Assembly (NCBI GenBank): GCA_016463765.1
Contig: JAEMQS010000020.1
Coordinates: 1 to 64,000, forward strand
DNA length: 64,000 nt
Source: Solirubrobacteraceae bacterium
GTDB lineage: Bacteria > Actinomycetota > Thermoleophilia > Solirubrobacterales > Solirubrobacteraceae
Direction: 5' to 3'
The position numbers and the translations under genes are program-made. The notes under the pieces are model-generated. The model was given only the letters and a program-made list of their open reading frames with translations, was not told the DNA's origin and ran no database searches. This document shows, piece after piece, positions 1 through 64,000 of this stretch; the stretch's first letter is position 1, and every line of letters begins with the position of its first letter.

Positions 1-1103
1 GCCGCCATGGACGTGCCCTCGTACGTGCCCGGGAGGCCGAAGGTCCGGACCGAGCCGGTCAGCGTGAGCTGGTAGATCGGCCGGCCGATCTCCGACGGCT
101 TGCACTGCGGTTCGCCGGTGGTGCTGGCGTCCTGGCCGCCGCCGGGCGCGACGATGTCCAGGCCGCGGCCCTCGTTGCTGAACTCCGACAGGCAGCCGCG
201 CTCCGTGGTCGCGCCCACGGCGAGGACGTTGCTGGCGCGCGCGGGCCACGCGACGTCGCGGAAGCCCTCGTTGCCGGAGGCGCCGACGACGAGGACGCCC
301 TCCCGGCGAGCCTCGGCGATCGCCTCGAGGAGTTCCGGGATCTCACCCGACGTGATCTCGGGGGAGAACTCCAGGGACAGGTTGATGACGTGGGCGCCGC
401 GCCGGGTCGCGAACCGGACGCCCTTGGCGATCGCCAGCGCGTCGCCCTCGCCGATCGTGTCGAGGACGCGGATCGGCATGATGCGCGCGCCGTACGCGAG
501 GCCGGTGAGCCCGACGCTGTTGTTCGTCGCTTCGCCGATGGTCGAGGCGACGTGCGTGCCGTGGCCGTTGTGGTCGTCGGGATGGGTGTCGTTGTCGACG
601 AAGTCGTAGCCGGCGACGAAGTCCTTCGAGGTGAAGTCCGGCGACCGGCGGAACCGCCCGGCGGTGCGGTAGGCGACGCCCGTGTCGAGCACCGCCACGA
701 CGACGCCACGCCCGCCGCGCCCGCCGGCGTTCGCGGCGTTCGCCCACGCACGTGGCGCGTTGACGCTGTACGGACCGGTGAAGTTCCACTGGAGTTCCTG
801 CCAGCCCTTCCCGCTGCCGGGATCGTTGGGCACGAGCTCGGCGGGCGGAGCCTGGCGCGCGGCCGCGATCCGGGCGACGGGGTTCGGTGCGGCGCTCCTC
901 ACGAGGTCGGGACGGGCGCGCAGCGCGCGAACCGTGGTCGCAACCTCCTGGTCGCCGCCGACCTGCACGACTTTCGCCGCGCCGTGCTTGGGCGCGATCA
1001 CGACTTCGCCCTCCCGGTACGCGTCGCCCGCGGCCGCGGCGGGGGCGGCGCCGAGGCCCGCCGCGAGGGCGGCGACGGCGCACGTGATCGAAAGGCGAGA
1101 CAT
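1..1103 (-). CDS. Secreted S8 subtilisin-like serine protease, C-terminus cut by window edge
   Basis: Extracellular serine endopeptidase of the subtilase family. A signal peptide (basic MSRLS start, Ala-rich core to about residue 26) precedes a short propeptide-like segment. The catalytic Asp is in VAVLDTG (about D140), the His in HGTHVA (about H181), and the Ser in GTSMA (about S365), which is the last motif before the window edge, so any C-terminal domain is unseen. The reading frame was chosen because it alone carries all three catalytic motifs and a signal peptide; longer frames on the same strand here lack them. It is divergent from tadA with a 25-bp gap and has no strong ribosome binding site. 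A second subtilase lies at 44027. Confidence 0.9.
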   Translation of the reverse strand, partial: MSRLSITCAVAALAAGLGAAPAAAAGDAYREGEVVIAPKHGAAKVVQVGGDQEVATTVRALRARPDLVRSAAPNPVARIAAARQAPPAELVPNDPGSGKGWQELQWNFTGPYSVNAPRAWANAANAGGRGGRGVVVAVLDTGVAYRTAGRFRRSPDFTSKDFVAGYDFVDNDTHPDDHNGHGTHVASTIGEATNNSVGLTGLAYGARIMPIRVLDTIGEGDALAIAKGVRFATRRGAHVINLSLEFSPEITSGEIPELLEAIAEARREGVLVVGASGNEGFRDVAWPARASNVLAVGATTERGCLSEFSNEGRGLDIVAPGGGQDASTTGEPQCKPSEIGRPIYQLTLTGSVRTFGLPGTYEGTSMA

Positions 1104-1128
1104 GGTCCACTGAGGAAACAGCGCCGGC

Positions 1129-1620
1129 ATGCGAAAGTTCCTAGAAATGGCCGGTTCCCGCTTCTTTGCTCGAGATGAGCACTTCATGCGGCTCGCGATC
1201 CGCGAAGCGGAGCGTGCCCTGGAACATGATGACGTGCCCATCGGCGCGGTGGTCGTGCACGATGGCGAGGTCATCGGCGCGGGACACAACGAACGTGAGC
1301 TGCGTGAGGACCCGACCGCGCACGCCGAGGTGCTCGCCCTGCGCGAGGCGGCGCGCACCCTGGGCTCCTGGCGGGTGCTGGAATCGGTCCTGTACGTCAC
1401 GCTGGAGCCGTGCGCGATGTGCGCCGGGGCGATCGTCCTCGCGCGCGTGCCGCGGGTCGTCTACGGCACCGAGGACCCGAAGGCCGGGGCGGCCGGCAGC
1501 GTCATCGACGTGCTCGACGAGCCGCGGTTCAACCATCGCCCGGATGTCGCGGGCGGGCTGCTGCGCGAGGAGTGCGCCGCGTTGCTGCGCGCGTTCTTCG
1601 CCGCGCGGCGCGGGCGCTAG
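1129..1620 (+). CDS. tadA: tRNA-specific adenosine(34) deaminase TadA
   Basis: Deaminates A34 to inosine in the wobble position of tRNA-Arg(ACG). The zinc-dependent CDA-fold active site is complete: HAE (H65-A66-E67, the Glu being the proton shuttle) and PCAMC (C95, C98 as zinc ligands). The family usually starts close to the MRLAIREA segment, so the annotated start adds about 19 residues. A GAGGA box 11 nt before ATG 1129 supports it, but ATG 1147 or ATG 1186 are possible. Length of 163 residues (144 from the last ATG) suits the family. It converges with the PASTA protein gene, and the two stop regions overlap by 4 bp. Confidence 0.93.
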   Translation: MRKFLEMAGSRFFARDEHFMRLAIREAERALEHDDVPIGAVVVHDGEVIGAGHNERELREDPTAHAEVLALREAARTLGSWRVLESVLYVTLEPCAMCAGAIVLARVPRVVYGTEDPKAGAAGSVIDVLDEPRFNHRPDVAGGLLREECAALLRAFFAARRGR

Positions 1621-2567
1621 CGCGAGACGAGGATCGTGACCGGGCGCGTTGCCGCGATCCGCTTGCCCGCGGCGGGCAGGGTGGCGACGATGCGGCCCTT
1701 GCGGACGGTCGTGCCGTAGCGGGCGCGCGTCCGGCCCACCCGGCAGCCCGCGGCGCGCAGCGCCTTGCGGACCGCGGCGACGGTGCGGCCCTTGGTCTTC
1801 GGCACCTTGCACGTGCGGCGCACGATGCGGTCGCGGCCGCCCGGCGTCTGCGTGGTCTCGCTGGTCCCGGGCGCGGCGGCGGCCGTGGTGCTGAAGGCGA
1901 TCGGCAGCGCGAGGGTGCCGCCCTCGTCATCCGGCGCGAAGTCGAGCGCGATCTCGCCGTCGGGCTCGGCGAGCGCCGCCACGGAGATCCCGAGCGTGGA
2001 GCCCGAGCGCAGCCCGAGCTCGCCCATTCCGGCGGTGAAGCCGAACCAGCCGGCCGGGCTGATGTCCAGCTCGGTGGCGTTCTCGAAGTCGATCGAATCC
2101 GCGGCGGGATCCCAGCGCCCGAGCAGGGCGAGGTAGCCGGGGCCGTCCTCGTCGGCGACCAGGCCGACCCCGCTGTCGGCGCCGCCGAAGCTCTGCGCGC
2201 CGGTGGCGGGGTTCCCGTCGGTGTCGAGGTAGACGAGCAGTGCGTCGTCGGGCCGCAGCGCGTCGCGGTTGTCGACGGTGAGTCGCACGCTGACGGTGCA
2301 GTCGGCGTTCACGGCGGCGCGGACGCCGGAGATCTCGGGCGCGCCGGCCTCGGCGTCGGCGGGCGCGTCGGCGAGCGTCACGACGGCCGGCGTCGAGCTG
2401 ACGCAGGGCGCGGGCGTCGCCGCGGCGGCGGAAGGCGCCACCGCGGCGAGGACGCACACCCCGGGCAGGGCAAGAAGGCGGAGAATGGCGCGCGAGGTCA
2501 AGAGATCGTCCGTGGGGGGAGGCGATGCGGCGGGCGTTCCGTGCCTGCCAGGTCTGTTCGCCTGCAT
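1617..2567 (-). CDS. Secreted protein with C-terminal PASTA-like domain
   Basis: Unrecognised exported protein of 316 residues. An unusually long polar N-terminus (about 25 residues) precedes a hydrophobic segment at about 29-50 ending in an Ala-rich cleavage-like stretch. The middle (about 60-230) looks like an all-beta domain with a calcium-style turn (YLDTDGNPATG) and regular hydrophobic strands. Residues about 250-316 match a PASTA domain: CKVPKTKG start, AVRKALRAAGC helix and a VTILVSR final strand. PASTA domains bind muropeptides in Ser/Thr kinases and penicillin-binding proteins, so a wall-associated role is possible but inferred. The start is set by GGAGGAG 8 nt before ATG 2567; longer upstream extensions were rejected. 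Confidence 0.75.
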   Translation of the reverse strand: MQANRPGRHGTPAASPPPTDDLLTSRAILRLLALPGVCVLAAVAPSAAAATPAPCVSSTPAVVTLADAPADAEAGAPEISGVRAAVNADCTVSVRLTVDNRDALRPDDALLVYLDTDGNPATGAQSFGGADSGVGLVADEDGPGYLALLGRWDPAADSIDFENATELDISPAGWFGFTAGMGELGLRSGSTLGISVAALAEPDGEIALDFAPDDEGGTLALPIAFSTTAAAAPGTSETTQTPGGRDRIVRRTCKVPKTKGRTVAAVRKALRAAGCRVGRTRARYGTTVRKGRIVATLPAAGKRIAATRPVTILVSR

Positions 2568-2693
2568 CGAAGGTACTCCTCCGGGGGTGAGGTGTCGCCC
2601 CGGCCATTCGTCCAGAACATGGTCGTCGCGGTCATGTGCGCGTCCAGAGCGGGGTGCCGCTACCCTTGCTCGGCGCCCGTTCTGGTGCGCGTT

Positions 2694-2783
2694 GGAGGGG
2701 TGCCGGAGTGGTTGAACGGGGCGGTCTCGAAAACCGTTGTGCGGGTAACCCCCGTACCGAGAGTTCGAATCTCTCCCCCTCCG
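2694..2783 (+). tRNA. tRNA-Ser (anticodon CGA)
   Basis: The 7-bp acceptor stem GGAGGGG/CCCCTCC is perfect, with discriminator G and no encoded CCA. The anticodon stem-loop has loop CTCGAAA, giving CGA (reads UCG). The long variable arm is typical of a class II serine tRNA, and the T-arm carries GTTCGAATC. A hairpin follows 14 nt downstream. Confidence 0.95.
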
Positions 2784-2797
2784 CTTGAAGATCATGG

Positions 2798-2821
2798 GAG
2801 GCCCCGCGTGTGCGGGGCCTC
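2798..2821. terminator. Hairpin between tRNA-Ser and convergent methyltransferase gene
   Basis: A perfect 10-bp stem (GAGGCCCCGC with GCGGGGCCTC) and a 4-nt loop. It sits 6 bp beyond the stop codon of the minus-strand gene and just after the tRNA, so it could stop transcription from both sides. There is no T-run, so factor-independent termination is uncertain. Confidence 0.6.
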
Positions 2822-2826
2822 TGTGA

Positions 2827-3762
2827 TCACCCCGGCCACGCCTCTGCGATCGCTCGGACGTGCCGGTGGTCGGTGCCGCAGCAGCCGCCGAGGACCGTGA
2901 GGTTCGGCAGGTGTTCGCGCAGCTCCGCGTAGCGGGCGCCGAGGTCGTCGGGATCGCCCGCGTCGAGCACGGTCGCCTCGTCGAGTTCCGCGTGGCTCCT
3001 CGTCGACGCGTTCGCGCGCAGCCCGTGGATGCGCTCGCGCCACGCGCCGTCGCCACTGGTCCGCACGACGGCCTCGAAGTGCGTCGGGTGCGCGCAGTTG
3101 ATCATGTAGTAGGCGGGCGCGCCCCCGCTTTCGGCGTCGACCTGCTCGATCGCCTCGCCCAGCGGCTGACCGCTGGGGAGCCGCCCGTCGGTCTCGACCG
3201 TGAACGAGATCGCGGCCGGCATGCCCGCGTCGGCCGCCGCTCGGGTGATGCCGAGCGCCTCGTCGGCGTAGGTCATCGTGATCGCCGTGACCATGTCCGC
3301 CGCGGTGTCCGCGAACGTCCCCACCTGCACCGCGTGGTACTCCTGTGCCGCGTCCGCAGAGAGCAGCGCCGACGGGTTGTAGCCGTCGTCCTGGGGGCCG
3401 ATGCAGCCGCTGATCACCATCTCCTCGCCGGCCGTGCCGCGCAGCTCTTCCATGAGGGAGATGGCCTGACGGTTGAACCCGTCGAGGTCGCCCTTCGTGT
3501 ATCCGAGCTCGGCGGCCCAGCGCGGGCTGGCCCGCCAGGTGGGGCTCTCGAGCACGAAGCCGGTGCCGCGCTCGCGCGCCAGCGCGACGTACGGCTCGTA
3601 GTAGCGCCGCAGCGCCGCCGTGCCCTGCTCGCTCTTGAGCAGGTCAAAGGCGGCGAACAGCGGCAGATCGAGACCGTCGTGGAAGATCAGGCTCGTCTCG
3701 ATCCCGCCGTCCGTGAGGAACAGTTCGCCGCGCAGCTGGGGCAGGGACGTCCCGCGTGTCAT
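2827..3762 (-). CDS. Homocysteine S-methyltransferase family protein
   Basis: A 311-residue zinc-dependent methyltransferase-fold enzyme (MmuM / betaine-homocysteine methyltransferase type, TIM barrel). The N-terminus LTDGGIETSLIF is the family signature. The zinc ligands are visible: C223 in INCAHP and C294/C295 in GGCCGT near the C-terminus. The family moves a methyl group from S-methylmethionine, betaine or related donors to homocysteine or another thiol; the donor here cannot be read from sequence. Its ATG overlaps the stop of the upstream hydrolase (ATGA, 3760-3762), so the two are translationally coupled. Fairly sure of family, not of substrate. Confidence 0.88.
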   Translation of the reverse strand: MTRGTSLPQLRGELFLTDGGIETSLIFHDGLDLPLFAAFDLLKSEQGTAALRRYYEPYVALARERGTGFVLESPTWRASPRWAAELGYTKGDLDGFNRQAISLMEELRGTAGEEMVISGCIGPQDDGYNPSALLSADAAQEYHAVQVGTFADTAADMVTAITMTYADEALGITRAAADAGMPAAISFTVETDGRLPSGQPLGEAIEQVDAESGGAPAYYMINCAHPTHFEAVVRTSGDGAWRERIHGLRANASTRSHAELDEATVLDAGDPDDLGARYAELREHLPNLTVLGGCCGTDHRHVRAIAEAWPG

Positions 3763-4550
3763 CGGGTCGCCCCCTGCAGGCCGAGCACGCGGCTGACGTG
3801 TGCGCACCAGTCGGCGGGGTGGGTCGCATGCGGTGCGTGCCCCGCCCCCGGGTAGTCGTGGACGACCGCGTGTGGGACCAGGCCGGCCAGCCGCGTGACG
3901 ATCGGCCGGAACCAGGACGGGCTCATGTCGCCCTGGGTGAGCGTCACGGGGCACGTGATGTCCCCCAGCGCGTCCGGTGCGATGTGGTTCCACGCCGGAT
4001 CGCGCTGCTCGTCGCGGAAGGCGGCCGCGGAGCCGATCATCATCGCCCTCACGGGTGGCGGTAGCAGTTCCCAGGCCCCGGGACCAAGCGCGACCTCCTC
4101 GACGAACTGCGCTGCAGCGCCCTCGGCGTCGCCCGCGTCGATGCGGGCGATGACCTGGTCGACGGTCTCGACCGCGGCCTGGATCTCCGGGCTCGCCTCG
4201 ACCAGGCCGGCAAGGGGCGGCTCGTGGGCGACCACCGCGCGCACGAGGTCCGGCCGGCGAGCCGCCACCCCCAGGGCGATCGACCCGCCGAACGAGGTCC
4301 CGGCGAGATGCACCGGTCCGCGGTCCAGGCGCTCGATCAGCCGTGCGAGATCGTCCTCCTGGTCGCGGAGTGTGGCGGGCCGTCCGCTGGGGCTCGCCCC
4401 GTAGCCGCGACGGTCGCAGGCGATGACCGTGAACGATCGCGCCAGGTCGGGAGCGACGAGGTCCCAGATGGTGTGGTCGGACCAGCTGCCGTGCACCAGC
4501 ACGACCGGATCGCCCGAGCCCGTCATTGTGGAATGCAGATCGATGGACAT
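3759..4550 (-). CDS. Alpha/beta-fold hydrolase
   Basis: A 263-residue serine hydrolase. It shows the oxyanion HGS motif (VVLVHGS, about 17-22), nucleophile elbow GTSFGG (S86) and a C-terminal catalytic-His region GAGHAPH (about 240). The substrate is unknown. The start at ATG 4550 matches the usual family N-terminus (LHSTMTGSGDPVVLVHG). An in-frame ATG at 4586 would overlap the upstream regulator gene by 11 bp and add 12 residues, so it cannot be excluded. Its stop overlaps the methyltransferase start. Organisation suggests one transcript: HD/LuxR regulator, hydrolase, methyltransferase. Confidence 0.85.
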   Translation of the reverse strand: MSIDLHSTMTGSGDPVVLVHGSWSDHTIWDLVAPDLARSFTVIACDRRGYGASPSGRPATLRDQEDDLARLIERLDRGPVHLAGTSFGGSIALGVAARRPDLVRAVVAHEPPLAGLVEASPEIQAAVETVDQVIARIDAGDAEGAAAQFVEEVALGPGAWELLPPPVRAMMIGSAAAFRDEQRDPAWNHIAPDALGDITCPVTLTQGDMSPSWFRPIVTRLAGLVPHAVVHDYPGAGHAPHATHPADWCAHVSRVLGLQGATR

Positions 4551-4575
4551 GGGAGGAAGCGTCGCCCGGACGACC

Positions 4576-6162
4576 TCACGGAACATCGGTAGGCCTACCC
4601 ATCTTTCCCTCCCCGCCGATGAGCTCGTGCTCGTGCGCGAACAGCGCGAGGCCGGCGCGGCTGGACACGCCGATCTTCGCGTAGATGTTCTGGACGTGAT
4701 GCTCGGCGGTCCGTCGTGAGACGACAAGCCGCTCGGCGATCTCGGGGTTCGAGCAACCCGCGGCGACGAGCCGCGCGACCTCGACCTCACGCTCGGACAG
4801 GCCGCCCGGACGCAGGCTGGGCCGCCGGCCGCGCGGCTGGGCGCCGGCGGCGTCGAGCACCGCGGTCACCGCGTCGCCGTCAAGCTTCCCGGCCCGCGCG
4901 TCGCGCCGCAGTTCGTCGGCCGCCTGCTCGGCGCTGAGCGCGGCGCGGTGCGGCCGGTTCTGGGTCATCGCGTGGAACGCGTCGGCCGCCGCGAGGACGC
5001 GCGCGGCCGGAGGCAGGTCGTGGCCGGAACACCCCCGGAAGTAGCCCGAGCCGTCGAGGCGCTCGTGGTGCATCCCGGCGACGCGCGCCACCGGGGCGAG
5101 CGCCTGGGACGTGGCCAGGATGCGCTCGGAGTAGTAGGAGTGCATCCGGGCCTGCTCCCACTCGGCGGCGGTGAGCGGCCCGGGCTTCTCCCAGATCACG
5201 TTGGTGACCGCCACGCGCCCGAGGTCGCCGAGGAGGGCCGACAGCCGCAGGCGGCCCGTCGCCTGCGCGTCGAGGCGCAGGTTCCCCGCGGCGCGTTCGG
5301 CGAGGTGGGCGACGCCCGCCGAGTGGCCGTGCGTCCACGGGGTCTTGAGGTCGGCCAGATCGCCGAAGGCCTCGGCCACCGACCCGAGATCGGCGGGATC
5401 GATCTCGATCGCCGGTCCGGGCTCGGCGTCGAGCATCTGCTCGCGTGGATCACCGGTGCGGGTCCGTGTGAGCAGCTCGTCGGCGTCCGCGATCAGGGTG
5501 GCGACCACCTCGGGGTCGAGCAGGACGCCGGCGCGCCGGCGCAGGCCGGTGACGACGGCGTCGGTCCCGCCGATCGCGTCCAGGCGCACGGCGTCGGCGG
5601 CCGCACGGGCCACGCGTGCGGCCGGTGCGATCTCCTCGCCTGCGAGGCCGTCGGGCGGTCCCTCGCCGTTCCACCACTCCACGCACTCCTTCAGCGCCCG
5701 CTCGACCCCGGGGCCGAGCCCGACGCGCCGGCCGGTCGCGCTCGCCACCTCACAGCTGCCGACGTCGAAGTCGTGCCCGAAGCGCCGCCCTTCAGGGGTG
5801 GCCATGAAGCGCAGGATGCGAGCGCGCTCGGCCGGGCTCTTGTCCTCGAGGACCATCGGCAGGGCGACACCCGCGACCTCCTCGGGGTCGGCGACGTTCA
5901 CGCCGGCGATCGCCCGCAGGACGCGTTGCTCGTCGCCGAAGGCCTGCGCGGTCTCGTGCGAGAGCGCGCTGCACCCGACATGCATGAGCAGCGCCGTGTA
6001 GTAGGCGTCCGCGACGTCGGGCTCGGCGAAACCCCGGCGGCGGGCCAGCCCGGCCGCGAGGATGCTGGAGCGCATCGCCTCCTCCGGTGGCAGCCCGAAC
6101 CCGAGATCGCAGGCGATCGACAGGCCTCCGAGGAGGTCCGCGAGGCGAAGCCCGGCGCTCAT
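4576..6162 (-). CDS. HD-GYP-like domain protein with C-terminal LuxR HTH, degenerate HD motif
   Basis: A 528-residue probable cytoplasmic signal-output protein. The N-terminal half (about 1-270) is helical and resembles a duplicated HD-type fold (an LLMHVGC segment near residue 60). Residues about 285-420 match HD-GYP: HSAGVAHL, then HH at 365-366 and DGSGY at 370-374. The HD dyad that binds metal is replaced: the segment reads LLGDLGR (G312-D313) where HDxGK is expected, so phosphodiesterase activity is doubtful. Residues about 455-515 form a LuxR-type HTH (LSEREVEVARL ... VSRRTAEHHVQNIYAKI). GGGAG lies 9 nt before ATG 6162. Divergent from the small protein gene at 6227. Confidence 0.85.
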   Translation of the reverse strand: MSAGLRLADLLGGLSIACDLGFGLPPEEAMRSSILAAGLARRRGFAEPDVADAYYTALLMHVGCSALSHETAQAFGDEQRVLRAIAGVNVADPEEVAGVALPMVLEDKSPAERARILRFMATPEGRRFGHDFDVGSCEVASATGRRVGLGPGVERALKECVEWWNGEGPPDGLAGEEIAPAARVARAAADAVRLDAIGGTDAVVTGLRRRAGVLLDPEVVATLIADADELLTRTRTGDPREQMLDAEPGPAIEIDPADLGSVAEAFGDLADLKTPWTHGHSAGVAHLAERAAGNLRLDAQATGRLRLSALLGDLGRVAVTNVIWEKPGPLTAAEWEQARMHSYYSERILATSQALAPVARVAGMHHERLDGSGYFRGCSGHDLPPAARVLAAADAFHAMTQNRPHRAALSAEQAADELRRDARAGKLDGDAVTAVLDAAGAQPRGRRPSLRPGGLSEREVEVARLVAAGCSNPEIAERLVVSRRTAEHHVQNIYAKIGVSSRAGLALFAHEHELIGGEGKMGRPTDVP

Positions 6163-6190
6163 GCCGGCAGTCTCCCAGCATCGCCCCCAC

Positions 6191-6226
6191 GGGGGCGAAC
6201 TTTCCGGGCTGCGGCCTAGAAGGGGC
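6191..6226 (+). promoter_or_regulatory. Conserved promoter block, copy 1
   Basis: The run GGGGGCGAACTT (6191-6202), a 12-nt spacer, then CCTAGAAG (6215-6222), ending at the ATG at 6227. The same arrangement with identical spacing precedes the gene at 60400. The two 39-nt blocks including the ATG align without gaps and agree at 29 positions. It looks like a -35/-10 pair for an alternative (possibly ECF) sigma factor; that reading is inference. Confidence 0.6.
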
Positions 6227-6559
6227 ATGACCGACATCGATGCCCCGCACGCCCTCGACGTCCTGACCGCCGCGCTGGTCAGCTGGACCTCGGCCTCCAC
6301 GCAGATCGTCCATCACATGGCGACCGCGCCGACCGCGCCATCGCACAGCGAGATCACGGCGATCCTGACGAAGCTCGTCCGCGACACGCTCGAGCCGTTG
6401 AACGACCGCTATGCGCAGGAGGACGTCCACACCGGCGCGCGCATGGCCGCGGACGCGGTCGACACGCTCATGGAGGAGATCCTGCTGATGGACCACGACG
6501 CCGAGCTCGAGCCGCGCAACCGGGCCGAGCGGCGGGCGCGGCGGCGGGGGCATGGGTGA
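6227..6559 (+). CDS. Small helical protein of unknown function
   Basis: Not recognised. 110 residues with no signal peptide or membrane segment. Sequence is helical, acidic in the middle (EEILLMDHDAELEP) with a basic tail (RNRAERRARRRGHG). It may be a distant paralogue of the 103-residue protein at 60400: both have an N-terminal helix of 20-25 residues, a proline-containing turn, then an L..+R..L+P / A.......DA..L type helix pair. The start at 6227 is supported by an AAGGGG ribosome site and by the conserved upstream block. Transcribed divergently from the HD/LuxR gene with 64 bp between. Confidence 0.75.
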   Translation: MTDIDAPHALDVLTAALVSWTSASTQIVHHMATAPTAPSHSEITAILTKLVRDTLEPLNDRYAQEDVHTGARMAADAVDTLMEEILLMDHDAELEPRNRAERRARRRGHG

Positions 6560-6585
6560 GGAAAGACCGGTGCTACGTTCTCGCG

Positions 6586-6735
6586 ATGGACGATCCCAGT
6601 GTTTCTCGCGAGCCACGACGGGATGTCGACCGCGAGACGCTCCGGCAGATCCTGGCGACGCCGATCGACACGGAGCTGGCGAGCGAACTCGACGAGGCTG
6701 AGGCACCGGTGTTCGATCCCCGGCCCGGCGAGTGA
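6586..6735 (+). CDS. Small acidic protein (49 aa) of unknown function
   Basis: A short frame starting MDDPSVSREPRRDVDRETL and ending DPRPGE. It has a soluble amphipathic helix (about 16-38, ETLRQILATPIDTELASELDEAE) and the G/C-rich third positions of real genes here, except for the first few codons. TACGTT at 6574-6579 lies 6 nt before the ATG, the spacing expected for a leaderless start, and no ribosome site is present. It follows the 6227 gene by 26 bp. No family recognised; it could still be a chance frame. Confidence 0.5.
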   Translation: MDDPSVSREPRRDVDRETLRQILATPIDTELASELDEAEAPVFDPRPGE

Positions 6736-6793
6736 CGGCCATCTCCGCGCCGCGCCTCTGACCTGCCGGGCCCGGCGTCTCACCCCAGAACGA

Positions 6794-6821
6794 CGACGAC
6801 CCGCCAGATGGCGGGCCGTCG
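6794..6821. terminator. Hairpin between small gene and cold-shock gene
   Basis: CGACG-A-CCCGCC, loop AGAT, GGCGGG-C-CGTCG: an 11-bp stem with one A/C mismatch. It lies between the convergent 3' ends at 6735 and 6844, as expected of a two-way terminator. No T-run. Confidence 0.5.
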
Positions 6822-6843
6822 GTCCTGCGAAGAACTGGCGGGT

Positions 6844-7047
6844 CTAGATGACCTGAACGTTCTCAGCGTTCGGGCCCTTGGGGCCCTGGGCGGCGTCGTA
6901 CGACACCTTCGCGCCCTCGGCGAGCGTCTTGAAGCCGCTGCCGCCGATCGCGGTGTGGTGCACGAACAGGTCCTTGCCCTGGTCGTCCGGCGTGATGAAG
7001 CCGAAGCCCTTGTCGTCGCTGAACCACTTGACGGTTCCTGTTGCCAT
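6844..7047 (-). CDS. Cold-shock protein (CspA family)
   Basis: A 67-residue single cold-shock domain that binds single-stranded nucleic acid and unfolds RNA. RNP1 (KGFGFI, about 13-18) and RNP2 (DLFVHH, about 26-31) are intact, and the length is the family norm. GGAGGG lies 10 nt before ATG 7047. About 200 bp upstream is non-coding and holds a stem-loop at 7133-7153 and a palindrome at 7204-7223, consistent with the long leaders typical of csp genes. Confidence 0.95.
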
Positions 7048-7132
7048 GATGAGTCCCTCCGTGGGATGTATGTGCGCTACGTGACGCGGAGGGTGCTGAG
7101 AGGCAACAACTGCGGGACGCTGGCACTGCTTT

Positions 7133-7153
7133 GGCTCGCCCTTTTGGCGAACC
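7133..7153 (-). promoter_or_regulatory. Possible stem-loop in cold-shock gene leader
   Basis: GGCTCGCC (7133-7140), a 5-nt loop, then GGCGAACC (7146-7153): 8 bp with one mismatch, 86 nt upstream of the start codon. It may be part of a structured 5' leader; weak evidence. Confidence 0.3.
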
Positions 7154-7203
7154 CTGAGAGACAAGCGTAGCGGGTCCGGCCCCTCAGCGGTGAACGTCCG
7201 ATA

Positions 7204-7223
7204 GTGGTCGCCCTGGCGACCAC
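7204..7223. promoter_or_regulatory. Palindrome upstream of cold-shock gene
   Basis: GTGGTCGCC (7204-7212) and GGCGACCAC (7215-7223) are perfect 9-bp inverted repeats separated by CT. It lies in the 202-bp gap between the end of the enoyl-CoA hydratase gene (7250) and the start of the cold-shock gene (7047). It could be an operator or the terminator hairpin of the hydratase operon. Confidence 0.4.
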
Positions 7224-7249
7224 GATGTGACGCTCACCGTGGAAGAGGC

Positions 7250-8014
7250 TCACACACCCGCGCCGGCGCCCCCGCGACCCTCGCCGCCGGCGAACCGCTG
7301 CGCGCCCTGCAGGCCGACGGATGCCACCGCCGCGCCGTGGCGCCATTCCACCGCCAGGCCCGCGTCGAGTGGTAGGCCGAACCCCTCCAGCGCGGCGGCG
7401 CGGTCGGCGAGCATCGTCTCCTGGGGGAATGCGGCGAGGCCCTCGGCCATCTCAAGCGCGCGCGCGAGCGCGCCGCCCGACGGGACGACTTCGGTGACGA
7501 GCCCCATCGCGTGCGCCTCGCCGGCCTCGACGATCCGGCCGGTCAGGATCAGGTCCAGCGCTCGGCCCATGCCGACAATCCGCGGCAGCCGCTGTGTGCC
7601 GCCGTCGATGAGCGGGACGCCCCAGCGGCGCTCGGTGCAGCCGAACTTCGCGTCCTCGGCGGCGATGCGCAGATCGCACCACAGGGCGAGCTCCAGCCCG
7701 CCGGCCACCGCCCATCCCTCCACGGCTGCGATCGTCGGCTTCGGCGACGCCAGCCGCGTGAACCCCAGCGGCCCGCCCTCCGACGGCGATGTGAGCCCCA
7801 GCGACACCAGGTCCTTGAGGTCCGCGCCGGCGCAGAACGTGCCACTGCCGCCGGTCAGCACCAGGACCCGCGCGTCGTCGTCGGAGACGAACGCGTCGAA
7901 GCCCTCGCGCAGGGCCGCGGACGTCGTGCCGTCGACGGCGTTGCGCCGCGCCGGCCGGTCGATCGTCAGCACCGCGGCGGCGCCGACCCGTTCGTAGCGC
8001 ACCTCGTCACTCAT
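7250..8014 (-). CDS. Enoyl-CoA hydratase/isomerase family protein
   Basis: A 254-residue crotonase-fold enzyme acting on acyl-CoA thioesters in beta-oxidation-like pathways. Oxyanion-hole segments are FCAGADLKDL (about 61-70) and GWAVAGGLELAL (about 99-110). The first catalytic Glu is present (FGCTERRWG) but the second Glu position (GGTQRLP) is not acidic, so the reaction may be something other than simple hydration. The C-terminus is a low-complexity Gly/Ala tail (GGEGRGGAGAGV). Last gene of a four-gene operon; its ATG overlaps the tetR stop (ATGA, 8011-8014). Confidence 0.88.
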   Translation of the reverse strand: MSDEVRYERVGAAAVLTIDRPARRNAVDGTTSAALREGFDAFVSDDDARVLVLTGGSGTFCAGADLKDLVSLGLTSPSEGGPLGFTRLASPKPTIAAVEGWAVAGGLELALWCDLRIAAEDAKFGCTERRWGVPLIDGGTQRLPRIVGMGRALDLILTGRIVEAGEAHAMGLVTEVVPSGGALARALEMAEGLAAFPQETMLADRAAALEGFGLPLDAGLAVEWRHGAAVASVGLQGAQRFAGGEGRGGAGAGV

Positions 8015-8625
8015 CCGGTCTCCTCCTGATCCGAACGCGCCGCGCCGAGGGCACGGCGCACAAAGATTCGCAGCGCGCGCACGATGTCCTGCGCATCCGG
8101 CGCCGCTCCACGCAGTGGCGAGGTGGGGCCGACGAGTGCCTCGCCCACGCCGCCGACGATCGTCGCGGCGATGAGGTCGGGGTCCTGGGCGGGCAGCGAC
8201 CCGTCGTCGATGCCCGCCTGCACGAGCTCGGCGAGCAACTCGCGGTACGCGCGGCGGTAGGCCAGCCGCTCGGCGTCGACGAGCGGGTCGACCGGCTCGG
8301 CGATGAGCGCCCACGCCAGCCGCGGCGTCTGCAGCGCGCGGCCCGCGAAGGTCGCGATGACCTCCTCCGCACGGGCGGTCGCACTGGCCGACGGGCCGGG
8401 GTCGGCGGCACGCATCGCCTCGACCTCACCGGAGCACACCGTGCGGAACAGCTCGGCGAACAGCTCGCCCTTGCTCGGGAAATGGCGGTACAGCGTGCCG
8501 GCCGCGACGCCCGCGCGGTCGGCGATCGCGGCGACCGACGCCGCGCCGTAGCCGCCTTCGCGCGTGATCTCCAGCGCGGCGGCGAGGAGCCGGTCCTTCG
8601 TCCCCGGGGTGGTCGCGTCGATCAC
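8011..8625 (-). CDS. TetR-family transcriptional regulator
   Basis: A 204-residue repressor-type regulator. The N-terminal HTH is clear (ALEITREGGYGAASVAAIADRAGVAAGTLYRHFPSK, about 15-50). The C-terminal ligand domain starts after about residue 60. The GTG start (8625) overlaps the stop of the preceding hydratase gene (GTGA), and its own stop overlaps the next ATG, so it is embedded in the operon it probably controls. The two palindromes at 11150-11187 in the operon promoter are its likely binding sites (autoregulation). The ligand is unknown; an acyl-CoA is a reasonable guess from the operon. Confidence 0.9.
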   Translation of the reverse strand: MIDATTPGTKDRLLAAALEITREGGYGAASVAAIADRAGVAAGTLYRHFPSKGELFAELFRTVCSGEVEAMRAADPGPSASATARAEEVIATFAGRALQTPRLAWALIAEPVDPLVDAERLAYRRAYRELLAELVQAGIDDGSLPAQDPDLIAATIVGGVGEALVGPTSPLRGAAPDAQDIVRALRIFVRRALGAARSDQEETG

Positions 8626-9527
8626 GGCATCTCGCCTTTGAACGTGGACAGACCGGCGTCGCCGAACGGCTCGTCGCGCTCGCGCACCGCGGTGCGGAAC
8701 CCGGCCGTCGCCGCGCGCTGCTGGAACGCGTAGCCCTCCGGCGTGTGGCGGGTGATGCCGTCGAACACCGTGCCGAGCAGCTGCGTGGCGTGCAGCCCCT
8801 GCGCGTGGAGCGTCTGGTTGACGAGGAGCTTCATCATCGCCAGCTGGTTCAGCGGCATCTGCGCGATGCGATCGACGAGGATCTCGGTGCGCTCGTCCAG
8901 CTCGTCGGCCGGCGGCGCCTCGATCGCGAGACCCCAGTCCAGTGCCTCGGCGCCGCTCAGGCAGTCGCCGGTGAACAGCAGCCGCTTCGCCCGCTGCGGG
9001 CCGAGCCGGTGGGCCCACAGCATCGTCGTCGGCGACCCCCAGACCCGGGCCGGCGGGTAGCCGATCTTCGCGTCGTCGGCGATCACGAGCAGGTCGCTGC
9101 ACAGCGCCAGGTCCGTGCCGCCCGCGACGCAGAACCCGTGGACCTTGCAGACCACCGGCGTCTGGCATTCGAACAGCGTCATGAACGCGCGGACGTTGCG
9201 GCGCATCATCGCGTGGTCGACCATCGGGTCCCACGTCTGCTTCGGATCATGGTTCGCGGCCATGACGAACGGGTCGAGCGGGGTCCCGTCGCCAGGCACG
9301 CCGAGGCCCATGCCCTCGGCGCTGTCGACGAGGTCGTACCCGCCGCAGAAACCGGTGCCCCGCCCGCTGAGCAGCATCACGTGGACGCCCGGATCGAGGT
9401 CCGCCTGCTCGACGAGCTCGGCCAGCTCGTCGATGAGCTGCCGGGTCAGGCCGTTGCCGCGATCGGGGCGGTTGAGCGTGATCCGGGCGACGCGGCCGTC
9501 GACCTCGTAGTCGATGACGGGGGTCAC
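8622..9527 (-). CDS. Enoyl-CoA hydratase family protein
   Basis: A 301-residue crotonase-fold protein, longer than the usual 255-270. Active-site loops are GTGFCGGYDLVDS (about 56-68) and GFCVAGGTDLALCSDL. An insertion of about 40 residues between them (GMGLGVPGDGTPLDPFVM ... WDPMVDHAMM) marks a subgroup seen in actinobacterial lipid operons. The usual first Glu position lies in YPPARVWGSP and is not acidic. The GTG start at 9527 overlaps the dehydrogenase stop (GTGA), so translation is coupled. Second gene of the operon. Confidence 0.85.
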   Translation of the reverse strand: MTPVIDYEVDGRVARITLNRPDRGNGLTRQLIDELAELVEQADLDPGVHVMLLSGRGTGFCGGYDLVDSAEGMGLGVPGDGTPLDPFVMAANHDPKQTWDPMVDHAMMRRNVRAFMTLFECQTPVVCKVHGFCVAGGTDLALCSDLLVIADDAKIGYPPARVWGSPTTMLWAHRLGPQRAKRLLFTGDCLSGAEALDWGLAIEAPPADELDERTEILVDRIAQMPLNQLAMMKLLVNQTLHAQGLHATQLLGTVFDGITRHTPEGYAFQQRAATAGFRTAVRERDEPFGDAGLSTFKGEMP

Positions 9528-11131
9528 TCGGCCAGCGCCCGGTGCACGATCGTGCGCGTTGCGAGCCCCGACGGCAGCGTGCCGTACACCCGGCCGCCCT
9601 CGCCGCCGCACCGCGCGGCGCAGAACGCGTCGGCCACGGCGGCCGGCGCGTGTCGCACGAGCAGGCTGGCCTGCAGCGCCACCGCGAGGTCCTCCACGAC
9701 CCGCCGCGCCTCCATCTGCGCGGTGTCGATGTCGTCGAGCCCCTGCAGCCGCGTCTTGATGCCGGCCACGTGGGCGTCGAGCCGGGCGTCCGCGCCCGCG
9801 GCCAGTTCGACCTCGGCGAGGAACGCCGGCAGCCCCTCGGGCTCCTTGCCCATCGCACGCAGGACGTCGAGCGCGGCGACGTTGCCCGAGCCCTCCCAGA
9901 TCCCGGCCAGCGGGCTGTCGCGGTAGAGCTGCGGCATGAGCGAGTCCTCGGCGTAGCCGTTGCCGCCCAGGCACTCGAGCGACTCCGCGGCGTGCGCGGC
10001 CGCGCGCTTGCACACCCAGTACTTCATGACCGCGGTGGCGAAGCGGCGGAACGCGGGCTCGTCGGCGTCGTAGGCCGCGGCGACGCGCATGGCCGCGGCG
10101 GTGGCGGCCTCGCTCTCGATAGCCAGGTCGGCGAGGACGTTCTGCATGAGCGGCTGGTCGGCGAGCAGCGCGCCGAACGCGCTGCGGTGCCGCGCGTGGT
10201 GCACGGCCTGCACGACACCGAACCGCATGGACGACGCGCTGCCGATCAGGCAGTCCAGCCGCGTGTGGTTGACCATCGTGATGATGGCCTTCACACCGCG
10301 GCCCTCCTCGCCGACGAGGTGCCCGGTGATGCCATGGAACTCCACCTCGCTCGACGGCAGCGACCGCGTGCCGAGCTTGTCCTTGAGCCGCTGGAACTCC
10401 ATGCCCGGGCCACGCTCGACCAGGAAGCAGGAGATCCCCTCGGGCGCCTGCGCGAGCACGAGGAAGAAGTCGCACGGCGGGTACGAGCAGAACCACTTGT
10501 GGCCCCAGATCGCGTACGTCCCGTCGCCGTTCGGCTCGGCGCGGGTGATGTTCGCGCGGACGTCCGAGCCGCCCTGGCGCTCGGTCATCGCCATGCCGGC
10601 GATCTTCACCTCGTCGTAGTCGAGCCGGGTGAGCTGCGGCTCCCAGACGGCGGCCAGCTCCGGCGCGCTCGCCCGCAGCGCCGGGATGACGGCGTGGGTC
10701 ATCGAGATCGGGCACTGCACGCCGCCGTTGACCTGGTTGAACATCCCGAACATCCCGGCGCGGACGACCTGCGCGCCGTCGCGGGGCTCGCGCCACGGCA
10801 GGGCGTGGGTGCCGCGCTCGACGTTCGCGCGCATGAGGACGTGCCAGGACGGGTCGAGCTGCACGTCGTCGATCCGGTTGCCGTACCGGTCGTAGGGCAG
10901 GAGGACTGGCTCGTTGCGCTCGGCGCGGCGGCTGTGCTCGACGGCTTCGGCGCTGCCGGTGTACGCACCCGCGTCACGGAGGCGGTCGACGCCCCATGCG
11001 CCGCCATGGCGAGCGATCGCCTCCTGCAGCGCGAGGTCGGCGTCGTAGAGGTTGTACGGCTGCAGCGGTGGTGCCTGGTTGCGGACCTCGCGGGTCTGCG
11101 GGTGCCGCTGCGTCGCGTCGGTCGTGGCCAT
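9524..11131 (-). CDS. AidB-like acyl-CoA dehydrogenase
   Basis: A 535-residue FAD-dependent acyl-CoA dehydrogenase of the AidB type, which is longer than ordinary ACADs and has an N-terminal lid (about 1-150). FAD/substrate motifs are AMTERQGGSDVR and WGHKWFCS; near the C-terminal part ECLGGNGYAED and the catalytic-Glu segment IWEGSGNV are present. E. coli AidB is a DNA-damage-induced protein, but here the operon partners are two enoyl-CoA hydratases and TetR, which argues for acyl-CoA catabolism. GGAGGAG lies 5 nt before the ATG. First gene of the operon; promoter with double operator immediately upstream. Confidence 0.9.
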   Translation of the reverse strand: MATTDATQRHPQTREVRNQAPPLQPYNLYDADLALQEAIARHGGAWGVDRLRDAGAYTGSAEAVEHSRRAERNEPVLLPYDRYGNRIDDVQLDPSWHVLMRANVERGTHALPWREPRDGAQVVRAGMFGMFNQVNGGVQCPISMTHAVIPALRASAPELAAVWEPQLTRLDYDEVKIAGMAMTERQGGSDVRANITRAEPNGDGTYAIWGHKWFCSYPPCDFFLVLAQAPEGISCFLVERGPGMEFQRLKDKLGTRSLPSSEVEFHGITGHLVGEEGRGVKAIITMVNHTRLDCLIGSASSMRFGVVQAVHHARHRSAFGALLADQPLMQNVLADLAIESEAATAAAMRVAAAYDADEPAFRRFATAVMKYWVCKRAAAHAAESLECLGGNGYAEDSLMPQLYRDSPLAGIWEGSGNVAALDVLRAMGKEPEGLPAFLAEVELAAGADARLDAHVAGIKTRLQGLDDIDTAQMEARRVVEDLAVALQASLLVRHAPAAVADAFCAARCGGEGGRVYGTLPSGLATRTIVHRALAE

Positions 11132-11149
11132 GGTGCTCCTCCAGCAGGT

Positions 11150-11165
11150 GTGAATCCTGGTTCAC
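11150..11165. promoter_or_regulatory. TetR-type operator 1 of AidB-like operon
   Basis: GTGAATCCTGGTTCAC: 5-bp inverted arms GTGAA/TTCAC. It lies just downstream of the predicted -10, covering the probable transcription start. Paired with operator 2, six bases away. Confidence 0.7.
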
Positions 11166-11195
11166 ATCATGGTGAATCAGGATTCACAATGTCAA
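11166..11195 (-). promoter_or_regulatory. Promoter of AidB-like operon
   Basis: On the minus strand: TTGACA (11195-11190), 18-nt spacer, CATGAT (11171-11166). The -35 overlaps the stop codon of the membrane protein gene ending at 11192. The spacer contains all of operator 2, and the -10 is exactly the six bases between the two operators. Confidence 0.65.
11172..11187. promoter_or_regulatory. TetR-type operator 2 of AidB-like operon
   Basis: GTGAATCAGGATTCAC: 6-bp perfect inverted arms GTGAAT/ATTCAC. It occupies the -35/-10 spacer, and with operator 1 it forms a larger inverted repeat (outer 10-bp arms GTGAATCCTG and CAGGATTCAC). Confidence 0.75.
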
Positions 11196-11737
11196 GCGGG
11201 AGGTGTTCGCGCAGCGATCGGCCACGAGAACACGCCCACCAGGCCCGCGAGGATCGCGGCGAACTTCAGCAGCGCGGCGACCAGTGCCAGCTGCGGCCAC
11301 GGGGTCGCCGGCGTGCCCCACAGCGAGACGGCCAGGCCGAGGTTCTCGACGTAGTCGAAGACGATCGCCGAGGTCGCGACCCAGGCGAGCACGTTGGCGA
11401 TGTTCGCCATCCGCGCGTTGCCCGCGCGCGCCCAGGCCGCCGCGGCGCCGACGCAGCCGCCCGCGATCGCCAGGGCGTAGACGAACGGGTAGACGATGTC
11501 GGCGAGCTGGATGCCCTTCGCCACGCCGATGACGTCCTCGGCGCGCCACGCGGCGAGGATCTCCTCGGTGCGCGCGACCGAGCCGGCGAGCTCGAAGGCG
11601 ACGATGTCCTCGGAGCCGAGCGGCTTGAGCGCCGCGTTGAGGATCAGCGGCACGACGGTGACGACGCTCAGCGCGATGAGCGCCGCGCCGCGGTGGTTCA
11701 CGGGCCAGTGGGTGAGGGGGTGCTCCGGCAGGGCCAT
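11192..11737 (-). CDS. Integral membrane protein of unknown function
   Basis: 181 residues with four or five predicted membrane helices: about 17-35, 78-100 (IVYPFVYALAIAGGCVGAAAAW), 112-132, 145-165 and a final short one. No family recognised and no enzymatic motif seen. GGGAGG 9 nt before ATG 11737 sets the start; an in-frame ATG 18 nt upstream lacks a site. It lies divergently to the P450 gene (47-bp region between 11737 and 11785) and upstream of the AidB-like operon in the same direction, but the latter has its own promoter. Confidence 0.75.
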   Translation of the reverse strand: MALPEHPLTHWPVNHRGAALIALSVVTVVPLILNAALKPLGSEDIVAFELAGSVARTEEILAAWRAEDVIGVAKGIQLADIVYPFVYALAIAGGCVGAAAAWARAGNARMANIANVLAWVATSAIVFDYVENLGLAVSLWGTPATPWPQLALVAALLKFAAILAGLVGVFSWPIAARTPPA

Positions 11738-11764
11738 CGGGCGATCCTCCCGCATCTGGCCAGG

Positions 11765-11793
11765 TTGACGGGCGACATCATCCCCGACATGAT
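11765..11793 (+). promoter_or_regulatory. Promoter of P450-tetR operon
   Basis: TTGACG (11765-11770), 17-nt spacer, CATGAT (11788-11793). The transcription start would fall near 11800, four bases before the ATG at 11804. The -10 lies within the palindrome at 11785-11809. Confidence 0.55.
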
Positions 11794-11809
11794 GTTCGAC
11801 ACTATGTCG
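11785..11809. promoter_or_regulatory. 25-bp palindromic operator, copy 1 (P450-tetR)
   Basis: Outer arms CGACAT (11785-11790) and ATGTCG (11804-11809), inner TGT/ACA, centre TTCGA. Its reverse complement matches the palindrome at 16987-17011 at nearly every position. Probable site for the TetR protein encoded at 13023. Confidence 0.7.
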
Positions 11810-13021
11810 AGCTTAGTTGCAGATCCCTTCGATCTCGCGCAGTGGACCGACGGCCCGCCGCACGACCTGTTCCGCCGCATGCGCGCCGAGGCGCCTGTCC
11901 ACCGCACGCCGCTGGCCGACGGCACGCACTGCTGGTCGGTCGTCTCCCACGCGGAGATCGCCGCGATCAGCCGCGACACGGCGACCTTCTCCTCCGAGCA
12001 GGGCGGGGTCTTCCTGCACCCCGACCAGGTCGTGCCGCTCGAGGTCGCGACGAACATGCTGCTCTATATGGACCCGCCGCGGCACACGCACTACCGGCTG
12101 ATCCTGCAGAAGGTCTTCACGCCCCACGCGGTCGCGAAGCTCGAGGACGGCATCCGCGCCCGCGTGACCCGCGCGATCGACGCGTTCATCGAGGACGGCG
12201 CCTGCGATCTCGTGACCGCCCTCACCGTGCCCGTCCCGCTCGGCGTCCTGACCGAGCTGATGGGCGTCCCGGACGTCGACGTGCCGCAGTTCTTCGACTG
12301 GACCGAGCGCATCGTCGCCGCCCAGGGCGCGCCCGAGCCGGCGGCCGCCGCGCCCGTGCTCGCCGAGATGGCGCCGTACCTGCACGCGCAGATCGAGCGC
12401 CAGATGGCCGACGGCAACGCGGAGTCGATCGTCATGCGCCTGCGCACCGGCGAGGTCAAGGGGGAGGAGCTCAACGAGCTGGAGATCCTCACGTTCTTCG
12501 CCGTCCTGACGTTCGCGGGCAACGACACGACGCGCAACACGGCATCGAACGGGCTGCTCGCGCTGCTCGAGCATCCTGGCCTGCTCGACGAGCTGGCGGC
12601 CGACCCGACGCTCATCCCGGGCGCGGTCGAGGAGGCGCTGCGCTGGTCGACCGTCGTGCAGTGGTTCAACCGCACGGTGACGACGGACACCGAGCTCGGC
12701 GGGCACGCGATTCCGGCCGGCGACCGCGTGGTCATGTGGTACGCCAGCGGGTCGCGCGACGAGACGGTCTTCGACGCCCCCGACACCTTCGACATCCGCC
12801 GCCACAAGCCCGACCACCAGGCGTTCGGCGGCGGCGGCCGGCACTTCTGCCTCGGGGCGGGGCTGGCGCGTGCGGAGCTGCGTATCGTTCTCGAAGAGGT
12901 GACGCAACGCATGAAGAACCTGGAGCTCGCCGGTGACGTCGAGCGGCTGCCGTCCAACTGGGCGAACGGCCTGACCCGCCTGCCCGTCACCTTCACGCCG
13001 GGCCCGCGCGAGGCGTCCTGA
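11804..13021 (+). CDS. Cytochrome P450
   Basis: A 405-residue soluble bacterial P450 monooxygenase. The I-helix oxygen-activation motif is AGNDT (238-242), the K-helix ExxR is in EEALRW (about 294), and the haem-ligand loop is FGGGGRHFCLGAG with Cys349 as thiolate ligand. LLYMDPPRHTHYR is the usual C-helix region. The start at ATG 11804 was chosen because the predicted -10 and operator cover the in-frame ATGs at 11789 and 11792. The substrate is unknown; neighbouring acyl-CoA and F420-type enzymes suggest lipid, steroid or terpenoid oxidation. No ferredoxin or reductase gene is nearby. Confidence 0.93.
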   Translation: MSSLVADPFDLAQWTDGPPHDLFRRMRAEAPVHRTPLADGTHCWSVVSHAEIAAISRDTATFSSEQGGVFLHPDQVVPLEVATNMLLYMDPPRHTHYRLILQKVFTPHAVAKLEDGIRARVTRAIDAFIEDGACDLVTALTVPVPLGVLTELMGVPDVDVPQFFDWTERIVAAQGAPEPAAAAPVLAEMAPYLHAQIERQMADGNAESIVMRLRTGEVKGEELNELEILTFFAVLTFAGNDTTRNTASNGLLALLEHPGLLDELAADPTLIPGAVEEALRWSTVVQWFNRTVTTDTELGGHAIPAGDRVVMWYASGSRDETVFDAPDTFDIRRHKPDHQAFGGGGRHFCLGAGLARAELRIVLEEVTQRMKNLELAGDVERLPSNWANGLTRLPVTFTPGPREAS

Positions 13022-13022
13022 C

Positions 13023-13646
13023 TTGCCCTCGGTGACGCGACAGCGCCGCGGCGTGGCCGAGCGCCGCGCGGCGGTGGAGCGCCAGGTCCTCGAGGCGGTC
13101 GAGCGGCTGCTGGCCGGGGGCGAGTCGTTCACCTCGCTTGGCATCCAGCGGATCGCCGAGGAGGCGGGCATGGCCCGCACCACGTTCTACGGCCACTTCC
13201 GCGACAAGCCGACGCTGCTCATGCGCGTGACCGACAGCGCGACGCAGGACCTCTTCGCCGCCTCGAACGCCTGGGTGCGCGACGACGAGAGCACGCTCGA
13301 ACAGCTCGAGCAGACGGTCTTCGACCTGATCCGCGGCTACCGCGAGCACCTCCCGCTGCTGCGCGCGGTCCAGGAGGTCGCGGCCTACGAGCCCGAGGTC
13401 GAGGCGTTCTGGCGCAGCACCGTCGAGGGCTTCGCCGAGGGCGTCCGGCGGCGGCTGGAACGCGACGTCAAGGCCGGCCGCGTCCCCGCCGACCTCGACA
13501 CGCGGACGACCGCGTTCTGGGTCGCCTGGGGCGCCGAGCGCACGGTCGCCGTGCACGTCGCGACGCGCCCGCCGCGCGAGGACCGCAGGACGGCCGCCGG
13601 GATCGCTGCGGCATCGTGGGCGGCAATGCGACGCGCTCCTACGTGA
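13023..13646 (+). CDS. TetR-family transcriptional regulator
   Basis: A 207-residue regulator with HTH FTSLGIQRIAEEAGMARTTFYGHFRDK (about 36-62) and a C-terminal domain of the KstR2/TetR_C type. It starts at TTG 13023, one base after the P450 stop, with GAGG inside the P450 end 9 nt upstream; GTG 13032 is an alternative. Co-transcribed with the P450. Likely binds the 25-bp palindrome at 11785 and its near copy at 16987, thereby also controlling the dehydrogenase and nitronate monooxygenase genes 4 kb away (inference). Confidence 0.88.
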   Translation: MPSVTRQRRGVAERRAAVERQVLEAVERLLAGGESFTSLGIQRIAEEAGMARTTFYGHFRDKPTLLMRVTDSATQDLFAASNAWVRDDESTLEQLEQTVFDLIRGYREHLPLLRAVQEVAAYEPEVEAFWRSTVEGFAEGVRRRLERDVKAGRVPADLDTRTTAFWVAWGAERTVAVHVATRPPREDRRTAAGIAAASWAAMRRAPT

Positions 13647-13827
13647 TCGGGCGCTTGAGCAGGACGACCGGCCAAGCGACCAGGTCCCCCTGCTTGAGCG
13701 TCAGGCCGACGGCCTCCCAGCCCTGCGCCCCGAGCTTGTTGAGCTGCTTGGGCGACAGGCCGGACGACCCCTTCTTCAGCTTGCGCGCCCCGTCGAGGGG
13801 GACCACCAAGTATTCGAAGTTCTCCAT
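13639..13827 (-). CDS. DUF4177-like small protein
   Basis: A 62-residue soluble protein. MENFEYLVVPLDG followed by LNKLGAQGWEAVGLT is the DUF4177 pattern (beta strand, then a helix ending in GWE). Function unknown. It converges with the tetR gene, overlapping its 3' end by 8 bp, and is divergent from the cupin gene at 13919. Confidence 0.75.
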   Translation of the reverse strand: MENFEYLVVPLDGARKLKKGSSGLSPKQLNKLGAQGWEAVGLTLKQGDLVAWPVVLLKRPIT

Positions 13828-13918
13828 GCGCTGACGCTACGCAGCGCGGCCAGGGCCTGTCATCCGTATCCCACCGCACCCGCGATCGGTGGAGCTCCGG
13901 CGCTGCGAAGATCGGGCC

Positions 13919-14299
13919 ATGCCCGACTGGACGAAGAAGAACTTCGACGACCTGCGCGACGTCAGCCCCGACCACGTCGACATCCAGTGGCGGTTCGCCC
14001 GCGACGCCCTCGGCTCCCCCGAGCTGGGGATCAGCCGCTTCACGTACGAGCCCGGCGCCCGGATGCCGTGGGGGCACCGGCACCGCGAGCAGGAGGAGGC
14101 GTACGTCGTGGCGTCCGGGTCGGGGCGCGCGAAGCTCGACGACGAGATCATCGAGCTGAGACCGTGGGACGTTCTGCGCGTCGCTCCGGGCGTGACCCGC
14201 TCGTTCGAGGCCGGCCCGGAGGGGATGGACCTCATCTGCATCGGCGGGCGCAAGCCGAAGGGCGGCGACGCGGAGCGGTTCGAGGACTTCTGGCCCTGA
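13919..14299 (+). CDS. Cupin-domain protein
   Basis: A 126-residue single-domain cupin. Metal-binding motif 1 is GHRHREQEEAYVV (G..H.H....E, about 54-66) and motif 2 is PWDVLRVAPGVTRSF, where the usual His is not evident, so metal binding may be incomplete. Function is not deducible; such proteins range from isomerases to small-molecule sensors. Convergent with the CoA-binding protein gene. Confidence 0.82.
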   Translation: MPDWTKKNFDDLRDVSPDHVDIQWRFARDALGSPELGISRFTYEPGARMPWGHRHREQEEAYVVASGSGRAKLDDEIIELRPWDVLRVAPGVTRSFEAGPEGMDLICIGGRKPKGGDAERFEDFWP

Positions 14300-14312
14300 C
14301 CGGGGGGACGTT

Positions 14313-14789
14313 CTACACCCGCCGCGGCACGTTGCCCGCGAGCTTCAGCATGCTGCACATGACCTTGTGCCCCGGGTCCGAGGTGGGGCCGAACATGCAG
14401 GGGCAGCCGCCGTCGATGACGTCGATCCCGTGCTCGCGACCGTAGGACGCGGCGGTGGGGGACACGCTGCCCTCGCCGGGGCCGCGGTGCATCCACACGT
14501 GTCCGATCCCGAGCTCGGCGCACTCGCGCATGGTCGCGTCGGCGGTCTCGGGCCTCGTGCCGATCACGACCGCCTCGACGCCGTCGGGGATGTCGCGCAG
14601 CGAGTGGTAGGACGTGTCGCCCTCGACCTCGTCGGCGTTCGGATTGACCGCGAACACCTCGTAGCCACGGTCGCGGAAGCGCCGGTAGACGAAGTTCGCG
14701 CCATGGTCCTTCGGGCTGCGTGAGACGCCGGTCACGGCGACGCGCTTGTGCGTGAGGAACTGCTCGGCTGCGGCTTTGATCTTCTCCAC
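14313..14789 (-). CDS. CoA-binding domain protein (YccU type)
   Basis: A 158-residue Rossmann-fold protein of the CoA_binding_2 family: VAVTGVSRSPKDHGANFVYRRF (about 17-38), nucleotide loop NPNADEVEG, and a DGGCPCMFG segment near the C-terminus typical of the subgroup. The role is unknown; homologues bind CoA or dinucleotides. GTG 14789 was chosen from GGGAG 8 nt upstream; a longer in-frame form from 14858 lacks a site and adds a non-conserved tail. Confidence 0.85.
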   Translation of the reverse strand: MEKIKAAAEQFLTHKRVAVTGVSRSPKDHGANFVYRRFRDRGYEVFAVNPNADEVEGDTSYHSLRDIPDGVEAVVIGTRPETADATMRECAELGIGHVWMHRGPGEGSVSPTAASYGREHGIDVIDGGCPCMFGPTSDPGHKVMCSMLKLAGNVPRRV

Positions 14790-14892
14790 GGCTCCATCTC
14801 CCTCTCGGATGGCGCGATCGTACGTCCGGGGTGCCGCCGCGCCATCGGTACTCGGCACGGTTCGTGATCGCGGGAGTTCCCGCGCAGCGTGG

Positions 14893-15813
14893 TCAGCCCG
14901 GGTGCCCGGCGAACAGCGTCGCGCGCTGCTCGTCGGTGAGCGCGACGACGACGAACGTCCCGGTGGCCGTCGCGACCGTCTGGCCGCCGCTGGTCATCTC
15001 CGCCTCGACGGCGATGCGCCGCCCCTCCCGCGAGGTGATCCGGCTGCGGATCTCCAGCGCCATGCCCAGGAGCACGGGCCGCAGGAACCGCACCGAGAGC
15101 GACCGGGTGAGCGCGAGCTCCTCGGCGAGCACGAGCGGTGCGGTGCCCATCGCGTCGTCGAGTGCGGCGAAGAGCGCGCCGCCGTGCAGCGTCCCGGGCG
15201 CGCCGGTGAACGCGGGCGTGGCGAGCAGCGCGCTGACGATCTCCTCGCCGTCGCGCGCGTGGCGCATCCGCAGGCCGCGCGGGTTCTGCGAGCCGCAGCC
15301 GAAACAGGACGCGCGGTGGGGGTCGAGGATCGGCGCGCCCGCGGGGACGGGCCGCTCATCGGGCACGACGGCGGCGCGCCCGATGTCGCGGTTGCCGCGG
15401 AAGTGCTCGATGGGCACGCCGATGAAGATGGCTTCGCCGCGGGCGGTGATCTCACCCTCGTGACGGACGACCCCTTCGACGAACGCCTTGCGCCCGTCGG
15501 TCTCGCGCAGCCAGGCCTCGGCCTCCACCGGCGCGCCGATCGGCGTGGGGGCGAGGTACTCGACCGTCAGGGTGCCGGTCACCGACGGCCGCTCGTGCAG
15601 GATGTTGACCGTCGTCCCGAGGACCTCGTCGAGGATGAGCGCGGGGATGCCGCCGTGCGCGGCGCCCGGGGCGCCGCTGAGGTGCTCGTTGAGCGTCACC
15701 CGCGCGAGCGCGTGGTCGCCGCGGCTGGCGAGCTGCAGGTGCACGCCGTCGGGCTGGCCCGGCCCGCAGCCGAAGCACGCGTCGTGATGCGGGCGCATGG
15801 CCTGCTCAGACAC
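14893..15813 (-). CDS. Double hot-dog thioesterase (PaaI-like tandem)
   Basis: 306 residues forming two PaaI-type hot-dog domains in one chain. Each half begins with a CFGCG motif (about 13-17 and 169-173) and carries the active-site helix region (GAAHGGIPALILDEVLG in the first half, GTLHGGALFAALDDAMG in the second). It probably hydrolyses acyl-CoA. The duplicated Cys-x-x-Cys before each hot-dog is unusual and could bind metal. GTG 15813 overlaps the dehydrogenase stop by 8 bp (ATG 15798 is an alternative), so it is coupled to that enzyme. Confidence 0.85.
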   Translation of the reverse strand: MSEQAMRPHHDACFGCGPGQPDGVHLQLASRGDHALARVTLNEHLSGAPGAAHGGIPALILDEVLGTTVNILHERPSVTGTLTVEYLAPTPIGAPVEAEAWLRETDGRKAFVEGVVRHEGEITARGEAIFIGVPIEHFRGNRDIGRAAVVPDERPVPAGAPILDPHRASCFGCGSQNPRGLRMRHARDGEEIVSALLATPAFTGAPGTLHGGALFAALDDAMGTAPLVLAEELALTRSLSVRFLRPVLLGMALEIRSRITSREGRRIAVEAEMTSGGQTVATATGTFVVVALTDEQRATLFAGHPG

Positions 15814-16957
15814 CGAGCGACCGTCCCACGATCTCCTTCATGATCTCCGTCGTTCCCCCGTAGACCCGCGTGATCCGCGCGTCGGCGTAGGCGCGGCTGA
15901 TCGGGTATTCGAGCATGTAGCCGTAGCCGCCGTGCAGCTGCACGCAGCGGTCGACGACGCGGCCCTGCAGCTCGGTGCACCACCACTTCGCCATCGCGGC
16001 GTCCTCGACGGACAGTTCGCCGGCGTTCAGCGCCAGCGTCGCTTGGTCGCAGAAGACGGTGGCGAGCGAGATCTCCGTCGCCATCTCGGCGAGCGCGAAC
16101 CGCGACGCCTGGAACGACCCGACCGGCTGCCCGAACGCCGTGCGCTCCTTGACGTACTCCAGCGTCCAGTCCAGCGCGCCCTGTGCGGCGGCCACGCCGG
16201 CGAGTGCGATGCTCAGCCGCTCCTGGGCGAGGTTCGCCACGAGTTGCATGAAGCCCTGACCCTCGGTGCCGAGCAGGTTCTCGGCGGGGACGACGACGTC
16301 GGTGAAGAACAGCTCGGCGGTGTCCTGCGCGTGCATGCCGAGCTTGCTCAGGTTGCGCCCGCGCTCGAAGCCCTCCATCCCGCGCTCGATGATCACGAGC
16401 GAGATGCCCTTGTGGCGCTGCGTCGGGTCGGTCTTCACCGCGGTGATGATCAGGTCCGCGTTGATGCCGTTGGTGATGAACGTCTTCGCCCCGTTGACGA
16501 GGTACGAGCCGTCGTCCTGCTTGATCGCGGTCGCCTGCATCGACGCGAGGTCCGACCCGATCCCCGGTTCGGTCATCGCGACCGCCGTGATGAGCTCGCC
16601 CGACGCGATGCCGGGCAGCCACCGCTCGCGCTGTTCGGGCGTGCAGTACTCGAGGAAGTACGGCAGGCAGATGTCGTTGTGCAGCGTGATCCCGAGCCCG
16701 CTGCCGGCCACGCCCGCGTAGCCGACCTCCTCGACGATCACCTGGTTGAAGCGGAAGTCGTCGATGCCCAGGCCGCCGTACTCCTCGGGCACGCCCATCG
16801 CGAGCATGCCCTGCTCGGCGGCCTTGGCGAAGAGCTCGCGCGGGACGATGCCCTCCTCCTCCCAGCGCTCGTGGTGCGGGGTGACCTCCTCGGCGAGAAA
16901 GCGGCGCACGGACGCGCGGTAGTCCTCGTGCTCGGCGTCGAAGATGGTGCGCTTCAC
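15806..16957 (-). CDS. Acyl-CoA dehydrogenase
   Basis: A 383-residue FAD enzyme of standard ACAD length. Motifs: AMTEPGIGSDLAS (FAD/substrate, about 125-137), FITNG, HGGYGYMLEYPISRAYAD near the C-terminus, and catalytic Glu371 in YGGTTEIMKEI. GTG 16957 has GGAGG 5 nt upstream. It forms an operon with the double hot-dog thioesterase. The divergent region to the nitronate monooxygenase gene (76 bp) contains the 25-bp palindrome shared with the P450 promoter. Confidence 0.93.
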   Translation of the reverse strand: MKRTIFDAEHEDYRASVRRFLAEEVTPHHERWEEEGIVPRELFAKAAEQGMLAMGVPEEYGGLGIDDFRFNQVIVEEVGYAGVAGSGLGITLHNDICLPYFLEYCTPEQRERWLPGIASGELITAVAMTEPGIGSDLASMQATAIKQDDGSYLVNGAKTFITNGINADLIITAVKTDPTQRHKGISLVIIERGMEGFERGRNLSKLGMHAQDTAELFFTDVVVPAENLLGTEGQGFMQLVANLAQERLSIALAGVAAAQGALDWTLEYVKERTAFGQPVGSFQASRFALAEMATEISLATVFCDQATLALNAGELSVEDAAMAKWWCTELQGRVVDRCVQLHGGYGYMLEYPISRAYADARITRVYGGTTEIMKEIVGRSLGV

Positions 16958-16986
16958 GGGTCCTCCGGGAGAGTCGACATTTACCC

Positions 16987-17011
16987 CGACACTGTGTCGA
17001 ACACCATGTCG
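16987..17011. promoter_or_regulatory. 25-bp palindromic operator, copy 2
   Basis: CGACAC (16987-16992) and ATGTCG (17006-17011) arms, TGT/ACA inner, centre CGA. It lies between the divergent starts at 16957 and 17034. A TAGCCT box (17022-17027) 6 nt before ATG 17034 is the probable -10 of the rightward promoter, so a bound repressor would block it. Confidence 0.7.
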
Positions 17012-17024
17012 CGAGGTTCTGTAG

Positions 17025-19048
<2,024 letters not shown>

Positions 19049-19055
19049 CCCGGCG

Positions 19056-19334
19056 TCAGACGGCGCGGGCGCTGCCGCCGCGCTTGCCGACCACGAGGTT
19101 GAACAGGAACAGGAACAGCAGCGCGCCGCCGATGGCGATGAGCCACGTGCCGATGCTGAAGAAGCTGTCGAGTTCACCGATGCCTGCAGCGGAGGCGATG
19201 ACGCCGCCGAGCAGTGCGCCGACGACGCCGACGACCATCGTGCCGAGGAAGCCGCCGGGCTCGTCACCGCTGAAGAGCGCCTTGGCGATCATGCCTGCGA
19301 TGAGACCGAGAATGAGGAAGGCGATGATGCCCAT
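19056..19334 (-). CDS. GlsB/YeaQ/YmgE family membrane protein
   Basis: A 92-residue transglycosylase-associated-type membrane protein with three helices (about 2-18, 30-52 and 62-82). FSGDEPGGFLGTMVVGVVGALLGG is the family signature. Usually linked to stress responses; mechanism unknown. AGGAG lies 6 nt before ATG 19334. Convergent with the LLM gene. Confidence 0.9.
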   Translation of the reverse strand: MGIIAFLILGLIAGMIAKALFSGDEPGGFLGTMVVGVVGALLGGVIASAAGIGELDSFFSIGTWLIAIGGALLFLFLFNLVVGKRGGSARAV

Positions 19335-19385
19335 GGGAGCTCCTAGTGCCGGGGAAAGGTCGTGCTCCTCCGGCGGTACCCGCCC

Positions 19386-19967
19386 CTACTCGCGGTCAAG
19401 CGTGGATCCCGCGACCAGGTCCAGCGCGTCGAGCAGCAGGGCGACGACGTCCTCTCGCGGCATGGTGGCCGGGTCCGCCGCCCACGCCAGGCCGATGTCC
19501 TCCACCATCGCCACCCATCCGCCCACGGCGAGTCGCAGCGCGGGCGCCGACGGATCGCGTCCCAGCACGCGCAGCACCCCGTCGACGAGGTCGGCGCGGG
19601 TCTCGGCGTTGATCGCCGCGACCTCGGGGTCGGCCCCGCCGACGCCTCGCAGCAGCGAGAGGTAGGGATCGCGCCGGCGCTCGAGGAACGCCAGGAAGCG
19701 GTCCAGGATGACCGGGACCCCCTCGTCGCCGGTGACCAGCACCACGCGGCGCACCCGCCGCGCCGCCGCGCGGATGACCGCCAGGTGGTAGTCGCGCTTC
19801 GTCGGGAAGTAGTTGAACAGCAGCGACCGGGAGATGCCGGCCTCCCGCGCGACGTCGTCGACGGTGATCTCCGTGATCGGGCGCTCGGTGAGCATCCGCA
19901 GGCCGATGCCGACGAGCTGGCGGCGGCGTTCGTCCGGGGGCAGGCGACGGGGGGTGGGTGCAGCCAC
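19386..19967 (-). CDS. TetR-family transcriptional regulator
   Basis: A 193-residue regulator with HTH ITEITVDDVAREAGISRSLLFNYFPTKRDY (about 30-59). GTG 19967 was chosen because TAGGCT (19980-19975, minus strand) lies 7 nt upstream, giving a leaderless start; longer forms would run through the promoter. Its -35 (TTGAGC, 20003-19998) belongs to the palindrome that also forms the -35 of the divergent acyl-CoA dehydrogenase gene, so it probably represses both. Confidence 0.88.
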   Translation of the reverse strand: MAAPTPRRLPPDERRRQLVGIGLRMLTERPITEITVDDVAREAGISRSLLFNYFPTKRDYHLAVIRAAARRVRRVVLVTGDEGVPVILDRFLAFLERRRDPYLSLLRGVGGADPEVAAINAETRADLVDGVLRVLGRDPSAPALRLAVGGWVAMVEDIGLAWAADPATMPREDVVALLLDALDLVAGSTLDRE

Positions 19968-19974
19968 GCGCAGC

Positions 19975-20017
19975 AGCCTACGCCCTTGTTGAGCAATGCT
20001 CAATAACGCGCTAGGGT
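19975..20017. promoter_or_regulatory. Overlapping divergent promoters of tetR and acyl-CoA dehydrogenase
   Basis: Rightward: TTGAGC (19989-19994), 17 nt, TAGGGT (20012-20017). Leftward: TTGAGC (20003-19998), 17 nt, TAGGCT (19980-19975). The two -35 boxes are the arms of one palindrome, giving a nearly symmetrical arrangement. Confidence 0.7.
19989..20003. promoter_or_regulatory. Perfect 15-bp palindromic operator
   Basis: TTGAGCAATGCTCAA: 7-bp perfect arms around a central A. It covers both -35 boxes. Probable binding site of the TetR protein encoded at 19386. Confidence 0.8.
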
Positions 20018-20028
20018 CCACGGTCACC

Positions 20029-21261
20029 ATGGACTTCACGCACTCCGAGCGCGCGCAGGACCTGCTGCAGCGCCTCACGCAGTTCCACGAGCAGGAGGTC
20101 GCCCCCGCCGAGGAGCCCTACCTGCGCGAGCTCATGGACCGCGACGACCCGTGGGTCGTCCTGCCGGTCATCGAGGAGCTCAAGGCCAAGGCGAAGGAGC
20201 TCGGGCTCTGGAACCTGTTCCTGCCCGATGCCACCCTCGGCGCCGGACTGAAGAACGTCGAGTACGCGCCACTGGCCGAGCAGATGGGCCGCTCGATCAT
20301 CGCCAGCGAGATCTCCAACTGCAACGCGCCGGACACGGGCAACATGGAGGTGCTGCATCTCTTCGGCTCCGACGCGCAGAAGGACCGCTGGCTCACGCCG
20401 CTGCTGGCCGGCGAGATCCGCAGCGCGTTCTGCATGACCGAGCCCGACGTCGCCTCATCGGACGCGACGAACATGGAGGCGCGCGCCGAGATCGACGGCG
20501 ACGAGGTCGTCCTCAACGGCCGCAAGTGGTGGAGCACCGGGATCGGGCACCCCAACTGCGAGGTGCTCATCTACATGGCGCTCACCGACCCCGACGCGGA
20601 CAAGTACCACCGCCACTCCATGGTCCTCGTCCCCCGCGACGCGCCCGGCGTGCAGGTCGAGCGCATGCTCCCGGCGATGAACTTCCTCGACGCACCCGGC
20701 GGCCACGGCGAGGTGTCGTTCACCGACGTGCGCCTCCCGGTGGAGAACATCATCGGCGGCCCCGGCCAGGCGTTCACCATCGCCCAGGCCCGCCTCGGTC
20801 CCGGCCGCGTGCACCACTGCATGCGGCTCATCGGCCTCGCCGAGATGGCGCTCGAGCTCGCGTGCCGGCGGGGGACCAGCCGCATCGCGTTCGGCAAGCC
20901 GATCGCCAACCTCGGCGGCAACCGCGAGCGCATCGCCGACGCGCGCATCGCCATCAACCAGGCGCGGCTGCTCGTCCTGCAGGCCGCCTGGATGATCGAC
21001 ACGCACGACCCCGACATGCTCAACGCGGTCAGTCAGATCAAGGTCGCCGTGCCGAACATGGCCCAGCAGGTCATCGACATGGCCATCCAGCTGCACGGCG
21101 GCGGCGGGATGAGCAACGACTTCCCGCTCGCCGGCGCGTGGGCGGTGGCCCGGGCGCTGCGGCTCGCCGACGGGCCGGACGAAGTCCACCGCGGTGTCAT
21201 CGCCCGGCTCGAGCTGGCGAAGTACGGGGCGGGGAAGTGGTCCCTGCCCGCGAAGGCCTAG
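20029..21261 (+). CDS. Acyl-CoA dehydrogenase, ACAD10/11 (LvaC)-like
   Basis: A 410-residue ACAD. Motifs: FCMTEPDVASSDATNM (FAD/substrate), WWSTG, QLHGGGGMSNDFPLAGAW and the catalytic region LADGPDEVHRG (about E385). The NCNAPDTGNMEVLHLFG segment and the PDEVH motif are typical of the dehydrogenase half of ACAD10/11 and of LvaC, which act on 4-phospho-acyl-CoA made by a partner kinase. A matching kinase gene lies at 22493, separated by the convergent Rv2629-like gene. The start is 5-12 nt from the predicted transcription start. Confidence 0.88.
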   Translation: MDFTHSERAQDLLQRLTQFHEQEVAPAEEPYLRELMDRDDPWVVLPVIEELKAKAKELGLWNLFLPDATLGAGLKNVEYAPLAEQMGRSIIASEISNCNAPDTGNMEVLHLFGSDAQKDRWLTPLLAGEIRSAFCMTEPDVASSDATNMEARAEIDGDEVVLNGRKWWSTGIGHPNCEVLIYMALTDPDADKYHRHSMVLVPRDAPGVQVERMLPAMNFLDAPGGHGEVSFTDVRLPVENIIGGPGQAFTIAQARLGPGRVHHCMRLIGLAEMALELACRRGTSRIAFGKPIANLGGNRERIADARIAINQARLLVLQAAWMIDTHDPDMLNAVSQIKVAVPNMAQQVIDMAIQLHGGGGMSNDFPLAGAWAVARALRLADGPDEVHRGVIARLELAKYGAGKWSLPAKA

Positions 21262-22427
21262 TACCGCAGCGTCGCGACGATGCCGCCCGCCTCCGTCAGC
21301 CCCTCGTGATCGCCGATCGCCGACACGCCCGCGTCGGTCTCGACCGCGTGCTCGACGGCGCGCTCGACGATGAGCGCCTCGTCGACCTCGCCGAGCACCG
21401 CCGTGACCTGCGGCCCGAACGAGCTGGCGGGGATGACGAGCTGCGGGTCGTAGACCAGGTGCGCGACCCGGCCCTGGGCCAGGGCGTCGAGGACCTCCGC
21501 GGCGCCGGTCGCACCCGCCCCGCCGGACGCGGAGTGCGAGCGCGCGCTGTCGATCGTCGCCTCGACCTCGCGGCGCCAGGCCTCTTCGAGCGGGCCGTCG
21601 ACGTGCTCGGCGATCGACCCGGCGTCCTCGCCGGTGAGGTGCGCGTCGAGCGTCACGACGATGCGCTCGCGGGTCTGCTCGGGCAGGGCGCCGACGAAGT
21701 CGTCCTCGGTGCCCGGCGAGGCGGCGAGCAGGATGCGGTGCCAGCCCAGCTCGTCCAGGCGCGTGGCGACCTTGGTGGCCGCGTCGTGCAGGAAGCGGCG
21801 CTTGTGGTCGTCGACGCGCTGCTCGAAGTTCTCGCCGTGCGACACATGCTTGCCGCCGCCGGAGACGCTGTCGCGCCCGCGCGCCGTGTCGCGCCCGACC
21901 CAGTCGCCGAGAGAGAGCGTGTAGCGCGACTGCTCGGGCTCGGTGATCCGCCCGCCCTCCCAGTGCAGCAGGACGACGTCGTCGCTGTCGACGAGCACCA
22001 GGCCCGTCGCGCGACCGTGGTCGACGACGTCGACCAGCGGGCTGATGAACGGGCGGCGGTCCCAGCGGACCGTGTCGCCGAGCAGCGGGAGCTGCAGCGT
22101 GACGCGCACGTCGAGCGACCCGTCGGCGGTGGTGAAGACCGACAGGCTGCGGCCGCGGTCGGCCGGGTCGAGCTCGGGCAGTTCGGCGTCGACGCGCTCG
22201 GACAGCTCGCGGAACGCCAGGCGCGCGTCACGATCGTCCCCGGCTTCGAGGTCGGCCTCGATCGCGCGCAGGCCGTTGCGCAGCGCGATGTGCCACGCCG
22301 GCTGGTGGTTCGTGTTCGCCGGATCCCGCGGGTCGGTGCGCAGGTGCGCGCTCAGGACCCCGGTGCCGGGCGCGGTCGTCGCCAGCTCCTTGATCAGTTC
22401 CGGGGTCGGTGCGGCGACAGCCTGCAT
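21258..22427 (-). CDS. Rv2629-like protein with eRF1/Pelota-related fold (baeRF type)
   Basis: A 389-residue protein resembling mycobacterial Rv2629 and the bacterial archaeo-eukaryotic release-factor-like families. Order: N-terminal helical part; RWDRRPFISPLVDVVDHGRATGLVLVDSDDVVLLHWEGG (about 120-158), matching the strand-rich region; a middle RNase-H-like part with LAASPGTEDDF; and an L7Ae-like C-terminal part ending in the family-typical GGIVATLRY. No GGQ motif was found, so it is not a normal release factor; a ribosome-rescue role is speculative. AAGGAG lies 8 nt before ATG 22427. Its 3' end overlaps the dehydrogenase gene by 4 bp. Confidence 0.75.
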   Translation of the reverse strand: MQAVAAPTPELIKELATTAPGTGVLSAHLRTDPRDPANTNHQPAWHIALRNGLRAIEADLEAGDDRDARLAFRELSERVDAELPELDPADRGRSLSVFTTADGSLDVRVTLQLPLLGDTVRWDRRPFISPLVDVVDHGRATGLVLVDSDDVVLLHWEGGRITEPEQSRYTLSLGDWVGRDTARGRDSVSGGGKHVSHGENFEQRVDDHKRRFLHDAATKVATRLDELGWHRILLAASPGTEDDFVGALPEQTRERIVVTLDAHLTGEDAGSIAEHVDGPLEEAWRREVEATIDSARSHSASGGAGATGAAEVLDALAQGRVAHLVYDPQLVIPASSFGPQVTAVLGEVDEALIVERAVEHAVETDAGVSAIGDHEGLTEAGGIVATLRY

Positions 22428-22492
22428 CTGCGGTGCTCCTTGATCGGGGGCGCCCGGGGTGGCGAGCGGTGCGTGCCTGTGAGCCTACGCCC

Positions 22493-23563
22493 ATGAGTCT
22501 CGACACCGCAGCAGAAGCGCGCCAGGTCCGTGGTGAGGACGTGTTCGACGTCGCGGCCGTCGACGCGTGGCTGCGGGAGCACGCCGAGATCCCGGGCTCC
22601 GGGCCTCCGGAGGTCCGTCAGTTCTCGGGCGGGGCGTCGAATCTCACCTACCTGCTGCGCTACCCCGGCCGCGACCTCATCCTGCGCCGACCGCCGCCGG
22701 GGGTGAAGGCCAAGAGCGCGCACGACATGGGCCGGGAGTTCCGCGTCCAGCAGCGCCTGGCGCCGGTGTTCCCGTACGTCCCGGAGATGGTGGCGTTCTG
22801 CGACGACCCGGCGGTGCTCGGCAGCGACTTCTACGTCATGGCCCGAGTGGAGGGGACGATCCCGCGCAAGCGGCTGCCCGACGGTGTCGCGGGCGACCCC
22901 GAAGCCACGCGCGCGATGTGCACCTCGGTCGTCGACCGGCTGTGCGACCTGCACGCGATCGACCCGGTTGCGGCCGGGCTCGCCGACCTCGGCAAGGGGG
23001 AGGGGTACGTCGCGCGGCAGGTCGATGGGTGGTCACGGCGCTACCGCGACGCGAAGACCTGGAACGTCCCGAGCTTCGAGCGGGTGATGGGCTGGCTGGA
23101 CGAACACCAGCCGGGCGACGTCGCGACGTGCGTCATCCACAACGACTTCCGACTGGACAACGTCGTCCTGGCGCCGGACGATCCGATGCAGGTCGTCGGT
23201 GTCCTGGACTGGGAGATGGCAACGCTCGGCGACCCGCTCATGGACCTCGGCGGCGCGCTGGCCTACTGGGTCGAAGCGGGCGACGGCCGGGGGATGCGGC
23301 TGCTCCAGCGCCAGCCCACCGACCTGCCGGGCATGCTCACGCGTGACGAGGTGGTCGCCCACTACGCGCAGCGCACGGGGCGCGACGTCGAGGACTGGGT
23401 GTTCTACGAGGTGTTCGGCCTGTTCCGCCTCGCAGTGATCATCCAGCAGATCTACCAGCGCTACCACCTCAAGCAGACCCGGAACCCGGCGTTCCGGAAC
23501 TTCTGGGTGGCGGTGCACTACTTGGATCGGCGGTGCCGGCGGGTCATCCGCGCAGGCGGATGA
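22493..23563 (+). CDS. APH-fold phosphotransferase, ACAD10/11 N-domain (LvaA)-like
   Basis: A 356-residue kinase-like protein. The catalytic loop is IHNDFRLDN (H216, D218, N223) and the metal-binding segment is VLDWEMATLGDPLMDLG (D239 in the DFG position). The glycine-rich loop FSGGASNLTYLLRY and LILRRPPPG (lysine-equivalent region) match the kinase domain of human ACAD10/ACAD11 and LvaA of Pseudomonas. Those phosphorylate 4-hydroxyacyl-CoA so that the partner dehydrogenase can eliminate phosphate. It points away from the Rv2629-like gene with a 65-bp gap. Family assignment is strong; pathway is inference. Confidence 0.88.
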   Translation: MSLDTAAEARQVRGEDVFDVAAVDAWLREHAEIPGSGPPEVRQFSGGASNLTYLLRYPGRDLILRRPPPGVKAKSAHDMGREFRVQQRLAPVFPYVPEMVAFCDDPAVLGSDFYVMARVEGTIPRKRLPDGVAGDPEATRAMCTSVVDRLCDLHAIDPVAAGLADLGKGEGYVARQVDGWSRRYRDAKTWNVPSFERVMGWLDEHQPGDVATCVIHNDFRLDNVVLAPDDPMQVVGVLDWEMATLGDPLMDLGGALAYWVEAGDGRGMRLLQRQPTDLPGMLTRDEVVAHYAQRTGRDVEDWVFYEVFGLFRLAVIIQQIYQRYHLKQTRNPAFRNFWVAVHYLDRRCRRVIRAGG

Positions 23564-23575
23564 CGCCACCGCCGC

Positions 23576-24355
23576 TCAGAGCACCTTGATCCGGGCGCTC
23601 ATCGCGTACTGGGTGGCGAGCGGGACCGGCCGCATGCTGGCGGCGAGGAACTTGTTGACGGTGCGTGGGACGCAGACCGGTTTGCCGCGCATGACGGCGG
23701 ACCATCCGGCGCGGGCGACCTGGTCGGCGTCGCCCCACAGCAGTCCCGGGAGGCGGTTGGCGGCCTCGCGGGTCTCCATGACGTCGTGGAACTCGCTGCG
23801 GGTGAAGCCCGGGCACAGGGCGGTGACGTGGACGCCGTGGGGCGAGAGTTCCATGTTCAGGGCCTGCGACATGTTCAGCACGTAGGTCTTGATGCCGGTG
23901 TAGAGCAGACTCTCGGCGGGTGGCTGGAACGCGGCGATCGAGGAGAGGTTGACGATCCGGCCCCAGCCCCGCTCCCGCATGGCCGGAGCCAAGCGGTGGG
24001 TGAGCTCGGTCGCGCTGTTGACCTGGATCTGCAGCTCGGCGGCGATCTTCTCCCAGGGCGTCTCGGTGAAGGCGGTGCTCCCCGAGAGCCCGGCGTTGTT
24101 GATGAGGGCGTCGATCTCGATGCCCGACTCGGCGAGCTGCCCGCAGATGGCGGCCGGCGCGGCCGGGTGGGCCAGGTCGGCCGGCAGCGGGAGGGCCGAG
24201 ATGCCGTACCTGTCGACGAGCGCCTCGGCGAGATCATTGAGGCGCTCGGCGCGGCGGGCGACCAGGACCACGTCGTAGCCCTCGGCGGCGAGAAGCTCCG
24301 CGAAGGCGGTGCCGATGCCAGCCGAGGCGCCGGTGATCAGGGCGGTACGGGTCAT
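23576..24355 (-). CDS. Short-chain dehydrogenase/reductase
   Basis: A 259-residue classical SDR. NAD(P) loop TGASAGIG (8-15), NNAG (87-90), catalytic Ser139 and YTGIK (Y152, K156). VLVARRAERL suggests NADP preference (basic residues after strand 2). It has a C-terminal extension after about residue 220 (FLAASMRPVPLATQYAMSARIKVL), as in yeast YMR226c/mycobacterial SDRs. Its ATG overlaps the stop of the preceding unknown gene (ATGA). Convergent with the kinase gene; a role as the keto-acyl reductase for that module is possible but unproven. Confidence 0.9.
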   Translation of the reverse strand: MTRTALITGASAGIGTAFAELLAAEGYDVVLVARRAERLNDLAEALVDRYGISALPLPADLAHPAAPAAICGQLAESGIEIDALINNAGLSGSTAFTETPWEKIAAELQIQVNSATELTHRLAPAMRERGWGRIVNLSSIAAFQPPAESLLYTGIKTYVLNMSQALNMELSPHGVHVTALCPGFTRSEFHDVMETREAANRLPGLLWGDADQVARAGWSAVMRGKPVCVPRTVNKFLAASMRPVPLATQYAMSARIKVL

Positions 24356-24954
24356 GCGAGCTCCTTGGGAAGGGTGCTGGTGAGCGGCTTGCGGAGGCTG
24401 GGCATCACCCGCGGCGACGCGACCCAGCCGCGGCGAGGCGTGCCGATGTCACCGAGGTACGACGCGCCGGTGTCGAGCAGCAGGAACGGCAGCGGAACGT
24501 GGCGCTGGGCGTCGCTGAACCCCCAGGTCCCGATGCCCAGGAACACGCCGTCGGCCGCGACGCGCAGCTCGTCGACCATGCCGATCGCGCCGCACGCCGA
24601 GCGAAACGCCGGGTACAGCAGGTGGTACGCCGGGCGCCCGTCGAAGCGAGACGGTCCCAGGCGGGTCTGCATCGGGTAGCGCTGCACGATGCGTGCGCCG
24701 ACGTGAAAGCTGTTGTAGCCGCGGCCCGTGCGGGCGTCGACTGGACGGAAGCCCTTGCTGCGCCAGCGCCAGAGTGGCCGGTTGACCCCGACGCGGCCCA
24801 GAACCGTGGCAGTGGCGGTCGGCTGGCGCAGCAGCTCGGAGGAGTAGTCGCCGTTCATCGCCTCGAGCGACGGTGCGTCGAGCTCGGAGAAGAGCTCGAC
24901 GAGCTCGCTGGTCGGCATCAGGCGCAGGGAGTCTGGGGTCACGGGGGCAGGCAT
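24352..24954 (-). CDS. Protein of unknown function, coupled to SDR
   Basis: Not recognised with confidence. 200 residues, no signal peptide or membrane helix. N-terminal helix (MPTSELVELFSELDAPSLEAMNGDY, about 13-37) followed by a beta-rich, Trp/Arg/Gly-rich body (LWRWRSKGFRPVDARTGRGYN ... AYHLLYPAF ... GIGTWGF). The pattern of a short helix plus lipocalin-like strands recalls small lipid-binding DUF families near mycobacterial SDRs. GAGG lies 7 nt before ATG 24954, and a promoter candidate follows at 24987-25015. Forms a two-gene unit with the SDR. Confidence 0.7.
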   Translation of the reverse strand: MPAPVTPDSLRLMPTSELVELFSELDAPSLEAMNGDYSSELLRQPTATATVLGRVGVNRPLWRWRSKGFRPVDARTGRGYNSFHVGARIVQRYPMQTRLGPSRFDGRPAYHLLYPAFRSACGAIGMVDELRVAADGVFLGIGTWGFSDAQRHVPLPFLLLDTGASYLGDIGTPRRGWVASPRVMPSLRKPLTSTLPKELA

Positions 24955-24986
24955 GCAGTGGCCTCGGGTCGACGGGTCGGGGAGGC

Positions 24987-25015
24987 ACCGTAGTTGCTTC
25001 TTGGACATCATTCAA
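24987..25015 (-). promoter_or_regulatory. Promoter candidate of the unknown gene-SDR operon
   Basis: Minus strand: TTGAAT (25015-25010), 17-nt spacer, TACGGT (24992-24987). An imperfect palindrome TTGGACATCATTCAA (25001-25015) covers the -35 and may be bound by the TetR protein encoded at 25304. Confidence 0.5.
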
Positions 25016-25027
25016 GATACGGGGGCA

Positions 25028-25325
25028 ACGAAGCCCGAGGACGCGTCCCGCCCGTATGACCTCGTCCTGTTCGGCTCAACCGGATTCGTAGGACGGCTGA
25101 CCGCCGCGCACCTTGCGAGCCAGGTCACGCAGCGGCTGCAGATCAGCGCCGACGGCGACCCGGGCTACGGCCGTCATGCTCGGCCAGGCCGGCCTCTGCT
25201 TAGCCTTCGATGACCATCGTCTGCCCCCGGCCGCTGGCGTGCTCACGCCGGCCACGGCGATGGGACAGCCGCTGATCGAGCGGCTGCATGCCGCCGGCCA
25301 GCGCTACCGGATCGTGACGCCCTGA
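25028..25325 (+). pseudogene. Remnant of saccharopine dehydrogenase-like / trans-acting enoyl reductase gene
   Basis: Frame 1 gives a typical family N-terminus (RPYDLVLFGSTGFVGRLTAAHLA, from about 25049), then jumps directly to the family's C-terminal piece ISADGDPGYG. At about 25165 the frame shifts and the C-terminus continues in another frame (ATAVMLGQAGLCLAFDD ... LTPATAMGQPLIERL). About 300 internal residues are missing, judging from a usual length near 400. The loss of the middle plus a frameshift means no functional product. Its end overlaps the convergent tetR gene by 22 bp. Confidence 0.7.
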
Positions 25326-25888
25326 CGAAGCTCGCCGGCGCCGGTGGTTGAGGCGAGGACCCGCTCCAGGAGCACCTCGTAGACCGCCCGTGAAGCCTCG
25401 GCACCCACGTCGTGGGTGACGAGGCCCTCCAGCGTGAACGCCACAATCGTGACGTCGGCCTCGCGGGTAGCCGGGTTCAGGGGGGCAGGGAGCTGCGCCT
25501 CGAACAGCCGCTCGACCACGGCGTGGAACTCGGTGTGCCACGCGGCAACGTGCGCGGACTGCGAGGCGCGTTCGTGGATGGTGGAAACCAGCTCCTTGAA
25601 GGGTCGCAGGCGGTCGACGAGCCAGGCCATCTGGTCCACGAGCGGGCGCTCTGTCACTTCGGCGTAGTCCGCCAGCGCGGTCTGCAGGAAGGCGTCGGCC
25701 GTGGCCACCAGCAACGCGTCCTTGTCGTCGAAGTACCAGTAGATCGTGTTGGGCGCCACGCCGGCGGCCTGGGCGATCCTGCCGACCGACGTCTGCTCGT
25801 ACCCGCGTTCCAGGAACAGCGCGGCGGCCGCCTCGACAAGCTCCGCCCGCTTTTCGTCGCGCGGCTGAGGACGACGGTTCTTCGGCAT
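25304..25888 (-). CDS. TetR-family transcriptional regulator
   Basis: A 194-residue regulator. HTH YEQTSVGRIAQAAGVAPNTIYWYFDDKDALL (about 30-60); the NTIYWYFDDK end of the recognition helix is characteristic. The C-terminal ligand domain is unremarkable. It lies between the pseudogene and a cupin gene; the imperfect palindrome at 25001-25015 upstream of the unknown gene-SDR operon is a candidate target. Fourth TetR regulator within 18 kb. Confidence 0.9.
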   Translation of the reverse strand: MPKNRRPQPRDEKRAELVEAAAALFLERGYEQTSVGRIAQAAGVAPNTIYWYFDDKDALLVATADAFLQTALADYAEVTERPLVDQMAWLVDRLRPFKELVSTIHERASQSAHVAAWHTEFHAVVERLFEAQLPAPLNPATREADVTIVAFTLEGLVTHDVGAEASRAVYEVLLERVLASTTGAGELRQGVTIR

Positions 25889-25938
25889 ACCTCAACATGA
25901 TCCCACGCCACGCGCCCCTCGCTTCGCGCTCCACCTAC

Positions 25939-26340
25939 TCAGGCAGTGAGTTCTGGGTCGTACGCTTGGCCGGGCACCCCACTGAGCGCGAGAAGCCGAA
26001 CGCCTGCTGGCCCCGGCAGGATCTTGCGGCGCGCGGTCGGCCCGACCCGGATGATGTGATCCGCGTCGACAAGGTGCCGCTGGCCGTCGACCTCGATGGT
26101 CGCTGATCCCCGCAGGGCGACGTAGACCTCCTCCTGCCCGAGCTGGTGGGCCGGCGGGTTCCCTGGTCCCTCAGACTGGTGATCGTGCTCTGGGTAGGTG
26201 GTTGTGTCGGGCGGCATGTCGATGATCGACATCCCGAACGGCGTGACACCCAGTTCGCGGCCGACGCGGCGGAACGTGAACCCCTCGAGGAAACTCACCG
26301 CATCGAGTCCGTCGATCCTCCTGTGCGTGACGTCCGGCAT
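25939..26340 (-). CDS. Cupin-domain protein
   Basis: A 133-residue cupin. Motif 1 YPEHDHQSEGPGNPPAHQLGQEEVYVALRG contains the H.H....E pattern with a short insertion; motif 2 HIIRVGPTARRKILPGPAG lacks an obvious metal His. AGGAGG 4 nt before ATG 26340. Divergent from the VOC protein gene. Function not deducible. Confidence 0.82.
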   Translation of the reverse strand: MPDVTHRRIDGLDAVSFLEGFTFRRVGRELGVTPFGMSIIDMPPDTTTYPEHDHQSEGPGNPPAHQLGQEEVYVALRGSATIEVDGQRHLVDADHIIRVGPTARRKILPGPAGVRLLALSGVPGQAYDPELTA

Positions 26341-26486
26341 AGCTCCTCCTGGTTCGGGTGCGGTGCTCCTTGGACGGACGTCGGCGGCGGGACTCATCGC
26401 TGGCCGCGGGTGGCGCGTCCACATCGGTGCCGCGCGTCGGCTTCGTTCCGCTCGCGATCTCAGCGGTAGCGGGTAGCGTCCCGCAC

Positions 26487-26924
26487 ATGCCCATCAAGCT
26501 CGAGAACGTCGCCATCGCGGTCCGCGATCTCGACGCGGCGATTGCCTTCTTCACCGACCTGGGACTCACGGTCCTCGGCCGGGACGAGGTCAGCGGCGAG
26601 TGGACCGACACCGCCGTCGGCCTCGACGGCAACCACGCCAAGATCGCGATGCTGCAGACGCCCGACGGCCACGGGCGCGTGGAGCTCTTCGAGTACCTCC
26701 ACCCCGAGGCGATCGAGACCGAGCCCACCCGGCCGAACGAGATCGGCATGCACCGCGTGGCCTTCTCCGTCGACGACCTCGACGAGGCGCTGGAGATCGC
26801 CGCGCGGCACGGCTGCCATCCGCTGCGCGGCGTCGCGACCTACCAGGACGTCTACAAGCTGACCTACCTGCGAGGCCCCAGCGGCATCATCGTGATGCTC
26901 GCCGAGGCCCTGCAGAAGGATTGA
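26487..26924 (+). CDS. VOC/glyoxalase-fold protein
   Basis: A 145-residue vicinal-oxygen-chelate protein with two beta-alpha-beta-beta-beta modules (VAIAVRDLDAAIAFFTDLGLTVLGRDE and MHRVAFSVDDLDEALEIAARHGCHP). Candidate metal ligands are Glu in GRVELFEYLHP, His in GMHRVAF and a C-terminal acidic residue. Could be a lyase, dioxygenase or epimerase-type member. TAGCGT (26474-26479) 7 nt before the ATG and no ribosome site point to a leaderless mRNA. Confidence 0.85.
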   Translation: MPIKLENVAIAVRDLDAAIAFFTDLGLTVLGRDEVSGEWTDTAVGLDGNHAKIAMLQTPDGHGRVELFEYLHPEAIETEPTRPNEIGMHRVAFSVDDLDEALEIAARHGCHPLRGVATYQDVYKLTYLRGPSGIIVMLAEALQKD

Positions 26925-26930
26925 CGCGCC

Positions 26931-28283
26931 CTACCCCGCCGGGGCGGGATCCACTGCCGTCACCGGCGCCAGCGAGTTGCCGGGGGCGATCGACGCGCAG
27001 TTCTCCGCCGCCGGCTGGTCGCCGAAGCGCCGCAGCAGCCAGGTCGTCGCGGCGGGCAGCCACTTCGCGACGCTGGTCACGTGGCTGTCGCCGTTGTACT
27101 GGCGGTAGTCGACCGTCACACCGCGCTTGCAGTACTCCAGCGCGAGCGCGCGCACGTCGCCGGCGACCATGACGCCGTCGCCCTTGCCGACACCCGGCTT
27201 GTTGCCCTTCGTGCCCTCGAGCTCCCCGCGGGCGCCCTGGCCGATGTACAGCGGGACCGTCGGGGTGCCGCCCGTGCTCATGATCAGCTGGTTGACCTTC
27301 TCGACGTAGATCGGGATCGACTCCGGGACGCCGTACTCGGGCTTGGCGAGCTTCTTCCACGTCAGGCCCGGGTACTGGCCGAGCACCTCGGCGATGGAGT
27401 CGTCCTTCATGCGCTCGTACACGCGCTCGCCGTAGGGCGACAGGTACTGCTTGAGGTCGACCTGGAACGACCGCGCGGCGCCGATGATCGCCATCGGCAT
27501 GACACCCGCCCAGAACTGGCTGCCGTCGACGTAGTGCAGGTTCGTCGAGGGCTTCACGAGCACCCCGCCCATCGCGGCGCCGACCATGCGCGCGTCGACG
27601 TCGGGCGCGTACTCGGGCGCGAGTTCGGCGGCCCACTCGGTGGCGATCGCGCCGCCCGAGTAACCGAACAGCCCGACCTTGGCGGCCTCGGTGATGCCGG
27701 TCTCCGGCGCCCCGAAGGCGGCCCGCAGGCCGTCGAGCGTGTTGTAGCCGTACTCCGGGCCCGCGGCGAAGTTCGCCTCCTGGCCCTGGGTGTCGGCGAT
27801 CGCGACGGTGTAGCCGCGGTTGAGGAACGGCGCGACAAGCACCGCCTCGACGGTGTTGACGAGCCCGCCGAAGGTCACGCCGCCGGCGATCGCGTACGAC
27901 GGCTGGTCGTTGCGGTTCAGCGAGTCATAGAAGGAGCCGTACGCGATGACGTGCGGGACGTTCGCGCGCCGCGTCGGCGGCTTGAGGATCGACGTGACGT
28001 TCGTGGTCGCCTGGCCGAGCGTGCCCGTCGACCGGTAGAGGATCTGGACGGCCTGGATGCGGGACTTCACCCCGGCGAGGTGATACGGGACCGTGCGCGT
28101 CTTCAGCACGGTGCCGGGCGCGACGTCCTCCAGCGGCGTGCTGTCCGTGTACGCGTAGAACGGATCCAGCGATGGCCGCGGCACGGCGCTCGCCGCGCTC
28201 GGCGCGACCAGCAGCACGGCGACCAGCATCAGCAGCACCGCGTGCACCCGGGCACGCAGCGTCCCGGCGTGTGAACGACCCAT
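26931..28283 (-). CDS. Secreted lipase (secretory lipase LIP family)
   Basis: 450 residues. Signal peptide (about 1-33, AVLLMLVAVLLVAPSAASA), then an alpha/beta-hydrolase of the fungal-type secretory lipase family: YGSFYDSLNRNDQPSYAI, EYGYNTLDGLRAAFG before the nucleophile, GYSGG with Ser209, and GDSHVTS near the C-terminus for the catalytic His. Probably hydrolyses extracellular triglycerides or esters. GGGGGAG sets the ATG at 28283; an in-frame ATG at 28298 lies in the ribosome site. Convergent with the VOC gene. Confidence 0.9.
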   Translation of the reverse strand: MGRSHAGTLRARVHAVLLMLVAVLLVAPSAASAVPRPSLDPFYAYTDSTPLEDVAPGTVLKTRTVPYHLAGVKSRIQAVQILYRSTGTLGQATTNVTSILKPPTRRANVPHVIAYGSFYDSLNRNDQPSYAIAGGVTFGGLVNTVEAVLVAPFLNRGYTVAIADTQGQEANFAAGPEYGYNTLDGLRAAFGAPETGITEAAKVGLFGYSGGAIATEWAAELAPEYAPDVDARMVGAAMGGVLVKPSTNLHYVDGSQFWAGVMPMAIIGAARSFQVDLKQYLSPYGERVYERMKDDSIAEVLGQYPGLTWKKLAKPEYGVPESIPIYVEKVNQLIMSTGGTPTVPLYIGQGARGELEGTKGNKPGVGKGDGVMVAGDVRALALEYCKRGVTVDYRQYNGDSHVTSVAKWLPAATTWLLRRFGDQPAAENCASIAPGNSLAPVTAVDPAPAG

Positions 28284-28470
28284 CAGCTTCTCCCCCAACC
28301 TCGGTCCCTCCAGACCGCGCGGAGTCTAGAGAAAACGTGACCGTTCGGCCAGTACGGTCGCCGGCATCCATGCTGAAGTCCCGAAAGATGGGGGTTTGTG
28401 CGCGGCCGGCGTTCTGCAACCGCTCGTCGCAGATCGCGCCGCTCGCCCGCGTGACATCCTCCCGCCGGCC

Positions 28471-29136
28471 ATGGGCGTCATCCTCCTCATCCGTCACGGC
28501 CAGGCCTCGTTCGGCTCCGACGACTACGACGTGCTCTCCGACCAGGGGCACGTCCAGGCGCGGCACACGGGGACCGTGCTCGCCGCGCGCGGGATCGAAC
28601 CGGCGCGGGTCATCGCCGGGGGCCTGCGGCGCCAGCGCGAGACCGCGGAGGGACTGCTCGCCGGGCTCGGCCGCCCGGATCTCCCGATCGCCGAGGACCC
28701 GCGCTGGAACGAGTACGACCAGTTCGGGCTGCTCGGTCTCGGCCCGCAGGTCGAGGAGTGGCCGGAGGATCTCGCGGAGCGCAACCTCGTCTTCCAGGCG
28801 GCGCTCGACCAGGCGCTCGCGGCCTGGGTGGGCGGCGCGGTGGCCGACGGCGGCGGCGAGTCGCACGCCGACTTCCACGGCCGCGCGACCGCGGCGCTCG
28901 AGGAGCTGAAGACCGCGAAGGGCACGACGTTCGTCGTCAGCTCAGGTGGGGTGATCGCGCTCGTCGCCGCGCACCTCATGGGCGTCGAGCCCGCGCACTG
29001 GCCGGCCCTGAACCGCACGATGGTCAACGCCTCGATCACGAAGGTGATCACCGGCCGCCGCGGGGCCACGCTCGTCTCGCTGAACGAGCACGGCCACCTT
29101 GAGGGTGTCGACGGCGTGGCCGTCACCTACCGCTGA
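28471..29136 (+). CDS. Histidine phosphatase family protein
   Basis: A 221-residue phosphoglycerate-mutase-like phosphatase. The phospho-acceptor RHG is at residues 8-10 (LLIRHGQASFG), the second Arg in GLRRQRETAEG, the Glu in DPRWNEYDQFG and the second His region in VVSSGGVIAL, where SSGG replaces the usual SHGG, so one active-site His is missing. Substrate unknown; possible loss of the usual mechanism. Starts about 190 bp from the divergent lipase. Confidence 0.85.
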   Translation: MGVILLIRHGQASFGSDDYDVLSDQGHVQARHTGTVLAARGIEPARVIAGGLRRQRETAEGLLAGLGRPDLPIAEDPRWNEYDQFGLLGLGPQVEEWPEDLAERNLVFQAALDQALAAWVGGAVADGGGESHADFHGRATAALEELKTAKGTTFVVSSGGVIALVAAHLMGVEPAHWPALNRTMVNASITKVITGRRGATLVSLNEHGHLEGVDGVAVTYR

Positions 29137-29194
29137 ACGCGGTTCATGAACGTCGTTCTTGCGGCGGCCCCGATCAAGGTCGACAGTGGCGGCC

Positions 29195-29689
29195 ATGACC
29201 ACCGACCAGCAGCGCCGCACCGGGCGGTTCGCCCGGCCCTCCGCCTCACCGGCGTTCCCCTGGTTCCGGCTGCGTTTCGACGAGCTGGAGGTCGGCATGC
29301 GGACGACGACGACGGGCCGGACCATCACGGACGCCGACGTGGTCATGTTCGGTGGCCTGACCGGCCAGCTGCACGGCGTGCACGTCGACGAGCAGTTCGC
29401 GGCGACGACCCCTGTCGGGCACCGCACGCCCCAGGGCATGCTCCTCGTGTCGTACGCCCTCGGGCTGCTGCCGCTGCACGACAGCCCCGCGATCGTGTTG
29501 CGCAGCTTCAAGGACATCACGTTCAAGCGGCCCGGGCGCATCGGCATGACCATTCACGCGGTTGCGCGCGTCGGGGGGCTGCGGGCGCTGAGCGACGACG
29601 CCGGTCTCGTCGACACGCGGCTGGACCTCCTGGACGAGACCGACGCGCTCATCGCTCGCGGCGCTGCCGCGATCGTCTGGGGCCGGTAG
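29195..29689 (+). CDS. MaoC-like hot-dog protein with altered active site
   Basis: A 164-residue single hot-dog domain of the MaoC/R-hydratase type. The hydratase motif normally reads GDxNPIHxD; here it is TGQLHGVHVDEQF (about 56-68), keeping the His (H63) but with Gln in place of the catalytic Asp. The overhang loop residue pattern RTPQGMLLVSYALG is conserved. It may be a thioesterase or an inactive binding protein rather than an enoyl-CoA hydratase. Follows the phosphatase by 58 bp and precedes the ABC exporter genes. Confidence 0.8.
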   Translation: MTTDQQRRTGRFARPSASPAFPWFRLRFDELEVGMRTTTTGRTITDADVVMFGGLTGQLHGVHVDEQFAATTPVGHRTPQGMLLVSYALGLLPLHDSPAIVLRSFKDITFKRPGRIGMTIHAVARVGGLRALSDDAGLVDTRLDLLDETDALIARGAAAIVWGR

Positions 29690-29738
29690 GTCACTTCTGT
29701 CCAAGGCGCCGCACGCGCGGCGTCCTAGGCTGGGTCCG

Positions 29739-30638
<900 letters not shown>

Positions 30639-30640
30639 TC

Positions 30641-31408
30641 ATGCGACGACTGGAACCCGCCGCCGTCCTCGGCGTCATGAGCCGCGACGTCACGATCTTC
30701 CGCAAGTTCTGGAAGGCCACGACGTTCTCCTCGGTCGTCGAGCCGACGATCTACCTCATCGCCTTCGGGTTCGGCTTCGGCGCGCTCGTCACCGAGGTCG
30801 GCGGGGTCGACTACATCGAGTACGTCGGCACCGGCATCGTCGCGAGCGCCGCGCTGTTCGCCAGCGTGTTCGCGGGGATGTTCAACACGTTCGTGCGGCG
30901 CGAGTTCCAGCGGACGTACGACGCGATCCTCGCAGCGCCCGTGAACACCGAGGAGCTCGTCACCGCGGAGATCCTGTGGATCGCGTGCCGCGCCGGCGTC
31001 TACTGCATGGCGCCGCTGCTCGTGGCCACGCTGTTCGGCCTGACCCCGGAGTGGACGACGATCTTCGTGCCCTTCGTCGGGTTCCTCACGGGCTTCGGCT
31101 TCGCGTCGTTCGGCGTGCTCATCAGTGCGCTCGCGAAGTCGATCGACAACTTCAACTACGTCACGAGCGCGGTCGTCACGCCGCTGTTCCTCATCTCGGG
31201 CACCTTCTTCCCGATCAGCGGCCTGCCCGACGGCATCCAGGTCATCGCCCAGATCAACCCGCTGTACCACTGCGTGCAGCTCGTGCGGGCGCTCGTGCTC
31301 GGCGGGTTGGAGCTCGCGGACGCGTGGCACGTCGTCGCGCTGCTGATCTTCGCGGTGGGGATGTGGCTGCTGGCGATCTGGCGTCAGCGCATCCGCCTCA
31401 TCGACTGA
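30641..31408 (+). CDS. ABC-2 type permease (NodJ/DrrB type)
   Basis: 255 residues with six membrane helices: about 32-52, 60-82, 105-130, 138-160, 167-190 and 228-248. The ABC-2 signature PLFLISGTFFPISGLPDGIQVIAQINPLYHCVQLVRALVLG region lies near residues 180-220. Partners the upstream ATPase as a half-size exporter. Substrate unknown. Confidence 0.92.
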   Translation: MRRLEPAAVLGVMSRDVTIFRKFWKATTFSSVVEPTIYLIAFGFGFGALVTEVGGVDYIEYVGTGIVASAALFASVFAGMFNTFVRREFQRTYDAILAAPVNTEELVTAEILWIACRAGVYCMAPLLVATLFGLTPEWTTIFVPFVGFLTGFGFASFGVLISALAKSIDNFNYVTSAVVTPLFLISGTFFPISGLPDGIQVIAQINPLYHCVQLVRALVLGGLELADAWHVVALLIFAVGMWLLAIWRQRIRLID

Positions 31409-31451
31409 GAACCTGTCGGGCCTCCCCGAACGTCCGTCAGGAGGACCCGAT

Positions 31452-32294
31452 ATGTGGAGGAAGACCGACCTTCTCCATCCTGCCACCGTCATCGCGAGCA
31501 TCGCGCTGTTCGTCGCCCTGGGCGGCGTGACCTACGCGGCCGCGACCATCGGTACCAGCCAGCTCAAGAACGGCGCGGTCACCCGCGCGAAGATCAAGAA
31601 CCGGGCGGTCTCGCCCAGCAAGCTCGCCAACCGGGCGGTGACGAACGAGAAGCTCGCGACGAACGCCGTGACGCCCGCCAAGCTGCGCGCCCGCGCCGTG
31701 ACCGTCGGCAAGATCGCCGACAACGCCGTGCAGAGCCCGAACCTCACGACCGGTGCGGTGACCGAGAGCAAGCTCGGCTCGGGCGCGGTGACGCCGAGCA
31801 AGCTGGGCGCCGGCGCCGTGGGCACCGCCGCACTGGCCGACGGCGCGGTCACCGCCGGGAAGATCGCCGACGGGACGATCCCGGCCAGCAAGCTCCAGAC
31901 CGGGCAGGTCGTCACCGGGCGCGGCGCGCTGACGAGCTTTCACACCGACCTGACCAACGGCCAGACGGCCACCGTCGCGACCCTGGCCGGCTTCGGCACG
32001 ATCAGCACCACGTGCACGAACGGCAACGCCGACTCGCAGTTCACCAACCAGTCGGGCGTCGCCGTCGACGCGCGGCGGCTGTCGACGTCGAACACCCAGC
32101 CGAACACCGTCGCCGTCTCAGCAGTCGGCACCGGCGCCAGTGTCACGGTCACCAACGCCGTCGGCAACCAGGTCGTGACCTGGCAGCTGGGTTACACCGA
32201 TGCCGCGGGCGTCCAGCACGTCGCGACCGTCGAGGTCACCAACGTCCTCGACGGCACCGCGTGCACCGTGATGGGCCAGGCGCAGGCCAGCTGA
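31452..32294 (+). CDS. Exported decapeptide-repeat protein (GAVTxxKLxx repeats)
   Basis: 280 residues. A hydrophobic N-terminal segment (about 11-31, ATVIASIALFVALGGVTYAAA) acts as signal or anchor. Residues 41-150 are eleven tandem 10-residue units with consensus (G/N/R)AV(T)xxK(L/I)xx, corresponding to 30-bp DNA units that have diverged. The period suggests a beta-solenoid or fibre stalk. Residues 160-280 form a separate beta-rich, Thr/Val/Asn-rich head with two cysteines. AGGAGG 7 nt before the ATG. No enzymatic motif; a surface fibre is a guess. Confidence 0.8.
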   Translation: MWRKTDLLHPATVIASIALFVALGGVTYAAATIGTSQLKNGAVTRAKIKNRAVSPSKLANRAVTNEKLATNAVTPAKLRARAVTVGKIADNAVQSPNLTTGAVTESKLGSGAVTPSKLGAGAVGTAALADGAVTAGKIADGTIPASKLQTGQVVTGRGALTSFHTDLTNGQTATVATLAGFGTISTTCTNGNADSQFTNQSGVAVDARRLSTSNTQPNTVAVSAVGTGASVTVTNAVGNQVVTWQLGYTDAAGVQHVATVEVTNVLDGTACTVMGQAQAS

Positions 32295-32298
32295 CGCG

Positions 32299-33663
32299 TC
32301 AGCGCGTCGCGGGAGCCGCCGCCTCCTCGGGGGCGGCGGCCTCCAGGCGGCCGGCGTCGATCGCGGCCACGAGCGCCTCGTGGTCGCGCTCGGTCTGGTC
32401 GGCGTACGCGTGGGCCCAGTCGCGCATCGCCTTGTCGAACGCCTCGCCGCCACCGAGGTACCCGGAGATGCCCGCGGCGTCGCCCGAGCGCGCGTGGGCG
32501 CGCGCGAGGACCCAGCCGCACAGCTCGGCGTACAGGGTCAGCTCGGACAGGCTCGCCGTCTCGATCTGCGCCGACCCCTTCATGTCGCGGAGCTGGCGGA
32601 CGTAGAACTCGCGCCCCAGCGGGCCCCGGATCCAGCCGAGGAAGATGTCGCTCACGGCCTGCATCAGTCGCTGGCCGACGACGACCCGCTTGCCCTGCTG
32701 GCGGTAGCGCGACCGGCCGGTGTACGGCTCGAGGACGGAGGTCACCGCCTCCTTGACCTGGAGGATGAGCGGGTCGTTCTCGTCGCGGCCGAGGTGCAGG
32801 ACGATGAACGCGCGCGTCCCGACGCTGCCGACGCCCACGACCTTCAGCGCGATGTCGACGAACTCGTAGCGGTCGGCGAGGACTCGCCGCTCGTCCGAGA
32901 GGGTGTCCCGGTACTCATGCAGGAGCTTCTTGACCATCTCGACGTCCTCGAACATCTCGAGGTGCTGGACCAGCGGCGGGTCGTCACGGAAGCGCACCTG
33001 CCCCTCGACCGTCTCGGTGAGCTTCGCGAACGCCTGCAGGCTGGTGCGGGTTCGCGCCTTGGCGATGTTCTTCTCGGTCCGCTTGGCGATGGACGCCTGG
33101 GTGGCCAGCACCGCGTCGACGTCGGCGTGCGCGTACCAGACGTCCAGGTGGCGCATCTGCGCGAACGCGAGCATCGCCTCGCGGTAGCGCCGCGCGGCCG
33201 CACGCGCGGTCTCGGCGGCGGCGCGCGGCGACTCGCCGTTGCCGCGCGCGGCCACCGCGACGCTCGCGACGAGGCGCTTCACGTCGTACTCGAACGGCCC
33301 GGGCAGCGTCTCGTCGAAGTCGTTGAGGTCGAAGACGAGCCGCCGCTCTGGCGAGGCGAACATGCCGAAGTTCGAGAGGTGCGCGTCGCCGCACAGCTGC
33401 ACCCGCAGCCCCGTCGGCGTGACGGTCGCGATGTCCCTGGCCATCACGGCGGCGGCGCCTCGCAGGAACGCGAACGGTGACGCCGCCATCCGCGCGTACC
33501 GGATGGGCAGGAGCTCCGGCAGGCGGTCGGCGGCCTGCTGCTCGAGGATGGTGACCGGGTCCGGACGATCGTCCCCCGGTTGCCAGACGTGGCTGGAGCG
33601 GGGCGATGCGGTGCGAAGCGCGCGGCCGCGCTTGCGCCGCTCCTCCGGGGTGGGCTGGTCCAT
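32299..33663 (-). CDS. DUF2252 family protein
   Basis: A 454-residue protein of DUF2252, a kinase-like fold (aminoglycoside phosphotransferase-related). FLRGAAAVMARDI, LCGDAHLSNFG (catalytic-loop-like, H and D with N) and FDLNDFDETLPGPFEYDVKRL (metal-binding-Asp-like) are the family signatures (about 68-135). Substrate unknown. ATG 33663 follows the expected MDQPTPEERRKRGRALR start. Divergent from the YihY gene with 34 bp between, and convergent with the repeat protein (4-bp gap). Confidence 0.9.
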   Translation of the reverse strand: MDQPTPEERRKRGRALRTASPRSSHVWQPGDDRPDPVTILEQQAADRLPELLPIRYARMAASPFAFLRGAAAVMARDIATVTPTGLRVQLCGDAHLSNFGMFASPERRLVFDLNDFDETLPGPFEYDVKRLVASVAVAARGNGESPRAAAETARAAARRYREAMLAFAQMRHLDVWYAHADVDAVLATQASIAKRTEKNIAKARTRTSLQAFAKLTETVEGQVRFRDDPPLVQHLEMFEDVEMVKKLLHEYRDTLSDERRVLADRYEFVDIALKVVGVGSVGTRAFIVLHLGRDENDPLILQVKEAVTSVLEPYTGRSRYRQQGKRVVVGQRLMQAVSDIFLGWIRGPLGREFYVRQLRDMKGSAQIETASLSELTLYAELCGWVLARAHARSGDAAGISGYLGGGEAFDKAMRDWAHAYADQTERDHEALVAAIDAGRLEAAAPEEAAAPATR

Positions 33664-33697
33664 GGCCGCGCAGTCTTCCACGTACGATCGCTGCGCG

Positions 33698-34513
33698 ATG
33701 ACGATCGAGGAGCTCATCACGCGGTTCGGGCACACGCTCCCGGGGCGCTTCATCGACGGGATCCTCCGCATCAACATCGTCGAGCGGGGGCTTGCGCTGT
33801 CCTCGAAGGCGTTCGTCGTGCTGCTGCCGCTCACGATCCTCACCGGTGCGGTCGTGCAGGGGGAGAGCCTGGGGGACGAGATGGTCGACCGGTTCGGACT
33901 GAGCGGCTCGGGCGCCACCGCCACGGAGACGCTGTTCGAGTCGCCCGACGCCGTGAAGGCGGGCATCAGCGTCCTGGGCATCGGCTTCCTGGTGTTCGGC
34001 GCGATGAGCCTCGCGCGCAGCCTGGAGCGGGTCTACCTCGACGCCTGGCAGCTCCAGGCCGCCGAGGGGTCGGTGCTCCGCCGCCTCGGATGGATCGTGA
34101 GCGTCGTCGGGTTCCTGTCCGTCGCCGACCCGACCCGCGACGCGCTCGACGCGCTCGGGCTGAACGTCGCGGAGACGGTGGTGTCGCTCGCGCTGTCGAC
34201 CGGCCTGTGGCTCTGGACGCCCTATCTGCTGCTGGCCCAGCGCCTGCCCTGGCAGCGGCTGGTCCCCACGGGGTTTCTCACGGCGCTCTTCACGTCGGCC
34301 CTGGGCGTCGCGTCGCTGGTCTACATGCCGAAGGTCATCACCGACAACGCGGCGCGCTACGGGTTGATCGGCGTCGCCTTCGCGCTGGTCTCCTGGCTCT
34401 TCGCGTACTGCTGCGCGGTGATCGGGGCCGTCGTGCTCGGCGCGGTGCTGGCCGGCCGCACGCCGCTGGGGGACGACGACGTGCCGCAGGCGCGCGCGCA
34501 CGCCCCCGCCTGA
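33698..34513 (+). CDS. YihY/BrkB-like membrane protein
   Basis: A 271-residue membrane protein with about six helices (about 30-50, 90-110, 127-147, 158-180, 190-215 and 225-255). RSLERVYLDAWQL and PTGFLTALFTSALGVASLVYMPKV match the YihY/virulence-factor-BrkB family, whose substrate is unsettled. TACGAT 9 nt before the ATG may be a -10. C-terminus is basic/Ala-rich. Confidence 0.85.
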   Translation: MTIEELITRFGHTLPGRFIDGILRINIVERGLALSSKAFVVLLPLTILTGAVVQGESLGDEMVDRFGLSGSGATATETLFESPDAVKAGISVLGIGFLVFGAMSLARSLERVYLDAWQLQAAEGSVLRRLGWIVSVVGFLSVADPTRDALDALGLNVAETVVSLALSTGLWLWTPYLLLAQRLPWQRLVPTGFLTALFTSALGVASLVYMPKVITDNAARYGLIGVAFALVSWLFAYCCAVIGAVVLGAVLAGRTPLGDDDVPQARAHAPA

Positions 34514-34604
34514 GCTCGCCGCGGTCCGCGCGTCGCGCGCGCACGTGCTTGGATGCGGGTATGCCGTGTTCAAGCGGGCCGGTGCACGGCCGATTGCCGG
34601 GGTG

Positions 34605-35522
34605 ATGGTGCCCGTGTCCCTGCTGCTCGACTCCGCGTTCGCCACGCCGCTCGAAGCTCTCGCGGCGGTTCCCGCGGCGGTCCGGAGCCCTCTCCGCGAC
34701 GTGACGTCGCACGGCCGGCTGCGGGTCGCCGGGGTCCACGGGCGGCTGCGCTGGGCGACGCACGCCGAGGACCGGCGCTGGGTCGCCCACCGCTTCGCCC
34801 TGCCGCTGCTCGACACGCCGCACCAGCGGCGGGTGCAGCGTGTCGGCCTGCGGCACTACGCGCTGACGCAGCGCTGCATGACCGTCGAGGCCGATCCCGT
34901 CCTGCGTGCGGCCGTCGGCGTCCACGGCGATGTGTCGTCCCTGCCCGAGCGCACGATGCTCGCCTTCGTCCACAGCCCCGGGATGTGGTTGGCGCTCTAC
35001 GGCCTGACGAACGCCGGTGCGCCGGTCGCGCCGGTCGTCGACGACTGGTTCTTCGAGGATCCGATGGCCGCGGTCCGCAACGAGGCGGTCGCGAGGCGGG
35101 GCGGCAAGATGATCCCGGCTGGTGACGCGTTCACGCAGGTCGAGCGGGCGCTTCAGGACGGCATGCTCCCCGCGATGGCGGTCGACGTCGCGGGCTCCAC
35201 CCCGGTGCGCTTCTTCGGCAAGGACGCACGGGTCCGCAGTGGGCTCGCCCGGCTCGCGCTGGCGACAGGCGCGTCCATCGTCCCGATCCGCGGCGGGTTC
35301 GTTCGCGGGCGGCCCATGACGTTCCTGGGGCGCCCCGTCGCCCCGGGCGACGATGCCGGCGCGCTCATGGGTGAGGTGATCGCGGCGGTGGAGCAGCCAC
35401 TGCTGCGCCGGCCCGAGTACTGGATGCCGTACACCGGTGAGCTGTGGCCCCAGCTGTCGGAGGCGTATCGCGATGCGTACGTCGAGGACCAGCCACAGTC
35501 CGAAGTAGGATCCACGGCATGA
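34605..35522 (+). CDS. LpxL/PIM-type lysophospholipid acyltransferase
   Basis: 305 residues, probably membrane-associated (hydrophobic N-terminus MVPVSLLLDSAF). The acyltransferase HSPG...W motif appears as FVHSPGMWLALY (about 122-133), followed by MLPAMAVDVAGSTPVRFFGKDARVRSGLARLALATGASIVPI, the LPLAT pattern for the glycolipid acceptor pocket. In actinobacteria such enzymes acylate phosphatidylinositol mannosides or other glycolipids. Its TGA overlaps the ATG of the Wzz-kinase gene (ATGA, 35519-35522), tying it to the polysaccharide cluster. A longer form from 34545 was rejected because GGGG sits before ATG 34605. Confidence 0.8.
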   Translation: MVPVSLLLDSAFATPLEALAAVPAAVRSPLRDVTSHGRLRVAGVHGRLRWATHAEDRRWVAHRFALPLLDTPHQRRVQRVGLRHYALTQRCMTVEADPVLRAAVGVHGDVSSLPERTMLAFVHSPGMWLALYGLTNAGAPVAPVVDDWFFEDPMAAVRNEAVARRGGKMIPAGDAFTQVERALQDGMLPAMAVDVAGSTPVRFFGKDARVRSGLARLALATGASIVPIRGGFVRGRPMTFLGRPVAPGDDAGALMGEVIAAVEQPLLRRPEYWMPYTGELWPQLSEAYRDAYVEDQPQSEVGSTA

Positions 35523-37048
35523 GCTCTCCGCGGCGTGGTGGCGGTTCCGGCGAGGGCGACACCCTGGTCTACGCGCTGCGCGTGGTCAGAGAACGCGTCG
35601 GGCTGATCGCGGGGATCACCGTGGCCTGTGGCGTCCTGGCCTTCCTGTTCTCCTCCACGCGCGCGGACACGTTCGAGTCGACCGCGCAGGTCGTGTTCGG
35701 CCAGACCCAGCTCGAGGACCAGGTCCTGCAGAGCAACTCGCAGTCCGCGACACCCGAGCGCGACGCCGCGACGCGGGTGCTCGTGGCCACGAGCGAGGAG
35801 GTCGGCGCCCGCGTGCAGCGGCGGCTGAAGACCGAGGTCTCCCCCGAGACGCTCACGGCGTCGGTCGTCGTGGAGGCCGAGCCGAACGCCGACGTCCTGA
35901 ACTTCTCCGCGTCGGCGGACGACCCGCAGGTCGCGGCGGACATCGCCAACGCGTTCGCGCTGGAGTACATCGCGTTCGAGCGCGCGACGCTGCAGGCGCA
36001 GATCCAGCGCGCGCAGACCGACTACAACGAGCGCCTGGCGGGCCTGCAGCAGGGCACCCCCGCGTACGAGTCCGTCCGGTCCCAGCTCGAGCGGCTGCAG
36101 ACGCTCGAGGATCTGGGCGCCACGGATTCGAAGGTCATCAGCAAGGCCACCCCGGCGACGTCCGCGTCGTCACCGAAGCCCAAGCGCGACGCGGTGCTCG
36201 GCCTGATCATCGGCCTGCTGCTGGGCCTGACGGTCTCGTTCCTGCTCGACCTGCTCGACCGCCGCGTGAAGTCGCTCGACGACTTCGAGCGCATGTACGG
36301 CCTGCGCGCGCTGGCATCCACGCCGCGGACGTCGTTCGTCATCCCGGCCAACGAGCTGTCGTCTCCAGTCTTCGAGCCGTACCGGATCCTGCGCACGGCC
36401 ATCAGCTTCGCCGAGGCCCGGCGTGAGACGAAGGTCCTTCTCGTGACGAGCGCGATCTCCGGGGAGGGCAAGACCTCGGTCGCGCTGAACCTCGTCCGCG
36501 CGTTCGCGCAGTCCGGCCAGCCCGCGATCCTCGTCGAAGCCGACCTGCGCCGCCCGTCGCTGCGCAACCGGATGGTCATCGACGACCGGGAGGGTGGGCT
36601 GACGACCGCGCTGACCGGCCGCCACCGCGCCCGTGACCTGCTGCGCGACCTGCCCGGGGAGAAGGGCAGCGGCGCGCTGCTGCTGCCCGCCGGGCCCCTC
36701 GCGCCGAACGCGCCGCAGCTGCTCGCCAGCGGGCGGATGACCGAGGTGCTCGAGGAGCTCGCGGCCGGACCGGAGGTCATCGTCATCGACGCCGCGCCGC
36801 TGCTGCCCGTGGCCGACACGCAGGTGCTGCTCGACAACCCGCGGGTCAACGCGACGATCATCGTCGGCCGCGCGTACGAGACCAAGCGCGAGGACATCCG
36901 CCGCTGCCGCTCGATCCTCGACCAGCACGAGTGCCAGCCGCTCGGCCTCGTGGTCACGGGGCTCGACCCGATCGAGCGCTACGAGTACTACCGGCCCGAG
37001 ACGCCCTCGCGGCCGGCGCCATCCGCGCCCGTGGGCGCCGCGCGGTAA
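35519..37048 (+). CDS. Wzz chain-length determinant fused to tyrosine autokinase (BY-kinase)
   Basis: 509 residues. Two membrane helices (about 28-45 and 225-246) bracket an external coiled-coil Wzz domain. The cytoplasmic kinase has Walker A SAISGEGKTS (311-320), A' segment ILVEADLRRPS (338-347) and Walker B VIVIDAAPL, where the usual DTPP is DAAP. The C-terminal Tyr cluster is short (YEYYRPE). Such proteins control capsule/EPS chain length and export. ATGA-coupled to the acyltransferase; the polymerase gene follows 7 bp later. Confidence 0.92.
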   Translation: MSSPRRGGGSGEGDTLVYALRVVRERVGLIAGITVACGVLAFLFSSTRADTFESTAQVVFGQTQLEDQVLQSNSQSATPERDAATRVLVATSEEVGARVQRRLKTEVSPETLTASVVVEAEPNADVLNFSASADDPQVAADIANAFALEYIAFERATLQAQIQRAQTDYNERLAGLQQGTPAYESVRSQLERLQTLEDLGATDSKVISKATPATSASSPKPKRDAVLGLIIGLLLGLTVSFLLDLLDRRVKSLDDFERMYGLRALASTPRTSFVIPANELSSPVFEPYRILRTAISFAEARRETKVLLVTSAISGEGKTSVALNLVRAFAQSGQPAILVEADLRRPSLRNRMVIDDREGGLTTALTGRHRARDLLRDLPGEKGSGALLLPAGPLAPNAPQLLASGRMTEVLEELAAGPEVIVIDAAPLLPVADTQVLLDNPRVNATIIVGRAYETKREDIRRCRSILDQHECQPLGLVVTGLDPIERYEYYRPETPSRPAPSAPVGAAR

Positions 37049-37055
37049 CGCGTCG

Positions 37056-38510
37056 ATGGCGCCACGGCTCCCGAGCCTGCGCCCGCCCGCCGCGTTCGCC
37101 GGCACCGATCCGCAGGTCGGGTCCCTCGTCGGTCTCCTCGCGGCCGGCACCGCGCTGCTGACGCTCGTCGCGGCGCTCGCCGTCGGCGTCATGGGTCTCG
37201 TGCTCCCGCTCGCCGTCGCGGGGCTCCTCGCGTGCGTCCGGTGGCCGGCAGTCCCGGTGGGCCTCCTGCTGTTCCTCGGCGTCGTCGTCGACCAGGTGGT
37301 CGGGGCGGGGAGGGGCCCGCTCTCCCTGCAGCTCTACTCCGGGATCGGCGGGTTCTCCCCGTTCGAGCTGCTCGTCTATCTCTCGGTCGGGTGCGTCACG
37401 CTCGACTGCGTCCGTCGCCGCCGCCTGCCGCCCATTCCGTGGGAGATCGGCGCCGCGCTGATCCTGCTCGCCGTCGCCTTCGTGACCGGCTCGGTGGTGG
37501 GGTACTTCGCGGGTGCCGGCATCGGGGCGCAGATCGACGGCTGGCGCAACGTGCTCCCGATGATCGTCGCGGTCCCGCTCGTCGCCGCCGTCCTGCCGTC
37601 CGACCGGGTGCGGCCGGTCCTCGTGGTCGCCGCGGTCCTGACGATCGTCAAGGCCTTGACGGCGGTGGCGCTGACCGCCGCCAACGGCGGAGGCATCGAC
37701 GGGATCGTCTTCTACGAGGTGACCGCCAACTGGATGTTCCTGCTCTACCTCCTGGTGGTGTTCGCGGCCTGGGTGAAGGGCGCGTCGCTGCCGTGGTGGG
37801 TCTGGGCCGCGGTCCCGCTCGTGACCGTGGCCTTCGTGGTGGGCCTGAAGCGGTCGCTGTGGCTGGGGGGCGTCGTCGGCCTCGCGATGGTGCTGGTCAT
37901 CGGCCTGTCACGGCTGGGCCGGCGGCTCGCGGCGCCGGCGGTGGTCGTCGCTGGCGCGCTGGTCTGGATCCTGCTGAGCTCCGGCATCAACGTGACGCTG
38001 CAGGGCCCGGTCGGCGAGCGGGTCAGCTCGCTCGACCCCAGCTCACTGCAGTCCAACGCCCAGGATCGCTACCGCCTGGACGAACGCGCCAACGTGTGGG
38101 CGGAGCTCAAGCGCCAGCCGTTGACCGGTCTCGGTCAGGGCGTCGAGTGGCGGGCCGTGTACCCGCTCGGGATCGAGCACGAGGACGCCCGGAACTACGT
38201 GCACAACGCCGTGATGTGGTTCTGGATGAAGTACTCGCTGCTCGGCGCGCTCGGCTACATCGCGCTCATGCTGGCGGCGACGATCGTCGGCGTGCGGGTC
38301 TCCCGCCGGCACGCGGTGCCGCAGATCGCCGCCGTCGGGCTGGGGACGGCCGGCGCGATCGTCTCCCTGGCGGTCGCGGAGGTCGCCGGGACATGGACCG
38401 GGGCGGACTCGCGCTTCACGCTCATCCTGGGGGCGGTCATCGGGGTGCTCGCGGTCACGGATCGGGCGTCGGCTCGGGCTCCAGATCCGGCGGTGGCTGG
38501 CGACGGATGA
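37056..38510 (+). CDS. O-antigen ligase/Wzy-like polysaccharide polymerase
   Basis: A 484-residue membrane protein with about 11-12 helices and one large external loop (about 315-385, containing RYRLDERANVWAELKRQPLTGLGQGVEW and HNAVMWFWMKYSLLG), the usual Wzy/WaaL feature with a conserved His. It would join repeat units outside the membrane. Its 3' end overlaps the convergent Wzx gene by 56 bp in coding sequence, an unusually long overlap. C-terminus short and Ala-rich. Confidence 0.87.
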   Translation: MAPRLPSLRPPAAFAGTDPQVGSLVGLLAAGTALLTLVAALAVGVMGLVLPLAVAGLLACVRWPAVPVGLLLFLGVVVDQVVGAGRGPLSLQLYSGIGGFSPFELLVYLSVGCVTLDCVRRRRLPPIPWEIGAALILLAVAFVTGSVVGYFAGAGIGAQIDGWRNVLPMIVAVPLVAAVLPSDRVRPVLVVAAVLTIVKALTAVALTAANGGGIDGIVFYEVTANWMFLLYLLVVFAAWVKGASLPWWVWAAVPLVTVAFVVGLKRSLWLGGVVGLAMVLVIGLSRLGRRLAAPAVVVAGALVWILLSSGINVTLQGPVGERVSSLDPSSLQSNAQDRYRLDERANVWAELKRQPLTGLGQGVEWRAVYPLGIEHEDARNYVHNAVMWFWMKYSLLGALGYIALMLAATIVGVRVSRRHAVPQIAAVGLGTAGAIVSLAVAEVAGTWTGADSRFTLILGAVIGVLAVTDRASARAPDPAVAGDG

Positions 38511-39930
38511 GCTGGCGCGCCTCGTCGAGGTCGAGGGCCCGGAAGAGCACGAGCGCCGCGGGATAGACGACGGCGAGCACGACGATCAGGACGCCGAGCG
38601 GCGCGCCGACGAGCAGGTCGAGCGCCTCCAGGACCGCCATGGCGATCGCGCCTGCGGCGAGGATCCGCAGGATCGGGCCGGCGCGCAGCCCCCCGCCGAG
38701 GGTTCCCGAGACGAAGCGCACGGTCTGGTAGGTCACGACGGCCTCGGCGACGAGGACCGAGGCGGCGGCGCCCACGAACCCGATGAACGGCACGGTGGCG
38801 GCGGTGCCCACCACGATGATCACCGTCGCGAGGACGGCGCGTCCCACGAGCCATTTCTGCTGGCCCTGGACGAGGATCATGTTGTCGAGCGGGTAGTTCA
38901 CGGCGACGAGGACGAACGTCGCCATGAGGATCGGCAGCGCGGGGGCGGCGTCGGCGAACGAGTCGCCGAACAGCAGCGTCAGGATCTCCGGGCTCGCGGC
39001 CAGCGTCAGGACGAACACGGGCAGCGAGGCCATCAGCAGGTAGCCGACGCTGAGCTCGAGCACCCGCCGGGCCTTCGCGGGGTCGGCCTTGTGCGCGATC
39101 GCCATGATCGGCAGCAGCGTCGTCACGACCGCCATGGGGATGAAGTGCGACTGCTCGTACAGCCGCGTCGCGGCCCCATAGAGGCCCGCCTCCCGGGTGC
39201 CGTCGAGTTCGAAGACGAAGATCTGCGGGGCTCGGGCCGAGGCGGTCGAGATGACGCCGGCGATGCCCAGCGGCAGCCCCGCCTTGAGCGCCTCGCGCCA
39301 GAGCTCACGCGCAAGTCGCAGCCGCTGGCGCATCTGCGGGCGCGAAAGCACCGCCTGCAGCGTCGCGGTCGCGAACGTCACCGCGAGGAACGCCGCCGCG
39401 TAGGCGGCCATCGGCACGCCCACGACCGCGAGGCCGATGACCGCGCCGCCCCACAGCACGCTGTTCGCGGTGAGGACGATCATCGTCACGTCGTTGCGCA
39501 CGCGCAGCTGGTTGAGCACGCGCAGCGCGCTCGGGGCCGCCGCGAGCATCGTGCACGACAGCAGGACGCCCGCGAGCGCCATGTCGCCGTTGTCGGCGAC
39601 GATGAGGCAGATGACGATCGAGATGATCGTCGCGGGGATCCCGAGCAGGATCCGCAGGGTCACGAGCGCGCCGACCCACGAACCCTCGCGATCGGGGTCG
39701 CGGGCCGCGAGCGAGACGACCGCCGGCTCGAGGCCGAGGTCGACGAAGACCATCGCGATCTGGGTGATCGACAGCAGCGTCGCCCACCGCCCGAAGTCGT
39801 CGTCGCCGAGCGTGCGGACGAGCACGAGCGTGGCGACGATGCCGAGCAGGAGGTTGCCCGCCCGGGCGACGACCTGCACGAGGATGTCGGCGACGGCCCG
39901 GCGCCCGCCGACCTGGCCGTCATCGGTCAC
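38455..39930 (-). CDS. Wzx-type polysaccharide flippase
   Basis: A 491-residue MOP-superfamily flippase with about 14 helices. N-terminal LLGIVATLVLVRTLGDDDFGRWA is the PST family signature; the second half has LEQSHFIPM-like and YPLDNMILVQGQQKWLVGRA segments. It flips lipid-linked repeat units. GTG 39930 overlaps the upstream deacetylase gene by 11 bp. The acidic/proline C-terminal tail (PPPDLEPEPTPDP) is encoded in the region overlapping the polymerase gene. Confidence 0.92.
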   Translation of the reverse strand: MTDDGQVGGRRAVADILVQVVARAGNLLLGIVATLVLVRTLGDDDFGRWATLLSITQIAMVFVDLGLEPAVVSLAARDPDREGSWVGALVTLRILLGIPATIISIVICLIVADNGDMALAGVLLSCTMLAAAPSALRVLNQLRVRNDVTMIVLTANSVLWGGAVIGLAVVGVPMAAYAAAFLAVTFATATLQAVLSRPQMRQRLRLARELWREALKAGLPLGIAGVISTASARAPQIFVFELDGTREAGLYGAATRLYEQSHFIPMAVVTTLLPIMAIAHKADPAKARRVLELSVGYLLMASLPVFVLTLAASPEILTLLFGDSFADAAPALPILMATFVLVAVNYPLDNMILVQGQQKWLVGRAVLATVIIVVGTAATVPFIGFVGAAASVLVAEAVVTYQTVRFVSGTLGGGLRAGPILRILAAGAIAMAVLEALDLLVGAPLGVLIVVLAVVYPAALVLFRALDLDEARQLIRRQPPPDLEPEPTPDP

Positions 39931-40930
39931 GGGCGCGCTCCACGGCGTCGAGGAAGTCCGCCCACGGCCGCACGGCCGGCGCGATCCGCTCCAGCAGCGC
40001 CCGGAGCGCGGCGAAGTCGTCCTCGAGCTCCCACTCCCAGTGCAGCGTGATGGTGGTCCACACGCCGTCGCCGCTGGTCAGCGGCTCCTCGATGACGTCC
40101 TGGATCGTGCGCGCGTGCCCGTAGAGCGGCTGGTAACAGGGCGCGTACACGGTGCCGTCGCGGAACAGCGGGGTGCGGTGGTAGCCGATGCGGCTCACGG
40201 ACTCCGGGCCGCCGGTGACGACGGCGTAGCGGCGCGCGAGCACCGGCCACTGCCGGGCCGTGAACGTGTTGAACGGCGGCACGAGCACGGCGGGCCGGAC
40301 GTCGTGCTCGGCGAGGAACGCGAGGCCGCGGTCGAGCAGCGCGGCGAGCTCGGCGTCCGAGTGGCCCTGCAGCTCGGTGTTGTCCGGCATGTGGTGCGTG
40401 CGGGTCCGGTGGTCGTAGCCGTGCTGGGCGAAGGCCACGCCGTCGGCGCGCAGCCGGGCGAGCATGTCGAGTTCGGTGTCGTCCAGCGGCCTGCCGCCGG
40501 TCGCGTCCGGGTTCAGCGGCTGATGGGCGAGCGCGGGCTGCACCGCGACGAGGTAGGGCACGCCGGCGTCGCGCATGACCTGGTGGAAGCGCCAGTACGC
40601 GTCGATGCCGTGCGCGGGGACGTCGAGGCTGTCGTAGTTGGGGAACTCGTCGACGCGCACGAGCAGGCGTGCCGGGCCGGCCGCCGCGTCGCCGAGGACG
40701 GCCCGGCGGGCTGCCCGCAACGCCGGCAGCGAGTCGTCGACGTAGCCGCGCCCGCCGCGCTCGTAGCGCTTGCGCTCGACGAACCGGCGCGGCGGCGACC
40801 ACACGCGGCGCGAGCGGACGGCGCGCAGGACCTCGGGCCGGGACAGGGCGCCCGGGTCGACGGCGCCCGTCTCGAGTTCGTCGCTGAACAGCAGCGCGGC
40901 GCTGGCGCGCTCGTCGGCCGCCCGGCTCAT
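39920..40930 (-). CDS. Polysaccharide deacetylase-fold protein (DUF2334-like)
   Basis: A 336-residue NodB-like TIM-barrel protein. LLVRVDEFPNYDSLD carries the first Asp pair (about 90-105), AFAQHGYDHRTRTHH the metal His pair and FVPP-like VLVPPFNTF the following strand. Substrate could be an N-acetylated sugar of the polymer. Its ATG overlaps the glycosyltransferase stop (ATGA, 40927-40930), and its end overlaps the flippase start, so translation of three genes is chained. Confidence 0.82.
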   Translation of the reverse strand: MSRAADERASAALLFSDELETGAVDPGALSRPEVLRAVRSRRVWSPPRRFVERKRYERGGRGYVDDSLPALRAARRAVLGDAAAGPARLLVRVDEFPNYDSLDVPAHGIDAYWRFHQVMRDAGVPYLVAVQPALAHQPLNPDATGGRPLDDTELDMLARLRADGVAFAQHGYDHRTRTHHMPDNTELQGHSDAELAALLDRGLAFLAEHDVRPAVLVPPFNTFTARQWPVLARRYAVVTGGPESVSRIGYHRTPLFRDGTVYAPCYQPLYGHARTIQDVIEEPLTSGDGVWTTITLHWEWELEDDFAALRALLERIAPAVRPWADFLDAVERARDR

Positions 40931-42096
40931 GACGCCCACGCCGGCCGTCCCGCCCGGCGGTTGGCGGCGACCTGGGTGAAGAGGTCCTCGTGGCGGCGCC
41001 ACTGGGCGTCCCAGCTCGTGTCCACGGCGCTGAGCCGTGCCGCCGCGCTCATCGCGGCGCGCTGCTCGCCGTCGAGCGCGGCGAAGCGCCGCAGCGCGCC
41101 ACGCAGCTCGTCGGCCGACGCCGGGTCCTCGAGGAGCAGCCCGTCACGCCCATCGACCATGAGCTCGGCGCCGCCGGCCCGCGCGCTCGTGATCACCGGC
41201 GTGCCGCACGCGAGGGCCTCGCTGATGACCAGCCCGAACGGCTCGTACTCGGTGGGGAACACGAAGGCGTCGGCGGCCTGCATGTACGGCGTCACCTGGG
41301 GACGGTGACCGAGGAACCGCACGCGGTCGGCGATGCCGCCCTCCTGGGCGATCGCGCGGAACGGCTCCTCGTCGTCGCCGCCGACGACCATCAGCGTCCA
41401 GGGGTCATCGCGCAGCCCGGCGAGCGCCCGCAGCAGCGTCTGCAGGCCCTTACGGCGGAAGTACATGCCGACGAACAGGAACACCATCCCTTCATCGGCT
41501 GGGCGCTCGGCGGGTGGGAGCGCCGCACGCGCCGCCTCACGCGACGCCGGCGGGCGGAAGCCGTCGACGTCGACCCCGTTGTGGACGACGCGCACGCGCT
41601 CGGGCGCGACGCCGTGGAACCGCTCGAGCTCGGAGGCCACGACGCGGGAGATCGCGATGACCAGCGGATCCGGGTCGCGGTACGTCCCCTGCTCCCACCG
41701 CTCGGTGGAGACATGGCGCGGGTATACACGGCTCGCCAGTCCCTTGATGCCCGCGTCGTGCCGCACGTCGTGCAGCCACGCCGCGTAACAGGAGTGCGCG
41801 GTGATGACGTTCGCGTGGCGCGCCTGCCCGTCGTGCGAGTGCACGACGTCGTACGCCGCGGGGTCGAGCACGCCGCCGACGTGGCGGGCGAAGCTCTGGG
41901 TCTCCCGCCACACCGGCCGGCGTCGCATCTCGACCTCGACGAACCGCACGCGGGAGGCGGGGTCGACGTCCAGCGCCTCGTGCGTGTACACGTCGACGTC
42001 GTGCCCGGCGGCGGCCGCGCGGTCGGCCAGCTCGGCGAGCACGCGCGACACCCCGCCCTGGCGGTTGTAGTAGCGGCCGGCCATCGCAAGGCGCAT
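40927..42096 (-). CDS. Glycosyltransferase family 4 protein
   Basis: A 389-residue GT-B enzyme. MRLAMAGRYYNRQGGVSRVLAELADRA is the acceptor-side N-terminus with the G-GG loop; VFLFVGMYFRRKGL starts the donor half, and EPFGLVISEALACGTPVI is the E-x7-E motif binding the NDP-sugar. Adds a sugar to the lipid-linked unit in the cytoplasm. Two bases separate it from the other GT4 gene upstream. Confidence 0.93.
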   Translation of the reverse strand: MRLAMAGRYYNRQGGVSRVLAELADRAAAAGHDVDVYTHEALDVDPASRVRFVEVEMRRRPVWRETQSFARHVGGVLDPAAYDVVHSHDGQARHANVITAHSCYAAWLHDVRHDAGIKGLASRVYPRHVSTERWEQGTYRDPDPLVIAISRVVASELERFHGVAPERVRVVHNGVDVDGFRPPASREAARAALPPAERPADEGMVFLFVGMYFRRKGLQTLLRALAGLRDDPWTLMVVGGDDEEPFRAIAQEGGIADRVRFLGHRPQVTPYMQAADAFVFPTEYEPFGLVISEALACGTPVITSARAGGAELMVDGRDGLLLEDPASADELRGALRRFAALDGEQRAAMSAAARLSAVDTSWDAQWRRHEDLFTQVAANRRAGRPAWAS

Positions 42097-42098
42097 GG

Positions 42099-43142
42099 TC
42101 AGTCCTTTCGCCGCGCGGCCACGGCCGCCTGGCAGCACGCGAGCCACGCGTCTGCGAACGCGTCGAGCGAGTTGCGCTCGAGGACCTGACGTCGCGCGGC
42201 GGCGGTCAGGCCGGCGGGGTTGCCGCCCTGCAGGCGCGTCAGCGCGGCGGCGATGGACGGGACGGACGGCTCGATGAGCAGCTCGCGATAGGCCGGGACG
42301 GCGGCGACGAGGTCCTCCATCCAGCCGACGAGCGTCGTCACGACGGGCGTCCCGCACGCCATCGCCTCGAGGATCGCGTAGCTGCACGCCTCATACCGGG
42401 TGGGGGCCAGCAGGCAGTCGGCCCCGCTGAGCGCCTCGGCGAGCGCGTCGGGATCGAGCACTCCGAGCGGGCGCGAGCCCGGCAGGTCCCGGTCCCCGGC
42501 ATGGGCGACGGCGAAGCCGGCGGCGGTCGCGCCGTCGACGAGCACATCGGTGCCCTTGCCCCATTCGGCGCGGCCGACGAAGAGCGCGGTCGGCCCGTCG
42601 AACCCGAAGCGCGCCCGGGCGGCGTCGCGGTCGCGCGGGCGGAACAGGTCCGTGTCGATGCCGTTGCCGATGACGGCGTCGGCGGTCAGCCGGTAGTGGC
42701 GGCGCAGCTCGTCGGCGGTGCCCGCGGAGACGGCGACGACGGTCGCCCGCCGGCCGGCGAGCGACTCACAGCCGGCGGCGAACACCCGGCGGCGCAGGCG
42801 CTCCTGGGCGGGCAGCCCGCCGCCCGCGGCCCGGGTGAGGCCCGCGATCGTGCCGTGGTAGACCTGGATGTGCGCGACGTCGCGCGGCGTGCCCCAGCCA
42901 AGATGGTTGTTGCCCACGACGAGGTCGGGCTGCAGCGCCGTGGCCTGCGCGACCGCCGCGCGCGAGCGCGAGAAGGTCCCGCCGCCCAGCCGGTCGACCC
43001 AGCGCGACGGGGGCGGGCCCGGACCGACGAGCTCCGTGTCCCAGCCGGCCGTCCGCAGGACGCCGGCCAGGAGCTGGCAGAAGCGCTCCATGCCGCCCGA
43101 GCGGTTCTCGGGGTCCGGGGACAGCACGACCGCGCGGGGCAC
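42099..43142 (-). CDS. Glycosyltransferase family 4 protein
   Basis: A 347-residue GT-B enzyme. NRSGGMERFCQLLAGVL (about 14-30) is the acceptor loop, TALFVGRAEWGKGTD the donor-domain start, and YEACSYAILEAMACGTPVV holds the second Glu of the E-x7-E motif. Shorter than its neighbour. GTG 43142 has TACCCT (43154-43149, minus strand) 6 nt upstream, a leaderless pattern, and so this is the first gene of the four-gene leftward operon (two GT4, deacetylase fold, flippase). Divergent from the methyltransferase at 43198. Confidence 0.92.
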   Translation of the reverse strand: MPRAVVLSPDPENRSGGMERFCQLLAGVLRTAGWDTELVGPGPPPSRWVDRLGGGTFSRSRAAVAQATALQPDLVVGNNHLGWGTPRDVAHIQVYHGTIAGLTRAAGGGLPAQERLRRRVFAAGCESLAGRRATVVAVSAGTADELRRHYRLTADAVIGNGIDTDLFRPRDRDAARARFGFDGPTALFVGRAEWGKGTDVLVDGATAAGFAVAHAGDRDLPGSRPLGVLDPDALAEALSGADCLLAPTRYEACSYAILEAMACGTPVVTTLVGWMEDLVAAVPAYRELLIEPSVPSIAAALTRLQGGNPAGLTAAARRQVLERNSLDAFADAWLACCQAAVAARRKD

Positions 43143-43197
43143 GGCGGCAGGGTAGCGAGCCGCTTGGACGCCGGAAGCGGACCATAGACTCCGGCCG

Positions 43198-43971
43198 ATG
43201 GACACGACGCCTGACGTCCGCAGGGTCGCGCGGGGGATCGCCCGCCGCGCGTATCGCCCGGTGCGCCTCCTGCTCGGGTACGCCGCGCGCCTGCGGCTGC
43301 CGTTCCGGCGCACGCCCACGAGCGTCTTCGGCGGCGGCCGCGGCACGCCGATCGACCGGTACTACATCGACCAGTACCTCAGCCGGTTCGGCGCCGTCAA
43401 GGGCTACTCGAGCGGGGCGATCCAGGGGCGGGTCCTGGAGATCGGCGGCCGGTACTACATCGATCGCTTCGGCGCCTTCGACGACACGCCCGGTCTGGGC
43501 GTCGTCACCCAGGTCGACGTCCTGCACGTCAACGAGGCCAACCCCGAAGCCACGATCGTCGGGAGCCTCACCGGCCCGCCCGTCCTGCCCGCGGACACGT
43601 TCGACTGCATCATCTGCACGCAGACGCTGCACGAGATCTACGACTACCAGGCGGCACTGCGCGCGCTGCACGCCGCGCTGGCGCCGGGCGGCGTCCTGCT
43701 GCTGACGACGCCCGGGATCACGCGCGCGTGCTCGCGCGACCGCGACGAGTGGGGCGACTGGTGGCGGTTCACGGGCTCCGCGGTCCGGCGCATGCTCGAG
43801 GAGGTCTTCGAGGCCGAGAACGTCTACGTCGAGAGCTACGGCAACGTGCTGAGCGCGGTCTCGTTCGTCCACGGCCTGGCCGCCGAGGACCTCCGCCCCG
43901 CGGAGCTCGCCGACCGCGACATCGACTTCGAGGTGATCGTCGCCGCGCGCGCGGTGAAGTCGGCGGCCTGA
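43198..43971 (+). CDS. SAM-dependent methyltransferase, class I
   Basis: 257 residues. VLEIGGRYYIDRFG (about 79-92) is motif I in a modified form, TFDCIICTQTLHEIYDYQAALRALHAALAPGGVLLLTTPG (about 137-176) covers motifs II/III. The N-terminal basic region (RRVARGIARRAYRPVRLLLGYAARLRLPFRR) may contact membrane or glycolipid. Likely methylates a sugar in the cluster's polymer. TAGACT 7 nt before the ATG suggests leaderless translation. Confidence 0.85.
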   Translation: MDTTPDVRRVARGIARRAYRPVRLLLGYAARLRLPFRRTPTSVFGGGRGTPIDRYYIDQYLSRFGAVKGYSSGAIQGRVLEIGGRYYIDRFGAFDDTPGLGVVTQVDVLHVNEANPEATIVGSLTGPPVLPADTFDCIICTQTLHEIYDYQAALRALHAALAPGGVLLLTTPGITRACSRDRDEWGDWWRFTGSAVRRMLEEVFEAENVYVESYGNVLSAVSFVHGLAAEDLRPAELADRDIDFEVIVAARAVKSAA

Positions 43972-44026
43972 GGGTCCACGTTTCCGGGGACTACAGACCC
44001 GGTGCGACGGTGCCGATAACGCGGGG

Positions 44027-45784
44027 GTGCGGCTCCCCTCGCCCACGAAGGTGTTCGCCCTTCTGCTCCTCCCGCTGGCCCTCCCGTGCGCCGGTTCGGC
44101 CTCTGCTGCCACGGTCGAGGAGCTCGAGCGCGAGGGCGCGACGGGGCTCATCGTGCAGCGCGCGCCCGGCCTGACCGCGGATGAGCGCGAGCAGGTCCGC
44201 GACGACGCGCAGGTCGAGCTCGACGAGCTCCTGCCGCTGCCCGACACCGAGGTCGTCCAGGCCGACCGGGGTGGGCTCTCCGAGGCGCTCGAGGCCCTGC
44301 GCGACGACCCGGACGTGGTGCACGTCGACGTCGATGTCCCCGTCACCGCGTACGGCACGAACGACCCGCTCTGGAGCGAGATGTGGGCGCTGGAGAACGT
44401 CGGCAAGAACCGCGGCACGACGGCCGGGGCCGACATCGCCGTCCAGTCGGCCTGGGCGGTGACGCGCGGCGCCGGGCAGACGATCGCCGTCGTCGACTCG
44501 GGCGTGACGTCGTCGCACCCCGATCTCGCCGGGCAGCTCGATCTCGCGAACGCGTACGACTACCTCGAGCGCGACACCACCCCTCAGGACACCCACGGCC
44601 ACGGCACCCACGTGACCGGGACGATCGCGGCGCTCGCCGACAACCAGGTCGGGATCGCCGGCGTCGCTCCAGGTGCGAAGGTGCTCCCGCTCCGCGTCAT
44701 GGGCAGCGGTGGCGAGGGGCTCGTCTCCGACGTGATCCAGGCGTTTGACCGCGCGGGCCGGCTCGGGATCCGCGTCGTGAACGCCAGCCTCGGCGCGTCC
44801 GCCTACACCAAGTCGCTGCGTGACGTGATCGCCGCGTACCCCGAGACGGCGTTCGTCGTCGCGGCCGGCAACGACGGCAAGGACGTCGACGCCACTCCGA
44901 CCTACCCCTGCGCACTCCCGCTCGCGAACGTCATCTGCGTCGGCGCCACGGACGCCGCGGACAACCCGGCGTCGTTCTCCAACCGCGGCGCGACCGCGGT
45001 CGACCTCCACGCTCCGGGCTCGAAGATCCTGTCGACCTGGAAGAGCTTCGGCTCCTACGTCACCGCGAGCGGGACGTCGATGGCCTCGCCGCACGTCAGT
45101 GGCGTCGTGGCGCTGATGCTCGCCGCCGACCCCACGCTCTCGGCGGGCCAGGCCCGCGCGAAGCTTCTCGCGGGTGCGGATCGCATCCCGGCGCTCGCCG
45201 GGCACTCCGTGTCGGGCGGGCGACTCGACGCGGCCGGTGCATTGAACGCGCCCGCCCCTCCGCGCGACGACGACGCCGACGGCGTCCCCAACGGCGGTGA
45301 TCTCTGCCCCGGCACGCCCGACCCGGCCCAGCGCGACGCCGACGGGGACGGGCTCGGCGACGCCTGCGACCCGACGCCGGTGCCGCCGGCATCGACCGAC
45401 GCGCCGGTCGCGGTGCCCGTGCCGCCCGCGGCGGTGACGCTGCGGTCCGTGCACCGCAACGGCACGGTCGTCCAGGGGTGCAAGCGCGCGGCGAGGAAGG
45501 GCCGCACGTCGCGCAAGCAGCCCAAGTGCAAGACCAAGCAGGTCAAGCTCAGCTTCACCGTGTCGGCAGCCACCACCGTGCAGCTGGTGTACGAGCGCCG
45601 CAGCTGCGTGCGCAAGACGTGCCGCTTCGCGGTGGCGACGCGGCGCAGCGTCCCGGTCCTCGGGGGCCGCACGACGCTGACGATCGGGCCCGAGGTCGGC
45701 CGTCGAAAGCTCGCCCGCGGGACGTATCGCGCCGTTCTGCGCCTCGGCGCGCAGCACGCGACCGTGCGGTTCACGGTGCGCTGA
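44027..45784 (+). CDS. Secreted S8 subtilisin-like protease with TSP3-like calcium repeats
   Basis: 585 residues. Signal peptide about 1-27, propeptide (inhibitor I9-like) about 28-105, catalytic domain about 120-400 with D157 (VVDSGV), H192 (HGHGTH) and Ser in GTSMASPH (about 352). Residues about 410-445 carry DDDADGVPNGGDLCPG...DADGDGLGDACD, a thrombospondin-type-3 calcium pair. The C-terminal domain (about 460-585) is Lys/Arg-rich with paired cysteines and resembles tails of other exported proteins here. GTG start. Same orientation as the aminopeptidase gene 36 bp downstream. Confidence 0.92.
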   Translation: MRLPSPTKVFALLLLPLALPCAGSASAATVEELEREGATGLIVQRAPGLTADEREQVRDDAQVELDELLPLPDTEVVQADRGGLSEALEALRDDPDVVHVDVDVPVTAYGTNDPLWSEMWALENVGKNRGTTAGADIAVQSAWAVTRGAGQTIAVVDSGVTSSHPDLAGQLDLANAYDYLERDTTPQDTHGHGTHVTGTIAALADNQVGIAGVAPGAKVLPLRVMGSGGEGLVSDVIQAFDRAGRLGIRVVNASLGASAYTKSLRDVIAAYPETAFVVAAGNDGKDVDATPTYPCALPLANVICVGATDAADNPASFSNRGATAVDLHAPGSKILSTWKSFGSYVTASGTSMASPHVSGVVALMLAADPTLSAGQARAKLLAGADRIPALAGHSVSGGRLDAAGALNAPAPPRDDDADGVPNGGDLCPGTPDPAQRDADGDGLGDACDPTPVPPASTDAPVAVPVPPAAVTLRSVHRNGTVVQGCKRAARKGRTSRKQPKCKTKQVKLSFTVSAATTVQLVYERRSCVRKTCRFAVATRRSVPVLGGRTTLTIGPEVGRRKLARGTYRAVLRLGAQHATVRFTVR

Positions 45785-45820
45785 CGCCCGTCCGCAGGTC
45801 CCTCGCGTAGGGTGCCTGCG

Positions 45821-47017
45821 ATGAACGACGACGCGGTGCTTCGACTGGCCGAGCTCATCGTGCGCTTCGGCGCGAACGTCCAGCCGGGCCAGGTGGTGGC
45901 GGTCGGCGCGGAGCCGGGCAAGGAACCCCTCGCGCGGGCGATCGCGACGGCGGCGTACGAGGCGGGCGCGAAGTTCGTCGACGTCACGTACTTCGACCTG
46001 CACGTCAAGCGCGCGCGGATCGCGCACGCCGCCGAGGACACGCTCGACTACGTGCCGCCGTGGTTCGGCGATCGGATGACGCAGCTCGCCGACATGCACG
46101 GCGCGCGGATCGGCCTCACCGGCCCGGTCGCCCCGGGGCTGCTCGACGACCTGGACCCGCAGCGCGTGGCGCGCGACCAGCTGCCGTTCCTGAAGGAGAC
46201 GATCGAGATCGTCAACGCGCGCACGACGAACTGGTGCGCGGCGCCGTGCCCGACCCCGGCGTGGGCCGAGCTGGTCTTCCCCGAGCTGGCACCCGACGCC
46301 GCGCTGGAGAAGCTGTGGGAGCAGATCCTCCACGTGTGCCGCCTGGACGAGGACGACCCGGTCGCGGCCTGGGGGCAGCGCGCGGAGAAGATCGTCGGCG
46401 TCGCAGCGCGGCTGAGCGAGCGGCGCTTCGACGCGCTGCGGTTCGTCGGGCCGGGCACGGACCTGCGGGTCGGGCTGCTCCCCTCATCGGAGTGGATCGC
46501 GGCGCGGTTCGAGACGGTCGACGGGCTGGTCCACATGCCGAACCTGCCGTCCGAGGAGATCTTCACCACGCCCGACCCGCAGCGGGTCGACGGCCACGTG
46601 ACCTCGACGAAGCCGCTGGTGGTCGCGGGCAACATCATCCGGGGCCTTTCGGTCACCTTCGAGGGTGGTGTGGCGACGCAGATCGACGCCGACGAGGGCG
46701 CCGACGTCATGCGTGGCATCACGCAGCGCGACGAGGGCGCGGCGCGGCTCGGTGAGGTGGCGCTGGTCGACGGCGAGGGCCGGATCGGACCGCTGGGCAC
46801 CGTCTTCTACGACACGCTGCTGGATGAGAACGCCGCGTCGCACATCGCGCTGGGCAGCGCGTACGCGATGTGCGTGGGCGACGAGGACAAGGGCGCGATC
46901 AACGAGTCGATCATCCACATCGACTTCATGATCGGCTCGCCCGAGGTCAACGTGTTCGGCGTGACGGCGAGTGGGGACGAGGTCCCGGTGCTCATCGGCG
47001 GCGCCTGGCAGGTGTAG
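45821..47017 (+). CDS. M29 family aminopeptidase
   Basis: A 398-residue two-metal aminopeptidase of the AmpS/PepS/aminopeptidase T family. Metal ligands are visible in order: Glu in PSEEIFTTPDP, Glu in GEVALVD, His and Tyr in ENAASHIALGSAY, and His-x-Asp in IIHIDFMIG. Cytoplasmic. TAGGGT lies 7 nt before ATG 45821, supporting this start and a leaderless mRNA. Confidence 0.93.
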   Translation: MNDDAVLRLAELIVRFGANVQPGQVVAVGAEPGKEPLARAIATAAYEAGAKFVDVTYFDLHVKRARIAHAAEDTLDYVPPWFGDRMTQLADMHGARIGLTGPVAPGLLDDLDPQRVARDQLPFLKETIEIVNARTTNWCAAPCPTPAWAELVFPELAPDAALEKLWEQILHVCRLDEDDPVAAWGQRAEKIVGVAARLSERRFDALRFVGPGTDLRVGLLPSSEWIAARFETVDGLVHMPNLPSEEIFTTPDPQRVDGHVTSTKPLVVAGNIIRGLSVTFEGGVATQIDADEGADVMRGITQRDEGAARLGEVALVDGEGRIGPLGTVFYDTLLDENAASHIALGSAYAMCVGDEDKGAINESIIHIDFMIGSPEVNVFGVTASGDEVPVLIGGAWQV

Positions 47018-47052
47018 CGCGACGGAATCTCGCGCTACCCTGCGATGTCCCA

Positions 47053-47141
47053 GGAGAGGTGCCGGAGCGGTTGAACGGGCACGACTGGAAATCGTGTGTG
47101 GGCTTTACGGTCCACCGAGGGTTCGAATCCCTCTCTCTCCG
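47053..47141 (+). tRNA. tRNA-Ser (anticodon GGA)
   Basis: Acceptor stem GGAGAGG/TCTCTCC (one G-U pair), discriminator G, no encoded CCA. Anticodon stem CACGA/TCGTG with loop CTGGAAA gives GGA (reads UCC/UCU). Long variable arm as in serine tRNAs; T-arm has GTTCGAATCC. Thirty-five bases after the aminopeptidase stop. Confidence 0.95.
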
Positions 47142-47194
47142 TTCTCGGACCTGTGCCTGTACATCTCGCGGCGCGGGGGCCGACTACGGGGAGC

Positions 47195-48355
47195 GTGCGC
47201 CGCTCCCTGCTTGCCCTGACCACGACGTTGCTGGGGGGCGGGCTGCTGGCGCCGGGTGCGCAGGCAGCGCCGGCGCTCGGGATCCCCGCGAACACGCCGG
47301 CCCTCTTCGCGCTCAACGCCGACGGCGGCACGCTCACGCCCGTCGCCGGCAAGAAGGGCCGCTTCGTCCTCACGCTGTCGAAGCTGGACCGACGCGGGGT
47401 GTGGTTCACCGACCGGCCGGCGCGGCAGAGCGGCTCCGTCCGCCCCGCCGCGCTCTTCTCCTCCTGGAAGGCGCTGGGCTTCGCCGCCGACCCGCCGAAC
47501 GCCGTGCTCACGCTCTCCGGCGGACGCGCGCAGGCTGACACCGCCGCACTCGAGCTCGGAACACCGCGCTACAGCCCCCGTACGGGCACCGTCCGCTTCG
47601 GCGCCAAGGCTCTCAGCTCCCTGTCGGCCGGGCTCGCCCGCCACGGCAGGAAGGTCGACGCGAAGCTCCCGCGCCGGTTCGGCGACGCCGCGCTGTTCAT
47701 CGACGACGGCGAGGACGACGGGCAGATCGGCAGCGGCGGAGGGTGCAGTCTCGGCGAGGTCGCGCTCCTCGCTCGCCAGGGCACCGCGCTCCCGGCCGGC
47801 CTCCTACCCGCGGTCGGCCTGACGCTCCCGATCGACGAGAACGACGCGCTCTACAGCCTGTACTTCGCGACGTTCGGCGCGGCGCCGGCGGGGCAGTTCC
47901 GGATCCCGACCCTCCCGGCGCCAACGGGCATGACGTATGTCATCTGCCAGTACGGAGATTTCCCCTTCGGTCCCGGCGCGGCCAACGACTGCGCCACCAA
48001 CGAGATCAACGCGTTCCCCACCGTGCCGGGATCCAACTGGACCGCTCGCCGCGATATCGCGCCACTCGCCCCGGGGCTGACCTGGTACCAGTGCGCGGGC
48101 GGGCCCCCCGGGGATTCCCCGCCGCTGTGCACCATCGGCCAGGTGACGCTGTTCGGCGGCGGCGCGGTCGGACCGGGATACCTCCCGGCCGACGGGCGCA
48201 TCCTGTCGATCTACACGAACGTGCTCGTCTACCAGACCGTCGGGACCGCCTTCGGCGGCGACGCCACGACGTTCGGGCTTCCGAATCTCCCCGGTCCCGT
48301 CGCCGGCACGACGTACGGGGTCTGCGCGACGGGCGTCTTCCCGAGCTTCTACTGA
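47195..48355 (+). CDS. Secreted protein with tandem phage tail-collar-like domains
   Basis: 386 residues. Signal peptide VRRSLLALTTTLLGGGLLAPGAQA (about 1-24). Residues about 30-175 form an HtaA-like or unassigned beta domain rich in Ala/Gly. Then two copies of the tail-collar (microcystin-dependent protein) pattern: about 177-262 (CSLGEVALLARQGTALPAGLLPAVGLTLPI ... FRIPTLPAP) and about 308-386 (CTIGQVTLFGGGAVGPGYLPADGRILSI ... AFGGDATTFGLPNLPGP). Each ends in a Cys-containing strand. Secretion and absence of phage genes suggest a cell-surface use. GTG 47195 chosen for the signal peptide; GTG 47153 is possible. It begins 54 bp after tRNA-Ser. Confidence 0.78.
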   Translation: MRRSLLALTTTLLGGGLLAPGAQAAPALGIPANTPALFALNADGGTLTPVAGKKGRFVLTLSKLDRRGVWFTDRPARQSGSVRPAALFSSWKALGFAADPPNAVLTLSGGRAQADTAALELGTPRYSPRTGTVRFGAKALSSLSAGLARHGRKVDAKLPRRFGDAALFIDDGEDDGQIGSGGGCSLGEVALLARQGTALPAGLLPAVGLTLPIDENDALYSLYFATFGAAPAGQFRIPTLPAPTGMTYVICQYGDFPFGPGAANDCATNEINAFPTVPGSNWTARRDIAPLAPGLTWYQCAGGPPGDSPPLCTIGQVTLFGGGAVGPGYLPADGRILSIYTNVLVYQTVGTAFGGDATTFGLPNLPGPVAGTTYGVCATGVFPSFY

Positions 48356-48391
48356 CGGCCCGGGCGCACCGCGCGCCGATAGGATCGGGTG

Positions 48392-48856
48392 ATGGCCGAT
48401 CCGCCGACGATCTACGCGTGGGCCGGCGGCCGCGAGGCCTTCGAACGCTGGCTCGACGTGTTCTACGACCTCGTCGAGGACGACGAGCTCCTGGCGCCGG
48501 TCTTCGAGGGCCAGGTCACCACCGAGCACCGCGACCATGTGACGGCGTGGTGGTGCGAGGTCATGGGAGGCCCGGGCCGGTACACGGCCGAGCACGGCGG
48601 CTACGAGCACATGCTCGCCAAGCACCGTGGACTGGCGGTGTCCGATGATCAGCGGTTGCGCTTCGTGACGCTGCTCAGCCGCGCTGCGGACCTCGCCGGG
48701 CTGCCTGCCGACCCGGAGTTCCGTGCGGCGATCATGGGCTACGCGGAGTGGGGGACGCGGCTGGCGGTCGAGAACTCCGCGCCGGATGCCGCGCCCGTCG
48801 CGCATGCGCCGGTCCCGCGCTGGGGCTGGGGTGTGGCACCGCCGTACGAGGCGTAG
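48392..48856 (+). CDS. Truncated haemoglobin-like protein
   Basis: 154 residues. WAGGREAFERWLDVFYDLVEDDELLAPVFEG is the trHb N-terminal helix pair, and HMLAKHRGLAVSDDQRLRF contains the proximal His (about H76) before helix G. The C-terminal extension (about 125-154, Ala/Pro/Trp-rich) is not part of the globin fold. Probably binds O2 or NO in the cytoplasm. TAGGAT 6 nt before ATG 48392 fits a leaderless start. Confidence 0.85.
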   Translation: MADPPTIYAWAGGREAFERWLDVFYDLVEDDELLAPVFEGQVTTEHRDHVTAWWCEVMGGPGRYTAEHGGYEHMLAKHRGLAVSDDQRLRFVTLLSRAADLAGLPADPEFRAAIMGYAEWGTRLAVENSAPDAAPVAHAPVPRWGWGVAPPYEA

Positions 48857-48863
48857 CGCCGAC

Positions 48864-48906
48864 GTGTGACGCCTGCGCGCAGTCCTTCCGCGCGCAGACG
48901 TCACAC
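48864..48906. terminator. Strong two-way hairpin between globin and FAD oxidase genes
   Basis: GTGTGACG-C-CTGCGCGC, 9-nt loop, GCGCGCAG-A-CGTCACAC: 16 paired bases with one mismatch. It fills the 60-bp gap between convergent stop codons (48856 and 48917). Confidence 0.75.
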
Positions 48907-48916
48907 CCCCGAGCGC

Positions 48917-50314
48917 TTACGCCGGCTGGATGTTCTGATTCAGCCGGAACACGTTCTCCGGGTCGTACTGCGCCTTGACCCGCCTGAGCCGGTCGTGATT
49001 TTCGCCGTAGGTCGACTTCACCTCGGCGTCACCGTTCTCCAGCAGCCCCGGGAAGTTGAAGTACGTCTGCCCGGTCGAGAACGGCGTCGCCGCGTCGAAG
49101 AACGCCCGCGTGTAGGCGATGTTCTCCTCGTCGGCGGCCGGGTCGCTCCACGTCGAGTCGATGCTCAGCATCCACTCCGAGCTGCGGTCCCCGAACGCCG
49201 TGTCCTCGGCGCCGACGCGCGAGATCGCGCCGCCGCAGTGGCGGATGATCACGAGCGTGTCGTTCGAGGGCCGGCGCATCGAGCGCGCGACCGTGGTCTT
49301 GATCGCCGCGTCGCTGAGCTCGCGCAGGTACAGCGCCTTCCAGTAGTACCGCAGCCCCGCCGGGAAGTACGGGTCCAGCGACTGCTGGAACGCGCCGTAC
49401 TCCGCCGGGCCGCTCATGTCGACCAGCGGGGTGGCGAGCTCGCGCAGGGGCGCACACACGCGCTCGCCCTCCGCGGGGTCGCCCGCCCACATCCCGCCGA
49501 TGCCGACGTACGACACGCCGCGCAGCTCGGCGGGCAGCTCCTCGATGTCGGGGAGCGACCAGATGAAGCCCGAGGTCGACAGCTCATCGGGCGCATCGGC
49601 GACCGCGTCGCGCCAGCCCGCGAGGACCTGTGCCGCATCGGCGACCGGGTAGGCGACGTTCAGGGTGAAGACCTCGGGGCCGAGGTCGTGCAGGCGCAGC
49701 TCGAACGACGTGACGACGCCGAAGTTCCCGCCGCCGCCGCGCAGGGCCCAGTAGAGGTCGGGATGATCGTCGGCGCTCGCGCGCACCCGCCGGCCGCCGG
49801 CAAGAACGACCTCGGCGGAGACGAGGTTGTCGATCGTCATCCCGTCGCGCCGCCGCTGGTGCGACACGCCGCCGGACAGCGCGAGGCCCGCGACACCCGT
49901 CTCGGAGACGACGCCGCCCGTCGTGGCGCGGCCGAGGGGCGTGGTGACCGCGTCGACGTCCGCCCAGGTCGCACCGCCCTGCACGTGGACGGTGGCACCC
50001 GACGGGTCGATGCGCACGGCGCGCATGGCCGAGAGGTCGACGACCAGGCCGTCGTCGCACACCGCGGTCCCGGCCACGTTGTGCCCACCACCGCGGACGG
50101 CGATGGGCAGGCCGCGCTCGGCGGCGAAGCGCACGGCGACGGCCACGTCGTCGGCGTCGGCGCAGCGCACGATCACCGCGGGACGGCGGTCGATCATGCC
50201 GTTCCACACGCTGCGGGCGGCGTCGTACTCGGGGTGGCCTGGTGCGATGACGTCGCCGGTGAGGTGCCCGGCCAGGGCGGTGGCGGGGTCGAGGATGCTG
50301 ACGTTGACGGACAT
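48917..50314 (-). CDS. FAD-binding oxidoreductase, berberine-bridge (BBE) type
   Basis: A 465-residue flavoprotein of the VAO/PCMH family. FAD attachment His78 lies in RGGGHNVAG; the second covalent Cys found in bicovalent members is absent (GGVVSETGVAGLALSGG), suggesting monocovalent FAD. The BBE C-terminal motif YDPENVFRLNQNI is present. It oxidises sugars or alkaloid-like substrates with O2; the substrate here is unknown. AAGGAG 6 nt before ATG 50314. Divergent from the GlxA-type regulator, which likely controls it. Confidence 0.92.
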   Translation of the reverse strand: MSVNVSILDPATALAGHLTGDVIAPGHPEYDAARSVWNGMIDRRPAVIVRCADADDVAVAVRFAAERGLPIAVRGGGHNVAGTAVCDDGLVVDLSAMRAVRIDPSGATVHVQGGATWADVDAVTTPLGRATTGGVVSETGVAGLALSGGVSHQRRRDGMTIDNLVSAEVVLAGGRRVRASADDHPDLYWALRGGGGNFGVVTSFELRLHDLGPEVFTLNVAYPVADAAQVLAGWRDAVADAPDELSTSGFIWSLPDIEELPAELRGVSYVGIGGMWAGDPAEGERVCAPLRELATPLVDMSGPAEYGAFQQSLDPYFPAGLRYYWKALYLRELSDAAIKTTVARSMRRPSNDTLVIIRHCGGAISRVGAEDTAFGDRSSEWMLSIDSTWSDPAADEENIAYTRAFFDAATPFSTGQTYFNFPGLLENGDAEVKSTYGENHDRLRRVKAQYDPENVFRLNQNIQPA

Positions 50315-50415
50315 GGATGCTCCTTCGCGTGGACTGGTGACGCAGCCAGCTTCGGCGAGGGAGCGCGCCCGCAGAAGAGCGATACTGCGCACGACCGGTC
50401 CGTTTCCGCCATCTC

Positions 50416-51435
50416 GTGCCCGACACCACCTCCCCGACCCGCGTCGCCATCGTCGCGACCCCCGATTCCATGGCGTCACCGATCGGCGGCCTGTTCGAGG
50501 CGCTGCGGTCGATCGGAGAGCTCACGGCGCCCGAGGAGCGCGTCGCGTCGCGGCCCGACCCGTTCGAGGTGGAGGTCGTGGGCGAGCGGGCCGGACCGCT
50601 GACCAGCGCCAGCGGCCTGGAGGTGACCGTGCACCGCGCGATCGCCGACGTCGACCACGCCGACGTCGTGATCATCGCGTCGATGGCGTTCGGCCACGAG
50701 GAGGAGTGGACGCCTGGCCGCTACCCGCAGCTCGTGCGGTGGCTGGCGGCGATGCACGCGGGCGGTGCGACGCTCTGCGCCGCGTGCACCGGCACGAACC
50801 TCGCCGCGGAGACCGGGCTGCTGGACGGCAACGAGGCGACGGTCCATTGGGCGTCCGAGCAGGACTTCCGCCGGCGCCACCCCGACGTCCTACTGCGGCC
50901 CGCCGACGCGCTCGTGATCTCCGGCGAGGGTGGGCGGATCGTGACTTCGGGCGCGTCGTCGGCGTGGCACGACCTGGCGCTGCACCTGATCTCCACCCAC
51001 GTCGGCCCGTCGACCGCGCAGGCCGTCGCGCGGTTCCTGCTGTGGCAGTGGCACCAGGGCGGGCAGGCGCCGTTCCAGGTCTTCGACCCGGCCACCGACC
51101 ACGGGGACGCCGCGATCCTCGCCGCCCAGCGCGGCATCGCCGAGCACTACGCGGTCGCATCGCCGGTGGACGAGATGGTGCGGTGGTCCGGCCTCGCCCC
51201 CCGGACGTTCGCCCGGCGCTTCAAGGCGGTCACCGGGCACACGCCGATCGACTACGTCCAGCGGATCCGGGTCGAGCGGGCCAAGCGCCTGCTCGAGACC
51301 AGCGGCGAGACAGTGGACGAGATCAGCTGGGCCGTCGGCTACGAGGACCCGGCGTCGTTCCGGCGGCTGTTCAAGCGGGTGACCGGGATGGCGCCGCGGG
51401 CCTACCGGCAGCGGTTTCGCATTCCGGTGCGGTAG
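50416..51435 (+). CDS. GlxA-type AraC-family transcriptional regulator (DJ-1/PfpI sensor domain)
   Basis: 339 residues. N-terminal DJ-1/PfpI-like domain (about 8-200), with the nucleophile-elbow position AACTGTNLAAETGLL (Cys about 118) as in GlxA-type regulators. C-terminal AraC double HTH (about 235-335): FARRFKAVTGHTPIDYVQRIRVERAKRLLE and DEISWAVGYEDPASFRRLFKRVTGMAPRAYR. GTG start 50416. The 101-bp divergent region to the FAD oxidase gene probably holds its binding site. Confidence 0.92.
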   Translation: MPDTTSPTRVAIVATPDSMASPIGGLFEALRSIGELTAPEERVASRPDPFEVEVVGERAGPLTSASGLEVTVHRAIADVDHADVVIIASMAFGHEEEWTPGRYPQLVRWLAAMHAGGATLCAACTGTNLAAETGLLDGNEATVHWASEQDFRRRHPDVLLRPADALVISGEGGRIVTSGASSAWHDLALHLISTHVGPSTAQAVARFLLWQWHQGGQAPFQVFDPATDHGDAAILAAQRGIAEHYAVASPVDEMVRWSGLAPRTFARRFKAVTGHTPIDYVQRIRVERAKRLLETSGETVDEISWAVGYEDPASFRRLFKRVTGMAPRAYRQRFRIPVR

Positions 51436-51437
51436 CC

Positions 51438-51492
51438 GCCGAGCTGAACGGCAGATCGACGTCGCTCAGGCAACGTCGATCTGCCGCTCGGC
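51438..51492. terminator. Large two-way hairpin between regulator and RTX-like genes
   Basis: GCCGAG, bulge CTGAA, a 14-bp arm CGGCAGATCGACGT (51449-51462), 10-nt loop, the exact complement ACGTCGATCTGCCG (51473-51486), then CTCGGC. Twenty paired bases in all, located between convergent stop codons at 51435 and 51507. Confidence 0.8.
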
Positions 51493-51506
51493 GGTCTGAT
51501 GGTCGG

Positions 51507-52619
51507 TCAGCGCTTCGTCGTGAGCGTCGCGCGGATCGTGCGCGCGCCCTTCTTGCCCTTCTCGGAGATCGTCACCTTGGCGGTCTTCGCGTTGCCTGCC
51601 GCCGGGACCCGCACGGTCTTCGTGGTGCGGCCGGCGATGCGGTACGCGACGGTGCCGCGCTTGCCGCCCACCGAGACCCAGGCGCGTCCGACGCACGCGC
51701 GCTTCGTGGTGCAGCGGATCTGCAGCTGGGCCTTACCCGCGCGCATCTGCACGGTGCGGTTCTTCAGCTGGACCGACGTGGTCTCGTTGGCCGGTGCGCG
51801 GTCGACGTTCGAGCAGCCGGAGGCGGCCATGCCGGCGTCGTCGGGCGTGTCGACGAGGTCGACGATCGCGAACGTGAACCGCTGGGCGAACCGGTTGGAC
51901 CGCAGGCCGCAGGCCACGACCTCGGCGTTCCCGTCGCGGGCGTCGACGACGCGCGCCGACCCTTCGCCGGTGAACGTGTCGGTGCCCTCGCCGCCGCGGG
52001 CGAGGTCGAGATCGGGGCGTCCCATGACCAGGTTGTCGTTACCCGGCCCGCCGTCGATCACGGTGCCGGCGCCGCCGGTCAGGACGTCGTCGCCGTCGCC
52101 CCCGTTGAGGGTGCTGTCGCTGATGCTGGTGAGAGCGTCGTTGCCGCCGTTGCCGTCCACGGTGCCTCCTCCCGAGCTGGAGAGCAGCGTGTCGTCACCC
52201 GCGCCGAGCACGATGCGGTCCGCGCCCAGCCCGCCGAACGCCTGGATGGGGTCCGGGAAGGACGGGTCGACGACGAACGTGTCGTCCATCGGCCCGAGGC
52301 TGACGCTCACCTTCGGGGCGACGCGATCGCAGATCGCGACGTCGAGGCCCGGCCGGGGCTCCTCCTGCACGCAGCCGGGACCGCTCTGCAGTCCGCGGCC
52401 GCCGAACTGCGGCATCTCGACGCGGTACTTCGTCACCCCTCCTGAATCGACCAGGGCGAGCGTCACACGATTAAGCGTGTTGTTGGGCTCACGCATCTGC
52501 AGCCCCTCCGGGCCGGTGGCGACGACGAGGGCCTGCGCGGGAGCAGCGGTCGCGGCGCCGGCGCCGATGACCAGGCCGACGGCGATGGCATGACGGGTGA
52601 AACGGGTGGTGCGGGACAT
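51507..52619 (-). CDS. Secreted RTX-like calcium-binding protein
   Basis: 370 residues. Signal peptide about 1-30 (HAIAVGLVIGAGAATAAPAQA). Residues about 130-220 hold imperfect GGxGxDxxx nonapeptide repeats (FGGLGADRIVLGAGDDTLL, GNGGNDALT, NGGDGDDVLTGG, DGGPGNDNL, RGGEGTDTF) forming a calcium-bound beta-roll. The C-terminal about 90 residues are Lys/Arg-rich with paired cysteines (RCTTKRACVGRAWVSVGGKRG), like the tail of the subtilase at 44027. AGGAGG 9 nt before ATG 52619. No type I secretion genes nearby; export is probably by Sec. Confidence 0.87.
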   Translation of the reverse strand: MSRTTRFTRHAIAVGLVIGAGAATAAPAQALVVATGPEGLQMREPNNTLNRVTLALVDSGGVTKYRVEMPQFGGRGLQSGPGCVQEEPRPGLDVAICDRVAPKVSVSLGPMDDTFVVDPSFPDPIQAFGGLGADRIVLGAGDDTLLSSSGGGTVDGNGGNDALTSISDSTLNGGDGDDVLTGGAGTVIDGGPGNDNLVMGRPDLDLARGGEGTDTFTGEGSARVVDARDGNAEVVACGLRSNRFAQRFTFAIVDLVDTPDDAGMAASGCSNVDRAPANETTSVQLKNRTVQMRAGKAQLQIRCTTKRACVGRAWVSVGGKRGTVAYRIAGRTTKTVRVPAAGNAKTAKVTISEKGKKGARTIRATLTTKR

Positions 52620-52736
52620 GAGGAGCCTCCTGGGGCGGGGGTTGGTCGGGGTGTGTGAGGCACTTTCGCGCGGGGAACCCCCAGGCGCATGAGGGGTGAT
52701 CCCCCAGATCGCCTCCCCCAGCGGTACCGTGTGGGG

Positions 52737-55559
52737 GTGTCCACGGATCGACGCGTGACGGAGACGCTCGAACGTGAGGCCGAGCTGGAGCGCATCGCCA
52801 CCGCGCTGGAGGACTCCGCGGGCGGCAGCGGCCAGCTCCTGGTCGTCGAGGGTCCGCCCGGGATCGGCAAGAGCCGGCTGGTCGAAGGAGCGCGGGACCT
52901 GGCCAAGGCGCGGGGCTTCGCGCGGATCAAGGCGGTCGGCGACGAGGCCGAGCAGGCGCTGCCCTGGGGGGTCATGCGCCAGCTCGTCGAGCGGTCGATC
53001 CTGCGCTATTCGGGGGAGACGCGCGACGCGATCCTGTCCGGGCCCGCGGGCAACGCGCTCACGGCGATCGACGGGGCGGGCGAATCGGGCGCCGACGAGG
53101 CGACCATCGCGCGCACGCTGCACGCGCTGTGGTGGGTCGCGGCCGACCTCTCGGCGGACCGTCCGCTGCTCATCACCGTCGACGACGCGCACTGGGCCGA
53201 CCTGCCGTCCCAGCGCTTCCTGACGTATCTCGCACGACGGCTGGAGGACCTGTCGGTGACGCTGGTGGTCGCGACACGGCCGGTCGTCGCCGGGTCCGGG
53301 CCGCTCGCGGAGCTCTCGACCCTCCGTGCGCAGGCGCATCTACTCCCCGCGCCGTTGTCCGAGGAGGCGATCGCGACGCTCGCGGCGAACGGCCACGCCG
53401 TGACGCCACGGCCCGACGTCGTGCGCGCGCTGCACGTCTCCAGCGGCGGCAACCCGTTCTACGTGGGGCAGCTCATGGCCGAACTCGACCGCGAGGGACG
53501 AAAGCTGGATGACCGCGCGACCGTGGACGCGATCGCCGGCCTGGCGCCGCGCGCGATCTCCCGGGCACTGCTCATGCGGCTCTCACCGGATGCCGTCAGG
53601 CTGGCGGGTGCCGCTGCCGTGCTCGGCTGGAGCAGCCCGGCCAGCCTCGCGGCGGGGGTGGCGGGGCTCGAAGGCGCCGACGCCACGGAGGCGATGCGCG
53701 AGCTGCACGTCGGCCGCGTGCTCAGTCCTGACGCCGCGACGTGCGCGTTCACCCACCCCGTGGTCCGCGAGTCGATCCTCGCGGACCTCGACACGGGCAG
53801 GCGTGCCGAGCTGCACGCCGAGGCCGCCCGCCGTCTGCGCGACGCCGGCGCACCGGCCGACCGCATCGCGGGCCACCTGGCCGAGGCTCCCCCCGGTGTG
53901 CTGCCCGACGCGGGCGCGCTGCTGCGGGCGGCGGGCCTGGAGGCGCTCGGGGGAGGCGACGCGCCGACCGCGGCGCGCCTGCTGCGCCGCGCCCTGGACG
54001 AGGCGCCGGGCACCCCGGGGCTGCAGGGCGAGCTCGGGCGGGCGCTGGTGCGCGCCGGCGTGTCCGGCGAGGGGCGGGCGCTGCTCCGCGAGGCGGCCCG
54101 GAACGCGACGGATCTTCACGAGCGGGCGCGCCTCCTGGCGGCGGCCTCCGACGCCACCGCTGCCCTCGACGGACCGCTTGCGGCCGCCGAGGAGGTGCGG
54201 GGGCTGCTCGCGGCGTGGCCCGAGGGGGAGCGCGCGTCGCGGCTCGTCCTCGATGCGCGGCTGGCGCATCTGGGGGCGTTCCACTTCGAGGGCTCGCCCG
54301 GCTCGGGAGAGCATCTCGCCGCCTTCTCCGACCTTGAGGGCCGCACCGTCGAGGAACGCGCGCTGCTGGCGATGCTCACCCAGCGGGCGCTGAACGACGG
54401 GCGGCCGGCCGCGGAGGTCGTCCAGCTCGGCCGCCGCGCGCTCGCCGACGGCGCGCTGTGCGCCGACCGGGACGTCAGCCTGCTGCCGTGGGGCCTCGCG
54501 ACGTTCGCGGTCGTGAACGCCGACGGCATCGCCGAAGGCGAGGAGGAGCTGCGCCGCGGACGGGCCGCGCTCGCGGCGGGCGGATCGCCGGGTGACTTCA
54601 GCACGATCGCGACCATCGCCGCGAATGTGGCGTGGCGGACGGGCGACCTGCGGCGCTGTGAGGCCGAGGCGGCCGCGTGCCTCGACGCCGAGCGGCTGGG
54701 CGAGCCGGGCCCGATGGCCGACGCGCGGCGCGCCGTGGTGACGCGGCTGCTCGTGCTGTGCGCGATCGAGCGGGGCGACCTCGCCGCCGCCGACGAGGCA
54801 CTGGCCGCGCACGACGCTGCGGACCCGCCCGACACCGTGCCCGTGGCACGCCTGCGCGAGGCTCGGGCGGCGCTGGCGCTCACCCGCGACGACCCGGCAC
54901 TCGCGCGGACACACGCCACGGCGCTGCGCGAGTCGGAGCTGCGGGCCGGCGCGGTGAACGCCACGGTCAGCTGGAGGGTGCTGCTGGCGCTCGCGGCGGA
55001 CCGCCTGGGTGACGACGTCGAGGCGCGCACGCTCGCCGACGAGCAGCTCGCCGCCGCGCGGCGGTGGGGGCTGGCGCGCGAGATCGCCGAGGCGCTGATG
55101 CTCCAGGCCCGCCTGCACCCAGACCGCCGCCTCGCGTGCCTCCAGGAGGCGGTGATGCTGCTCGAGCCGTCGCCCGCCCGGCTGACGCTCGCCCATGCGC
55201 TGCGCCGGCTCGGCGAGGCGCTGCGGGTCGAGCGCCGGCGCACCGACGCGCGTGCGCCCCTCGAACGCGCCGCGGAGCTCGCGACGACGTGCGGCGCGAC
55301 CGAGCTGCAGCGCCAGGCCGTCGAGGCGTTCGCGTCGCTCGGGCATACGCCACGCAAGCTCATGTTCTCGGGCGTGGAGGCGCTGACCGCCAGCGAGCGC
55401 CGCGTCGCCGAACTCGCGGCGGGCGGCCTGACGAACCGCGACATCGCGCGGGAGCTGTACGTCACGCCCAAGACGGTGGAGAACCATCTCGGGCGCTCGT
55501 ACGTGAAGCTCGGGATCAGCGGCCGGCGCGAGCTGCGTGCGGTCGTCGCGCCGGCCTGA
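52737..55559 (+). CDS. LuxR-family ATP-dependent regulator (LAL/MalT type)
   Basis: 940 residues. N-terminal STAND/AAA ATPase with Walker A EGPPGIGKSRL (about 39-49) and Walker B LLITVDDAHWADL (about 142-154), a long helical TPR-like middle (about 330-860), and a C-terminal LuxR HTH (about 872-930: LTASERRVAELAAGGLTNRDIARELYVTPKTVENHLGRSYVKLG). Typically activates transcription on ligand and ATP binding. GTG 52737 has TACCGT 6 nt upstream, a leaderless pattern, so the longer form from 52689 was not used. Confidence 0.9.
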   Translation: MSTDRRVTETLEREAELERIATALEDSAGGSGQLLVVEGPPGIGKSRLVEGARDLAKARGFARIKAVGDEAEQALPWGVMRQLVERSILRYSGETRDAILSGPAGNALTAIDGAGESGADEATIARTLHALWWVAADLSADRPLLITVDDAHWADLPSQRFLTYLARRLEDLSVTLVVATRPVVAGSGPLAELSTLRAQAHLLPAPLSEEAIATLAANGHAVTPRPDVVRALHVSSGGNPFYVGQLMAELDREGRKLDDRATVDAIAGLAPRAISRALLMRLSPDAVRLAGAAAVLGWSSPASLAAGVAGLEGADATEAMRELHVGRVLSPDAATCAFTHPVVRESILADLDTGRRAELHAEAARRLRDAGAPADRIAGHLAEAPPGVLPDAGALLRAAGLEALGGGDAPTAARLLRRALDEAPGTPGLQGELGRALVRAGVSGEGRALLREAARNATDLHERARLLAAASDATAALDGPLAAAEEVRGLLAAWPEGERASRLVLDARLAHLGAFHFEGSPGSGEHLAAFSDLEGRTVEERALLAMLTQRALNDGRPAAEVVQLGRRALADGALCADRDVSLLPWGLATFAVVNADGIAEGEEELRRGRAALAAGGSPGDFSTIATIAANVAWRTGDLRRCEAEAAACLDAERLGEPGPMADARRAVVTRLLVLCAIERGDLAAADEALAAHDAADPPDTVPVARLREARAALALTRDDPALARTHATALRESELRAGAVNATVSWRVLLALAADRLGDDVEARTLADEQLAAARRWGLAREIAEALMLQARLHPDRRLACLQEAVMLLEPSPARLTLAHALRRLGEALRVERRRTDARAPLERAAELATTCGATELQRQAVEAFASLGHTPRKLMFSGVEALTASERRVAELAAGGLTNRDIARELYVTPKTVENHLGRSYVKLGISGRRELRAVVAPA

Positions 55560-55568
55560 TCCGTCCGG

Positions 55569-58500
55569 TCAGCGCCGGGTCATCAGCCCCCGCAGCGCCC
55601 GGCGCAGCAGGTCCGCCCGCTCGCCGTCGGTCGCGAGCTGCTCGAGGCCGAAGCCCAGCAGCAGCGTGTCGTCCGTGGCCGTCGCGGCGTTGAACTTCAG
55701 CAGTCGCTCGCCGAACTCCCAGGTGCCGGAGTTCGCCGGGCTGCCCTCGGGCGGACCGCCGGGCGTCCACGTGCTCGTGTCCGCCTCGAACCCGTCCGCG
55801 TCGATCACGGACCCGTCGGCGACGACCTTGGTGTCGTCGACGAACACGCCGATGCCGCCGGTGTTCGGGTCGGTCACGTAGGTGATCGACAGCTCGACCT
55901 GGCCGCCCGCGAAGGCGGAGAGGTCGAAGGCTGCCTGCTGCCACGCGCCGCCCGCGCCGGTGAACGCGTTCCACTCGCCGGTCGTGCAGTCCGGCCCGCC
56001 GAGGTAGGTCTCGAGGAACGGGTGCAGCGTCAGCAGGAACCCGCCCGCTTCGCATTCGGCCGGCGGCGTGCTGACCGTGCCGCTGTTGAGATCCGGCAGC
56101 GTGGTCCAGTCGTCGCCGCCCGCGGTCCGCGCCTCGACGATCACGCTGTCGTAGTTCGGCTCGGTGTCGTAGGAGAGCTGGAACTGCAGCTGCGCCGCCG
56201 CCGCCGTCGTGAGGTCGACGGTCTTCGTCAACCGCATGTACGAGCTGTCGGCGTGCAGCGCGCCTGCGTACCGCTCGCCCTCGATCGGCGCGAGCGGGCT
56301 GCCCTCCTCCAGCGGGTACTCCGCCGCCCCGCGGCTGGCGAACTGCGGGAACTCCTCGACCGGCAGGACGTCGCTGGTCGCCTGGAACGCCCCGGCCTCG
56401 TCGAGCGGGTTGTCGCCCTCGACGACCGGGCCGCCCAGCGCCGCGCTGTAGCCCGTCAGCGGGACACCGGTCCCCGTGACCGCGTCCGGGTCGCTGACGT
56501 CCGTGCGGTTGAACGCGCCCAGGTAGTACTGGCGGAAGTCGTCGGCCAGGATGAGGCAGTCCTCGAAGAAGCCGGCCACGGTGTCGACGACGCACTCCGA
56601 CGTGTCGTCCCCGTTGCGGGCATAGAACAGGCCGCCGACCGCGTCGCTGATCCCCGGCAGGCCGGAGTACTGCGCGGTCTCACCCGCGTGGATGAGCTTG
56701 CCGCCCTCGTTGAGGTAGTCGCGGACGGAGATCGTCAGGTACTGCTGGCGCTCGGCCACGCCGATGTCCGGCAGCTCGCCGAACGGGGTGGAGATGAGCT
56801 CGTCCTCGGGGTCCTGCGTGATGCGGTTGTCGCCGAGGTACCAGACGACGGCCTTGTAGTGGCCGAGCACGCCGAGGTGGTGCGGCACGCCCTGGGCGTC
56901 GACGTCCCAGACGTCGGCCTTGTAGCCCGCCGCGCGCAGCGCCGCGACGTGGGCCGCGGCGTACTTGGGCGCGGTCGTCCCGGCCGGGTAGGTCGGGTTC
57001 ACGCCGGTGTAGTCCTCGTTGGCGAGGACGAGGACGTCGGAACGGGTGTCGGACTTCACGGTGTAGGTGAAGCGCTCGCTGGTGACGACGCCCTTGCGCG
57101 GCTTCGCTCCTGCGAACCACACCTCGACGCGGTCACCCGGCCTCGTGCCGCGGACCTCGGCCCGCAGCTCGGCGAAGTAGTCGTCGTTCTCGTCGCCGTA
57201 GCGCTCGCCGCCGCGCCACTCCTTCGCCGGCGCGGTGCGGGTGCGGCCGCCGTTGATGCGGTACTGCATGCGGACGCCGCGCACGGCGCGCTTGGCGATG
57301 ACCGCCACCTCCTGCGGGTCGCCGTAGGAGACATCGAACGAGTCGGGCTCGAAGTCCGGCGCGGTGCGGCCGACGACGGACTCCGGGTCGGCGGGGTCAT
57401 CGGCCGACTGCGCGACGGACAGCGCGAACGGGATGTTCTTCTCGAACTCGGCCTGCACGAGCGCCTCGTCGTCGGGGAACTCGAAGCCGCTGCCGCAGTC
57501 CTCGGCGTTCCATTCGTCGTCGGGGACGGAGTCCGACGCCGCCTCGCACGTCGACATCTCGGGGGTGAACCCGAGCGTCTCGTGCTTCGCGGTCATGTGC
57601 GTGTCGGTGTCGCCGTTCGTGGTGTAGAGCTCGGCGGAGAGGTCGGGGTCGTAGCCCGGGACCGCGGGGTTCGCGTCATCGCCCGCGAGCGTCTCGTAGA
57701 TGAGGTCATCCGGGGTGGGCGTGGCGACCTGCCAGCCCGTGCCGTAGAGCAGCAGCTCCGCGGCGGAGTGGTAGTTGACGAGGAACTCGAAGCCGATGCG
57801 CCCGACGAAGCGGTCGAGCGCCTTGGTCTCGGGCTCGGAGCCCGGGGACGGGCCGCGGTACGTCTCGCTGGCCGGGTCGGGGGAGGAGCCCTCGTTGTCG
57901 TAGCCCCACTTCGTCGGGTAATTGCGGTTGAGGTCGACGCCGTCGCCGGGGGTGATCTGGCCGTCGCCGTTGTTGTCGCGCAGGTTCTTGCGCCACAGCC
58001 GCTGGCCGGGCTCGAAGGTGAAGTCGTAGCCGTCGGGGTTGGCGACCGGGACGAACCACAGCTCGTGCTCGTCGATGAGCTTCGTGATGGTGCGGTCGCT
58101 GCCGTACCCGGCGAGCACGTGCTGCATGAGGCGGCGGATCATCTCGGGGGTGATCCACTCGCGGGCGTGCTGCGCGCCGAGGTACAGGACGGCGGGCTTG
58201 CGGCCGTCACGCGAGCGCCGCGCGTCCTTGCTGACCTTCAGCGCGACGATGTCCTGGCCGTTGAGGCTCGTGCCGACCGTGGTGAGCTTCGTGATCTTCG
58301 GGTTGTCGCGCGCGGCCTGCTCGAACTCGGCCTTGAGGCCGCCCGGGCCGGCGTAGCGCTTGAAGACGCTCAGGCCCTCTTCGGCGAGCGCGGTCGCGCG
58401 CTGGGCCACGGTGTCGCCCTCGATCTCCTTGGGCGCGAGGTCGATGCCGTCGTCCTCGAGCTCGGCGACCTGCGGCGCGCTGAGGATCGCCTCGACGCGC

Positions 58501-58706
58501 ACCTTCGCCTTCGCGCCGCGCTCGCCGCGGATGGGCGTGATGCTGAGTTCGTGCCGGTCGATGCCGAGGTCCACGATCTCCGCGAGCTGCGGCTGCGTCA
58601 CCTCCCCCGTATAGACGTCGAGCGCGGGCGGTGCCGCCTGCGCCGGGCCCGCGGCAATGGCCGCTGCGGCGAGCATGGAGGTGGTCACGACGGACGTGCG
58701 CTTCAC
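55569..58706 (-). CDS. Secreted M14 zinc carboxypeptidase, multidomain
   Basis: 1045 residues. Signal peptide about 1-24, propeptide-like region 25-110, M14 domain about 115-440: zinc motif GAQHARE (H180, E183), third ligand in NYHSAAELLLYG and catalytic Glu in LGFTPEMS. A calcium-like loop DNNGDGQITPGDGVDLNRNYP lies inside. Residues about 450-560 are beta-rich, 560-700 look like a Rossmann/GATase-like fold (VLVLANEDY ... GGKLIHAGE), and 800-1010 hold an immune-inhibitor-A/MAM-like beta domain. GTG 58706 with GGGAGG 5 nt upstream. Degrades extracellular peptides. Confidence 0.92.
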   Translation of the reverse strand: MKRTSVVTTSMLAAAAIAAGPAQAAPPALDVYTGEVTQPQLAEIVDLGIDRHELSITPIRGERGAKAKVRVEAILSAPQVAELEDDGIDLAPKEIEGDTVAQRATALAEEGLSVFKRYAGPGGLKAEFEQAARDNPKITKLTTVGTSLNGQDIVALKVSKDARRSRDGRKPAVLYLGAQHAREWITPEMIRRLMQHVLAGYGSDRTITKLIDEHELWFVPVANPDGYDFTFEPGQRLWRKNLRDNNGDGQITPGDGVDLNRNYPTKWGYDNEGSSPDPASETYRGPSPGSEPETKALDRFVGRIGFEFLVNYHSAAELLLYGTGWQVATPTPDDLIYETLAGDDANPAVPGYDPDLSAELYTTNGDTDTHMTAKHETLGFTPEMSTCEAASDSVPDDEWNAEDCGSGFEFPDDEALVQAEFEKNIPFALSVAQSADDPADPESVVGRTAPDFEPDSFDVSYGDPQEVAVIAKRAVRGVRMQYRINGGRTRTAPAKEWRGGERYGDENDDYFAELRAEVRGTRPGDRVEVWFAGAKPRKGVVTSERFTYTVKSDTRSDVLVLANEDYTGVNPTYPAGTTAPKYAAAHVAALRAAGYKADVWDVDAQGVPHHLGVLGHYKAVVWYLGDNRITQDPEDELISTPFGELPDIGVAERQQYLTISVRDYLNEGGKLIHAGETAQYSGLPGISDAVGGLFYARNGDDTSECVVDTVAGFFEDCLILADDFRQYYLGAFNRTDVSDPDAVTGTGVPLTGYSAALGGPVVEGDNPLDEAGAFQATSDVLPVEEFPQFASRGAAEYPLEEGSPLAPIEGERYAGALHADSSYMRLTKTVDLTTAAAAQLQFQLSYDTEPNYDSVIVEARTAGGDDWTTLPDLNSGTVSTPPAECEAGGFLLTLHPFLETYLGGPDCTTGEWNAFTGAGGAWQQAAFDLSAFAGGQVELSITYVTDPNTGGIGVFVDDTKVVADGSVIDADGFEADTSTWTPGGPPEGSPANSGTWEFGERLLKFNAATATDDTLLLGFGLEQLATDGERADLLRRALRGLMTRR

Positions 58707-58794
58707 GGGTCCTCCCGGCGATGGAATGAGCCTGACCGGCGGACGCGTCCTACCCGGTCATGGAGCATGTGAACCGGGGCTATCTTCCGCCCTC

Positions 58795-59175
58795 ATGGAG
58801 CGTCTTGCGCTGGTCGTCGATGCACTGGAAATCCGGCCTGACAGTCGCGTGCTGGAGATCGGCTGCGGGCACGGCGTGGCCGCCACGCTGGTCTGCGAGC
58901 GGCTCGACGGTGGCACCTACACGGCGGTCGACCGGTCGCCGAAGATGATCGCGGCGGCGGTGAAGCGCAACGCCGCGTTCGTCGAGGCAGGGGTTGCCGA
59001 GTTCCTGGTCGGCGATCTCGAGGCGCTGGATCTCGGCGACCGCCGGTTCGACATCGTCTTCGCCGCGCGGGTACGGCTGTTCCACACCGAACCCGCGCGG
59101 GCGGAGGCCTGCGTCGCGCCGTGGCTGGCGCCCGGCGGGGCCGTGCGGGCGTTCTACGACACGCCCGGCGGCTGA
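58795..59175 (+). CDS. Short class I SAM methyltransferase
   Basis: 126 residues, shorter than the usual 180 or more. Motif I VLEIGCGHG (about 18-26), motif II TAVDRSPKM, motif post-I FLVGDLEALDLGDRRFDIVFAARV and a final APWLAPGGAVRAFYDTP. It lacks the last two strands of a complete Rossmann methyltransferase, so it may be a truncated gene, although no frameshifted remainder is evident downstream. TATCTT 8 nt before ATG 58795 fits a near-leaderless start. Convergent with the serine hydrolase gene (stops adjacent). Confidence 0.72.
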   Translation: MERLALVVDALEIRPDSRVLEIGCGHGVAATLVCERLDGGTYTAVDRSPKMIAAAVKRNAAFVEAGVAEFLVGDLEALDLGDRRFDIVFAARVRLFHTEPARAEACVAPWLAPGGAVRAFYDTPGG

Positions 59176-60315
59176 TCAGCGCGGGTCGAGGGTGTCGGCC
59201 AGGGCGCTGAACGCCGCCTCGGCCGACTCGCCGTCGGTGTTCGTCAGGACGGCGAGGGTGAGCTTCGCGCGCCGGTCGGTGAACACCATGCTCTGGTACC
59301 CGCCGTAGTTGCCGTCGTGGCCCTGCCACGTGCGGCCCGCCTCGGTGAAGGCGTACGTGCCCAGGCCGTAGCGGTCGGTGTCGCTCTGCGGGGTGGGGCG
59401 CAGCATCTGGGCGAGCATGGCGGGGGAGATCAGCCGGCCGCGGTTCAGGCCGTCCCCGAACCGGGCGGCCTCCCGCGCGGTGGTGACGACGCCGCCGTCG
59501 GTCCATGCCGGCCCGATGATGTCGGTGGGGACGCCGGTGGCTCCGGCCCAGTGGTCGTTGGCGCGGTCGTCGTACCACTCGTAGCTGCGGGCCATCTTCC
59601 GGGCGAGGCCGGGGCGCGTGGCATAGGTCGTCTCCCGCAGGCCCAGAGGCGCGGCGATCGCGCGCTGCAGTTCGGTGTCGGCCGTGCCGCCGCTCGCGCG
59701 CTCGAGGACCTCGCCGAGCAGCAGGTAGTTCGAGTTCGAGTACTCGTACTTCGTGCCGGGCGTGAACTTCGGGGCCTGCTGGCGGGCGAGGATCTCGGCG
59801 CGGTTCCAGGGACGGTTCGGGTTGAAGGCGCCGCTGCCGATGGTCAGTTCGGAGACCAGGGGCTCTTCGGTCTCGACATCCGGGTAGCCGGCGGTGTGGT
59901 CGAGCAGCATCCGCACCGTGACGCGGTCCGCGCCGGGGATGGTGGGCGCCCAGCGCGCGAGCGGTTCGTCGAGGCCGACCCTGCCCTCGTCGACGAGCTT
60001 GAGGACGATCGCGGCGGTGTACGTCTTCGAGGCCGACGCCAGGGAGAAGCGGGTGGACGGCCTGGCGGCGACTGCGCGGCGGGTGGTGGGGCGACCCGTC
60101 CGCGGATGGACCCCGTCCGGGTCGACGGCGCGGCCGACGGCGCCCGACCAGGCGACCTTGCCGCTGCGCACGACCGCGGCGGACACGGCGGTGATGCCCT
60201 CCTCGTCGCGGACGTCGACCAGCGCCTCGCGCAGTTCGGCCTTCGGAACGGTGGCCGCCGACGCGCCGGCGGGAGCGGTGAGGGCGAGGACGGCGGTCAG
60301 CACCGGGGTCAGCAT
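59176..60315 (-). CDS. Secreted beta-lactamase-fold serine hydrolase (class C/DD-peptidase-like)
   Basis: 379 residues. Signal peptide about 1-21 (LTAVLALTAPAGASA). Active-site SxxK is S94-A-S-K97, second motif YSN in KYEYSNSNYLLLGE (Tyr-x-Asn), third motif HDG in WQGHDGNYGG. Belongs to the esterase / D-aminopeptidase / class C family; an insert of about 13 residues (RAVDPDGVHPRTGRPTTRRA) follows strand 2. Substrate unknown. Divergent from the small gene at 60400. Confidence 0.9.
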   Translation of the reverse strand: MLTPVLTAVLALTAPAGASAATVPKAELREALVDVRDEEGITAVSAAVVRSGKVAWSGAVGRAVDPDGVHPRTGRPTTRRAVAARPSTRFSLASASKTYTAAIVLKLVDEGRVGLDEPLARWAPTIPGADRVTVRMLLDHTAGYPDVETEEPLVSELTIGSGAFNPNRPWNRAEILARQQAPKFTPGTKYEYSNSNYLLLGEVLERASGGTADTELQRAIAAPLGLRETTYATRPGLARKMARSYEWYDDRANDHWAGATGVPTDIIGPAWTDGGVVTTAREAARFGDGLNRGRLISPAMLAQMLRPTPQSDTDRYGLGTYAFTEAGRTWQGHDGNYGGYQSMVFTDRRAKLTLAVLTNTDGESAEAAFSALADTLDPR

Positions 60316-60363
60316 GCGCACGCCCGCGAGAGTCGGACGGTGGAACGGGATCTTGACGCGGCA

Positions 60364-60399
60364 GGGGGCGAACTTCTGCGGCCCGGACCTAGAAGAGTC
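60364..60399 (+). promoter_or_regulatory. Conserved promoter block, copy 2
   Basis: GGGGGCGAACTT (60364-60375), 12-nt spacer, CCTAGAAG (60388-60395), ending at ATG 60400. Same element order and exact spacing as at 6191-6226. Confidence 0.6.
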
Positions 60400-60711
60400 A
60401 TGCGAACCCCACAGCCCCACCCGCTCGCCGACGACCGCGACGAGGTCCGCGAGTTCGTCGAGACCGTCCTGCGGACCGGCTTCATGCTCACCGACCTCCT
60501 CGGCAACATCCTCGACGCGCTCCCTGACGACGCGTTTCCCGGGGAGAGCCCGGCCGAGGTCCTCGTCGACATGCTTGCCGGCTCGATCCGCCCGGTGGCC
60601 GACGCGGCCGGTCCGCACGCGGTGCTCGACGCGACCGCGCTGCTCGGCGCGATGGCCGACCGGACGCTCATCGACCTGCGCGCCGCCGCCGAGCTCGCCC
60701 GGCGGCGGTGA
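60400..60711 (+). CDS. Small helical protein of unknown function, possible paralogue of the 6227 gene
   Basis: 103 residues, soluble, acidic in the first two thirds (DDRDEVREFVETVL, LPDDAFPGESPAEVL) with a basic end (AAAELARRR). Predicted all-helical. Weak but colinear similarity to the 110-residue protein at 6227, plus the conserved promoter block, suggest one small family. No known domain. Divergent from the serine hydrolase (84 bp between starts) and convergent with the SDR gene. Confidence 0.7.
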   Translation: MRTPQPHPLADDRDEVREFVETVLRTGFMLTDLLGNILDALPDDAFPGESPAEVLVDMLAGSIRPVADAAGPHAVLDATALLGAMADRTLIDLRAAAELARRR

Positions 60712-60720
60712 CGCGTGGAT

Positions 60721-61539
60721 CTACCCGCCCATGACCTTCGTCGCGTTGCGCGCGTAGATCTGTGCCGCCCACGGCGAGATCCGCTGGAGGATCCACGCCG
60801 GCATGACCTGCCAGCGCGGCGACGCCGTGATGACCCGGTGGCGGCGCGTGATCGTGTGCAGGGCGTCGGCGGCGACCACGTCCGGCGACACGCCCCGCTT
60901 GCGGTAGAAGGCGATCGCCTTCGGGGCGGACTCGGCCATCGCCCCGCGCATCGTCGACTCCGCGACGATCGCGGTGTCGATCACGCCGGGGCAGAGCGCC
61001 GTCACGCGGATGCCCTGGGACGACAGCTCGGCGTGCAGCGACCCGCTCAGTCCCACGATCGCATGCTTGCTCATGACGTACGGGGCCATGGTCGCCACCG
61101 GCACGAGCCCCGCCATCGATGCCGTGTTGACGATGTCCGCGCGGCGGCTCTGGGCCAGCATCCGGGGGACGAATGCGTGCACGCCATGCACGACGCCCAT
61201 GATGTTGACCTCGACGATCGCGCGCCAGTCCTCCAGCGGGGTCTCGGCGGTCGGGCCGGCGTGCCCGATGCCGGCGTTGTTCATGAGCACGTCGACCCCG
61301 CGCCCCTCCGCGAACACGGCGTCGGCGAGCGCCGCGACCGCCGCCGGGTCGGTCACGTCGACCGTGTGGGCCGTCGCCGCCGCGCCGATCTCCGCGGCGA
61401 CGGCCGCCGCACGCTCGCCGTCACGGTCGGCGACATGCACCGTCGCGCCCTCGCGCGCGAACAGGATCGCGCTCGACCGGCCGATGCCGGACCCCGCGCC
61501 CGTGACGACCGCGACCTTCCCCGCCAGGCTGGCGCTCAT
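60721..61539 (-). CDS. Short-chain dehydrogenase/reductase, coupled to carotenoid oxygenase
   Basis: A 272-residue classical SDR. NAD(P) loop TGAGSGIG (about 14-21), VADRDGER with Asp-Arg after strand 2 (leans to NAD), NNAG, NTASMAG and YVMSK catalytic motif (about 159-163). The C-terminus (PAWILQRISPWAAQIYARNATKVMGG) resembles retinol-dehydrogenase-type and mycobacterial SDRs. Its ATG overlaps the carotenoid oxygenase stop (ATGA). May reduce or oxidise the apocarotenal product of that enzyme; inference from coupling. Confidence 0.9.
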   Translation of the reverse strand: MSASLAGKVAVVTGAGSGIGRSSAILFAREGATVHVADRDGERAAAVAAEIGAAATAHTVDVTDPAAVAALADAVFAEGRGVDVLMNNAGIGHAGPTAETPLEDWRAIVEVNIMGVVHGVHAFVPRMLAQSRRADIVNTASMAGLVPVATMAPYVMSKHAIVGLSGSLHAELSSQGIRVTALCPGVIDTAIVAESTMRGAMAESAPKAIAFYRKRGVSPDVVAADALHTITRRHRVITASPRWQVMPAWILQRISPWAAQIYARNATKVMGG

Positions 61540-62963
61540 GCGGAGAAGAAGTCCCCGTGGAACCCGAAGCCGATCCGGTGCGGGGCGTGCGCGCGGGCCA
61601 GCTCGGACAGGTCGTGCGCGTCGAGCACCACGAGGAACGACGTTCCCGCGCCGCCGTCGAGCACCACGGAGAGCAGCACCCCGTCGTCTTCCGCCGTCCC
61701 GTCCGGGTCGGGCACGAACACCGGCTCGCCCGGGAACAGGTCCGGCGCGCCCCACCACCGCGTCTCGCCGTCGGTGACGTCGACGCGCGCGATGGTCGAC
61801 ACCGGCTCGCCGTCGACGACCGACGCGCCCACGCCATACGCGTACTGGTACGGCCGCGCGTGGTTGCGGCGGTAGTTGATCCGCGGGAACTCCATCGGCG
61901 TGTCGCCCAGCACCGTCATCGCCGGCGGCCGGCCCGCGGCCAGGCGGTAGCGGCGCAGCTCGGCGGTCGGCACGACCGACGTCTCGGACCGCAGCTTGTC
62001 GAGGTAGAGCGCGTCGATGATGCCCGCGTCCTCGTACGCGCAGAGGTCGACGACGATCTCGTCGCCGTCGTCGTACGCGTTGACGTGGTGGAAGACGAAG
62101 AACGGGTCGGCCTCGTGGCGGGCGACCAGCGCGCCGGTCGCGAGATCGAAGACGAGGAACGTGCAGCCCCGCTCGGGCTCCCACTCCAGGTTCTCCGCGA
62201 ACGGCCGGCCGCTCGTCACCATCTTCAGCGGCTTCAGGCGCAGCGGCTGCTCGACGAGGACGATGTGCCGCTCGGTCACGGCGAAGCTGTGCTCGTACGA
62301 CGGCTCCGCGGCACCGGCGCGTGCGACGAGGTCGAACCGTCCGTCGCCGCGGCGGCGGTAGAAGCGGTACGAGCTGCGCGGGCCGTAGTGGACCTGGAGG
62401 TTGAGCATCGCGCCGTCGCGCGGGTCGGTCAGCGGGTGGGCGGTGGGCGAGCGCGGCCCGCGACCGGGCGGCTCGTAGGCGACGCCGAGCGTCTCCAGGG
62501 TGTCGAGGTCGAACGCGATCGGCACCGGCGTCTCGGTCAGCGCGACGAGCTGCTCGCCGAGGCGGATGACGTTCACGCTGGCGTTGTCGGTCATCCGCGG
62601 CGAGAACATCGACGCGATCGGCTCGGCCAGGCGCCGGCACGGGTCGCTGGCGAACTCGCGGTAGCCGATGCGCCCGTCCTCGCGCTGGGCGCGGTGGGCC
62701 TTCGTGCGCAGAAACCGGTTGGCGTAGCCGACGTGCCCGTCATCGAACGTGAAGGCGTGCAGCATCGCCAGGCCGTCGAGGAGGTGGCGCACCTCGTGGT
62801 CGCCCTCGCCGAACCAGGCGGGACCGTTGCGCACGAGCGTGCCGGCGAGCCACGGCGGCAGCGCGCCCTCGACGGGGACGTCTGCGACGCGGACCTCGTC
62901 GTCGACGGGGTCGAGAAACGGCTGGAACGCGGCCAGCGCGGGCAGGGCCTGCAGTTGGGTCAT
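61536..62963 (-). CDS. Carotenoid cleavage oxygenase
   Basis: A 475-residue Fe(II) dioxygenase of the RPE65/CCO family. The four iron-ligand His are in place: H176 (SPTAHP), H225 (YEHSF), H292 or H293 (FFVFHH) and H469 (GFGFHGDF). The N-terminal LVRNGPAWF motif is typical. Cleaves a carotenoid or apocarotenoid double bond to aldehydes. GGAGG 7 nt before ATG 62963. Leads a two-gene operon with an SDR; no carotenoid biosynthesis genes are in the window. Confidence 0.93.
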   Translation of the reverse strand: MTQLQALPALAAFQPFLDPVDDEVRVADVPVEGALPPWLAGTLVRNGPAWFGEGDHEVRHLLDGLAMLHAFTFDDGHVGYANRFLRTKAHRAQREDGRIGYREFASDPCRRLAEPIASMFSPRMTDNASVNVIRLGEQLVALTETPVPIAFDLDTLETLGVAYEPPGRGPRSPTAHPLTDPRDGAMLNLQVHYGPRSSYRFYRRRGDGRFDLVARAGAAEPSYEHSFAVTERHIVLVEQPLRLKPLKMVTSGRPFAENLEWEPERGCTFLVFDLATGALVARHEADPFFVFHHVNAYDDGDEIVVDLCAYEDAGIIDALYLDKLRSETSVVPTAELRRYRLAAGRPPAMTVLGDTPMEFPRINYRRNHARPYQYAYGVGASVVDGEPVSTIARVDVTDGETRWWGAPDLFPGEPVFVPDPDGTAEDDGVLLSVVLDGGAGTSFLVVLDAHDLSELARAHAPHRIGFGFHGDFFSA

Positions 62964-63067
62964 CACGCGACCTCCACAGTCAACGGTTCGGCCTGAAGCG
63001 TGACCCTACACCCGCGTGCACGTCCGCGCGGCGGGTTCCGTTCGCGGCGTTTGTCATCGTCGGCGTG

Positions 63068-64000
63068 ATGGCGGCCGTCGACCAACCCCTGCAGGACGCC
63101 ACGCTCCTGCGTACCGCCGCCGACCACGCGACGGCCCGGGTTCCGCGCGCCGCGCCGCACGACCGGGCAGGTGATCTTCGGGCCGGCCTTGCGGGCCTCG
63201 TCGTGGACTGCGCGGACGACATCGTGGTCCTGGACGGCGGGACGCTCGTGGGACTCCTGCCGATCGAGCGGCTGCTCGCGGCACCTGCGGACGCCCGCAT
63301 CGACGCGATCATGGATCCTGATCCCCCGACCGTGCCTCCCGGCGCAGCGCAGGAACGGGCGGCCTGGGAGATGGTGCGGCGCGGGGAGTCGAGCCTCCCG
63401 GTGGTCGGCGAGGACGGCGTGTTCCTCGGGTTGATCCCGCCGCACCGCATGCTTGCCGTGCTCCTCACCGAACACGACGAGGACCTCGCCCGGATCGGCG
63501 GCTACCTCGCGAGCACCGCACGTGCCCGGACCGCAGCCGAGGAGCTCGTCGGGCGGCGCCTGTGGCACCGGCTGCCGTGGCTGCTGATCGGTCTCGTGGG
63601 CGCGATGCTCTCGGCGCTGATCATCGGCTCGTTCGAGGAAGAGCTCGCGCAGAAGGTCCTTCTCGCGTTCTTCGTCCCCGCGGTCGTGTACATGGCGGAC
63701 GCCGTCGGCACCCAGACAGAGACGGTGCTCATCCGCGGCCTGTCTGTCGGGATCGACCTGCGGGAGGTCGCGCGACGGGAGGCCCTCACCGGCCTCGTCA
63801 TCGGCCTCCTCGTCGGAGGCGCATTCGTCCCGTTCTGTCTCCTCATCTGGGGCGACGCGCGCGTGGCCGTGGCGGTGGGGCTGGCGCTCGTCGCGAGTTG
63901 CTCGGTCGCGACGGTGGTCGCGATGGGGCTGCCGATGCTCTTTCACCGGCTCGGACGTGACCCCGCGTTCGGATCCGGGCCGCTCGCCACGGTGGTCCAG
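63068..64000 (+). CDS. MgtE-like divalent cation transporter, C-terminus cut by window edge
   Basis: 311 residues visible. Two CBS-type segments without the usual N-domain (VVDCADDIVVLDGGTLVGLLPIERLL and MVRRGESSLPVVGEDGVFLGLIPPHRML, about 52-135), then membrane helices (about 170-195, 200-220, 240-262 and 270-295). DAVGTQTETVLIRGLSVG matches the MgtE pore motif (usually GGNxGTQ), and DPAFGSGPLATVVQ the DPAxxSGPxxT signature, which is reached just at the edge. Probably takes up Mg2+ or a related cation. ATG 63068 is the first good start; no ribosome site is obvious. Confidence 0.82.
   Translation, partial: MAAVDQPLQDATLLRTAADHATARVPRAAPHDRAGDLRAGLAGLVVDCADDIVVLDGGTLVGLLPIERLLAAPADARIDAIMDPDPPTVPPGAAQERAAWEMVRRGESSLPVVGEDGVFLGLIPPHRMLAVLLTEHDEDLARIGGYLASTARARTAAEELVGRRLWHRLPWLLIGLVGAMLSALIIGSFEEELAQKVLLAFFVPAVVYMADAVGTQTETVLIRGLSVGIDLREVARREALTGLVIGLLVGGAFVPFCLLIWGDARVAVAVGLALVASCSVATVVAMGLPMLFHRLGRDPAFGSGPLATVVQ

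What the first reader, a model, noticed from the sequence alone, without database searches (positions are those of the whole stretch)
6191..6229. Gap-free 39-nt promoter block shared by two small genes 54 kb apart (6191 and 60364)
GGGGGCGAACTT, 12-nt spacer, CCTAGAAG and the ATG occur at identical distances before the genes at 6227 and 60400; 29 of 39 positions agree. The downstream proteins (110 and 103 aa) are both helical and of unknown family, and each is divergent from a larger gene. The elements do not look like the TTGACA/TANNNT promoters used elsewhere in the window. This suggests a small-protein regulon under an alternative sigma factor or other specific activator.
Basis: seen in the sequence. 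Interest (0 to 1): 0.68.

Follow-up and report, generated by a model that had tools for sequence, protein, structure and literature searches.

The report
Promoter and sigma-factor pair, sometimes phage-split
The two matching DNA blocks are on/off switches of a gene set found throughout one bacterial order, most likely run by a membrane-tethered sigma factor that switches on its own gene and that phage-like elements have cut in two in at least two relatives.

Summary
In detail: GGGGGCGA-N16-CCTA-N8-ATG occurs exactly twice in the window and no shuffle gives two. It is a recurrent promoter, not a curiosity of two genes. The own genome has 15 copies against 1 for the reversed pattern. Inside the order (Solirubrobacterales) there are 145 against 10; elsewhere in the class, 51 against 38. 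Orthologues of both small proteins keep the block about 36 nt before the start codon across genera. Geometry fits a -35/-10 pair with leaderless transcripts.

The likely reader is an ECF sigma factor with zinc finger, one membrane helix and a Pro-rich tail. Its gene carries the same block upstream in 33 of 77 named loci (0.7% of control windows); among 110 sigma genes of six genomes only two have it, both of this family. Other targets: Tad-pilus genes, RadA, RecQ, nuclease-like AbiEi/DUF559 proteins.

In two genomes an 8.98- and an 18.5-kb phage-like element splits the sigma gene inside the recognition helix, beside a large serine recombinase; joining the flanks restores the frame. A third looks alike. 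This resembles sigK/skin and comK prophages. No expression data exist; sigma assignment and function are inferred.

The parts
6191..6198 (+). -35-type element GGGGGCGA of block 1
   Evidence: seed of the 93-site set, nothing conserved upstream of it
6215..6218 (+). -10-type element CCTA of block 1 (within CCTAGAAG, 6215-6222)
6191..6229 (+). whole block 1 including the ATG (inferred leaderless promoter)
6227..6559 (+). small helical protein 1 (110 aa); orthologues in G001, G002, G007, G054 carry the same block
   Evidence: three-helix model, pLDDT 80
60364..60371 (+). -35-type element GGGGGCGA of block 2
60388..60391 (+). -10-type element CCTA of block 2
60364..60402 (+). whole block 2 including the ATG
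60400..60711 (+). small helical protein 2 (103 aa); orthologues in G001, G002, G163, G009, G162, G035, G057, G153 carry a recognisable block
   Evidence: three-helix model, pLDDT 88
4576..6162 (-). divergent neighbour of gene 1 (LuxR-type HTH at C-terminus, HD-like middle, read from the sequence); same neighbour in G001
   Evidence: L194
59176..60315 (-). divergent neighbour of gene 2 (serine-hydrolase-like, read from the sequence); same neighbour in G001
   Evidence: L195

Best explanation
Each block is the promoter (-35 GGGGGCGA, 16-17 nt spacer, -10 CCTA) of a leaderless gene, read by an ECF-type sigma factor conserved in the order. In the own genome the sigma gene is at G000:C202:14227-15639, outside the window. 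The sigma factor carries a C-terminal zinc finger (ZAS-like), one membrane helix and an exported Pro-rich tail ending in GEFGP. It is therefore probably held inactive at the membrane and freed by proteolysis, then switches on its own gene (through the same block), the Tad pilus cluster, DNA-processing genes and the small helical proteins. In some lineages phage-like elements sit inside the sequence coding for its recognition helix, so that the sigma factor is split unless they excise. SHOWN: the block, its conservation, its order-wide range, its position before the sigma gene, the domains, the split genes. INFERRED: transcription start, sigma-promoter recognition, proteolytic release, excision, a role in DNA uptake.
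For: Own genome 15 vs 1 control, and 145 vs 10 in 78 genomes of the order. Orthologue footprints for both small proteins and for the Tad-linked response regulator across more than a dozen genera. Fixed distance: 66 of 93 sites have 36 or 37 nt from block start to start codon. Sigma gene preceded by the block in 33/77 named loci vs 0.7% of control windows, in many handle genomes and in the own genome at C202:14163. 2/110 sigma genes have it, both of this family. Genomes with a clear orthologue average 6.1 blocks, others 1.5 (Mann-Whitney p=5e-5). Domains: Sigma70_r2, Sigma70_r4_2, zf-HC2, hydrophobic helix, EFGP tail.
Against: G037 and G017 have blocks but no sigma orthologue was found (fragmented, 93% and 89% complete). 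Family f4 has sigma homologues (about 40% identity) but no canonical blocks. More than half of the 77 sigma loci lack a canonical block within 320 nt. Sigma autopromoters often have CCTC or CTT instead of CCTA. The genomes are related, so the Mann-Whitney p is not independent of phylogeny. No transcription-start or binding data.
Confidence: 0.72

Rival explanations
1. The block is bound by the OmpR-type response regulator of the Tad cluster, which activates its own operon and the other genes together with the housekeeping sigma factor.
For: The regulator gene carries the block in many genera; it is missing or diverged in groups without blocks (f4, g24).
Against: OmpR-type regulators normally bind tandem repeats (general knowledge); nothing is conserved upstream of GGGGGCGA. 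The -10 is not TANNNT. The element position fits region 4 of a sigma factor.
Confidence: 0.1
2. The block is read by a different alternative sigma factor (for example the Spo0H/SigH-like one, as judged by eye, with matches in five of six genomes) and the ECF sigma gene is merely one more target.
For: Same promoter anatomy; the SigH-like factor has reciprocal matches in G006, G017, G025, G027 and G037.
Against: It is well conserved in G025 and G027, which lack the regulon; no block was seen before its gene. [quoted passage not shown]
Confidence: 0.13
3. The block is a mobile or RNA-level element (a 5' leader motif) rather than a promoter.
For: It sits at a fixed distance from start codons of unrelated genes.
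Against: Two short boxes with a 16-17 nt gap; it also precedes the sigma gene at a longer distance from its start codon (64 nt), so it is not tied to translation.
Confidence: 0.05

Closest known systems
ECF52/ECF48/ECF53 sigma factors of Actinobacteria (SCO4117; PMC5826349, PMC8999054)
   Same: ECF sigma domain fused to a zinc finger, membrane helix and extracytoplasmic extension (Pro-rich in ECF52); proposed activation by proteolysis; autoregulation proposed for SCO4117.
   Different: No carbohydrate-binding module found; tail ends in a repeated EFGP motif; promoter GGGGGCGA-N16/17-CCTA instead of the CSGYN-17-SRHA proposed for SCO4117; different target genes.
sigK/skin element (Bacillus, Clostridioides; PMC5025042) and comK prophages of Listeria
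   Same: A phage-like element with a large serine recombinase splits a regulator gene; both halves stay open and joining them restores the frame.
   Different: Here an ECF sigma gene, hit inside the recognition helix; excision not observed.
Competence genes as targets of mobile elements (PMC4774983); Tad/Flp-dependent transformation in Micrococcus luteus (PMC4322843)
   Same: Tad/Flp pilus genes plus DNA-processing genes; regulator hit by mobile elements.
   Different: comEA/comEC are not preceded by the block; no transformation data.

Membership tests
ECF sigma factors | regions 2 and 4 of sigma-70 | tested here: met
   PF04542 E=8e-7, PF08281 E=3e-6, both above cut-off; similar to SigE in PDB, residues 43-192
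ECF sigma factors | cognate promoter before its own gene (common, not universal) | tested here: met
   33/77 loci vs 0.7% of control windows
ECF52 | zinc finger, membrane helix, Pro-rich extension | tested here: met
   zf-HC2 E=3e-8; hydrophobicity 1.94 over 19 residues; tails
ECF52 | carbohydrate-binding module at the C-terminus | tested here: not met
   no such Pfam family found in the own-genome sigma
skin-like intervening element | element with large serine recombinase inside a sigma gene | tested here: met
   G010 (8,983 bp) and G002 (18,506 bp) with Resolvase + Recombinase + Zn-ribbon domains
skin-like intervening element | joined flanks give an open sigma gene | tested here: met
   GWSYTKVNRCLTEGR and GWTRTKVNRCLTEGR restored
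skin-like intervening element | regulated excision | not testable with these tools
   no reads or experiments
competence regulon | comEA/comEC under the regulon promoter | tested here: not met
   no block before comEA/comEC in the genomes examined
competence regulon | pilus genes under the regulon promoter | tested here: met
   CpaF and Tad-linked regulator operons

The most novel reading that the evidence does not exclude
An order-wide, membrane-tethered ECF sigma factor governs DNA uptake through Tad pili, and several unrelated phage-like elements have evolved to insert into its recognition-helix codons, silencing or reversibly switching the whole regulon as skin and the comK prophages do.
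Probability: 0.3. Interest if true: 0.85.

Novelty: new variant of a known kind. Interest (0 to 1): 0.7.

Why it matters
It gives a promoter code, a likely sigma factor and a target list for a large, poorly studied bacterial order, all from sequence. The split sigma genes add an apparent case of mobile elements capturing a master regulator, outside Firmicutes. If the regulon serves DNA uptake, it would be a route into competence control in deep-branching Actinomycetota, where little is known.

Tried and rejected
Close relatives of protein 1 in the named genome collection: none. Pfam for the two proteins: nothing above cut-off. Fold search of protein 2 in the PDB: no match. Rejected: a small-protein-only regulon. 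comEA/comEC as targets: no block. A profile of all sigma genes in six genomes did not by itself single out the sigma factor; the block before one of them in G016 did. First thought that family f3 sigma genes (G026, G032, G038, G162) were also split; they are naturally short and intact. Inverted repeat CCCTA..AGGG across -10/start at 23 of 88 sites vs 13.6 in shuffles (largest 21): striking at Tad genes but not general. Viral contigs with sigma halves: one weak hit only.

Full report
OBSERVATION. The two blocks are present as described; 29 of 39 positions agree. The window has ten GGGGGCGA octamers, and only these two continue with CCTA and ATG at the right distance. The pattern with up to 2 mismatches finds only these two, against 0.07 expected from shuffles.

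GENOME AND ORDER. GGGGGCGA-N15-18-CTW-N4-14-ATG gives 15 hits in the own genome and 1 for the reversed pattern. With a narrower pattern, my tally of the table is 145 vs 10 in 78 genomes of the order and 51 vs 38 in 171 genomes of the rest of the class; two of the 51 are the same sequence, which I take for tmRNA.

FOOTPRINT. Orthologues of protein 1 and protein 2 in other genera and families keep GGGGGCGA ... CTW about 36 nt before the start codon while the flanks diverge. Upstream of a Tad-linked OmpR-type response regulator the same block is seen across more than a dozen genera. The logo from 93 sites, seeded on GGGGGCGA, shows RNTY after the octamer, CCTA around -12 to -9 relative to the start codon, and nothing upstream. 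Counting from the A of ATG as +1, GGGGGCGA lies at -36 to -29. This is the layout of a -35/-10 promoter with the transcript starting at the ATG; the start site itself is inferred.

TARGETS. Downstream genes: AbiEi_4 with DUF559/MTES_1575 nuclease-like domains (commonest), REP-associated tyrosine transposases, CpaF/TadA ATPase, the Tad-linked response regulator (followed in several genomes by kinase- and CpaB-like genes, read by eye), RadA, RecQ, an O6-methylguanine-methyltransferase-like DNA-binding domain protein, a PD-(D/E)XK endonuclease, DUF192, a small membrane protein (VRWGN) divergent from ssb in three genomes, and the two helical small proteins. comEA/comEC are not preceded by the block.

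THE SMALL PROTEINS. Both are modelled as three long helices in the same order (pLDDT 88 and 80). Profile comparison aligns 76 columns with E=0.00065 but probability only 28%: probable, unproven, distant relatives. A further likely member (L130 in G013) also carries the block. No PDB fold match for protein 2.

THE SIGMA FACTOR. In G016 the block directly precedes an ECF sigma gene. Homologues exist in 50 of 61 genomes of the order. The block is upstream in many of them, in 33 of 77 loci of the named collection vs 0.7% of control windows (the two collections overlap in part), and before none of the other sigma genes examined (2 of 110, both this family). In the own genome the sigma block is at C202:14163 and the GTG start at 14227, with CCTC at -10 and a longer leader. 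Genomes with a clear orthologue (three split or truncated ones counted as present) have 6.1 blocks on average, others 1.5; this is not corrected for relatedness. The protein has sigma regions 2 and 4, zf-HC2, one hydrophobic helix and a Pro/Ala-rich tail ending in GEFGP or a close variant in most relatives. The VRWGN membrane protein ends in the same motif, and the long frames ending in EFGP/EFGF among the DNA held appear, from their tails, to be these two proteins. The closest known architecture is ECF52 (PMC5826349, PMC8999054), without the carbohydrate-binding module. By analogy with that group (inferred): held inactive at the membrane, released by proteolysis, self-amplifying.

SPLIT SIGMA GENES. 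In G010 (single-contig genome) and G002 the gene is interrupted within the codons TKV of the region-4.2 helix GWxxTKVNR by elements of 8,983 and 18,506 bp. Each has a large serine recombinase gene at the left junction (Resolvase, Recombinase, Zn-ribbon) and phage-type genes (capsid in G010; a very long protein with a lysozyme-like domain and a tyrosine integrase in G002). Joining the flanks at the shared core restores an open frame and the consensus helix. G019 shows a third left junction at the same codons with another serine recombinase; its right junction was not found on that contig. The recombinases are 26-38% identical over the aligned parts, so the elements are not recent copies of one another. 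G005 has a partial copy whose end looks like a right junction, besides an intact gene 89.5% identical in the shared part; G004 has a decayed second copy. The interrupted genomes keep canonical blocks (G010 10, G002 7, G019 6), consistent with either recent or reversible insertion.

MEANING. Mobile elements repeatedly disrupt competence genes, which is read as defence against being cured by transformation (PMC4774983), and transformation in Micrococcus luteus depends on Flp/Tad pilus biogenesis (PMC4322843). Together with RadA, RecQ and nuclease-like targets this suggests a DNA-uptake regulon, but the missing block at comEA/comEC speaks against the simple version. I give DNA uptake about 0.35-0.4, other Tad functions (attachment, surface life) about the same.

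LIMITS. No expression, binding or excision data. Several genomes are incomplete. Exceptions: G037 and G017 (blocks, no sigma found); f4 (sigma homologues about 40% identical, no canonical blocks). The 93-site set was seeded on GGGGGCGA, so variation inside the octamer is underestimated.

Noticed in passing
L359:1701-10662 (G010) and L360 (G002): Phage-like elements with large serine recombinases inside the sigma gene, at the recognition-helix codons.
   Followed up: partly
L337, L344, L353, L356, L360 and others, upstream of the sigma gene: A TTTGCGGG / CGCAAATTGCG-like element recurs upstream of the sigma block in many genomes; possibly a second regulator's site.
   Followed up: no
L010, L069, L084, L115, L120, L141: Small membrane protein (VRWGN motif), divergent from ssb where checked, shares the C-terminal EFGP/EFGF ending with the sigma factor's tail: a possible common extracytoplasmic partner or protease signal.
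   Followed up: partly
L091, L101, L109 (CpaF genes): Near-perfect inverted repeat CCATGCCCT..AGGGCATGG over the -10 and start codon at Tad genes.
   Followed up: partly
L388, L391, L398, L402, L457 (record titles): Metagenome assemblies titled Bifidobacterium breve carry this sigma gene and group with Solirubrobacterales: apparently mislabelled records.
   Followed up: no
window 6844-7047, minus strand: Cold-shock-protein-like gene (protein [18 protein letters not shown]...) just downstream of small gene 1, on the other strand.
   Followed up: no
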